From positions 1 through 39,046 of the forward strand of contig NZ_JRHO01000015.1 in assembly GCF_000765475.1 (NCBI RefSeq): a stretch of DNA of 39,046 nucleotides, written 5' to 3'. The notes below the pieces were generated by a model. That model was not told the origin of the DNA. It saw only the letters and a list, made by a program, of their open reading frames with translations, and did no database searches. The DNA comes from Methanococcoides methylutens. Lineage in GTDB: Archaea > Halobacteriota > Methanosarcinia > Methanosarcinales > Methanosarcinaceae. Shown here piece after piece: positions 1-39,046 of the stretch; position 1 is the first letter of the stretch, and each line of letters opens with the position of its first letter. Both the position numbers and the translations under genes were made by a program.

Positions 1-377
1 CTACAATAACCACTTGTAAACCCCGTTGAATCAATCCCAGTGACTTCAATTGATTCGCCATTCTTGTAAAATAGATCTAATGTTCTCTTAAAGATACGAT
101 CAAGAAATGCAGAATAGATTCGAGTAACAAATTTTTGAAGTGTAGTAAAATGAGGAACTTTGTTCAGTCCTATTTTTGATTGAACAGAATCCATAATTTC
201 AATGATCTCAACAAAGTCTCGGTAATCTTCATTCAAGTATTCTTTAAACAAAACCAACGTCAATAGTTGATGTTGAGTGTAAGTTTGCTTTGAATATTTG
301 CAACTGTAGATTGGAAGGTGTGAATATCGTGTTAATTGCAATGCTATGTCGATAAAATTTAAGTACTTGTTAGACAA
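1..377 (-). CDS. DDE transposase (IS5-like), N-terminal part, cut by window edge
   Basis: The minus strand is open from a TTG codon at 377 to the window edge, about 125 residues. The reading has a helical N-terminal region with SNKYLNFIDIALQL and LVLFKEYLNEDYRD, and ends in VTGIDSTGF. That last segment looks like the first catalytic Asp block of DDE transposases of the IS5/IS4 type, which cut and paste an insertion sequence. An in-frame TGA lies four codons upstream of the TTG, so no longer start exists. Only the first third of the protein is inside the window, so it cannot be said whether the element is intact. The family assignment is by motif recognition only. Confidence 0.7.
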   Translation of the reverse strand, partial: MSNKYLNFIDIALQLTRYSHLPIYSCKYSKQTYTQHQLLTLVLFKEYLNEDYRDFVEIIEIMDSVQSKIGLNKVPHFTTLQKFVTRIYSAFLDRIFKRTLDLFYKNGESIEVTGIDSTGFTSGYC

Positions 378-378
378 G

Positions 379-476
379 CCATTAAATCATAGATTTAATG
401 GGGGTTCCAGATCTTCAATCTGGAACAAACACAAACATCCCCTTGTGTTTTTGGTTGGAAAAGTCACAGGGGACTT
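379..476. repeat. Four consecutive stem-loops beside the transposase gene
   Basis: Four inverted repeats follow one another: a 10-bp perfect stem 379-388/392-401 with a 3-nt loop, a 9-bp perfect stem 404-412/418-426, an 8-bp perfect stem 427-434/443-450, and a 5-bp stem 461-465/472-476. The first sits just before the transposase start codon. Such a chain could be the end of an insertion sequence, or the remnant of an IS200/IS605 right end or TnpB guide RNA. Neither is proven. Confidence 0.55.
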
Positions 477-578
477 CTTCTTATAAAAAATGTAGTGGCT
501 CAATTGGATTTAGAAAAGAGGATTTCTACAGAGCCCAAAAATAATATATGTATAAATCCCTTACAAAGTCAACACACA

Positions 579-1238
579 TCATTTTTTGAACAGACGTGGG
601 TTCCTTTCGATGAACTTCCTTTCAGCTTTTTCGAACAGACGAATATGGATATCTTTTTTCAGATACAAGTATCCCAGAGTAGACATTAATAATGCACTCA
701 GCGTTTCAACAATCAGATCCCACATGGTATCAACCAGTCCTGATGTTTGCATATTGAGCCCGAACACCACATCCATTACATATTCAAATATTTCCCAGAT
801 CGTGCCAAATGACACCGCAATGCTGAACGAAAACAGTGCTATAAAAAAGGGGCTCAGATTTACTTGATGTTCAGAATTCAAAACATATACCAAAATAAAT
901 CCAAGTGCTGGAAAGATTATACCTAAGGATGTATGAAGGAAGAGGTCCCACCACCAGAATATTTCAAAATACTCACCATATTCACCCAACATGAGAGATG
1001 CATAGATATAGAGCATGATCAGTACTTCGAACTCGTTGGGAAACTCAAACCTGTACGTTTTCTCGATTATGCTTGGCAGGAAGGTTACGATCAAGACATA
1101 GATGAAGAAACCTAAGTGCATCCAGTTTCCGGTAAATGTTGCTACTATGCATCCTATGATCAGCATCAATCTGAATATTGTAGATACCCAGAATGCAAAC
1201 TTGTCAACTCTGTCCATCTCAGCCCTGTTCATGAGCAT
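579..1238 (-). CDS. DUF2238-like integral membrane protein
   Basis: This 219-residue protein has about six hydrophobic segments (roughly residues 14-36, 40-58, 70-85, 93-118, 128-148 and 170-192). A short charged tail, KKDIHIRLFEKAERKF, follows. It shows the pattern of the DUF2238/YjdF-like membrane family: a Trp/Asp/His patch (FWWWDLFLHTSLG) in the middle and WEIFEYVMD followed by MWDLIVE near the C terminus. The family has no firm function, so none is given. It is the last gene of a minus-strand group, 57 bp behind the gene at 1296-1619. Alternative starts are Met3 and Met8. No clear Shine-Dalgarno precedes the first Met. Confidence 0.75.
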   Translation of the reverse strand: MLMNRAEMDRVDKFAFWVSTIFRLMLIIGCIVATFTGNWMHLGFFIYVLIVTFLPSIIEKTYRFEFPNEFEVLIMLYIYASLMLGEYGEYFEIFWWWDLFLHTSLGIIFPALGFILVYVLNSEHQVNLSPFFIALFSFSIAVSFGTIWEIFEYVMDVVFGLNMQTSGLVDTMWDLIVETLSALLMSTLGYLYLKKDIHIRLFEKAERKFIERNPRLFKK

Positions 1239-1295
1239 CCCTTTTAGGAAGATTAGACTCTCTGGAACTTGTCTGGGTCTCCATTGATCCAGATC

Positions 1296-1619
1296 TCATT
1301 CTTTACCATATTCAGCAAAGGATTCACAAGTACCCAGATAAGTCCGCGATTCGACATACCTGAAAGCTTCCAGTTCTTCTTTTTCGAATCTGCCACGCTC
1401 CTCAAGAGCTTCTATGCTGGGCCATTCTTCGATCCCAACAAAATCCCACTCTTCATTGGACCAACGGCAGTCGATCATCATCAGGACTTTCATTCCAAGT
1501 TCATCCATTTCCTCACGATCCTTACGCATAAACTCAGACTTTTCCTCTTCAGACAGATCATAAAATGCTTCCTTGATTCTAGCAAAATACATTCTGATAA
1601 TAGGTTTATTCTCAGTCAT
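1296..1619 (-). CDS. Small uncharacterised protein, possible alpha-beta-barrel fold
   Basis: The protein has 107 residues and starts with MTENKPIIRMYFARI. The start is chosen because the strong site GGGGGTGAT lies 3 nt before this ATG; a longer frame to 1676 has no such site and overlaps the upstream gene. It is charged, with no signal peptide or membrane segment. A pattern of short strands and helices (IIRMYFARIKEAFYDL, LGMKVLMMIDC, EWDFVGIEEWPS) recalls small dimeric ferredoxin-like/alpha-beta-barrel proteins. I do not recognise a named family. It lies 25 bp downstream of the lipoprotein gene and is probably co-transcribed with it. Confidence 0.65.
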   Translation of the reverse strand: MTENKPIIRMYFARIKEAFYDLSEEEKSEFMRKDREEMDELGMKVLMMIDCRWSNEEWDFVGIEEWPSIEALEERGRFEKEELEAFRYVESRTYLGTCESFAEYGKE

Positions 1620-1644
1620 CTTATCACCCCCATTCCAGTGCAGG

Positions 1645-2184
1645 TCACTCATCAACGTAGAAGCCGGACCCCACAAGATAGGTCTCGTTCCCGATCGATG
1701 CCCTCTTAATAAACGTATGCTTCATTAAAGGCTCAGTTTCACCGGGTTTTGGCCAGTAGTAATCAACCCAGCCCTCACCTTCTTCACTGAGAGCAATATC
1801 AATGTATATCTGACCTATGGGTTTATCGTTGAAGTCCACAAGTTCGCTCATATTCTGACCTTCGCCGCTCAGGTCCGGCGGATAGACAACACGCATCCCA
1901 TCAGTCTTCCAGATGAATATGTAGAAATCATCGTGGAACCACTCACTATTGCTCTCCCTGAATTCAGGAAATGCCAGTTCTCCTGTTTCTTCCATAAGGT
2001 CAATGGCCGCATTTACCCGGGATACCGTATAGTCTTCCTGTGAAAACAGAACGGGCTGCTCCTCTTCAACTGTTTGATCTTCCTGCTCAGAAATAGATGT
2101 ATCGTCCGGCTGGATACAGCCAGAGGCTACCAGTAATAGGGTAGCCGTACACAGAATACAAATTATGGTTTTAAGATCGCTCAT
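1645..2184 (-). CDS. Lipoprotein with a Cache-like extracellular domain
   Basis: This 179-residue exported protein begins with a signal peptide ending in the lipobox LVASGC, so it is probably anchored to the outer face of the membrane by a lipidated Cys. An acidic linker (EQEDQTVEEEQ) follows. The rest, with AAIDLMEETGELAFPEFRE, FYIFIWKTDGMRVVYPP and GEGWVDYYWPKPGE, matches the layout of single Cache sensory domains that bind small ligands. The start at 2184 is preferred because GGGG lies just upstream and the signal peptide begins there; the longer frame to 2319 adds residues with no signal character. With no kinase or transducer domain attached, it may be a free binding protein. Confidence 0.8.
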   Translation of the reverse strand: MSDLKTIICILCTATLLLVASGCIQPDDTSISEQEDQTVEEEQPVLFSQEDYTVSRVNAAIDLMEETGELAFPEFRESNSEWFHDDFYIFIWKTDGMRVVYPPDLSGEGQNMSELVDFNDKPIGQIYIDIALSEEGEGWVDYYWPKPGETEPLMKHTFIKRASIGNETYLVGSGFYVDE

Positions 2185-2554
2185 ATTATATCCCCTGTTG
2201 GAAAAATGAATTTCGATAGTTAAGTTGAATTTTGACTTTATGAATGAAATAGATATGCTTTGAGTCTTGAGGGGGTTTAGAGTGTAGGAAGAAAGGTAGT
2301 CCCTTATCGTAGTGTTCATGTCCGAATACCATTCGCAGATAGCTTTTGAAGTAATCTCTAGCTCAAAAAAGAATGCACAAATCCCGGATCAATCACCGGG
2401 AATGTCCACGAATTGGCCTTATTTCCAGAAGATCATGGATTGATCTGGACTTGACCTTTCTCGACCCCCATTTGTGACCACAATTGTACAAAAAATGGTC
2501 AGTAGACTGATATGTGTGAACATATGATATTATAAAGCAAGGAGGGATAATATC
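2185..2554. other. Divergent intergenic region with hairpins
   Basis: This is the shared upstream region of the lipoprotein gene (minus) and the gene at 2555 (plus). It holds a CCCGG/CCGGG hairpin at 2383-2400 and an AGATCA/TGATCT hairpin at 2430-2446. There is also an ATATGT-GTGA-ACATAT repeat near 2511-2526 just before an AT-rich TATA-like stretch. No protein-coding signal is seen. Confidence 0.4.
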
Positions 2555-2944
2555 ATGACAGCGGAAAATATTAGCACGAACCCTTTTGAGAATTCCGAAG
2601 AAAACTCGAATTTAAGCGGTTGCTTATGTACCGAATATTTGTGTGAATCTGCAGGGGACAAATCGAAGCAATATATCATTAGATCGAGCACTGGAAATTA
2701 TGTTCGCTTTGCAATACTTGAAGAGGAACTATGTGCACATACATGGAATTGCATCGGAGAAGGCAGGCAATTCCTCGCAGAGTTAGAAACGCATGCAGCA
2801 AATAAGGGACTAAATCTGACGATCCCCACAGGTATTAATCCAAAGCTACAAACGATCCTAACTGATAATGGATACCACACCACAACCGTTGAATGGTTCC
2901 CCAGACCAGATTCTTTTGAAGCGATCGACTTGTGGGTGAAATAA
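2555..2944 (+). CDS. Small GNAT-like protein, uncharacterised
   Basis: A 129-residue soluble protein, with the strong ribosome site AAGGAGGG 6 nt upstream of the ATG. The N-terminal 30 residues are polar. The remainder, with YIIRSSTGNYVRFAIL, LAELETHAANKGLNLTIPTGINPKLQTILTDNGYHTTTVEWFP and a final DLWVK, resembles the second half of an N-acetyltransferase (GNAT) fold, where the helix before the last strands packs near acetyl-CoA. The usual acetyl-CoA loop motif is not evident, so enzyme activity is doubtful. Its stop lies inside the remains of a membrane-protein gene that follows directly. Confidence 0.65.
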   Translation: MTAENISTNPFENSEENSNLSGCLCTEYLCESAGDKSKQYIIRSSTGNYVRFAILEEELCAHTWNCIGEGRQFLAELETHAANKGLNLTIPTGINPKLQTILTDNGYHTTTVEWFPRPDSFEAIDLWVK

Positions 2945-3956
2945 AAAGCCCACAAATATACCATCTTACTACTAATTCCAAAGCACCCCCATCATTCATA
3001 ACATGCAAAAACTTCCCCCCCATACTCCTGATAGGAACCTTATCCATGCTCTTTGCAGAAGTATTCTCAGGAGCTTCACATACATGGTTCATCAACGCTG
3101 GGGAATTCTCTAACATTTCCGCTCTACTTGGCCCATCTTTTGTTCTTTTTAGGGATCACGCTAACACAACGGACATCATTAATCCAGCTTTATCTTTTTG
3201 GAGTGCTCTTTGGTTTGTATGAATCGTGGATAACCAAGGTCTTGTGGGCTGGCATTTCGCTTCCGAAGGTCCATCCGTGGGTACCTTTCTTGGATTGGGC
3301 ATAGGTGAATTTCCCATACTGGTCTTTTTATGGCATCCGATAATGTCTTTCATCGTTCCGATACTTGTTTTTGAGATATTGACCGGAAAGGTGCTTACCA
3401 CGCATGAGATCATACTGGAACGAACTAAAAGGAAAACTGCCATTTTAGTGCTTTTCCTGATATTGATAAGCACTTTCATCGCTAACGAGAACCAGTTCGA
3501 CCTCGTATCTGCAAATATTTCCCTGATAGGGACATTGCTGATAATTGCAGTGTTTTATAGGCTCACAAAGATCAGTGACCTGAATTCTCTGGAATTAGGT
3601 AAACGAAGTTTCAAGCTACTTGTGGGGTACTTATCTTACTTTATATTGTAACATTCCTGTACCTTCTGCCTGAAAGGATACCTACAACCATCCTTCCTTA
3701 TATATCGATAATTGCATTCTACGCCATTTCAGCGGTCCTCGTCTTAAGGTCAACTAAAGTAGGAGCAGAATTGGAGATCTTAAGAAATAGCTCTTATTCA
3801 AACCGGGACATTATCAGGTTCATACCAGTACTGGTACTTTCATTCAATATCTCATGCCTTGTACCGGAGATCAGCATGGTTTTTTTGTCACATACTTATT
3901 TCTTACTCTCAGTAGCAGCAATATTGCTTTTTTCAGTAATTGTCCATAATTCCTGA
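2932..3956 (+). pseudogene. Integral membrane protein, broken by three frameshifts
   Basis: One continuous hydrophobic protein can be read only by switching frames: frame 1 to about 3097 (FAEVFSGASHTWFINA), frame 2 to about 3255 (LTFPLYLAHLLFFLGI... LYESWITKVLWAG), frame 1 again to about 3640 (ASEGPSVGTFLGLGIGEFPILVF... ), then frame 3 to the stop at 3956 (TFLYLLPERIPTT... SVIVHNS). The pieces join without loss or overlap of sense, which points to single-base indels in a once intact gene of about 340 residues. Function unknown. Either decay is recent, or the sequence carries indel errors, but flanking genes show none. Confidence 0.75.
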
Positions 3957-4003
3957 AAAAATGACCATCCTGAAAATGTAATTAAGCATTGGAACGATCA
4001 AAA

Positions 4004-6118
4004 TTAAGGTAATTCAAGAGACAAAGGAACACTAAAACCGAATGTGCTTCCAACACCAGGCTCACTTTCGACCCAAACATTACCACCGTGCATATTTACT
4101 AATTTTTTGACGAGGGACAAACCAAGACCTGTGCCTTCAAACTGGCGATTCGAAGCAGAGTCCACCTGTGTAAATGGTTTAAACAGATCATATTGTGCAG
4201 ATTTGGGAATTCCAATTCCCGTATCTTCAACTTTAATAACTAATAAATCAGTGTTCTTTTCGACCCGGATAATTACTGAACCACCTTTAGGCGTGAACTT
4301 GATAGCATTAGTCACCAGATTAAAAATGATCTGTTTTAATTTTAGCTTGTCAGCATTAATACAAAAATTATCAGATTCGATAATTGTATCCAGATGTAAG
4401 TTTTTTTGTTGAGCAAGAGGAGAAACAATTGATATTACATCATTCAACATATCTAAAAATATAAACACTTCATAATGAAGATCAGCTTTACCAGCCTCTA
4501 TCTTTGAAAGATCAAGAATATCATTGATAAGGCTTAGTAAATGTTTACCGCTTTTAGATATATTAGTTATGAATCTTATTTGTTCATCATTAAGCAGATC
4601 TTCGTCATTGTAGAGAAGGACATCTGAGAATCCGATAATAGAATTCAAAGGAGTTCGGAGTTCATGGCTCATATTAGCCAGAAACTCACTTTTTAAGTTA
4701 TTTGAGGCCTCTGCGTTGGTTTTTGCTTCTAAAAGAGCATGTTCTACATTCTTGCGTTCAGTTATATCTCTGGAAATGCTCAGAATCGCGACGTTACCAT
4801 TATATTCTATAAGCTGAGCACTCATTTCAATTGGTATTTCAGAACCATCTTTTCGAAGGTGCGCCATTTCGAAGATACATCCACCAGTATGAAAAAAATC
4901 TACCATACATTCATGAAAATGTGCTGCGCATTCCGGACTGAAGGTCTCTATTATGTTTTTCTTCAACAATGTGGCTCTTGTATAACCTAACCAATCACAT
5001 AATTTAGCATTCACTTCATAAATATAACCGGACAGGTCGTAAATGAAAACCGCATCATTTGAATGATCAAAGAGAGTTTTAAAATTAAGTTCTGTCTTTT
5101 TTAGAGCTTCCTCTGCAAGTTTCTTTTCAGTAATATCGACAATGATACCCTGGAAGCGAATTGCTTTCCTATGATCATCCAATTCGATCAGTGACGTTTC
5201 AGTGACCCAACGAATATTACGTTCACGATCTATTATCCTATATTCTTTTGTAAATTCTGACTTGCCTTTTTTTATACATTCAGAAAAGGCCAGAAAATAA
5301 TCAGTAACATCCTCGGAATGAATTATATCCTTATAAAGAACCTTATCAGCCATGAGATCTACTGCTGAGTAGCCAAACTGAGATACATTCTCAGAAACGA
5401 ATTCAACAGGGAAACCATTTTCCGAACTCCTCAGGAATGCTACTACCGGACTTTTCCTGTAGATCGACTTCAACTCTTTTTCCTTTTTCATTAGCTCTGG
5501 AGAAGTGCGCAGGTGTTTTCTGTACTTACTGCTGAGCAGGTCCACCATATAGGTCCACATACCATCCTTCTTCATGATGATTTTCTCCCGACAATCCATG
5601 AGCACGATAACATCTGAAGAGGAAAATGAATCCAGAGAGCAGATAAATAAGGACGTAAGATCAACACCTGAACTTGAAGAAATGATGGAATTTTGGCACT
5701 CTCTTAGAAAGGGGAGCGTGTCAACTTTATCCATGATCAGATCAATATTGACCCTAAGTCCATTGAATCCATTTTTAACGGCATATTTCTGTTTATTTTC
5801 TATAATCTCCAATATAGCATCATGATACGCCTTCCCGTTAGATAATAGATTAGAGTTTACAAGAACAAGATCGAAATTCGAAGAACCGTAATTTTGTTTA
5901 ACCAAAGTAATCTTTTCATTGAGAAGTCCATCTGTTTCCTCATTTTCTTTTATCCCAGGTTTTATCCAGATACAGAGATCATTACGTTTAAAACCCGACT
6001 CCAGAAAAGAGAAGATAAAATCAAGAACATCATCATCATTTTGGTATAGAAGTGTAGAATGTTCACCATGTGGAACGCCTGATATAGGCACATTCATTTC
6101 TATTGAATAGCTGTTCAT
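4004..6118 (-). CDS. MEDS-PAS-PAS sensor histidine kinase
   Basis: This 704-residue cytoplasmic kinase has no membrane segments. Order of parts: MEDS domain (about 12-190; PHGEHSTLLYQNDDDVLDF), first PAS with PAC (about 215-333), second PAS with PAC (about 345-455), HisKA with the phosphorylated His485 in NMSHELRTPLN, and an ATPase domain with N-box Asn604, G1 DTGIGIP (632-638) and G2 GTGLGLSLV (662-670). All catalytic motifs are intact. MEDS domains were described in methanogens and methylotrophs and are thought to sense small methylated or halogenated compounds; the ligand here is unknown. The gene lies 19 bp behind a truncated paralogue. Its kinase half closely resembles that of the gene at 13979-15841. 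No response regulator is adjacent. Confidence 0.9.
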   Translation of the reverse strand: MNSYSIEMNVPISGVPHGEHSTLLYQNDDDVLDFIFSFLESGFKRNDLCIWIKPGIKENEETDGLLNEKITLVKQNYGSSNFDLVLVNSNLLSNGKAYHDAILEIIENKQKYAVKNGFNGLRVNIDLIMDKVDTLPFLRECQNSIISSSSGVDLTSLFICSLDSFSSSDVIVLMDCREKIIMKKDGMWTYMVDLLSSKYRKHLRTSPELMKKEKELKSIYRKSPVVAFLRSSENGFPVEFVSENVSQFGYSAVDLMADKVLYKDIIHSEDVTDYFLAFSECIKKGKSEFTKEYRIIDRERNIRWVTETSLIELDDHRKAIRFQGIIVDITEKKLAEEALKKTELNFKTLFDHSNDAVFIYDLSGYIYEVNAKLCDWLGYTRATLLKKNIIETFSPECAAHFHECMVDFFHTGGCIFEMAHLRKDGSEIPIEMSAQLIEYNGNVAILSISRDITERKNVEHALLEAKTNAEASNNLKSEFLANMSHELRTPLNSIIGFSDVLLYNDEDLLNDEQIRFITNISKSGKHLLSLINDILDLSKIEAGKADLHYEVFIFLDMLNDVISIVSPLAQQKNLHLDTIIESDNFCINADKLKLKQIIFNLVTNAIKFTPKGGSVIIRVEKNTDLLVIKVEDTGIGIPKSAQYDLFKPFTQVDSASNRQFEGTGLGLSLVKKLVNMHGGNVWVESEPGVGSTFGFSVPLSLELP

Positions 6119-6137
6119 GATATCAATACCCAGATAC

Positions 6138-6827
6138 TCAATAGTGGAAACTCATATATTTTTCCTGCAAATTAACAGTAGTTCTTTTTTCTTTTATTAT
6201 CAACTCTGGAGAAGATTGTAGGTGCTTCCTGCACTTGCTGCTTAGCATATCTACCAGATTGGTCCACATACCATTCATTTTCATGATAGTATTTTCCCGA
6301 TCATCGACCAGTTCGAGAACCTCTGAAGAGGAAAATGAATCCAGAGGGCAGGTAAATAAACTTGTAAGATCCATAGCTGAAGTTGAAGAGATGATCGATT
6401 TTCGGCACGCTCTGAGAAAAGGAAGCATTTGGTCTTTTTCTGCCATCAGATCAACATTGATCCTCAGTCCACTGAATCCGCTTTTACAAACATATTTCTG
6501 CTTTTTTTCAATAAGTTCCAATATAGAATCACAAAAAGATCCAACATTAGAAAGCAATGCCGGATTCACAAGAACAAGATCGAAATTAGAGGAACATGAA
6601 TTTTGATTGACATAAACCGTTTTTTCCTTGAAAAGATCATTCGTGTTTTCTTCTTTCTTCATCCCAGGCGTTACCCAAACGCATAGATCATTACGTTTAA
6701 AGCCAGACCTTAAGAAAGAAGAAACAAAGTCAAGTACATTATCATCATTTTTATAGACAAGTGTCATATGGTCGCCGTGAGGAACGTCTGATATAGGCAA
6801 ATCCATTTTTCTTGAATATTCCTGCAT
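6138..6827 (-). CDS. MEDS-domain protein, truncated paralogue of the adjacent kinase
   Basis: The 229-residue product starts at MQEYSRKMDLPISDVPHGDH, preceded by GGTG; a longer frame to 6866 is less likely. It holds a complete MEDS domain and then breaks off where the paralogue at 4004-6118 goes on into PAS. A one-base shift at about 6185 replaces the expected KEKEL-IYRK reading with an unrelated tail (RTTVNLQEKYMSFHY); the alternative frame reads KEKELLLICRKNI and then stops. So this is probably a kinase gene whose 3' part was lost. The lone MEDS domain could still fold and bind ligand. Whether it is used is unknown. Confidence 0.75.
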   Translation of the reverse strand: MQEYSRKMDLPISDVPHGDHMTLVYKNDDNVLDFVSSFLRSGFKRNDLCVWVTPGMKKEENTNDLFKEKTVYVNQNSCSSNFDLVLVNPALLSNVGSFCDSILELIEKKQKYVCKSGFSGLRINVDLMAEKDQMLPFLRACRKSIISSTSAMDLTSLFTCPLDSFSSSEVLELVDDRENTIMKMNGMWTNLVDMLSSKCRKHLQSSPELIIKEKRTTVNLQEKYMSFHY

Positions 6828-6900
6828 GCTATTAACACCTTTTTTCTGGATCTTATGTATCCACATATTGCAAAATTATGAGGTCGGAAGCAATTGTGTA

Positions 6901-6975
6901 ACTAAAACAAATTTACTTTACATACCTCAAGTTCGACTGTATTACAGTATAATATATAAATGTTGCCCATATAGG
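6901..6975. promoter_or_regulatory. Duplicated control region upstream of MEDS and dut, copy A
   Basis: The stretch ACTAAAACAAATTTACTTTA and what follows recurs with few changes at 8929-8975. Each copy lies 73-74 bp upstream of a MEDS start codon. The AT-rich part near 6945-6962 may hold a TATA box for the divergent dut gene. Confidence 0.5.
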
Positions 6976-7080
6976 TAATTTGTGTCAACTTTTATACAAA
7001 CCGATATAAAAACATCACTTGAAATGATTCGAATATTCCTTCCCGAAATCATAATAACCCATCCAGACTATCAAGCAGCT

Positions 7081-7593
7081 ATGACCCTCTTATCAAAAAA
7101 TGAACTTCGAGAGCTTGTACTTGCGAATCCACCTCTTGTAGAGAACATGATAGATATGGACACCCAGCTTCAGCCAAATGGCGTGGAGATGACCCTTCAG
7201 GAAGTCAGGACCATTGAAGGTGCAGGAGCGGTGGATTTTGATAATTCCGGTAGAAAGATATCTGAAGGCAGTAAGATCGAATTCAATGCGAATGGTTGGA
7301 TACATCTTGAACCGGGAATATACAAAGTCCTTTTGAATGAAATCGTCAACATACCAAAGACACTGGCAGCGATCGCTAAACCACGTTCCAGCCTTATCAG
7401 ATGTGGAGCTACTCTTGAAACCGCTGTATGGGATGCAGGATATTGTGGAAGAAGCGAATGCATGCTCGTGGTCCACAATACCGCCGGGTTCGACCTCCAG
7501 AAAGATGCACGTATAATGCAGCTTCTTTTCTACCACCTTCAAACGGAAGTGGAAGAAGGTTATTGCGGAAGATACCAGCATGAGAATATCTAA
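7081..7593 (+). CDS. dut: Deoxyuridine 5'-triphosphate nucleotidohydrolase (archaeal type)
   Basis: Hydrolyses dUTP to dUMP and diphosphate in the cytoplasm, keeping uracil out of DNA and supplying dUMP for thymidylate. From Met34 of the longest frame the protein has 170 residues, the usual length of the archaeal DUT/dCTP-deaminase-like family, beginning MTLLSKNELREL as in Methanosarcina relatives as I recall them. Visible motifs are PRSSLIRCG (101-109), AVWDAGYCGR (115-124) and ARIMQLLF (143-150), which form the nucleotide pocket and trimer contacts. The frame is open back to 6982, but the extra residues look unrelated and no good ribosome site helps to decide. A 35-codon copy of the 3' end lies at 9133-9240. 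Confidence 0.85.
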   Translation: MTLLSKNELRELVLANPPLVENMIDMDTQLQPNGVEMTLQEVRTIEGAGAVDFDNSGRKISEGSKIEFNANGWIHLEPGIYKVLLNEIVNIPKTLAAIAKPRSSLIRCGATLETAVWDAGYCGRSECMLVVHNTAGFDLQKDARIMQLLFYHLQTEVEEGYCGRYQHENI

Positions 7594-7814
7594 CATGAAC
7601 TATAGTGGCGCCCGCACAAAATATCTTTAAGATAGCTGGAACTTTCATATTAGCCCAAATTTTTACTTTTTGTACTGGAAAGCTTCGCTTTAGTCTTTGT
7701 ACTAAAAGCACTATATCTGTGTACTTACGTCCAGTATAGTCCCTGGAAAATTTCAAAAATGTATCGAACCTGGACATAAAAGAAAATGGACCATTGCAAT
7801 TATCAAAAAGGGGG

Positions 7815-8855
7815 TTAAGCGTTAACCTCGGATCCCCTTAAAGATTCTTCTGCAAGTTTCCTTTCAGTAATATCAACAATGATGCCCTGGAAGCTAATCG
7901 GACTCCCGGAATTATTTGTCTCGATCAATGACGTTTCATTGACCCAGCGAGGATTACATTTGTGGTCCAATATCCTGTATTCTTTTGTAAATTCGTGATC
8001 CCCATTTTTAATACACTCAGAAAAGGCCAGAAAATAATCGTCAATGTCCCAGGGATGGATCAGATCCTCATAGAGAACCTTGTGACACATGAGATCTTCT
8101 GCTGAATAACCAAACTGGGATATGTTCTCAGAAACGAATTCAACAGGGAAACCATTTTCTGAATTCCTGAGAAATGCCACTACAGGACTGTTACTATAAA
8201 TGGAATGTAGTTCTTTTTCCCTCTTCATCAACTCAGGAGAAATGCGCAGGTGCTTCCTGTACTTGCTGCTAAGAAGATCCATCAGATTGACCCACATACC
8301 ATTCTTTTTAATTATGGTATTCTCCCGATCATCCATCAAGTCAAAGACTTCCGACGAGGAAAATGAATCAAGAGGACAAGTAAATAGGGCAGTCAGATCG
8401 ATGGTCGAAGTTGAAGAAATGATCGACTTTCTGCACTGTTTGAGGAAAGAAAACATTTGACCTTTATCTGCCATCAGATCAAAATTTATCCTAAGCCCCT
8501 TGAATCCACATTTAATGGCATATTTGTGTTTCTTTTCTATAAATTCCAGTATAGCAGCACAAAAATCATTGGCATTCGAAAGCAGTGTAGGGCTCATAAA
8601 AACAAGATCGAAATTAGAGGAACCGGAACTCTGGTTAACAAAAATGGTTTTTTCCTCAAAAAGATCATCGTGACCTTCACTATCTTTTATCCCGGGCGTT
8701 ATCCAAATGCATAGGTCATTGCTCTTAAAGCCAGATCTTAAAAAAGACGAGACAAAATCGATCACTTTATCGCCATTTTTGTATACAAGCGTAGTATGGT
8801 CACCATATGGAACGTCTGACATAAGAACGTTTATTTTTGTTGAATGTTCTTGCAT
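7815..8855 (-). CDS. MEDS-PAS protein lacking a kinase domain
   Basis: The product has 346 residues and starts at MQEHSTKINVLMSDVPYGDH, with GGTGG 7 nt upstream. A MEDS domain (about 10-190) is followed by one PAS/PAC unit (about 206-332; PVVAFLRNSENGFPVEFVSENISQFGYSAEDL... DITERKLAEESL). The frame then ends at LRGSEVNA, whereas the paralogue at 4004-6118 continues with a second PAS and a kinase. The gene is therefore a 3'-truncated duplicate. A sensor without an output domain could act by pairing with the full-length kinase, or it may be on its way to loss. About 220 bp of apparently non-coding sequence separates its stop from dut. Confidence 0.8.
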   Translation of the reverse strand: MQEHSTKINVLMSDVPYGDHTTLVYKNGDKVIDFVSSFLRSGFKSNDLCIWITPGIKDSEGHDDLFEEKTIFVNQSSGSSNFDLVFMSPTLLSNANDFCAAILEFIEKKHKYAIKCGFKGLRINFDLMADKGQMFSFLKQCRKSIISSTSTIDLTALFTCPLDSFSSSEVFDLMDDRENTIIKKNGMWVNLMDLLSSKYRKHLRISPELMKREKELHSIYSNSPVVAFLRNSENGFPVEFVSENISQFGYSAEDLMCHKVLYEDLIHPWDIDDYFLAFSECIKNGDHEFTKEYRILDHKCNPRWVNETSLIETNNSGSPISFQGIIVDITERKLAEESLRGSEVNA

Positions 8856-8928
8856 GCTATTACCACCAAGATCCTTGATCATATGTATTCGTAAATAGAG
8901 AAATGATGAGATACGAAGTTATTATTGG

Positions 8929-8975
8929 ACTAAAACAAATTGACTTTACATACATCAAGTTTGCCTGTATTGGCA
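8929..8975. promoter_or_regulatory. Duplicated control region, copy B
   Basis: Second copy of the sequence at 6901 (ACTAAAACAAATTGACTTTA and following bases), 74 bp upstream of the MEDS-PAS start codon on the minus strand. It shows that the duplication took in the intergenic region and not only the coding parts. Confidence 0.5.
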
Positions 8976-9132
8976 ATGTTGTATATATATATTTCTCTTG
9001 GAACAAATTTACTCAAGACCGCAACAAAAAATCAGCTGATTCTTTGTACACAATCCAGAGTATATCCCTTAGATCAAAGAGAAGAAAAAGAAGGAGAGGA
9101 ACGAGTGCAAACCTACGATATAAAATATCAGC

Positions 9133-9240
9133 AGGTTCGACCTTCAGAAAGATGCACGCATAATGCAGCTTCTTTTCTACCACCTTCACACCGAAGTGGA
9201 TGAAGGTTATTGTGGAAGACACCAGCATGAGAACATATGA
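9133..9240 (+). pseudogene. dut: 3' fragment of a duplicated dut gene
   Basis: In frame this stretch reads FDLQKDARIMQLLFYHL, then HTEVDEGYCGRHQHENI and a TGA stop, almost identical to the last 35 codons of dut at 7489-7593. An in-frame stop lies at 9121, and sequence upstream of 9130 has no match to dut. It is a dead remnant, the far end of a duplicated MEDS-dut block. Base differences between the copies are mostly synonymous, so the fragment was under selection for a time or the duplication is fairly young. Confidence 0.85.
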
Positions 9241-9270
9241 CATGCCATATAATAGCATCCACGTAAAGGA

Positions 9271-9299
9271 TATGTAATATAATACCTATCTCCTCTAGC
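9271..9299 (+). promoter_or_regulatory. TATA-like box of the ADH synthase gene
   Basis: GTAATATAATAC at about 9273-9284 lies roughly 25 nt before the ATG at 9300. No Shine-Dalgarno is present between them. The spacing suggests a leaderless or nearly leaderless transcript. Confidence 0.4.
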
Positions 9300-10091
9300 A
9301 TGAGCGAAATTGGCAAATCTGTCAGGATGGAGCGTATTTTCGACAGAAATACGGGAAATGCTATAATCATACCAATGGACCATGGAGTCGGTGCAGGACC
9401 TATCAAAGGTCTGATCGACATGCCATCAACTGTTAACAAGGTTGCAGAGGGTGGTGCAAATGCTGTCCTTGGTCACATGGGACTTGCAAAGCACGGACAC
9501 CGTGGCTATGGAAGAGATGTAGGACTTATCATACACCTTTCCGGTTCCACATCACTTGGACCTGATCCAAACCACAAGGTACTTGTTACGACCGTTGAGG
9601 AATCTATAAAAGTAGGCGCTGATGCTGTCTCTGTTCACATCAACGTTGGTGCTGATGATGAAGCAGCAATGCTTCAGGACCTTGGATATATCGCAAAGAA
9701 ATGTGACGAATGGGGAATGCCACTTCTTGCAATGACATACCCAAGAGGTGCAAAGGTCGAATCCGAACTTGACGTGGAATACGTGAAACACGCAGCAAGG
9801 GTTGGTGCAGAACTTGGAGCTGACATCGTCAAGACGAGCTACACCGGCGACCCTGAATCTTTCAAAGAGGTCATTGATGGCTGCCCTGTTCCTGTAGTTA
9901 TTGCAGGCGGTCCACAGATGGATACCGAAAAAGAATTGCTCGAAATGATCTATGATGCACTTCAGGTTGGCTGCAAGGGTGTCGCAATGGGCAGGAACGT
10001 TTTCCAGTCTGACAATCCAACAAGACTTGTCACTCGTATCTCAAAGGTCGTCCATGGCGGAATGACTGCAGACGAGGCTATGGAAGACTAA
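9300..10091 (+). CDS. aroA': 2-amino-3,7-dideoxy-D-threo-hept-6-ulosonate synthase
   Basis: A class I aldolase of the DhnA/FBP-aldolase-like family (MJ0400 type), 263 residues, full length. It makes ADH from L-aspartate semialdehyde and 6-deoxy-5-ketofructose 1-phosphate, the first step of the archaeal route to 3-dehydroquinate and aromatic amino acids. The active-site residues are visible: Asp27 in IPMDHG, Tyr147 in MTYPRG and the Schiff-base Lys178 in [10 protein letters not shown], each offset by six from the MJ0400 residues as I recall them. The second gene of this route (dehydroquinate synthase II) is not in the window. A terminator hairpin follows the stop. Base composition is ordinary, unlike the AT-rich MEDS block before it. 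Confidence 0.93.
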
Positions 10092-10106
10092 AATAAGACC
10101 GTTCAC

Positions 10107-10134
10107 ATGCCGGAGATCCCGGCATCCATTTTTT
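10107..10134 (+). terminator. Terminator after ADH synthase
   Basis: Perfect 7-bp stem ATGCCGG/CCGGCAT (10107-10113 and 10119-10125) with loop AGATC, followed by a run of six T from 10129. Confidence 0.75.
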
Positions 10135-10558
10135 AGTTTTAAGTACTTTTTTGTATTAGCCGCTTTGTCCGAAAATAGGGTATTTATCGGTCACGATACG
10201 ATTTTTAAGTCACTTTTTATTTTAGTTGTAGATTAAGCAAATATTGATAAAATATGAGCAAACTCCCGCCAGAATCAGAATTAATTTTTTTCAGCACCTA
10301 TTTGGCAGCTAATAGAGATGTTCGATAATATCTTGAATCTTACCAAGATTTATTAGCTGAGCACTGCTTTTGAATTATTCATTATAATAGTATCTATTTT
10401 GTAAAAACTAATATTTAAGTGTACAATTAAAACAATCATGTATTTATATCAGAAAATATTTCTTTTGTGATAATAATAACACTACCCTGACACAGAAATT
10501 AACATGAAATAATTTGTAAAATTACTGAATCATAATCTAACTAAAGTGGAGGGAAACT
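10135..10558. other. AT-rich intergenic region upstream of the FIST operon
   Basis: About 420 bp without a believable coding frame. A TATA-like TATTTATATC near 10441-10450 could start the FIST operon with a leader of roughly 90 nt. No clear repeats or RNA genes are seen. Confidence 0.4.
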
Positions 10559-11761
10559 ATGCTAAAATTTTCATCCAGCAGTACCGCAGTTGTAAACTCA
10601 AAAAAAGCCATAGCAGAATGCCTTGAAAACGCACTCGTTGATGAAGAGAACACTGATTGCGATCTTGTTGTAATCTATGCCACTGTTGGCCATAATCTGA
10701 ATGATATCTTAGGTGAAGCACACAAAATCGCGCCCAGTGCACAGATTGTGGGTTGTACCTGTTCAGGAATCATTGGTAAAGAAGGACCAAATGAAGCAAT
10801 GCGATGTCTGGCGATCATGACGATAAAAGGCAGGAAAGATGAATATTCCGTAGCCATAAAAGACAATATAACAGGTCAAAATTCGTATGAGGTCGGTGCC
10901 CAATTGGCCAAGGACCTGAAAAGCAAAAATTCAAACGTCAACATGATCCATTTTTTGGCATCAGGCATTGATATTGCTGCCGACAAAGCGCTGGAAGGCA
11001 TCGAGTCAGTTTTTGGTCGAGATGTTCCAATATTTGGAGCTACCTCTTCTGATAATATGAAAGCCATGAACAGCTTCCAGTTCGTTGGCGACCAGATATT
11101 TGAAAAAGCTGCATTAGCAATTGGTTTTGCAGACCCTACACTCGAGGTAATAACACAAGCTTCCCATGGTTTCGCAATCATGGAAATGCCTTTTGAAGTT
11201 ACACGCTCTGAGTCGAACCGTGTGTACGAGCTGAATGGGAAGCCAGCCTGGGAATGCCTGACAGAGAATCTTGGACTACCCGAGACAGCACAACTTGAGG
11301 ATACGATCCCAATTGGAGCACTTGCAGAGGAACTACCAAAGAACTTACATGAAGAGTATGGCAACACCCACATCCTTCGTGTGATAGCAAAGAAAGGAAC
11401 GGATGGTAGCATCTACATGCCTGTTGAGTGTCCCAAAGGCACAAAACTCCACTTCACCAAGAGGGATGAAGATCTAATATTTGATGGTCTTGATCAGATG
11501 GTTGGACAGATCGTAGAAAAATGCAACGGTCGTAAACCTGTCGCCGTTTTCCATGCGGACTGTGTCGCAAGAGGAAGAGGAATGTTAAACCGTGTCCTTA
11601 AAGATGAAATTGTAGCCAGGATGCAGTATCCTCTATGTAACGATGAGGATGTACCATGGCTGGGAATGTACGGACTGGGCGAGTTTGCAAGATTAGGAGG
11701 GCGAGACCAATTCCATAACTATACAACAGCCCTGTATGTCATTGTCAAATGCAACGAATAA
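10559..11761 (+). CDS. FIST-domain sensory protein
   Basis: The 400-residue soluble protein has the ribosome site GTGGAGGG 6 nt before its ATG. The N-terminal half matches the FIST N domain: ATVGHNLNDILGEAHKIAPSAQIVGCTCSGIIG, then PIFGATSSDN. The C-terminal half matches FIST C (VYELNGKPAWECL... NGRKPVAVFHADCVARGRGMLN... GLGEFARLGGRDQFHNYTTALYVIV). FIST is a predicted ligand-binding sensory domain, perhaps for amino acids, usually linked to signal transduction; no signal peptide means a cytoplasmic site. It heads a three-gene set with two kinases downstream, so it probably supplies the input signal for them. The ligand is not evident. Confidence 0.88.
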   Translation: MLKFSSSSTAVVNSKKAIAECLENALVDEENTDCDLVVIYATVGHNLNDILGEAHKIAPSAQIVGCTCSGIIGKEGPNEAMRCLAIMTIKGRKDEYSVAIKDNITGQNSYEVGAQLAKDLKSKNSNVNMIHFLASGIDIAADKALEGIESVFGRDVPIFGATSSDNMKAMNSFQFVGDQIFEKAALAIGFADPTLEVITQASHGFAIMEMPFEVTRSESNRVYELNGKPAWECLTENLGLPETAQLEDTIPIGALAEELPKNLHEEYGNTHILRVIAKKGTDGSIYMPVECPKGTKLHFTKRDEDLIFDGLDQMVGQIVEKCNGRKPVAVFHADCVARGRGMLNRVLKDEIVARMQYPLCNDEDVPWLGMYGLGEFARLGGRDQFHNYTTALYVIVKCNE

Positions 11762-11820
11762 TGTGGCCCTCAGTGTATTCGTACCAAACACCTCGCAACA
11801 TGAATGAATAAAGGTAGAAA

Positions 11821-13956
11821 ATGATCATGAATGGTGAGACCTTGAACTATGATGAGCTTAAAGCCAGGTATAATAAGCTACAGAAGCAGGTAAGCCGTTT
11901 TTCTGCGATTGAGCAGAAGCTTGTCAATACGGGAGATCTCCTTGATCAGGAGCTGGGTCGCTTTAAGTCGATCCAGTCATACAACAAGAAAGCCATTCGG
12001 AGTAAAGATCTGCATGACCTTTTATTGATAACGGTAGAATCCATAGTTGAAGTTTTTGAGGTTGAATGTGGTGCATTCTTCACTTACGACATGGCTAATA
12101 ATCGTTTAACGCTTGTGGAGGATTATGGTTTTGATGAAAAATATCCATTGGTCATGGACTGGATGGTTTCCGATGACATTGTGAACGCAAGAGAAGCCGT
12201 CTTTATCGAGGATTCCAGCCCAACAAATCCCTGGGAATCGCTTGGATTATGCCAGGTTATTTACGCCCCATATTACAAGGATGGAGATCTGCAGGGATTT
12301 GTTCTGGGAGGACGATCCATAAAAAAGAAGGAGTTCTATGACAAAATCGATGAAGAGCTCAGACCGTCTTTCATGGTGTTCACTCACCAGATGAGCGCAT
12401 TGCTGCACAATATTGAGTCACGGGAAATTATCCGACAAAATATAGCAGAACTGACAAGTACCAACAACCAGCTCCAACAAGAGATCACACAACGTAAGCA
12501 AGCAGAGTACCGCATCAAAAAGATGAACGAATGTTTCTTAAGCTTCGGGACTGATCCATTAGAGAACATCAATTACCTTACAGCCCTTTTCGGAGAAATG
12601 ATGGGAGCTAACTGTGCATTCTACAACCGATTAGATGAGGGTTTGCTCTGTTCATGGGGACAGTGGAATACACCAACTGATTACAAACCCGTTGATGAGC
12701 CAGAAGGACATCTTTGCTATGATGTGATCCAGCGTGCACAAGATCGCTTGATGGTAATCCGGAACCTTTACGAAACAGCATATGCACACACAGACCCAAA
12801 TGTAATCCCATATGGGTTAAAGACCTATGTAGGAACAGGGGTTAAGCTTGGAACAAACTGCGTTGGCTCCCTATGTTGTGTGTTCCAGAACGATTTTGTA
12901 CCCACAAAAGAAGATAAATGGATGATAGGGGTGATTGCTACGGCAATAGCCGTGGAAGAAAAACGAAAGTGGGTACAAGAAGAATTACTTAATTCTGAGA
13001 ACAAGTACCGCATGATCTTTGAGCATTCTCCGGTAGGAATTTTCCATTATGACCAAAATGGAGTAATTACCCATTCTAATGATAGTTTTGCAAAGATCAT
13101 TGGAGCACCTGCAGAAAAGATAATCGGATATAATATACTGAAGTCACCGGAAAATGTTCAAGTGTCTAAGGTCGTTAGAGAAACACTTTCTAAAAGACCA
13201 GGACATTATGAAGGAGAGTATAGATCAGTCATCGGTGGCAAACATACAATGATCAAAGCTGAAGCTAACCCAATTTTCTCGAAGAACGAATCTTCGCTGG
13301 GAGGCATCTGCGTTGTAGAAGATGTTACCGAACGCAAACAAGCAGAAGAAGTTCAGAAAAAGGATACCTTGTTAAAAGAGATCCATCATCGGGTGAAAAA
13401 TAACCTTCAAATCATTTCCAGTTTGCTCAACCTTCAATCTCGAAACTTCAGTGATGAAAAAGTAATCGATGCATTCAAGGAGAGTCAGAACCGCGTCCGA
13501 TCAATGGCCATTGCCCATCAGAAACTGTACCAATCAAAGGATCTGGCAAGTATAAATGTTGGGGATTACATCAAAAATTTGACGAACTACCTTTTCCAGA
13601 CATACAGGATAGGCAACCGTGCAGCCAAATTGAAACTGGACGTTGATAACATAAACATGGGAATAGAGAGAACTATCCCCCTTGGATTGATCATCAATGA
13701 AATTGTTTCAAATTCCTTAAAGTATGCTTATCAGGAAGAGCAAGAAGGCGACATCAATATTGAATTCCATCTTGAAAACAAGATGTTTACACTTATTATC
13801 AGCGACACTGGGACAGGTATTCCTAAAGAGCTGGACTATAGGAATTCACATTCATTAGGTTTGCAACTGGTAACAACACTTGTAAAACAAATTCGTGGTG
13901 AAATAGAGCTTGATCGAAGCGAGGGTACTAAATTCGTGATAACTTTTGAGGAATAA
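11821..13956 (+). CDS. GAF-GAF-PAS sensor kinase of the HisKA_2 type
   Basis: A soluble protein of 711 residues. Parts in order: short N-terminal coiled coil (8-50), GAF-like domain (about 55-200), coiled-coil linker (200-235), second GAF-like domain (about 238-382; SLCCVFQNDFVPTKED), PAS with PAC (about 392-508), then a HisKA_2 dimerisation/phosphotransfer segment LLKEIHHRVKNNLQIISSLLNLQS with His522/His523, and an ATPase domain with NEIVSNSLKYA (626-636) and DTGTGIP (662-668). HisKA_2 kinases usually signal to response regulators lacking DNA-binding domains. The REC-kinase hybrid 22 bp downstream is the natural partner. The start could also be Met3; AGGTAG lies before the first ATG. Confidence 0.9.
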   Translation: MIMNGETLNYDELKARYNKLQKQVSRFSAIEQKLVNTGDLLDQELGRFKSIQSYNKKAIRSKDLHDLLLITVESIVEVFEVECGAFFTYDMANNRLTLVEDYGFDEKYPLVMDWMVSDDIVNAREAVFIEDSSPTNPWESLGLCQVIYAPYYKDGDLQGFVLGGRSIKKKEFYDKIDEELRPSFMVFTHQMSALLHNIESREIIRQNIAELTSTNNQLQQEITQRKQAEYRIKKMNECFLSFGTDPLENINYLTALFGEMMGANCAFYNRLDEGLLCSWGQWNTPTDYKPVDEPEGHLCYDVIQRAQDRLMVIRNLYETAYAHTDPNVIPYGLKTYVGTGVKLGTNCVGSLCCVFQNDFVPTKEDKWMIGVIATAIAVEEKRKWVQEELLNSENKYRMIFEHSPVGIFHYDQNGVITHSNDSFAKIIGAPAEKIIGYNILKSPENVQVSKVVRETLSKRPGHYEGEYRSVIGGKHTMIKAEANPIFSKNESSLGGICVVEDVTERKQAEEVQKKDTLLKEIHHRVKNNLQIISSLLNLQSRNFSDEKVIDAFKESQNRVRSMAIAHQKLYQSKDLASINVGDYIKNLTNYLFQTYRIGNRAAKLKLDVDNINMGIERTIPLGLIINEIVSNSLKYAYQEEQEGDINIEFHLENKMFTLIISDTGTGIPKELDYRNSHSLGLQLVTTLVKQIRGEIELDRSEGTKFVITFEE

Positions 13957-13978
13957 GTAAGGAGTTGGGGGAGCTTTA

Positions 13979-15841
13979 ATGACAAGACAAAAAATATTAG
14001 TTATAGAGGATGAACTCATTACAGCCCTGGACATAAAGAACACGTTGGAATATTTCGGATATTCAGTCCCTTTCACTTTTGCATCCGGGGAAGAAGCTAT
14101 TGAAAAAATAGAAGAGATTTGTCCGGATCTGGTGCTGATGGATATTATGCTGGATGGGGATATGGACGGTGTCCAAGTAGCTGAACATATACAGACACGA
14201 TATGACATTCCAGTTGTCTACCTTACCGCTTATGCCGATGACAATACCTTGCAGCGAGCAAAGATAACAGGACCTTTTGGTTACATACTCAAGCCTTTTG
14301 AAGAGAAGGAATTATACACAATTATAGAGATAGCCCTTTACAGGCATGAAATGGAGAATAAATTGAAAGAAAGGGAAGAAAAGTATTCCGCTCTTGTCGA
14401 AAATGGAAATGATGGAATTATTATTATCCAGAATTTCATGATTAAATATGCAAATCCGAAAATGCTGGATATAATTAAATATTCCTTTGATGAAACAAAC
14501 GAAATACCTTTTATGAATTTGATCTCGCCCGAGCATACCGATCTACTAAAAAGGAGATATGTAAAGAGACTGGAAGAAGCCATTAAGCCGGATTATGAGA
14601 TAGATATCCTGTCAAACGATGGAAAAAAGATACCTGTTGAGATCAATGCATCTACCATCCAATACAAAGGTAAACCGGCAGATATGGTAATCATAAGAGA
14701 TATCACAGAGAGAAAAAAAGCAACTGATGCTTTGATGGAATCAGAAAAAAAATATCGTGAGTTGGCTGAAAATATTGAAGAAATGGTATACTGTATTGAC
14801 CCTAAAACCTTTGCAACAACATTTACTAATCCGGCTGTTGAGAAAATTTTCGGATATACTATTGAAGAATGGTACAGTAATCTGAATTTATGGAAATTTA
14901 CCATTCACTCTAAAGATAGAGAGAAGGTCCTTTTAGAATATGAAGAAATGCAGACAAATCTTGAAAATGGTGTTTTAGAATACCGTATAAGAAGAAAGGA
15001 CGGAACAATAAGGTGGGTAGAAAATCACATTGCATGGATAATAGACAAAGAAAGAAACACTGTTTCAATTAATGGTGTTATGCATGACGTGACTGAACGT
15101 AAAGAAGCCGAAATTGCATTAATGAATGCAAAAATTACTGCTGAGTCTGCCAATAAAGCAAAGAGTGAGTTTCTTGCAAATGTAAGCCATGAATTGAGAA
15201 CACCCCTTAATTCGATCATTGGTTTTTCAGATTTCCTTCTCCATTATGACGAATATTTGCTCAATGATAAGCAAATAAGATACATAACTAATATATCTAA
15301 AAGTGGTAACCATTTACTAAGCCTTATCAATGATATTCTGGACCTTTCAAAAATAGAGGCTGATAAAGCGGAGCTTCAGAATGAAAAATTTATAGTTTTA
15401 GATATATTGAATGATGTAATATCAATTGTTTCTCCTCTTGCAGAAAAAAAGAATATCTGCCTGAACACAAGTATCGAAGCTGATTATCTTTGCATTAATG
15501 CTGATAAGATAAAATTAAAACAGGTTATTTTTAATCTCTTATCTAATGCTATAAAGTTCACCCCTGATGGTGGTTCAATAATGATTAGGGTGGAAAAGAG
15601 CACTAAATGCTTGATCATCAAAGTCAAAGATACAGGAATTGGCATTTCAAAAGATTATCATGAAACAATCTTTGAGCCATTTACACAAGTTGATTCTTCG
15701 AGCAGTAGATTACATGAAGGTAATGGCCTCGGCCTTGCCCTTGTGAAAAAAATCGTTGAAATGCATAATGGTGAAGTCTTATTAAAAAGTGAACTAAGTG
15801 AAGGAACTACAATAGGATTTAGCATTCCAACCGATTTATAA
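13979..15841 (+). CDS. REC-PAS-PAS-histidine kinase hybrid
   Basis: The protein has 620 residues and no membrane segments. An N-terminal receiver domain (1-118) has the phosphoacceptor Asp55 in VLMDIML, acidic pair Glu10-Asp11, Thr83 and Lys105. Two PAS/PAC units follow (about 130-247 and 255-375), then HisKA with His404 in NVSHELRTPLN and an ATPase domain with Asn523, DTGIGIS (551-557) and NGLGLALVKK (582-591). This layout fits a phosphorelay in which the HisKA_2 kinase upstream phosphorylates Asp55 and so tunes this kinase; that is inference from order. GGAGTTGGGGGAG precedes the ATG. The last 235 residues closely match the MEDS kinase at 4004-6118, so they share a recent ancestor. Confidence 0.9.
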   Translation: MTRQKILVIEDELITALDIKNTLEYFGYSVPFTFASGEEAIEKIEEICPDLVLMDIMLDGDMDGVQVAEHIQTRYDIPVVYLTAYADDNTLQRAKITGPFGYILKPFEEKELYTIIEIALYRHEMENKLKEREEKYSALVENGNDGIIIIQNFMIKYANPKMLDIIKYSFDETNEIPFMNLISPEHTDLLKRRYVKRLEEAIKPDYEIDILSNDGKKIPVEINASTIQYKGKPADMVIIRDITERKKATDALMESEKKYRELAENIEEMVYCIDPKTFATTFTNPAVEKIFGYTIEEWYSNLNLWKFTIHSKDREKVLLEYEEMQTNLENGVLEYRIRRKDGTIRWVENHIAWIIDKERNTVSINGVMHDVTERKEAEIALMNAKITAESANKAKSEFLANVSHELRTPLNSIIGFSDFLLHYDEYLLNDKQIRYITNISKSGNHLLSLINDILDLSKIEADKAELQNEKFIVLDILNDVISIVSPLAEKKNICLNTSIEADYLCINADKIKLKQVIFNLLSNAIKFTPDGGSIMIRVEKSTKCLIIKVKDTGIGISKDYHETIFEPFTQVDSSSSRLHEGNGLGLALVKKIVEMHNGEVLLKSELSEGTTIGFSIPTDL

Positions 15842-15993
15842 AATTCGTTTCCTTTTTTAAAATATATTAATTACCTCAATAGAATAAAAAATATGCAATA
15901 CATCCCAACTTTGATAGTTTTTGCTTTTTCCGAAAAGAATGTGTTTCTTTAGAATAAGCATCAAAAATATCAATCTTTAGAAATAAGAATCAT

Positions 15994-16065
15994 AGCAAGA
16001 TCGGTGATGGAATAACCAACAAAATCAGTTAGTAGTGGTGGTACAATATGATTTACGATCTTGCT
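15994..16065 (-). ncRNA. Structured small RNA, copy 1 (undescribed candidate)
   Basis: Read on the minus strand, a 10-bp outer stem (AGCAAGATCG with CGATCTTGCT) closes the element. Inside, AAATCA/TGATTT forms a hairpin whose loop carries ACCACCACTACTA. A single-stranded part, TTGGTTATTCCATCAC, lies between the inner and outer stems on the 3' side. A BRE-TATA promoter sits upstream with the TATA centre about 29 bp from the stem, and a T-rich stretch follows. A second copy is at 16267-16344. No open frame is supported. The function is unknown; the C-rich loop could pair with G-rich ribosome binding sites. Confidence 0.7.
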
Positions 16066-16088
16066 TAACTAATACAATATATTAATAA

Positions 16089-16107
16089 CTATATATAAGT
16101 TTCGAAA
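16089..16107 (-). promoter_or_regulatory. BRE-TATA promoter of small RNA copy 1
   Basis: On the minus strand, TTTCGAAACTTATATATAG combines an A/G-rich BRE (CGAAA) with a TATA box. The TATA centre is about 29 bp upstream of the RNA stem, the expected archaeal spacing. Confidence 0.65.
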
Positions 16108-16266
16108 TTGTTTTTTGTTTTGTATGTAAAAAATAAATGCAAATACCTAGAATAATCGATGCGACATCCCATTGATCGATAAATAAAAAAAATATAAAAA
16201 TAAGCAGTTTGAAAAATAAAAGTTCAAAGCTGGAAGCTTTAGGAATAACTAAAAATGAAGAATAAT

Positions 16267-16344
16267 AGCAAGACCGTGATGGAATGACCAATAAAAAATC
16301 AGTTTGTGGTGGTGGTGGTACGATATGATTTTTTCGGTCTTGCC
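16267..16344 (-). ncRNA. Structured small RNA, copy 2 (undescribed candidate)
   Basis: Same design as copy 1. The outer stem is GCAAGACCG with CGGTCTTGC, the inner stem is a perfect 9 bp AAAAAATCA/TGATTTTTT, and the loop holds ACCACCACCACCAC. The 3' single strand is TTGGTCATTCCATCA. Relative to copy 1 an A-T pair in the outer stem has become G-C on both strands, a compensatory change that supports pairing. A TATA box lies 29 bp upstream on the minus strand and a T-rich run follows. The copies share about 110 bp including promoters. Confidence 0.7.
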
Positions 16345-16367
16345 TAAATAATAATATGCATCAGTAA

Positions 16368-16377
16368 CTATATAAAG
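16368..16377 (-). promoter_or_regulatory. TATA box of small RNA copy 2
   Basis: CTTTATATAG on the minus strand, centred about 29 bp upstream of the outer stem of copy 2, the same distance as in copy 1. Confidence 0.65.
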
Positions 16378-16380
16378 ATG

Positions 16381-16775
16381 TTGCTGATTATTATCATTAT
16401 TATGAGGTCTGTGTATTGAACATACTTTTTTGAAACTCAGCACCAACATAAGCAAATGAAAAGAAATTACCAAATTATTTTACTACACACATGAATATGA
16501 TCTTTGACAGGACAAACAAATAAACAAATTCGTTTATAAATAAATTTCAGATATCAAAAGCTAAAGTCAATATATTTATGATGAAATGGTTCCTTACAGA
16601 CACAAATTTATATGTGGAAAGTGCGTTAATCAGAAATATAAACCAGCCAACATATTGAAAAATATAAAAATGAACTCGGGTTTCAGATATTCCCATTACA
16701 TAAAGGCAGGAAATATCGATAATATAGCATATTATAATCCCCAACAATATGATCGCGGAATTATGAGGATCTATC
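16381..16775. other. AT-rich intergenic region upstream of glyS
   Basis: About 395 bp with only weak chance frames on both strands. A TATA-like CATATTATAATCC at about 16729-16741 is a plausible start for glyS transcription. Nothing else is recognised. Confidence 0.4.
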
Positions 16776-18521
16776 ATGGACAGGTATGAACAGGTAATTG
16801 AACTGGCAAAAAGACGAGGTTTTTTGTGGAACTCCTTTGAGCTGTACGGAGGTACTGCAGGATTTTATGATTACGGACCTCTCGGAAGCACTTTAAAGAG
16901 AAGGATCGAGCAGATCTGGCGTGAACTCTACGTTATCCATGAAGGGTTCATGGAGATCGAGACACCCACAGTTGGTATCGAAGATGTTTTTGTCGCATCC
17001 GGCCATGTTGGAGGTTTTTCTGACCCCCTCTGCGAATGTAAAGAATGTGGCGAAGCGTTCCGAGCAGATCACCTTGTTGATAAGATAGTAGAAATTGCAG
17101 ATGCTTTGAGCAACGAGGAACTTGACAGGCTAATCAAGGAGAACAACATTGGATGTCCTGAATGTGGTGGCGAACTTGGCAAAGCTTATGAGTTTAACCT
17201 GATGTTCAAGACGAGTATCGGCCCGGGTACAGGAAGACAGGGCTACATGCGTCCTGAAACTGCACAGGGAATGTTCATAAATTTCCAGAGACTGTCTCGA
17301 TACTATCGTGAAAAGCTTCCCTTTGGTGCAACCCAGATCGGAAAATCATACCGTAACGAGATATCACCAAGGCAGGGAGTTATCAGACTTCGTGAGTTCA
17401 CACAGGCGGAAGCTGAAATATTCACCCATCCTGAAGAAAAGACCCATCCGAACATTGGAAACTTCGAAGGTGTTACATTAAACCTTTATTCAGATGAAGC
17501 ACAGCAAAAGGGTGTTATCGAACAGATGACCATCAGGGAAGCTATCGATCAGAACATCATTGCACATGAATTCCTGGCCTACCACATTGCACTTACAAAC
17601 AGTTTCCTGCAACGTGTGGGTATTGCTGCAGATAAACTCAGGTTCAGGCAGCACCAGAAAGACGAGATGGCACACTATGCTATCGATTGCTGGGATGCTG
17701 AGATACTTACCGACAGGTTCGGCTGGATCGAGGTCGTTGGAATTGCGGACAGGACAGACTATGACCTGATGGCACATGCAAAGACCAGTGGAAAAGAACT
17801 TGTGGTCAATATCGAGTACGATGAGCCGAAGATGATCGAACAGTTCGTGGTCAAGCCAAACATGGCAAAAATGGGACCTCTGTTCAAAGGGAAAGCAAAG
17901 GCTGTTGCCGATGCACTTAAAGAATTAAGCTCCGACGAACTTGACAAGGAAGAGATCAAGGTAACTGTTGATGGTGAGGAGTTCACAGTTCCTTCTGATA
18001 TCATATCCTATGCACAGGAAACTGTCAAGGTCAGCGGTGAAAAGATCGTACCGCATGTCATTGAACCATCCTATGGTATTGACAGGATCCTCTACTGTAC
18101 AATGGAACATGCCTTTGAAGAAGAAATTGTCGCTGGAGAAGGCGATGAGGATGAAGAGGAAAGGATAGTCCTCAGGTTCCAGAACGAGGTCGCACCTGTA
18201 CAGGTAGCTGTCCTGCCACTGCTTACAAGAGAAGAACTGATGGGTCCTGCAAAGCAGATCGCAGAAAAGCTTCGAAACAGGGGACTGCTTGTAGCCTATG
18301 ATGATTCAAGAGCCATCGGCAGACGTTACCGCAGGAACGATGAGATCGGAACACCATATTCCATAACCGTCGATTATGATACGATCGAAGATAAATCCGT
18401 GACCATCCGAGACCGTGATACAATGGAACAGGTAAGGGCACCAATAGATGGCATTGAAGATGCAATATATGACCTGGTCTATGGAAAGAAGGACTTTGAT
18501 ACTGCAGGTGTGAAGCTGTAA
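16776..18521 (+). CDS. glyS: Glycyl-tRNA synthetase (alpha2 type)
   Basis: Class II synthetase that charges tRNA(Gly) with glycine; cytoplasmic dimer, 581 residues, the normal archaeal length. The N terminus RGFLWNSFELYGGTAGFYDYGPLG is the family signature. A zinc-ribbon insertion shows CECKECGEAFRADH and CPECGG. Motif 2 (YRNEISPRQGVIRLREFTQAEAEIF) and motif 3 (EPSYGIDRILY) are present. The C-terminal anticodon-binding domain runs from about residue 475 (VAPVQVAVLPLL). GAGGATC precedes the ATG by 5 nt. An 8-bp inverted repeat spans the stop codon. hef follows in the same direction. Confidence 0.97.
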   Translation: MDRYEQVIELAKRRGFLWNSFELYGGTAGFYDYGPLGSTLKRRIEQIWRELYVIHEGFMEIETPTVGIEDVFVASGHVGGFSDPLCECKECGEAFRADHLVDKIVEIADALSNEELDRLIKENNIGCPECGGELGKAYEFNLMFKTSIGPGTGRQGYMRPETAQGMFINFQRLSRYYREKLPFGATQIGKSYRNEISPRQGVIRLREFTQAEAEIFTHPEEKTHPNIGNFEGVTLNLYSDEAQQKGVIEQMTIREAIDQNIIAHEFLAYHIALTNSFLQRVGIAADKLRFRQHQKDEMAHYAIDCWDAEILTDRFGWIEVVGIADRTDYDLMAHAKTSGKELVVNIEYDEPKMIEQFVVKPNMAKMGPLFKGKAKAVADALKELSSDELDKEEIKVTVDGEEFTVPSDIISYAQETVKVSGEKIVPHVIEPSYGIDRILYCTMEHAFEEEIVAGEGDEDEEERIVLRFQNEVAPVQVAVLPLLTREELMGPAKQIAEKLRNRGLLVAYDDSRAIGRRYRRNDEIGTPYSITVDYDTIEDKSVTIRDRDTMEQVRAPIDGIEDAIYDLVYGKKDFDTAGVKL

Positions 18522-18534
18522 ACACTTTCACACC
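18507..18534 (+). terminator. Inverted repeat across the glyS stop codon
   Basis: Perfect 8-bp stem GGTGTGAA (18507-18514) and TTCACACC (18527-18534), with a 12-nt loop that contains the TAA. No long T run follows, so it may be an RNA 3'-end stabiliser rather than a terminator. Confidence 0.35.
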
Positions 18535-18601
18535 GCTTGCCTCATATTTAATAAGGTTAAGAACGTAATTGCATCAAGCAACATTCAAACCTGTAATAAA
18601 T

Positions 18602-20860
18602 ATGAGCAACTTTATCAAACACTCCCTGGTCAAACCAGACACTATAGAACAAAGGCTCTATCAGCTTGACCTTGCCGGAAAGGCACTATCAGCACCAACA
18701 CTGGTAGTTTTGCCAACCGGTCTTGGCAAGACCATCGTTGCTCTTCTTGTTATTATTTCCAGGCTGGAAAAGGCCGGAGGGAAGGTCCTTATCCTTTCTC
18801 CCACAAAACCACTGGTTGAGCAACATGCTTCTTTTTTAAAAGCTGCCCTTAACATACCCGAAGAAGAGATACTGACATTCACAGGTGCAGTTTCCCCTGA
18901 GAACAGGGCAAAGCTCTGGGAAAAGGGACGGATCATCATATCAACACCACAGGTCATCGAGAATGACATCCTCACAAAAAGGATAAGCCTCGAGGATATT
19001 TCGCACATCACTTTTGACGAAGCACACAGGGCTGTCGGGAATTATGCTTACACCTATATTGCAGAGAGATATTTCCAGGATGCTAAGAACCCGCATTGTC
19101 TTGCTATCACTGCAAGCCCGGGAAGTTCCGATGAGAAGATCAGTGAGGTCTGCAACAACCTGTTCATAAGTTCAGTTGCCATCAAGACAGAATCCGATTC
19201 GGATGTTGCCCCATACATTCACAAAAAAGAGATAGAATGGAAGCACGTCATACTGCCGGATGAGATGAAAGAGCTGAAAAAGCTCCTGGACAAGGTCCTT
19301 GATGACAGGTTCAAGAAGCTTGGAGAACTTGGATATTCCCTCCCATACGGAAAGAGTGCTTCAAAGAGGGATCTACTGGGTCTGCAGAAAAAGTTGCAGG
19401 GAGAACTAAGAGGCATGGCCGATCCGGCAGTGTTCAGTGCATTGTCCATACTTGCAGAGATAATGAAAGTGAACCATGCTGTGGAGATCATTGAGACACA
19501 GGGTATCGAATCCCTTTCAAAATATGCTGACAGGCTGGAGAACGAAGCTGTCTCAAAGAGCGGAAGCAAGGCTGCAAAACGCCTTTCTGAAGACCTCTAC
19601 ATGAGACAGTTCTACCACAGGATAAAGGAATGCAGCACAGAGCATCCCAAACTCAATGTTGTTCGTGATCTGGTTTCCAGGGAACTCAATGGCAAACCGG
19701 AATCCCGGGTTATTGTCTTTACAAATTATCGTGACACCTCCGAGATGGTAACAAATGCCCTTTCCGAGATAAAAGGAATACGACCTGTCAAGTTCGTGGG
19801 TCAGAGTTCAAAGTTCCGCGACAAGGGGCTCACCCAAAAACAGCAGGTAGAGATCATCGAGAAATTCAAGGCAGGAGACTACAATGTCCTCGTAGCGACC
19901 TCAGTAGCTGAAGAGGGACTCGACATACCTGCCACCGACCTTGTACTGTTCTACGAACCGGTTCCCTCGGAGATCAGAAGCATACAGAGAAAAGGTCGTA
20001 CCGGCAGGAAACATGAAGGCAGGGTCGTTGTCCTTGTTACCAAAGGCACAAGAGATGAAGCATACTACTGGAGCTGTAACCACAAAGAGCGCCGGATGCA
20101 GAGCAATATGCAGCAATGGCAGGAGACAATGTCCTCCGACAATGGGAATCAGGACATTACAAGTGAGTTTGGGGTTACCCAGAAACAGCAAACGGGACTC
20201 TCAGACTTTACAGATGATGAAGTTACAGTTGTCCTTGACCAGAGGGAGATTCGAAGCACGGTAGCACGAAATCTTGAGAAGATGGGAATTAATATCGTTG
20301 TCAAGACCCTTGAGGTAGGAGATTATATCGTCAGCGACAGGACAGCCATCGAGCGTAAGAGTGCAGAGGACTTTGTGAGTAGCCTGCTTGACAGGGATCT
20401 TTTCAGGCAAATATCCGACCTTTCAGGAGCCTATGATAAGCCCATAATGATAATTGAGGGAGATGGTTTGTTCACTTCCAGAATGCTTAATCCGAATGTG
20501 ATACATGGAACCCTTGCAGCCCTTGTACTGGATTTCGGCGTATCGGTATTGTACACACGAGATCCTGAAGACACAGCATCCCTTATCAGTATCCTGGCAA
20601 AAAGAGAGCAAGTTGATGAAAAGAGAGAGATCAGTGTGCACGGGAAGAAGTCTTCAATGTTGCTTTCACAGCAGCAGGAATACATTGTGTCCTCCATTAG
20701 TGATATTGGGCCCAATGCTGCGAGAAATCTGCTCGAACATTTTGATTCGGTTGAAAATGTCATGAAAGCCGAGCAGGATGAACTGACAAAGGTCAAGAAC
20801 ATCGGACCAAAGACCGCATCAAAGATGAGGGAAATTCTCACAGGTAAATATAAAGGATAA
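18602..20860 (+). CDS. hef: Hef helicase-nuclease
   Basis: Archaeal FANCM/XPF homologue that processes stalled replication forks. From MSNFIKHSLVKPDTIEQRLYQ (residue 12 of the longest frame) it has 752 residues; the upstream TTG extension shows no family similarity. The superfamily 2 helicase part has Walker A PTGLGKT (38-44), DEAH (139-142), TASPG and the arginine-rich motif VI QRKGRTGR. A Q-rich linker is followed by the XPF-type nuclease with VVLDQRE, GDYIVSDRTAIERKSAEDF (the ERK-D core, near residue 583) and two helix-hairpin-helix motifs (DIGPNAARNLLEHF and NIGPKTASKM). All key residues appear intact, so both activities are expected. Confidence 0.96.
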   Translation: MSNFIKHSLVKPDTIEQRLYQLDLAGKALSAPTLVVLPTGLGKTIVALLVIISRLEKAGGKVLILSPTKPLVEQHASFLKAALNIPEEEILTFTGAVSPENRAKLWEKGRIIISTPQVIENDILTKRISLEDISHITFDEAHRAVGNYAYTYIAERYFQDAKNPHCLAITASPGSSDEKISEVCNNLFISSVAIKTESDSDVAPYIHKKEIEWKHVILPDEMKELKKLLDKVLDDRFKKLGELGYSLPYGKSASKRDLLGLQKKLQGELRGMADPAVFSALSILAEIMKVNHAVEIIETQGIESLSKYADRLENEAVSKSGSKAAKRLSEDLYMRQFYHRIKECSTEHPKLNVVRDLVSRELNGKPESRVIVFTNYRDTSEMVTNALSEIKGIRPVKFVGQSSKFRDKGLTQKQQVEIIEKFKAGDYNVLVATSVAEEGLDIPATDLVLFYEPVPSEIRSIQRKGRTGRKHEGRVVVLVTKGTRDEAYYWSCNHKERRMQSNMQQWQETMSSDNGNQDITSEFGVTQKQQTGLSDFTDDEVTVVLDQREIRSTVARNLEKMGINIVVKTLEVGDYIVSDRTAIERKSAEDFVSSLLDRDLFRQISDLSGAYDKPIMIIEGDGLFTSRMLNPNVIHGTLAALVLDFGVSVLYTRDPEDTASLISILAKREQVDEKREISVHGKKSSMLLSQQQEYIVSSISDIGPNAARNLLEHFDSVENVMKAEQDELTKVKNIGPKTASKMREILTGKYKG

Positions 20861-20871
20861 AAAGGTGAACA

Positions 20872-20897
20872 AGGGCAGAATCGCCCTGAAATTTATT
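20872..20897 (+). terminator. Terminator after hef
   Basis: Stem AGGGC (20872-20876) with GCCCT (20883-20887), loop AGAATC, followed by the AT-rich GAAATTTATT. Confidence 0.5.
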
Positions 20898-21065
20898 AAA
20901 GCATGTTCATTTCTATTTTTTGACCGGATAAGTTCCAACATATTGAACCAATACCTAAACCGACCATGCCATTAAATTAGCTATTTAATTTATTATTCAA
21001 TTTTGATCCTATCGGCCATCAGCAAACTATCAATGAACTGTTTGACCGATCTAAGACTAGGTTGT

Positions 21066-21554
21066 TCAATTAAGCCTTTCAAGGATATCAAGGCATTTTT
21101 CCATTATCTCAAGATATTCCCTGATCCTGCGAGGATCATTCTCGGAATGAACCAGACTTGCAATGGATTCTAACTTCATTTTCAGCATATCGGCAACAGA
21201 ACCCGTAACTTCCACGTGTTTGACCGGGGATGCAGGCACAGACCCCTGCCTTACATCAGGAGAAGTAAAAGAGATTGGCACTTGATCTGCCGGAAGTTGC
21301 CCTGCAGGTTCTGAAAATGTTGTGGCTTCCTGAACCGGAATATTCTGTGGAACTGTGGGGACTTCTGGCCTCATCATTTGTTCCTGTGAAGCCATATTTG
21401 TGCCAACGCCTTCACCCTGACAAATAGGACAAAGTACATCGCCGTGATACCTGAACATAGGGGCTCCACATGTTGTGCAGTGCTGTGCAAGCATTGTGCC
21501 ACCAAGTTCCAATAATCTTGAGATCTGTTTTATTTTATCATCACTATCGCTCAT
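21066..21554 (-). CDS. UPF0148 / autoantigen p27-like zinc-ribbon protein
   Basis: A 162-residue protein. After a short helix, an N-terminal zinc ribbon has Cys26, Cys29, Cys42 and Cys45 (CTTCG and CPICQ), as in the Sjogren's syndrome/scleroderma autoantigen 1 family, kept in archaea as UPF0148. A Pro- and Gln-rich flexible middle (55-110) leads to a C-terminal helical segment ADMLKMKLESIASLVHSENDPRRIREYLEIMEKCLDILERL. The cellular role is not established. AAGGTGAA precedes the ATG. It is transcribed away from the UPF0147 gene, with 116 bp between them. Confidence 0.88.
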   Translation of the reverse strand: MSDSDDKIKQISRLLELGGTMLAQHCTTCGAPMFRYHGDVLCPICQGEGVGTNMASQEQMMRPEVPTVPQNIPVQEATTFSEPAGQLPADQVPISFTSPDVRQGSVPASPVKHVEVTGSVADMLKMKLESIASLVHSENDPRRIREYLEIMEKCLDILERLN

Positions 21555-21670
21555 TTATTCACCTTTTCACTTACTCCATGAATGAAAGTCTTTTTATAGG
21601 ATATAATTGTTAGGGATACTACAGCATTGATTCTTATTTTATATCATTAAACCATTTTAAGGTGATCCAA

Positions 21671-21946
21671 ATGTTAGGAGCCAGCCAACCTGAAGACGTC
21701 ATAAAGCAATGTACGCAAGTGTTAGAACACATCGCAAACGATAATTCAGTTCCAAGGAACATCAGACGTTCAGCAAATGACATCCTTGCAACATTGAATA
21801 ACGAAGCAGAGCCACTATTCCTTAGAACATCATCCAGTATTTCAATACTGGAAGACATCAGCAACGATCCAAATATCCCGTTGCACACAAGAACCCTTAT
21901 CTGGAATGTTGCAAGCCAGCTTGAAACAATTCCTGTAGACGATTAA
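21671..21946 (+). CDS. UPF0147 family protein
   Basis: A small helical protein of 91 residues, conserved across archaea, function unknown. The start ATG at 21671 has GGTGAT exactly 4 nt upstream; a GTG three codons earlier lies inside that ribosome site and is rejected. Typical features are [29 protein letters not shown] and a repeat of the same pattern, [23 protein letters not shown], so it looks like two HEAT-like helical pairs. The family often sits near translation genes, as here beside sepS. Two hairpins follow the stop. Confidence 0.9.
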
Positions 21947-21957
21947 TATCAAAACGA

Positions 21958-22020
21958 CCCACGACAAGTGGGAAGAGATCCGGTCTGATGATTCAGACCA
22001 AACTTATCCTTTTATTTTAT
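21958..22020 (+). terminator. Double hairpin terminator after UPF0147
   Basis: CCCAC/GTGGG stem at 21958-21972, then a perfect 7-bp stem GGTCTGA/TCAGACC at 21982-21999 with loop TGAT. A T-rich stretch to 22020 follows. Confidence 0.65.
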
Positions 22021-22139
22021 GCATCTTGTAGCTTACATGCTTTTCCCGAACGTAAGTATAATAGCCATTGATAACTTTTTATGCATGAAATTACGATTAA
22101 TACATGCGATAATTACTATAAATTAAAAGAGATTTTATC

Positions 22140-23759
22140 ATGAAATTCGATCCTGAAGCCATAAGAAAAGCAACCAAAGAAGACTTTGATGCTACATGGA
22201 AAAATGGGAAGGACCTTGTTCACAGATCAGGGCTGAACCAGCAGTACCCACACACATCATTCAATTTTGGAAAAGCACATCCGGTCTACGATACAATATC
22301 AAAGCTCAGAGAAGCCTACATGCGTATGGGCTTTGACGAGATGATGAATCCGCTCATTGTGGATGAACGTGAAGTTCACAAGCAGTTTGGTCACGAAGCA
22401 CTGGCAGTCCTTGACCGCTGTTTCTACCTGGCAGGATTACCAAGACCAAACGTTGGCATCTCCGACCAGAGGATCGCAACAATAAAAGAGATGCTTGGAG
22501 GTATTGATGATGACGGGATCGAGATCATCCGAAAAGTTCTCCATTCATACAAGAAGGGAGAAGTTGAAGGAGATGACCTTGTCCCCGAAATCGCACACAA
22601 ACTCGATGTTTCTGACGCCCTTGTTGTCGAAATGATCGACCAGGTATTCCCGGAATTCAAGGAACTTACCCCTCAGGCCACCAGGAAAACACTTAGAAGC
22701 CACATGACATCCGGATGGTTCCTTTCCCTTGCAGGGATACTGGAACGTGCAAGACCACCATTCCACTTCTTCTCGATCGACCGTGCTTTCAGGAGAGAAC
22801 AGCAGGAAGATGCATCACGTCTCATGACCTACTACACTGCTTCATGTGTGATCATGGACGAAGATGTCACAATAGACCATGGAAAAGCAGTTGCACAGGG
22901 ACTTCTTTCCCAGTTCGGTTTCGAAAAGTTCCTTTTCAGACCTGATGAGAAGAGGAGCAAATATTATGTCCCGGACACACAGATCGAAGTATTTGCATAT
23001 CATCCAAAACTTGTGGGCTCAAATACAAAATACTCCGATGGCTGGATAGAGATCGCAACCTTTGGAATTTACTCACCAATCGCCCTTTCAGAATACGATA
23101 TACCATACCCGGTCATGAATCTCGGACTTGGCGTTGAAAGGCTCGCCATGATCCTTCACGACTCCACCGACCTGCGTGCAATGACATATCCACAGATCCC
23201 ACAGTACTCCGAATGGACATTGAAAGACGGAGAACTGGCAACGATGATATTTGTGGACAAGTTGCCCGAAACCACCGAAGGTCAGGAGATCATGGACAGC
23301 ATCGTTGAGCAATGTGAGCTACATTCATCAGAACCAAGCCCATGCGAATTTGCTGCCTGGGAAGGATCGATTAACGGAAAGAAGGTTAAAGTATCCGTAG
23401 TGGAACCTGAAGAGGATACAAAGCTCTGTGGACCAGCAACATTCAACGAAGTGCTTGTCTATGAGAATGATGTTCTGGGACTTCCAAACAACAAGAAGTG
23501 GAAGAAGGCTTACGAGAACCACTCAGCAAGGACAGGCGTAAGGTTCCTTGATGCTTTTGCAGCACAAGCAGCCAGGGAGATCGAAGAAGCAGTTGAAAGC
23601 GGAGAGAATACAGTGGAAACCCGTGTAAGGATCGTTAAGGTACCATCCGAGATCAACATAAAGCTCGACCCACTTGCCCAGAGATATATAACAGGCAAGA
23701 ACAAGAAAATTGATATCCGCGGTCCCGTCTTTACAACAATCAGAGCAGAGATCGAATAA
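22140..23759 (+). CDS. sepS: O-phosphoseryl-tRNA(Cys) synthetase
   Basis: Class II synthetase, related to the PheRS alpha chain, that charges tRNA(Cys) with O-phosphoserine; SepCysS then converts it to Cys-tRNA. The 539-residue length is typical. Recognisable parts are HPVYDTISKLREAYMRMGFDEMMNPLIVDE, KTLRSHMTSGWFLSLAG with FSIDRAFRREQQEDASRLMTYYTASCVI (motif 2), and GLGVERLAMILHDSTDLRAMTYPQI (motif 3). The C-terminal part binds the anticodon. This indirect Cys route is typical of methanogens. SepCysS is not in the window. DUF169 follows after 22 bp, so the two are probably co-transcribed. Confidence 0.97.
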   Translation: MKFDPEAIRKATKEDFDATWKNGKDLVHRSGLNQQYPHTSFNFGKAHPVYDTISKLREAYMRMGFDEMMNPLIVDEREVHKQFGHEALAVLDRCFYLAGLPRPNVGISDQRIATIKEMLGGIDDDGIEIIRKVLHSYKKGEVEGDDLVPEIAHKLDVSDALVVEMIDQVFPEFKELTPQATRKTLRSHMTSGWFLSLAGILERARPPFHFFSIDRAFRREQQEDASRLMTYYTASCVIMDEDVTIDHGKAVAQGLLSQFGFEKFLFRPDEKRSKYYVPDTQIEVFAYHPKLVGSNTKYSDGWIEIATFGIYSPIALSEYDIPYPVMNLGLGVERLAMILHDSTDLRAMTYPQIPQYSEWTLKDGELATMIFVDKLPETTEGQEIMDSIVEQCELHSSEPSPCEFAAWEGSINGKKVKVSVVEPEEDTKLCGPATFNEVLVYENDVLGLPNNKKWKKAYENHSARTGVRFLDAFAAQAAREIEEAVESGENTVETRVRIVKVPSEINIKLDPLAQRYITGKNKKIDIRGPVFTTIRAEIE

Positions 23760-23781
23760 AAAACAATTTGAGGGAAGAAAT

Positions 23782-24399
23782 ATGTTCACAGAGATCGCAA
23801 AGCTCATGGACAAAGGTGAGCCAGTCTGCATAACCTTTGAAAAAGGAGATATAGGCGAGGAATACGACTTCCTGTACTGTGAACTTATTACAAAAGCACG
23901 CGAAGGAGAGGCATTTCTTGCCTCCTCCCAGCGATGCCCCCCCGGAAAATATGTCCTGGGAGTTTCTGAAGACAAGCCGGATGGCTATTACCTTAAGTCC
24001 GGTCGTTATATTGACAAAGAGACCGCTGCCAATGCAGCCTCAAATCTTCCAAGAGTCAGCAGGGAATATGACCACATGAAGATCGAACCATTGTCAAAGA
24101 ACGATAGTCATTTTGATGTAATGATACTCTACCTGATGCCAGAGAAAGCTATGAGAATAGTTCAGGCTATGGCATATAACGATGGAGAGCGTTTATGCAT
24201 CGACACCTTCGGTGCAGCTTCCATATGCGGAGATTGTACGGCACTTGCGTATGAAAAAGGGATAGGATTATCCTACGGTTGCAAGGGTTCACGCAAGCAC
24301 AGTGATTATAGCGATAACGAGATACCTATCGGCCTACGCTTTGACAAAGCAGAAAAAATAGAGAAGGGATTGAAGAATATCCCTGAAACCAGAAATTGA
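23782..24399 (+). CDS. DUF169 family protein
   Basis: The 205-residue soluble protein starts at MFTEIAKLMDKGEPV, with GAGGGAAG 6 nt upstream; a longer frame would run back into sepS. Family features include PVCITFEKGDI, YCELITKAREGEAFLASSQRCPPGKYVLG, a strongly conserved IDTFGAASICGDCTALAYEKGIGLSYGCKGSRKHSD segment rich in Cys, and the closing EIPIGLRFDKAEKI. Cys residues in this block (CGDC and GCKGSRK) suggest metal or cofactor binding, but no activity is established. It probably shares an mRNA with sepS, which is the only hint of role. Confidence 0.85.
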   Translation: MFTEIAKLMDKGEPVCITFEKGDIGEEYDFLYCELITKAREGEAFLASSQRCPPGKYVLGVSEDKPDGYYLKSGRYIDKETAANAASNLPRVSREYDHMKIEPLSKNDSHFDVMILYLMPEKAMRIVQAMAYNDGERLCIDTFGAASICGDCTALAYEKGIGLSYGCKGSRKHSDYSDNEIPIGLRFDKAEKIEKGLKNIPETRN

Positions 24400-24454
24400 C
24401 CTAAACTTATGTGCTTGTGCTTCAAACCAGCTTTCTTTTGTAATTTATCCACAT

Positions 24455-24844
24455 TTAACGTGCTTCGTAGAAGCACATATCCTCAGCCAATACACGAGTC
24501 TCTTTTCCGACATCATTGGAAAGCACCTTGCTTATGCGAGCAATGCTTTTGGTCTGGAGCTGAAGGCGGATCATCATGGTCTCATGCTCCTCAAAGAACA
24601 TGTCATTGCTGGCAATTGTCCTGTGGGTTGACAACTGGTGCTTTACCACTTTTGCAATTATGCCGGTGGTCCCATGCATCAGGTCCTGTATGGAAGTATG
24701 AGTAAGAAATACATTATCACCTGTATTCACATTTAAGGCTGTGAAAAAATTCTGAGGCGTACGTATCTCGATCGTGCGCAACTGATGGTTCTTCAGTTCA
24801 GAGATGACTAAATCCGATATACCCGTAAGTGCGACGTATTCCAT
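24455..24844 (-). CDS. DUF473 family protein
   Basis: A 129-residue protein, start MEYVALTGISDLVISEL. GGTGAT lies 4 nt before this ATG, and a GTG three codons upstream is part of that site, so the shorter start is chosen. The layout (LRTIEIRTPQNFFTALNVNTGDNVFLTHTSIQDLMHGTTGIIAKV) fits DUF473, found in methanogens, where a small beta-rich domain recalls ASCH/PUA-type folds. Function unknown. The ribosome site overlaps the stop of the PAC2 gene, 5 nt between stop and start, so translation is probably coupled. Confidence 0.82.
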   Translation of the reverse strand: MEYVALTGISDLVISELKNHQLRTIEIRTPQNFFTALNVNTGDNVFLTHTSIQDLMHGTTGIIAKVVKHQLSTHRTIASNDMFFEEHETMMIRLQLQTKSIARISKVLSNDVGKETRVLAEDMCFYEAR

Positions 24845-24849
24845 TTTGA

Positions 24850-25599
24850 TCACCCGTACATTGGGAACTCTTTTCTTGGCGTTGTTGACTGTTCAGTTGT
24901 ACGAACATCCTCAGCAAGCTTCTGCATTTCAACTTCGATCTTTTCAGCCTGTTCAATAAGATCCTCCGTATCTATCGAAAATCCATACAGGGAATTCAGG
25001 ACATCTACGACCACTGCCGCTGCTCTTGGGTCCGGGTTCTGAGTCTTGGTTGCCCCAAGAAGGCTTATGGCCGGCAGACCATGCATGAAACATTCTGCCA
25101 TTACACTACCGGAAATACCTGAGATCGTACCCATCTGGAAGATCTCTACCTTTTCTTTGATCTTTTCCAGCATTTCCTCATTGGTCGCTGCACCAAAGAC
25201 CTTGTTATCCTCTCCCATAGTAGCAATACCTGCGATAGAGATAACCTCTTTTACACCGACAGATTTGGCCCATCCGACAAGAGCCTTGCTAACATCATAG
25301 GAAACAGAAGGATTGATAGGGATATCAGATACCACCATCACAAGGTTATGTTCCTCACTCTCATATATTCTGACCGGCATGTTGACAAGACCCTCGTACA
25401 GAACAGCTATAGGAGGGAAATACCTGGATTCAATGGAACCGATATATTCCATGTCCAGTTCTTCAATAATTTGCTGGCTGGCAATATTACCCACAAGACC
25501 TATTCCCGGAAAACCTTCGATCAATATTGGCTCTTTTGATCTTACGGGCTTTGTTATGATCTCTACATCGATCGCATCATAATCATCTGTTTCTGACAA
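24850..25599 (-). CDS. PAC2-family proteasome assembly chaperone homologue
   Basis: A soluble protein of 249 residues. The PAC2 core is clear: ILIEGFPGIGLVGNIASQQIIEEL near the N terminus, YFPPIAVLYEGLVNMPVRIY, then ISIAGIATMGEDNKVFGAATNEEM and GSVMAECFMHGLPAISLLGAT. The C terminus is a long helix (DLIEQAEKIEVEMQKLAEDVR). In archaea, PbaB-type members bind proteasome subunits and help their assembly; the C-terminal HbYX-like motif is not present, since the protein ends KEFPMYG. The start is a TTG with GGTGAT 4 nt upstream, the spacing used by its neighbours. Proteasome genes are not in the window. Confidence 0.85.
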   Translation of the reverse strand: MSETDDYDAIDVEIITKPVRSKEPILIEGFPGIGLVGNIASQQIIEELDMEYIGSIESRYFPPIAVLYEGLVNMPVRIYESEEHNLVMVVSDIPINPSVSYDVSKALVGWAKSVGVKEVISIAGIATMGEDNKVFGAATNEEMLEKIKEKVEIFQMGTISGISGSVMAECFMHGLPAISLLGATKTQNPDPRAAAVVVDVLNSLYGFSIDTEDLIEQAEKIEVEMQKLAEDVRTTEQSTTPRKEFPMYG

Positions 25600-25760
25600 A
25601 AAAATCACCCTCTATAAAATGTAACCCCATCACTATTCAGTTCGTATACTTTACACTTATTATATAATTGGAGATTCTCATAGATAAGAACATCGTTATC
25701 AGACCGCAGAACGATATACATAAAACCGATGATAACAAAATGCATTCAAATAATGGAGAA

Positions 25761-26360
25761 ATGATCATGGAAAGGTCTATACAATATTTCGATAATGTCG
25801 GCAAACAGAACACTGACAATGTTGTGAAGGTAGCTGCCAAAAGAGCAGAAGAACTGGGGATAAAAAATATTGTCCTTTCGAGTACAGAAGGTTATACGGC
25901 CCTGAAGATGGCAGAAGAGGTTAAGGGCAAAGACATAAAGATAATTGCTATAACCCATCAGTACGGACTCCGCGAGGATGGAAACTGGGAAATGGACGAA
26001 GATAACCTGAAGAAACTGCAGGAAATGGGCGTTCTGGTCACCACACAATCACACATGTTCTCAGGAGTGGAACGTGCTATCTCAAAGAGGCTGGGAGGTG
26101 CAAGCCGTGCAGATGTCATCTCTGACACACTTCGTGCAGTCTTCGGAAAAGGTTTCAAGGTCGCCCTGGAAGTCGTGATGATGGCAGCAGATTCAGGCCA
26201 CATTCCTGTCTCAAAGGATACCGAAGTAATAGCTATCGGAGGAACACGCCAGGGCGCCGATGTGGCTCTTGTGGTAAGACCTGCACATTCACAGAACTTC
26301 TTTGACATACAGGTTCGCGAGATCCTTGCAATGCCACGTGCAAAAGAAGAACCAAAATAA
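25761..26360 (+). CDS. Pyruvate-kinase C-domain-like protein
   Basis: A 199-residue protein. The start ATG at 25761 has TGGAGAA just upstream; the longer frame to 25668 lies in the divergent promoter region. The sequence (YFDNVGKQNTDNVVKVAAKRAEELGIKNIVLSSTEGYTALKMAE... VIAIGGTRQGADVALVVRPAHSQNFFDIQVREILAMPR) matches the stand-alone version of the C-terminal alpha/beta domain of pyruvate kinase, which in the full enzyme binds regulators. No catalytic barrel is attached, so it is not a pyruvate kinase. Its role in archaea is not settled. It is divergent from the PAC2 gene, with a 160-bp region between that carries TATTATATAATT at 25659-25670. Confidence 0.85.
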   Translation: MIMERSIQYFDNVGKQNTDNVVKVAAKRAEELGIKNIVLSSTEGYTALKMAEEVKGKDIKIIAITHQYGLREDGNWEMDEDNLKKLQEMGVLVTTQSHMFSGVERAISKRLGGASRADVISDTLRAVFGKGFKVALEVVMMAADSGHIPVSKDTEVIAIGGTRQGADVALVVRPAHSQNFFDIQVREILAMPRAKEEPK

Positions 26361-26405
26361 AACAAAATAAGTTCAAATCAAATTAAAAGACTTATTTTTA
26401 CACCA

Positions 26406-26433
26406 GGCATCATTAAAGATGCCAGCTTTTTTT
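26406..26433 (+). terminator. Terminator after the PK-C-like gene
   Basis: Perfect 6-bp stem GGCATC (26406-26411) and GATGCC (26418-26423), loop ATTAAA, followed after AGC by seven T. It also closes the region facing the convergent mtd transcript. Confidence 0.75.
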
Positions 26434-26447
26434 ATTGAATATTCTGT

Positions 26448-26636
26448 TCAGACCATATCGCCACTCATTTCTTCGTCTTCATCATTGTCGAGAGCATTGT
26501 CGCTTCCTGAAGCAGAACTGGAAGACTCTGATGCCTCTTTTTTAAAACTTGAAGCTGCTTTGAGATTCATTGCTGTAACAGCTACAATGAGAACGAAAGC
26601 AAGAATCGCAATGCCAATTACAGTTAAAGTGTCCAT
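26448..26636 (-). CDS. Small single-pass membrane protein
   Basis: The 62-residue product has one N-terminal membrane helix (VIGIAILAFVLIVAVTAMNL). A Ser-rich, strongly acidic tail follows (SSSSASGSDNALDNDEDEEM). It starts 34 nt after the mtd stop on the same strand and ends before a terminator of the opposite gene. No Shine-Dalgarno is visible. I do not recognise a family. The clean membrane-plus-acidic-tail pattern argues for a real gene, but the overlap with a long frame on the other strand keeps this uncertain. Confidence 0.5.
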   Translation of the reverse strand: MDTLTVIGIAILAFVLIVAVTAMNLKAASSFKKEASESSSSASGSDNALDNDEDEEMSGDMV

Positions 26637-26670
26637 GAAATTAAAAAAAGAATAAGTGTCGAAAAGACAC

Positions 26671-27501
26671 TTACTGTGGCTTTTCGTACAATGCGGTCTT
26701 TGTCATCTGGACTCCTTTCTTAGAGTGTGGCTTCCTGAAGACAGAGTCGTTTGCTTTCTCGATCTCACGTGCATCGATTGCAAGCTGTGCTGCTGCGCGC
26801 ATCATTTCATGACCGGTAGCAGTTGTGAGTGTGACCTGTTCGATCTCCTTCATCATGAAGCATGCAGGGAAGTTGATCTGTGCGACCTTGTCAGCCATGT
26901 GGAGTGCTGCAAGTGCCTTTGCCTTTGCGTATGGGTTGTTGAAACCTGCGCGCTCAATGCACTTCTCTGGCTTTGCGAGAATGTGTGGAAGCTCAAGGTC
27001 CTTGCCGGACTTGCCTTCGTCGACCTGTGCAGCGACTGCATCAAGTTCTTCCTGGATCATCCTGACAACACCACAGGTTGAGAGGACCTTCATTGCATCG
27101 GAGTTAAAGGATGCCATCTCTACAGCATCAAGGAACTCTGTCTTTGCGCCGATAAGTGGGTCTACGGTCATAACGATGTAACCGAAGCCTGCATCTTCGA
27201 GTGCCTGTCTGTCATCTTTCTTGGTTGGACCATCGGAGATAACGATGCATGGAACATCTTTGTAAAGCTCACGTGCAGCGGTTGGGCCTGGTGCACTGGA
27301 GTTAGGGCTGATCATTACATAGAAATCAGCACCCCATTCCTTGAATGCTTCTGTCTCTGCAGCTTCTGCTTTGCCCATCTTAGGACCAGTTCCGAAAACA
27401 CGTACACTGATACCTTCTCTTGCTGCGATCTCGTCCTGAACAAGGTCAATGACCTGACTCATACCAAGATTTCCTAATTTAATAAATCCTATTTTTGCCA
27501 T
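26671..27501 (-). CDS. mtd: F420-dependent methylene-H4MPT dehydrogenase
   Basis: Reversibly oxidises methylene- to methenyl-tetrahydromethanopterin (or its sarcinapterin form) with coenzyme F420, a core C1 step in methanogenesis and methyl-group oxidation. The 276-residue protein is full length; MAKIGFIKLGNLGMSQVIDLVQDEIAAREGI is the family N terminus, with MISPNSSAPGPTAARE and SDGPTKKDDRQALE also diagnostic. Soluble. GTGATCT precedes the ATG; a TATA-like AATATTATATCC lies about 50 nt upstream. In methylotrophs the enzyme works in the oxidative branch. It is divergent from serB across a 359-bp gap. Confidence 0.97.
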   Translation of the reverse strand: MAKIGFIKLGNLGMSQVIDLVQDEIAAREGISVRVFGTGPKMGKAEAAETEAFKEWGADFYVMISPNSSAPGPTAARELYKDVPCIVISDGPTKKDDRQALEDAGFGYIVMTVDPLIGAKTEFLDAVEMASFNSDAMKVLSTCGVVRMIQEELDAVAAQVDEGKSGKDLELPHILAKPEKCIERAGFNNPYAKAKALAALHMADKVAQINFPACFMMKEIEQVTLTTATGHEMMRAAAQLAIDAREIEKANDSVFRKPHSKKGVQMTKTALYEKPQ

Positions 27502-27860
27502 AGTAGATCACATTACTGCAAGTACGGATTAGGATATAATATTTTTGATTATTTCTACAATAACAGAAGCTGAAAATGCACCGACCTCACAAAAATGAAA
27601 CGAAGCTTTCGAAAGCACATCAAATAATAATTCGCTGGTTTTTAAAATAAATAGAAAAGAAAAAATATACAGCAACTCTTTTATCCCTTATACCATCTCA
27701 TATAGTGTATATTATGTTAGTATTTGGATTAACGATCTGTCTCAGAAGGCATATCCTACCCGAAAAGCTTAAAAGTAATGTGGGGAATTGTAGTTCAATC
27801 TCAGTACATCCCATTATTACAGATCCGTAATCAGGATCTTAAAGTTTCAGGTATGGTCAA
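27502..27860. other. Divergent promoter region of mtd and serB
   Basis: No gene is seen. It contains the palindrome GCTTTCGAAAGC at 27605-27616. On the plus strand CGAAAAGCTTAAAAG at 27761-27775 looks like a BRE-TATA promoter for serB, with a leader of about 60 nt. AT-rich DNA near 27535-27550 could drive mtd. Confidence 0.4.
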
Positions 27861-28535
27861 GTGAATTCCAGCAATAATATTTCTCAGAAAAGATATTCTA
27901 AACTGATCGTTTTTGATATGGATAGTACGCTCATTGATGCAGAAAGTATCGATGAACTTGCACGTGCTGCAGGCGTTGTGGACAAGGTTTCTGTTGTTAC
28001 CGAAAAAGCAATGAATGGCGATATTGACTATCATCAGGCTTTAAAGGATAGAGTCAAACTTCTAAAAGGATTGAAGCTGGAAACTGCACAGGAAGCAATG
28101 AGAGCTATGCAACTCATGCCCGGTGCAGAAGAACTTGTTAAACATGTAAAGTCCCTGGGATTCAAAACAGCAATGCTGTCAGGCGGCTTCACTCTATCAA
28201 CTGACAGAGTTGGTAAACTCCTTGGAATTGATTACGTATACTCTAATATACTTGCTGTAAAAGACGGACATCTTACAGGCGAGGTCAGCGGTCCAATGAC
28301 AGATAATTGCTCCAAAGAAGTGGTCTTTGAAAAGATCGCAAAGGAGATGGGTTTTGAGACCACTGATTGCATCGTTGTTGGTGATGGTGCCAACGATATT
28401 TGCCTCTTTAAACGAGCAGGATGTGCAATTGCATTTAATCCAAAACCGATTCTGCGCCAATATGCAGATGAGGTTGTTACCCAAAAAGACCTCAGGGCAA
28501 TAATTCCGATCATCGATTCACTCGATCTGGATTAA
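27861..28535 (+). CDS. serB: Phosphoserine phosphatase
   Basis: HAD-superfamily enzyme that makes L-serine from O-phosphoserine, the last step of serine synthesis; 224 residues, soluble. Motif I is VFDMDSTLID with nucleophile Asp19 and general acid Asp21. Motif II is MLSGGFT, and motifs III/IV are KEVVFEKIA and VVGDGANDICLF. The cap helices between carry EKAMNGDIDYHQALKDRV, as in SerB. The start is GTG at 27861; AGGT lies about 9 nt upstream and no in-frame ATG is available before motif I. Its substrate is also the amino acid used by SepS, so flux between serine and Cys-tRNA meets here. COG1340 follows. Confidence 0.95.
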   Translation: MNSSNNISQKRYSKLIVFDMDSTLIDAESIDELARAAGVVDKVSVVTEKAMNGDIDYHQALKDRVKLLKGLKLETAQEAMRAMQLMPGAEELVKHVKSLGFKTAMLSGGFTLSTDRVGKLLGIDYVYSNILAVKDGHLTGEVSGPMTDNCSKEVVFEKIAKEMGFETTDCIVVGDGANDICLFKRAGCAIAFNPKPILRQYADEVVTQKDLRAIIPIIDSLDLD

Positions 28536-28571
28536 AGCCCTACGTATCGTGCATTAGAAATGCATGAAATG

Positions 28572-28588
28572 CCAGCTTTTTTGCTGGA
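28572..28588 (+). terminator. CCAGC/GCTGG hairpin between serB and the coiled-coil gene
   Basis: A 5-bp stem with a six-T loop, 20 bp before the start of the downstream gene. It might limit read-through or shape the leader of the coiled-coil mRNA. Confidence 0.4.
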
Positions 28589-28607
28589 GCGGGAGGATAT
28601 ATAGAAC

Positions 28608-29465
28608 ATGTTGAAAGAATTGAACACCAAAAGGCAGGATCTTAAAACTGCATCTGAAGAAGCTAAAGAAAAGAGAAATGGATTGAACGCTGAAGCAAGC
28701 ACCCTTGCTGCAAAGCGTAATGATCTCAACAAGCGCACAAAAGAACTCATCAACGAAGCACAGGAATACAAGAAGCTCCGTGATGAGAACAATGAGCAGG
28801 TTAAAGAGAACAAAGCAAAGCGTGACGAGATCAATGCCAAAGCAAACGAAGTATTTGCAAAGGTCGATGCATTACGTACCGCAAACAATCTTACCGGTCC
28901 ATCCATCAAAGATATCAGAAAAGATATCGACCGTCTTGAATTCACACAGCAGACAGAAGTGCTGACCCCAGGCAAGGAAAAAGAACTGGTCAACAAGATC
29001 ACAGAGCTTCAGAAACTCTATGTCGTTAAGCAGGAGCAGCTCGAGAGCAACACAGAGCTTAAGACCCTGTTAACAGAAGCACAGGAGATTCGCGACGAAG
29101 CATCAGAATTCCACAATGTCCTTTCAGAATACGCACAGAAAGCACAGGAATATCATGACAAGATGATCTCCACCTTCAAGGAAGCCGACAAGATGCGTGC
29201 AGAATCTGATGCTGCTCACAAACAGTTCGTCGAGTTTCAGGAGAAGGCTGATGAACAACACAAGTTATTCATTGCAGCACAGAAAGAGATCAGGGACATC
29301 GATAAAGAAGTTCGCAAGATCAGGAAAGGCGAAGACACTGGCAAGAAGGTCGCATCTATGGAAGATGTTAGGAAAGATGCAGAAGACATCTTTGACAAGT
29401 TCAAGTCAGGTCAGAAGCTCACCACAGAGAACCTTATGACCTTGCAGAAGTCCGGTCTGCTTTAA
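28608..29465 (+). CDS. COG1340-type archaeal coiled-coil protein
   Basis: A highly charged protein of 285 residues, almost entirely heptad repeats of coiled coil, interrupted near residues 100-125 by NLTGPSIKDIRKDIDRLEFTQQTEVLTPGKEKELV. That interruption is the conserved hinge of the family and marks COG1340 proteins. The end (AEDIFDKFKSGQKLTTENLMTLQKSGLL) is a small conserved helical tail. No membrane segment. The function is unknown; the SMC-like shape invites ideas of DNA or RNP scaffolding but nothing here proves that. Homologues are often labelled phosphoserine phosphatase because serB lies beside them, as here. GGGAGG lies about 10 nt before the ATG. Confidence 0.88.
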   Translation: MLKELNTKRQDLKTASEEAKEKRNGLNAEASTLAAKRNDLNKRTKELINEAQEYKKLRDENNEQVKENKAKRDEINAKANEVFAKVDALRTANNLTGPSIKDIRKDIDRLEFTQQTEVLTPGKEKELVNKITELQKLYVVKQEQLESNTELKTLLTEAQEIRDEASEFHNVLSEYAQKAQEYHDKMISTFKEADKMRAESDAAHKQFVEFQEKADEQHKLFIAAQKEIRDIDKEVRKIRKGEDTGKKVASMEDVRKDAEDIFDKFKSGQKLTTENLMTLQKSGLL

Positions 29466-29484
29466 TCGGAAATTTGACAACATC

Positions 29485-29547
29485 GAGGGTGTTAATTCAC
29501 CCTCAATTTATTCTAATATTCATTGGATCTACCAGATCCATCCTTTT
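29485..29547 (+). terminator. Double terminator after the coiled-coil gene
   Basis: Perfect 7-bp stem GAGGGTG/CACCCTC at 29485-29504 with loop TTAATT, then a perfect 7-bp stem TGGATCT/AGATCCA at 29524-29540 followed by TCCTTTTTG. Confidence 0.7.
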
Positions 29548-29577
29548 TGAGTACTGTTTTTTAGTAATTGATAAATT

Positions 29578-29593
29578 GATAGTGATCACTATC
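29578..29593. promoter_or_regulatory. 16-bp perfect palindrome
   Basis: GATAGTGATCACTATC, 137 bp upstream of the gene at 29730 and just after the terminators. It may be an operator; no regulator gene is nearby. Confidence 0.4.
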
Positions 29594-29729
29594 TCTTTCA
29601 GATAATAAATCGAAAAATTGATCTACTGTCCCATATCAGAAGCGGAAATTATTTTTGAGATGGCTGAATGAACATGAATGTGGTTGTTGATAATTAAAAT
29701 GAATATATGGATTTTAAAAAGGTGAAAAG

Positions 29730-30212
29730 ATGTCGGTTGAGATCGAATTTAGAGAATATAAAGAAGATGTAATGAAACTTTTGGACTATTTTGAATGTCC
29801 AGAGGGATGTGAGAAATGCAAAAATGTGAGGGAGAAGAAAGGTGTCACAACGGATATTTTTCCATTCTGGATTCAGAACAAAGAGTATTCTGATAAAATA
29901 GCAATTGCCCCTTGTGACAAGGGTGTGGAAATTGCGAAGGCTCTTGCAGAGCAGAAGAAATCATTGTTTGCTTATATTGTTGATGTTGGACAAATGGATG
30001 AGCAAGAGGCCGTGGGATTGTATGCATCTTTCCTTGGCAATATTGAATTGTTGGAAGAACAAAGTAAGACATTTACTGGAAAAGAAGAGAGCTTTGGGAA
30101 TTTGATAGTTGATACAAAAGATGCCTATATTCTTTTGTCATATCTGAGTTATGATGAGGACAATCAAGAAGAATCCAGAAGATATTTTGAAAAGGCTTTA
30201 GGTATGAACTAA
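29730..30212 (+). CDS. Uncharacterised soluble protein with a Cys cluster
   Basis: A 160-residue acidic protein, with AAAGGTGAAAAG before its ATG. An N-terminal CPEGCEKC (Cys23, Cys27, Cys30) could bind zinc or an iron-sulfur cluster, or be redox active. The remainder is helical and ends with DAYILLSYLSYDEDNQEESRRYFEKALGMN, which looks like one TPR-type helix pair. No family is recognised. It has its own promoter region, cut off from upstream by two terminators, and faces a convergent gene. Confidence 0.75.
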   Translation: MSVEIEFREYKEDVMKLLDYFECPEGCEKCKNVREKKGVTTDIFPFWIQNKEYSDKIAIAPCDKGVEIAKALAEQKKSLFAYIVDVGQMDEQEAVGLYASFLGNIELLEEQSKTFTGKEESFGNLIVDTKDAYILLSYLSYDEDNQEESRRYFEKALGMN

Positions 30213-30369
30213 GCCTAACTTTTTTTGGATTTTTGTTTAGTAATTATTTTATAATTAGATTTATTACAGATCGAACAATTCAAAGCAATAAGTCAAAAAA
30301 GAAATGACATGTCACCACTATTTCTAACTTAAAATTATAAATTTATAAAATTATATGCATTAGATCGAT

Positions 30370-31515
30370 TCAGTCAAACTTATGTAATTTCCTGAAATCA
30401 GAATTCCTCATGAGGCAGGTCCCACCATTATAGGTTGAGTCCTTACGGATCTTGCGCCAGACATCAGAAAGCTTGTCCTCATGAATATTTCCAAAAGATA
30501 GAGGAAGGCATGAGCAGGGGAATATATCACCTTCCGGAGTTATGTGAAGCCACTTCCTACCTGCAAAACATCCCATCTTCTTTAGCACATGAGGGATTGC
30601 GAATACCTTAGGACCATCCATGGATTCAGTACGTTTCACGAAATCATCGAACTTCTTGTGATCATCTGCAGTCATCATCTCATCAAGGCGGTTCATCCAG
30701 CGTCCCGTAGGGACTATCTCGAAGAAAGATATCTCATGGACACCGAGATCTGTTGCTATTTTGTAGAAATCATCCAGTTCATCTATGTTCCCTGGAGATA
30801 TGACCACATAGATATTTACGAGCAGACCAGCATCAAGCGAATTTTTAACAGCACCGATGGCATCCTTGAACACACCTACTCGCCCTCGCATGGTGTCATG
30901 CCCTTTTTCGGTCGAACTGTCAAGACTTATGCTCAACATATCAAGCCCTGCGTCCTTAAGAGAAATTGCACGCTCTTTTGTCAACCCCACACCCGAAGTG
31001 AACATTCCGGCAGTAGCAAGGTCACCATCAACATAACTGATAAGCTCTTCAAGACCTTCATAGACAAGCGGTTCGCCACCATCAAAGACAATGAAGGTAG
31101 AGCCCATATCGAGAACCTGATCAATTGTACTTTTAACGTCCTCAGCAGTCAACGACGCCCTGTTCTTAGTATCAGGAAGTGCACAGTGTATACAATTATT
31201 AGGACAATCCTCAGTTATGGAAATTGTTACCTGCTCAGGAACCATCTTACCACGTATGTAACCCATCTGGCTCGATACAAGGCGATCAAAAGCTTTGCTG
31301 GGTATTGGTGGCATCCACGTAGAGAAAATAAGCTCATCTTCTTTTACCAATGCAGGCCTTTGTCCTTCAAAAAGATCCAGCATCTCAGAAGTCAATGGTT
31401 TGATAGCACGTGATGCAACTCCCGATGTGTGCATCCTGACGACCCCATCTTCGACCGTGGCATAGACCTTATAGAAGGGATTTTTATAAAAATAATATCT
31501 CTTGTCAGTCACCAT
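30370..31515 (-). CDS. Radical SAM protein with SPASM-like C terminus
   Basis: A 381-residue protein. The radical SAM motif is CPNNCIHC (Cys104, Cys108, Cys111), which holds a 4Fe-4S cluster that splits S-adenosylmethionine; VFDGGEPLVYEGL is the usual GGEP motif. Near the C terminus, CFAGRKWLHITPEGDIFPCSCLPLSFGNI and a later GTCLMRN supply Cys residues for auxiliary clusters, as in SPASM/twitch enzymes such as AhbC/AhbD and peptide maturases. The substrate cannot be told from sequence. It lies 4 nt after the reductase stop, translation-coupled, with AGTGATC as ribosome site. The lipid/quinone-type neighbours suggest it modifies a prenylated or aromatic compound. Confidence 0.88.
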   Translation of the reverse strand: MVTDKRYYFYKNPFYKVYATVEDGVVRMHTSGVASRAIKPLTSEMLDLFEGQRPALVKEDELIFSTWMPPIPSKAFDRLVSSQMGYIRGKMVPEQVTISITEDCPNNCIHCALPDTKNRASLTAEDVKSTIDQVLDMGSTFIVFDGGEPLVYEGLEELISYVDGDLATAGMFTSGVGLTKERAISLKDAGLDMLSISLDSSTEKGHDTMRGRVGVFKDAIGAVKNSLDAGLLVNIYVVISPGNIDELDDFYKIATDLGVHEISFFEIVPTGRWMNRLDEMMTADDHKKFDDFVKRTESMDGPKVFAIPHVLKKMGCFAGRKWLHITPEGDIFPCSCLPLSFGNIHEDKLSDVWRKIRKDSTYNGGTCLMRNSDFRKLHKFD

Positions 31516-31519
31516 GAGA

Positions 31520-32677
31520 TCACTTGTTCCTCAATAAGGCCCTGTAAGCCAGAAGTGACTTTGGATTCTTTTTTAGCATAAACAGACCAAGCTGCATTGA
31601 CCTGTGGAAAGAAGTACCTGAAAGGAAAGAGAAATCCACGCCTTCGAAAGTCCTCATAAGATCGTCGATCTCAGGATCCGTCATTTTGCGCAGTGTTTCC
31701 AGACCTATACGACCAAGCACATACTCTGCCCTGTATTCGGAATTCCACCTCTTACGATACTCAGAAAGGAACTTTGCCGAAATGTTGCCTTTTGCAATAG
31801 CGTCTGCAGCTACGTCACCACACATCTGCCCGGCATGCATGCTATACCCTATACCAGACTGTCCTGCAGCACCACCAACCAGCATCACACCATCGGCTAA
31901 CATCTGTTTAGGTATAGTGATTATAGGGTCTCCACCCACAGACCTTTCAAGAACTTCAAGGTCATCGAGACCTTTTATCTGCTTGAATTTGTCGACCCAT
32001 CTTTCAAAGAATGGAGATACATCTTTCCCATGCCCCCTCACATAGACCCCAAGGGTAGCAAGATTCCCTCCGCATGGAGAATAAGTGGATTTCCAGCCAG
32101 GGCAATGATTCCCAACATAATATTCAAACATGTCAGGTTCACCAATTCCTTCTGCTTCTACAAATGCTTCCATTGCCCATGCAATGTCATTTGGATGTTT
32201 CATTGGTTTAAGTCCGAGTAAACCGGCGATCTTTGAATTGATACCATCGGATACGATAACCAGAGAACAGGTTAGCACACCATCCGAAGTACTAAGGTTC
32301 ATAACACCCTTGCTTCTGAAGACACTGCTGACCTCAACACCCATATGAACCTCTGCTCCGGCATCCATGGTCTGCTTTGCATAATATTCATCGAACTTTA
32401 ATCGGTCAAGGAAATATGCAGGACTTTCAATAGCTACCCTGCCACCGGAAGGAGCGATAAGGTAAGCCCCCCTCATGTTCTTTATCACATAACTCTGATC
32501 AACGGGTTCTTGCGACCTGTCGAACATACCCTTGAAAAAAGTATTAGCAGGATGTGTAGGATAACCTATTATCTCTTTTTTATCTACAACGAGTACCTTT
32601 GCTCCTTTTCGGGAAGCATTTCTTGCTGCCATCAGACCCGCCGGCGAGGCACCTATTACAATTATATCTGCATCCAT
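31520..32677 (-). CDS. Geranylgeranyl reductase family flavoprotein
   Basis: A 385-residue FAD enzyme. The dinucleotide-binding start MDADIIVIGASPAGLMAARNASRKGAKVLVVDKK, the ANTFFKGMF segment with no Cys before it, and GVMLVGGAAGQSGIGYSMHAGQMCGDVAADAI match the geranylgeranyl reductase group that saturates isoprenoid chains. Archaeal members reduce the phytanyl chains of membrane lipids. A separate member may reduce one double bond of the methanophenazine side chain. Which of these applies is open. GAGGT lies 6 nt before the ATG and the gap to the UbiA gene is 14 bp. Confidence 0.85.
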   Translation of the reverse strand: MDADIIVIGASPAGLMAARNASRKGAKVLVVDKKEIIGYPTHPANTFFKGMFDRSQEPVDQSYVIKNMRGAYLIAPSGGRVAIESPAYFLDRLKFDEYYAKQTMDAGAEVHMGVEVSSVFRSKGVMNLSTSDGVLTCSLVIVSDGINSKIAGLLGLKPMKHPNDIAWAMEAFVEAEGIGEPDMFEYYVGNHCPGWKSTYSPCGGNLATLGVYVRGHGKDVSPFFERWVDKFKQIKGLDDLEVLERSVGGDPIITIPKQMLADGVMLVGGAAGQSGIGYSMHAGQMCGDVAADAIAKGNISAKFLSEYRKRWNSEYRAEYVLGRIGLETLRKMTDPEIDDLMRTFEGVDFSFLSGTSFHRSMQLGLFMLKKNPKSLLAYRALLRNK

Positions 32678-32691
32678 TTAAGAACCTCTGA

Positions 32692-33633
32692 TCACCACAG
32701 GATACCTGCATAAGATGTTAAAACTATAGAGAGCACTACATCGGCTATAAGGGAACCAAACATGAAACCCCTGTATCTTGAACCCTGCAGGAATAGCCTT
32801 CCACCACGCTCAGGGAGAGGATGTTTTACAAAATCAAATGCCTGCATTATCATCCAGATACCGGAAAGGATCGCCCCGACAAAGAAGATCGGACCAAGAT
32901 GTGCCGTTATACCAATGGCAAACGATGAAAGAATGCCCACAGACCAGCATACGAAGACGAACTTTGATGTCGCAGGAACTCCAAATGTCACAGGGAATGT
33001 TGGTGCACCCTTTGCACGATCGCCTTCTACATCCCTGGAGACCCCGGAGAGGGTAAAACCCCAGTCAGCCACACACATCATTATGAAAAAGAATATACCA
33101 GGCAATGGCAGGATAACACCATCACTACCCCGAAGTATCCCGGCAGGGTCGAACGCAAGCCAGATACCCACAGGAACAAGACCGTATGCAATACCAACTG
33201 GTACAAAACTCAGGAATGTTAGCCTTTTTGCCAGCTTGGAATAGATACTGATAGTAAGAACTGCAACAACCAGAACCATAAATGATTCCGGGTTTAAGTA
33301 GAATGCTGCAACGGAGGCGATCACGAATAGAATAAATGCATATGTAAGACCCTGTTTTTGAGAAACCTTCTCTGAAGCAAGTGGCCTGTCAGGAAGATTT
33401 ATTTGATCAATATCCACATCACAGCAATCGTTGTACACATAGGAACTTGTGATAGCTGCATATCCACCGATAACAGCAATTATGAAAGGAATGAGCGGAG
33501 GAAGGGCGGAAGTTGCCAGATAGGACGCAAGTAGAGCACTTGCTGCCGGAAGGGCAAAATCCATATCCGCTATTTCCGGCCTTAGTAGTTCTAAATAAGG
33601 GTTGCGTGTTTTTGATCCTGTTGTTGATACCAA
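32692..33633 (-). CDS. UbiA-family prenyltransferase
   Basis: Integral membrane enzyme with about nine helices that transfers a polyprenyl chain to an acceptor. The first Asp-rich motif, NDCCDVDIDQINLPDRPL, and the second, SRDVEGDRAKGAPTFPVTFG, bind Mg-diphosphate and are intact. It could be the lipid enzyme DGGGP synthase or an aromatic prenyltransferase; the NDxxDxxxD pattern is shared. I call TTG at 33633 the start, because GGTGAT lies exactly 4 nt upstream, as in other genes here; the ATG at 33645 overlaps that ribosome site and has none of its own. A TATA-like TTTTTATAACC at 33669-33679 gives it a separate promoter from tgtA. It heads the operon with the reductase and radical SAM genes. 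Confidence 0.87.
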   Translation of the reverse strand: MVSTTGSKTRNPYLELLRPEIADMDFALPAASALLASYLATSALPPLIPFIIAVIGGYAAITSSYVYNDCCDVDIDQINLPDRPLASEKVSQKQGLTYAFILFVIASVAAFYLNPESFMVLVVAVLTISIYSKLAKRLTFLSFVPVGIAYGLVPVGIWLAFDPAGILRGSDGVILPLPGIFFFIMMCVADWGFTLSGVSRDVEGDRAKGAPTFPVTFGVPATSKFVFVCWSVGILSSFAIGITAHLGPIFFVGAILSGIWMIMQAFDFVKHPLPERGGRLFLQGSRYRGFMFGSLIADVVLSIVLTSYAGILW

Positions 33634-33668
33634 ATAAATCACCATTGAATGATATCTTCAAATTTTAT

Positions 33669-33680
33669 GGTTATAAAAAG
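33669..33680 (-). promoter_or_regulatory. TATA box of the UbiA operon
   Basis: CTTTTTATAACC on the minus strand, about 27 bp upstream of a predicted start site near 33648. Confidence 0.45.
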
Positions 33681-33698
33681 TGATAGATAATTCTAAAA

Positions 33699-35150
33699 TC
33701 ACTCTTTAATGTCTGCGACCTGTCCCAGCTTTTCGAACAGAGGATGTTCAAGTCCTTCCTCTTTAATGAATGTAAACTTTGCACCCGGATTTAGCTCGAT
33801 AAGAGCAATCGTGTTCTCAAGGGCCTTTCCAAGTGATTCTACATCAGGGGTGCTGATAACTTCCGCATTGAAAGGATATACTTCAGCAAGCTCAGCAGGG
33901 AATGCACCAAATGGAGCCTTGAAGATCAGATCATTGTCATAGCCTTTGATGTCTTTCTTTGAAGCCGACCTGATCACAGCAGAACCCTTTATAGTAAAAC
34001 GCTCAAGCTTATTGGAAAAGCGCAGCACTTCAGGCCTCTGTGCAGATTCCGGACCACAATAGAAAAATGTGGACTTTGATGCCGGGTCATATTTCTCGAT
34101 CCAGTCAGTGTAGGAATACATCTTTTTTAGTGCTTCCAGCATTCTAGGATGGGTGCGACATCTTTGTTCCACAAGTTCCAGGAGATTACCTTCCTTAATG
34201 GATTGCTTGACAAGACGCATTTCCTCAAATGTAACATAAAGATTATGTCTTGCGAGAAGCTCACTGCAATTATCAGCTTTCCTGACCTCTTCTGCTGTAT
34301 GGGATATACATACAGGACAAGAGCATGGGAGATAGCTCAGGTTATCAATATGGTATGTACCGTTAGAAGTGATATAGCGCCTGTCTTTAGCATACAATGC
34401 ATAAGCAGCGGAATCAAAAAGATCACAACCGAGTGCCACAGCAAGTGCGAACATCATAGGGTGCCCGGCACCAAACAGGTGTACAGGAACTGTTGGGTCA
34501 AGTCCTTTCTTTGCCGATACGATAACATCTACAAGATCAGCATATCTGTAATTCTCCATCAATGGAACTACTGCACCCAGAGGATACACATCGAACTTGT
34601 GATCACGAAGATCCTCTGCACACTTCTGGCGAAGGTCAGGATAGGTTGAACCCTGCACAGGTCCTGCTAAAAGCATCTCGTCATTGACCATTCCGCGTGC
34701 TTCTATTAAACGCTCAAGAGTTGTCTTAAGTTCAGATTCCGCCCTACTACGTGGAACATCCGGTGGTGTAGGAATATCCAGAGGGACACCTATGTCAGAA
34801 CCGATCGTTTTCTGGAACTCGATGATCTGCTCGTTAGTTACATCGATATCACCGTAGACAGAAAGCTGGAATGAACCGGAATCGGTCATTATAGGTCCAT
34901 CATAATCAAGAAGAGAATGAAGCCCGTCTTTTAGCGCTTTTTCGCGCAGATTGTCCTTGCGTGATATGATATATGAATTGGTAATTAGCATCTGGGCACC
35001 GAAATCTTTCATCTCGGAAGGTTTGATGACCTGAAGGTTCGGATTGATCACAGGCATGACAGTAGGGGTTTCCACAACACCATGCGGTGTTTTCAGTTTC
35101 CCGATACGTCCTGCAGCATCTTTATGGGTTATCTCGAATATCGATGACAT
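33699..35150 (-). CDS. tgtA: Archaeosine tRNA-guanine transglycosylase
   Basis: Exchanges guanine at position 15 of the tRNA D-loop for preQ0, the first tRNA step of archaeosine. The 483-residue protein has the TIM-barrel catalytic domain with Asp90 (MTDSGSFQ) and Asp246 (LFDSAAY), and a zinc site Cys276, Cys278, Cys281 with His302 as likely fourth ligand. Residues from about 360 form the C1-type domain. It is shorter than the roughly 580-residue Pyrococcus enzyme and lacks the final PUA domain, which fits the split tgtA/arcS pattern of many methanogens. The promoter AT-rich box at 35171-35182 suggests a very short leader; a 14-bp palindrome adjoins it. Confidence 0.95.
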   Translation of the reverse strand: MSSIFEITHKDAAGRIGKLKTPHGVVETPTVMPVINPNLQVIKPSEMKDFGAQMLITNSYIISRKDNLREKALKDGLHSLLDYDGPIMTDSGSFQLSVYGDIDVTNEQIIEFQKTIGSDIGVPLDIPTPPDVPRSRAESELKTTLERLIEARGMVNDEMLLAGPVQGSTYPDLRQKCAEDLRDHKFDVYPLGAVVPLMENYRYADLVDVIVSAKKGLDPTVPVHLFGAGHPMMFALAVALGCDLFDSAAYALYAKDRRYITSNGTYHIDNLSYLPCSCPVCISHTAEEVRKADNCSELLARHNLYVTFEEMRLVKQSIKEGNLLELVEQRCRTHPRMLEALKKMYSYTDWIEKYDPASKSTFFYCGPESAQRPEVLRFSNKLERFTIKGSAVIRSASKKDIKGYDNDLIFKAPFGAFPAELAEVYPFNAEVISTPDVESLGKALENTIALIELNPGAKFTFIKEEGLEHPLFEKLGQVADIKE

Positions 35151-35170
35151 TTGAGCATTAGATATTGGCT

Positions 35171-35182
35171 GATATTATATAT
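35171..35182 (-). promoter_or_regulatory. TATA box of tgtA
   Basis: ATATATAATATC on the minus strand, centred about 27 bp from the ATG at 35150, so the transcript is likely almost leaderless. Confidence 0.5.
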
Positions 35183-35215
35183 TTGTATTTCATGGACGAC
35201 TCATGAAATACAAAT
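35181..35215. promoter_or_regulatory. 14-bp inverted repeat next to the tgtA promoter
   Basis: ATTTGTATTTCATG (35181-35194) and CATGAAATACAAAT (35202-35215) are exact inverted copies with a 7-nt spacer. It lies between the end of the DGC gene and the tgtA TATA box. It may be the terminator of the upstream operon or an operator over the BRE of tgtA. Confidence 0.6.
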
Positions 35216-35246
35216 TCATATCAGTTAAAAATCCAGATCAGTATAA

Positions 35247-35627
35247 TTAATTTGCCAGAATTTCCGACACTTTTTCAAGTGTATCGGACAATTCAGGTCC
35301 TTTTACCCTCAGATCCTTATTCTTAGTTATACCAAGATCCGTCACCAGAATATGACGGTCCACTTCAAGACCTGAAAGCTCAAGAGCCTTCTTTGTACAG
35401 TTGAGAGGACATCCATCGATCGCTATAATGCGATCACAGCCTTCTGCCGACCTGAGAAGACCGGTCACCTGACCTCCGATACCAACAGCACACATCATCT
35501 TACCAACTCCCTTTTCAGTAAGTTCAATTGCAAGCTGATTGGAAAGTTGCCCTACATTAGAAGCACCTGAACATGAGAACAATGCTACATTAGTAGAGTC
35601 ACAGGCACATTTGATTTCTTCTGCCAT
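35247..35627 (-). CDS. DGC-domain zinc-binding protein
   Basis: A Cys-rich soluble protein of 126 residues. The DGC signature DGCPLNC (Cys73, Cys77) is present, with further conserved Cys19 in FSCSGASNVGQLSNQLAIEL, Cys46 and Cys64. Family members are predicted to bind zinc or another metal with these Cys. They are common beside arsenic or redox genes, and the gene here ends a five-gene group with ArsP and ACR3 transporters and a small thioredoxin. A role in handling thiol-reactive metalloids is inferred. The gap to the thioredoxin gene is 15 bp. Confidence 0.85.
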   Translation of the reverse strand: MAEEIKCACDSTNVALFSCSGASNVGQLSNQLAIELTEKGVGKMMCAVGIGGQVTGLLRSAEGCDRIIAIDGCPLNCTKKALELSGLEVDRHILVTDLGITKNKDLRVKGPELSDTLEKVSEILAN

Positions 35628-35642
35628 GAGATAATTCCCCCA

Positions 35643-35876
35643 TCACTGGGTTAACCATTCCCTTACCTTATCTTCGGAAGGGATCTTGCCTGCGAACTTG
35701 ACATCACCATCAACAACTAGTCCGGGAGTAACCATAACTCCATAGTCAAGTATCTTATTGATATCTTCAACCTTGATGATCTCAGCATCAATGCCTGCTT
35801 CATTTACTACTTTTTCCACGATCTCTTTTACTTTGTTGCATTTAGCGCAACCTGAACCAAGTACTTCTATTTTCAT
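35643..35876 (-). CDS. Small thioredoxin-like protein (thioredoxin_3 type)
   Basis: A 77-residue glutaredoxin/thioredoxin-fold protein starting MKIEVLGSGCAKCNKV; the longer frame adds five residues that lie over the ribosome site GAGAGGTT. The CxxC active site is Cys10-Ala-Lys-Cys13. VMVTPGLVVDGDVKFAGKIP supplies the cis-Pro that thioredoxin folds need. Such small proteins occur with ArsP/ACR3 or permease genes and probably reduce a metalloid or a partner disulfide. It has its own TATA box and a palindrome upstream. The DGC gene follows. Confidence 0.88.
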   Translation of the reverse strand: MKIEVLGSGCAKCNKVKEIVEKVVNEAGIDAEIIKVEDINKILDYGVMVTPGLVVDGDVKFAGKIPSEDKVREWLTQ

Positions 35877-35911
35877 CTTTGAACCTCTCAATGTTTTTGA
35901 TTTATGAAACT

Positions 35912-35946
35912 ATTTTAAATTTTTGTTTAAAATTTGATATTTATAC
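35912..35946 (-). promoter_or_regulatory. Promoter and 22-bp inverted repeat of the thioredoxin-DGC pair
   Basis: On the minus strand GGTATAAATA (35938-35947) is a TATA box. Directly downstream lies an 8-6-8 inverted repeat ATTTTAAA-N6-TTTAAAAT at 35912-35933, covering the likely start site. The placement resembles the palindrome downstream of the ArsP promoter, though the AT-rich sequence makes chance possible. Confidence 0.45.
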
Positions 35947-35957
35947 CAGAGGACTGT

Positions 35958-36647
35958 TCAATAACCTCTTCTTAATATCTCTATGAGTTCTTCTGGGTGA
36001 GGCATCTTCTTTTGTATACTCTTGCATACAGCTTCCAGATCATATTCGCATTTTATGAGCTCTACAGAATGGTTTTCAGTGTCGAAAACAGCGCAACTCG
36101 CATGTACATCCCCATTCCTTGGCTGGCCAACCGAACCGGGATTTATTATTGTCACATCACCCACCTGCCTGACAAAAGGTATATGGGAGTGACCAATGAC
36201 TATAAAGTCTGCCTCCACACCTTCGATCATGTCAAGCACCTCTTCTTCAGGAGTATCAGGCTTAATATATTCATACATCGACCTCGGGCTTCCATGAGTA
36301 AAGAGCATATTCTTTCCATCGAGAGTCCTTTCAATGTGCATCGGCAATTTCATCAGAAATCCCATATGCATGTCATCGAGCTGTCCCCACGTATATTCCC
36401 TGGTGGCTGTTGACAGATGCTTGTACTTGTAGCCGCATCCACAATCCACCTTTGAAGCCACTGCATTGTCATGATTGCCTTTGATCACTGGAATATCCGG
36501 ATCCATCAGGGATTCAATGCAACCAACCGGATCAGGACCATAGTCCACAAGATCACCAAGGCAGACAACTTCATCATGCGGTACGGAAAGTACTGCGTCA
36601 AGAGCATCCTTATTTCCATGGATATCCGATATTATCAAGAGTTTCAT
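35958..36647 (-). CDS. Metallophosphoesterase (YfcE/MJ0936-like)
   Basis: A soluble calcineurin-fold enzyme of 229 residues. Metal-binding motifs are present in order: SDIHGN (Asp8, His10), LGDLVDYGP (Asp32), KGNHDNAVA, LFTHGSP and IGHSHIPF. YfcE/MJ0936-type enzymes are small phosphodiesterases acting on model substrates; the natural target is unknown. It is 12 bp behind the ACR3 gene, so it appears to be part of the arsenic-type operon, though an organism-wide housekeeping role is equally possible. Confidence 0.88.
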   Translation of the reverse strand: MKLLIISDIHGNKDALDAVLSVPHDEVVCLGDLVDYGPDPVGCIESLMDPDIPVIKGNHDNAVASKVDCGCGYKYKHLSTATREYTWGQLDDMHMGFLMKLPMHIERTLDGKNMLFTHGSPRSMYEYIKPDTPEEEVLDMIEGVEADFIVIGHSHIPFVRQVGDVTIINPGSVGQPRNGDVHASCAVFDTENHSVELIKCEYDLEAVCKSIQKKMPHPEELIEILRRGY

Positions 36648-36659
36648 ATTTCAGCTCCA

Positions 36660-37697
36660 TTATTTGAACATCGTTTTTGTCCTCAGGCATATACTTACAA
36701 GTCCGAGCATCACAGGAACTTCTATGAGAACTCCCACGACGGTTGCAAGTGCTGCACCCGAATTGATTCCAAAAAGCATTGCTGCGACTGCAATTGCAAC
36801 TTCAAAATGATTAGAGGCACCAATTAGTGCAGTTGGTGCTGCATCTTCATAAGTTATCCCGATCACTTTAGCAACTCCATATCCAAGGAAGAATATAAAG
36901 AACACCTGAACCAGAAGGGGAACTGCGATCATTGCTATCACAAGTGGCATATCAAGTATCACACCTCCCTGAAGTGAGAACAACACGACCAATGTGACCA
37001 ATAGTGCAGTAATAGCAATGTTATGCATTACAGGTGAGAAACTATTCTCGAACCAGTCCTTTCCTTTGCTTGCAAGCAGATAATTTCTTGAAAAATATCC
37101 GGCAAATAGAGGCACACCTACATACATACCCACGGAAAACAAAATTGTTTCCCAGGGAACCACGATATCGCTTATACCAAGCAGAAGTCTTGCAAGGGGA
37201 GCATATAGGAAGAGCATGGCAAGGGAATTAATTGCAACCATTACCAATGTATGACCCTGATTGCCTTTTGCAAGATAACCCCACACAAGCACCATTGCAG
37301 TACATGGAGCAACTCCGAGCAATATCATTCCTGCTATATACTGGGATATCTGAAGCTCAGTAAGATAAGGAGCAAATATATTTGCCATGAACAGCCATGC
37401 AAAGAAGAGCATGGTAAAGGGCTTTATAGCCCAGTTGATGATAAATGTAGTTAATACAGGCTTAGGCGTCTTCCCTGCTTTTACTACCTGTTTGAAATCG
37501 ATCTGGACCATGATCGGGTAGATCATGAAGAAAAGACAGATCGCAATTGGAATTGAAACTTCATATACCTGCATCGAATCAAGTGTTCCGGCGATCTGTG
37601 GAAAGATCTTACCAAGAGTAATACCAATGACTATGCATGCAAAGATCCATACAGTCAAGTATTTTTCGAAAAATCCCAGTTTTTTTTCATCAGCCAT
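36660..37697 (-). CDS. acr3: ACR3-family arsenite efflux transporter
   Basis: Membrane antiporter of the BART superfamily with ten predicted helices, 345 residues, the normal size. It exports arsenite, and antimonite in some homologues. The conserved Cys132 in GVAPCTAMVLVWGYLAKG and the later ALIGASNHFEVAIAVA (with the essential Glu) are present, so it should be functional. It follows the ArsP-like permease by 44 bp. Arsenic in marine sediment is a common challenge for methanogens, but the substrate is inferred from family only. No arsR or arsenate reductase of the ArsC type is seen in the window. Confidence 0.93.
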   Translation of the reverse strand: MADEKKLGFFEKYLTVWIFACIVIGITLGKIFPQIAGTLDSMQVYEVSIPIAICLFFMIYPIMVQIDFKQVVKAGKTPKPVLTTFIINWAIKPFTMLFFAWLFMANIFAPYLTELQISQYIAGMILLGVAPCTAMVLVWGYLAKGNQGHTLVMVAINSLAMLFLYAPLARLLLGISDIVVPWETILFSVGMYVGVPLFAGYFSRNYLLASKGKDWFENSFSPVMHNIAITALLVTLVVLFSLQGGVILDMPLVIAMIAVPLLVQVFFIFFLGYGVAKVIGITYEDAAPTALIGASNHFEVAIAVAAMLFGINSGAALATVVGVLIEVPVMLGLVSICLRTKTMFK

Positions 37698-37741
37698 TAT
37701 AACCCCCCATTAATATCAAATTTTGAATAATAGTAATATGA

Positions 37742-38782
37742 TCATCCAATAACGTAACCAAATCCAAGTCCTGCAAGTGTAGCAATTATAACTACAAGTG
37801 TTATGTATGAAGCACCTCTTTTTGCACCCATTATCCTGCTGATTACTATCATGTTCGGAAGACTGAGTGCTGGTCCTGCCAGAAGCATAGATAGTGCCGG
37901 ACCTTTACCCATGCCAAGAAGTGTAAGGGCACTGATAATTGGGACTTCAGTTAGTGTCGAGAAGTACATCAGGGCTCCAGAGACCGATGCGACCAGGTTT
38001 GATGAAACAGATTCGCCGCCAACGAACCGGGCAACATATTCTGAAGGAAGAACTTCCACAATTATCCCTGCAAAGAACACACCGATCAGAAGAAGAGGTG
38101 TGATCTGCTTTACGAGGAACCATGTCTCGCCCATCCATGAAGAGAGTTCCTCACGGGTGAACCATTTGAAAGACAGATAGATAGTAACAGCTATGAGGGG
38201 AATAAGTATTGCTGCCATCATTGTCCATGTACTGAATATCTCCGGAACAACAAGAATTCCTAGAAGCAGGATGAACAACATTGCACTGTTCTTGTGCTTT
38301 TCTTCTCCGAAAGTGGCGATCTTCTTCCTCTCCACATTACCTCTTTCAAACATTGCTGCCATTGTAAGTCCGATAATAATAGATAAAGAAACAGCCACAA
38401 CAGCCCTTGACACACCAAGATCATAGCCAAGGATCTTGGCAGTATAAACTATTGCAAGTATGTTTATGGCAGGTGCGGAGAAGAGAAATGTCGTTGCGGG
38501 TCCGATCCCTGCACCTCTTTTATAGATACCTGCAAATAATGGGAGCACGGTGCAACTGCACACGGCAAGAAGACAGCCTGATGCGGCTGCTACTGAGTAT
38601 GACACGTATTTTGGTGCATCTGCTCCGAAGAACTTCAATACTGATTCCTTAGAGAACAGTGATGCTATTGCACCCGCAAGAAAGAATGCAGGTATCAGAC
38701 AGAGGAGCACATGCAGCGCAAGATAGTTCTGAACTGATTGGAACCCAGCATTCATAAGATATAGTAAATAATCAGATGACAT
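37742..38782 (-). CDS. ArsP-type permease (DUF318)
   Basis: Eight- to ten-helix membrane permease, 346 residues. The N-terminal half has the signature AAASGCLLAVCSCTVLPLFAGIYKRGAGIGPATTFLFSAPAINILA with the Cys pair, and the C-terminal half repeats a related pattern (GALMYFSTLTEVPIISALTLLGMGKGPALSMLLAGPALSLPNMIVI). ArsP members export trivalent organoarsenicals; others in PF03773 have unknown cargo. It is the first gene of the operon. The transcript is probably nearly leaderless: TATA at 38804-38814 and ATG at 38782. Inverted repeats flank the TATA box. Confidence 0.88.
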   Translation of the reverse strand: MSSDYLLYLMNAGFQSVQNYLALHVLLCLIPAFFLAGAIASLFSKESVLKFFGADAPKYVSYSVAAASGCLLAVCSCTVLPLFAGIYKRGAGIGPATTFLFSAPAINILAIVYTAKILGYDLGVSRAVVAVSLSIIIGLTMAAMFERGNVERKKIATFGEEKHKNSAMLFILLLGILVVPEIFSTWTMMAAILIPLIAVTIYLSFKWFTREELSSWMGETWFLVKQITPLLLIGVFFAGIIVEVLPSEYVARFVGGESVSSNLVASVSGALMYFSTLTEVPIISALTLLGMGKGPALSMLLAGPALSLPNMIVISRIMGAKRGASYITLVVIIATLAGLGFGYVIG

Positions 38783-38783
38783 G

Positions 38784-38803
38784 ATTTCAAATAATGTTGA
38801 AAT
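38784..38803. promoter_or_regulatory. Inverted repeat between TATA box and start of the arsenic-type operon
   Basis: ATTTCAA-N6-TTGAAAT, a 7-6-7 perfect palindrome that covers the expected transcription start. Size and place fit an ArsR/SmtB-type repressor site. Confidence 0.6.
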
Positions 38804-38814
38804 ACTATATAAAC
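38804..38814 (-). promoter_or_regulatory. TATA box of the arsenic-type operon
   Basis: GTTTATATAGT on the minus strand, centred about 28 bp from the permease ATG. Confidence 0.6.
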
Positions 38815-38820
38815 ATACCT

Positions 38821-38840
38821 ATTTCAATATTAGTTGAATT
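38821..38840. promoter_or_regulatory. Second inverted repeat upstream of the TATA box
   Basis: ATTTCAA-N6-TTGAATT has the same half-site and 6-nt spacer as the repeat at 38784, with one mismatch. The centres are 37 bp apart, so a dimer bound at each would bracket the TATA box. Confidence 0.55.
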
Positions 38841-39005
38841 GCATTGAGAGAGTTCCAGCTTCAACACAATTCTGCTGACATTAAGATGAAGTATACTTAA
38901 TCAAGAACAAAACTGTAAATTGTGATCATGAATAAAAACATATCAGAACAGCAAACCCAAAGCTAGTGAGTTAAGATCAGTTAAAGAAGAAGGGAAATAG
39001 AGTAA

Positions 39006-39046
39006 GCACAGCAGCGACGCAGATTTCCCGAGGACTCTCGTACCTC
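39006..39046 (-). rRNA. rrf: 5S rRNA, 3' end only
   Basis: Read on the minus strand, the last bases give GGTACGAGAGTCCTCGGGA, then AATCTGCGTCGCTGCTGTG. This is the loop E/helix IV and closing part of an archaeal 5S rRNA, with the usual GGGAAATC...GTCGCTGC pattern. A pyrimidine-rich stretch (TATTTCCCTTCTTCTTT) follows, as in archaeal terminators. Most of the gene, and probably an rRNA operon, lies beyond the window. Confidence 0.75.

Follow-up and report, generated by a model that had tools for sequence, protein, structure and literature searches.

Two 20-bp palindromes bracket the TATA box of an arsenic-type operon. With a probability of about 0.78, they are the operators of a dimeric ArsR/SmtB repressor, likely the protein referred to here as ArsR110, which would silence arsP-acr3-mpe-arsE-dgc in the absence of a thiol-binding metalloid. 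The window, that is, the whole stretch of DNA analyzed, is one entire 39,046-base contig (C15) of a 2.5-Mb draft genome; its features are listed in Table 1. Judging by gene content and relatives, the source is probably a methylotrophic methanogen of the Methanosarcina family. Both palindromes have exactly the coordinates that the initial annotation gave them. The arsP start codon occupies positions 38780 to 38782, and the center of the TATA box is 27 nt from this ATG, which makes the "nearly leaderless" start proposed earlier a fair prediction.

Table 1. Predicted regulatory elements and operon genes in the window
Feature	Position	Strand	Basis or remarks
Downstream operator (predicted), ATTTCAAATAATGTTGAAAT	38784..38803	.	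Between TATA box and arsP ATG; conserved in relatives; 27.2 bits
Upstream operator (predicted), ATTTCAATATTAGTTGAATT	38821..38840	.	Conserved in relatives; 20.2 bits
TATA box, TTTATATAG	38805..38813	-	Sequence; TATA-like element at equivalent place in relatives
Spacer adjoining TATA box, expected BRE location	38814..38820	-	Position only; inferred from archaeal promoter anatomy
arsP, ArsP_1-family permease, 346 aa, first gene of the operon	37742..38782	-	PF03773, 266.3 bits
acr3, arsenite efflux transporter, 345 aa	36660..37697	-	TIGR00832, 398.9 bits (cut-off 282.8)
mpe, metallophosphoesterase, 229 aa, conserved CxC (Cys69, Cys71)	35958..36647	-	PF12850
arsE, MTH895/ArsE-family thioredoxin-like protein	35643..35891	-	TIGR00412, 108 bits (cut-off 62)
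dgc, DGC-domain protein, 126 aa	35247..35627	-	PF08859, 114.8 bits

The operon genes follow one another on the minus strand in the order arsP-acr3-metallophosphoesterase-arsE-DGC. Its designation as an arsenic-type operon stands: Acr3 passes the cut-off of its equivalog model, so that a dedicated arsenite efflux transporter is present, and it is accompanied by ArsP_1, an ArsE-type thioredoxin, and a DGC protein. The arsP product scores below the cut-offs of the NCBIfam SO_0444 and SaoE models; therefore, its substrate is not settled. Among relatives, arsP, arsE, and dgc are the most recurrent genes, while acr3 and the metallophosphoesterase gene come and go. The CxC pair of the metallophosphoesterase is present in 34 of 34 homologs. 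A metallophosphoesterase from the ars operons of anaerobes is similar to Car1, which reduces arsenate and requires two such cysteines (PMC12124457), and judging by the description of Car1, the protein in the window may possibly be a Car1-like arsenate reductase. The ars operons of Paraclostridium contain metallophosphoesterase, acr3, arsP, and thioredoxin genes plus arsM and arsR (PMC12124457). This is much the same gene set, but arsM and arsR belong to the operon there, whereas neither is in the window. In a complete relative (G002), an rRNA operon (16S, tRNA, 23S, and two 5S genes; L057:6641-11001) directly precedes arsP in the same orientation, and the nearer 5S gene ends about 224 bp from the arsP ATG. 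By synteny with G002, the end of the window's contig (about 39006 to 39046) is probably inside that 5S gene.

Genome-wide statistics were obtained from pattern searches and a first-order Markov model trained on the window. The 2.5-Mb genome contains the full 7-6-7 pattern ATTTCAA-N6-TTGAAWT just twice, each time in the arsP promoter; the model expects 0.12 per Mb, or about 0.3 per genome. The looser core TTCAA-N6-TTGAA taken alone is at background level, with 14 places versus about 12 expected (4.96 per Mb); the 12 further loose cores outside the arsP promoter are mostly intragenic. A pair of cores 16 to 28 bp apart would arise by chance about 0.0008 times per genome; one exact pair was observed here, and a reversed control pattern yielded no pairs across 101 genomes. 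Random occurrence of the motif in intergenic DNA, which the initial annotation had named as a finding that would speak against it, thus applies to the loose single core and not to the full site or to the pair. In a scan of the whole window, a weight matrix trained on relatives only, with this genome and its nearest neighbor left out, exceeded 8 bits only at the two palindromes.

Conservation was examined in 47 arsP promoters of the same family, which had been selected for the similarity of their ArsP proteins and not for the motif. The palindrome pair surrounds a TATA-like element in 44 of them when up to 2 mismatches are allowed in the 10 arm positions, and the other three have one palindrome or degenerate ones only. 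Outside the family, exact pairs are found upstream of arsP in families f2, f13, and f16 of the phylum. In the window's genus, the ATG begins 0 to 1 nt after the downstream palindrome; in g7, a Methanosarcina-like genus, this module is set back from the ATG by roughly another 20 to 60 bp. The module of palindrome, TATA box, and palindrome therefore moves as a unit relative to the ATG, which points to control of transcription initiation. These positions also bear on the idea that the palindromes form RNA hairpins or are AT-rich inverted repeats that arose by chance, as their near-perfect inverted symmetry and the background frequency of single loose cores might suggest. With one palindrome above the TATA box and, in this genus, the ATG 0 to 1 nt past the other, neither would be in the message; moreover, the arms TTCAA/TTGAA are nearly invariant among the relatives' arsP promoters, whereas the N6 spacers vary. 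We regard this idea as hardly conceivable. An RNA element was rejected, with no match in Rfam.

The end of the upstream core is 9 bp from the TATA box in 37 of the 44 promoters. The center-to-center spacing of the palindromes is 37 bp in 21 promoters, 39 bp in 12, 40 bp in 8, 36 bp in 2, and 38 bp in 1; given this spread of 36 to 40 bp, no single helical phase is kept. Such variable spacing in the sequences argues against strict dimer-dimer contact and lends no support to the cooperativity originally proposed. Of the two sites, the upstream one has the more constant distance to the TATA box, and it is immediately above the BRE, where archaeal activators can act. One palindrome could then be activating and the other repressing, with a regulator bound upstream recruiting TFB/TBP and occupancy of the downstream site causing repression. 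We find this division of roles quite improbable, given that the path to the transcription start runs across the downstream site, that ArsR/SmtB proteins are usually repressors, and that both sites have one common consensus.

Which protein may bind these sites? No open reading frame in the window was identified as ArsR, and none of the 18 HTH_5 matches in the genome is on contig C15. One of these 18 matches is ArsR110, an orphan 110-aa ArsR/SmtB protein encoded on contig C5 (G000:C5:42616-42945). Its winged-helix domain scores 44.5 bits with PF01022 (cut-off, 22) and 65.6 bits with NF033788 (cut-off, 55), and the CxC metal-binding box in the DNA-binding domain reads LCVC or LCAC in all 23 distinct orthologous proteins. 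ArsR110 has two cysteines per subunit throughout the window's genus, and a third, N-terminal one is present in a few others. With only two cysteines in this genus, it does not have the three-thiol arsenite site of R773 ArsR (Cys32, Cys34, and Cys37). The third thiol is a variable feature of the ArsR/SmtB family that bears on the ligand and not on membership. A two-thiol site suits methylarsenite and could be enough for arsenite as well. A PDB search returned only Listeria Lmo1102, at 32 bits. The genome also encodes several small HTH_5 proteins without CxC, for example, a 97-aa protein in L003, also L021 (C2), which were not counted as arsenic sensors.

Orthologs of ArsR110 are present in 10 of 10 genomes of the window's genus that have this arsP and in 8 of 8 sampled g8 genomes. 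In all seven genomes of two other genera (g4 and g14) having an ortholog, its gene is 184 to 522 bp from a palindrome pair: divergent from arsP in G044, G051, G088, G092, and G098; divergent from arsE2-dgc2-arsP2 in G082; and near a pair preceding an MFS transporter gene in G065. The probability of such closeness by chance is estimated at about 0.001 each, on the assumption that a genome of roughly 2.7 Mb holds one or two pairs; with so few pairs, the closeness in 7 of 7 genomes is not due to chance. The g4/g14 orthologs form one clade with ArsR110 of the window's genome (support, 98/97). Together with the arsR genes found in or beside such operons elsewhere, this linkage supports well, at the sequence level, control by an ArsR-type protein encoded outside the window, and this part of the initial reading is retained. 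A DUF6951 protein of about 104 aa is encoded between the palindrome pair and arsR110 in L180, L196, and L197; in L184, the same gene is beside the pair with no arsR110 nearby. One ortholog beside arsP (G092:C71:66845-67165; L128) contains one in-frame TAA, reflecting a broken gene or a sequence error.

The inverted repeats are not tied to ArsR110 everywhere. Its ortholog is absent from most Methanosarcina-like, g3, and g4 genomes that keep the palindromes; thus, the partner differs between lineages. A palindrome cluster without a detected ArsR110 was also found in G071, a genome that is 76% complete. In f13 and f16, a CVC-type ArsR is encoded 1.4 to 1.8 kb from the pair on the same strand as arsP; in the Methanosarcina-like operon, the operator is paired with a CAC-type ArsR, and in G135, a CAC-type ArsR is 88 bp from a site. 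As other lineages pair the operator with ArsR proteins other than ArsR110, the regulator in this genome might likewise be another ArsR, above all a 118-aa protein (G000:C9:183.9 kb) that precedes an ArsP-type permease, has a CVC motif, and scores higher as an HTH_5 match. However, this protein belongs to a separate cluster, where its gene follows a transport ATPase/permease pair, and its surroundings (L001 and L020) contain no TTCAA-N6-TTGAA site and a single weak match of 13.5 bits; in the window's genus, no CVC protein of the 118-aa type was seen beside the arsP palindromes. We therefore consider it an unlikely regulator of the operon. ArsR110 remains the preferred candidate. Its own promoter in this genome contains no site above 8 bits by the weight matrix, and autoregulation was rejected here.

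The sites extend beyond arsP. In this genome, arsE2-dgc2-arsP2 (C10, about 193.5 kb) is preceded by three sites (L101 positions 2020, 2058, and 2083), the first two of which are degenerate. A CMD-family gene (C2:166591-166971; L105 and L200) has the motif about 113 bp upstream, and the motif precedes 27 of 30 orthologs of this gene, compared with 79 of 1,500 random windows (5%). In relatives, the motif is found before arsE2-dgc2-arsP2, mpe, arsP2, uspA-acr3, and dgc. A DNA-binding protein of a different family could use the palindromes, with the arsR linkage being incidental: binding by ArsR is a prediction from sequence, and inverted arms of 5 to 7 bp are used by several families. Yet all seven g4/g14 arsR110 genes are within 522 bp of a pair in genomes that hold one or two pairs, and the regulon consists mostly of arsenic-type genes, leaving little probability for such a protein. 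The CMD-family protein has a cysteine-rich C terminus, and in G044, G051, and G058, its ortholog shares a contig with arsP and lies downstream of it in the same orientation. A 16.1-bit site is located in the interval that separates the gene for a MerR/GyrI-like regulator from a divergently oriented URO-D-family gene (C2:24390-24405; L097). In G037, G059, and G068 (L145, L146, and L157), a look-alike palindrome, ATTTCAATTATTTTTGAAAC, precedes the ribosomal protein L3 gene by about 18 bp.

ArsR/SmtB operators are recognized as inverted repeats over the core promoter of a metal(loid) operon with a linked arsR; the repeats are in this position here, and arsR is linked in relatives but unlinked in this genome. 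From these features we infer DNA binding, one dimer per palindrome, repression, and the inducer. One ArsR dimer would lie next to the TATA box on its BRE side and a second on its other side, ahead of the transcription start/ATG, and both together would exclude TBP/TFB and RNA polymerase. The repressor would then come off when the CxC pair of its DNA-binding domain takes up an arsenical. ArsR110 would also control arsE2-dgc2-arsP2 and the CMD-family gene.

This arrangement combines elements of several known systems. NrpR-type repression in archaea acts on nitrogen genes through paired palindromes. It is similar in that an archaeal repressor uses palindromic operators at a TATA promoter, but the protein is unrelated, the half-site is different, and the targets are nitrogen genes. 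With bacterial ArsR/SmtB control of ars genes, the present system has in common a small winged-helix protein that carries a CxC metal-binding box, arsenic efflux targets, and inverted-repeat operators overlapping core promoter elements (PMC5658604). TtSmtB of Thermus thermophilus has one site, at the -35 box (PMC5658604), and Escherichia coli ArsR has one imperfect repeat at -64 to -40 (the E. coli and Bacillus subtilis proteins are reviewed in PMC12607644). In contrast to these bacterial systems, the promoter here is of the archaeal TATA/TFB type, and two operators bracket the TATA box. As in Thermus, the candidate regulator and its predicted targets are apart in the chromosome. In Shewanella putrefaciens, an MMAs(III)-responsive ArsR drives an arsP promoter (PMC12124457); it resembles our candidate, by description, as an ArsR protein for which an arsP target is predicted here.

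Our literature searches found no matching archaeal ArsR operator and no arsenic repressor operator or regulon described in Methanosarcina-type methanogens. Three details are new here: a pair of operators on either side of an archaeal TATA box, a regulator encoded as an orphan, and an operator that stays fixed while its regulator changes. A broader scenario, which we consider doubtful though worth stating, is a regulon common to methanogens whose ArsR, with two cysteines, responds to trivalent methylarsenicals, and not to arsenite, via operators clamping the TATA box on both sides, with the arsR gene being swapped between lineages under a fixed operator. The analysis provides a consensus that can be tested, names a candidate repressor, and points to three target units within a single genome, and it is relevant to archaea of habitats in which arsenic undergoes methylation and demethylation. 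Such a layout would show how a bacterial-type repressor can go about blocking an archaeal TATA promoter from both sides.
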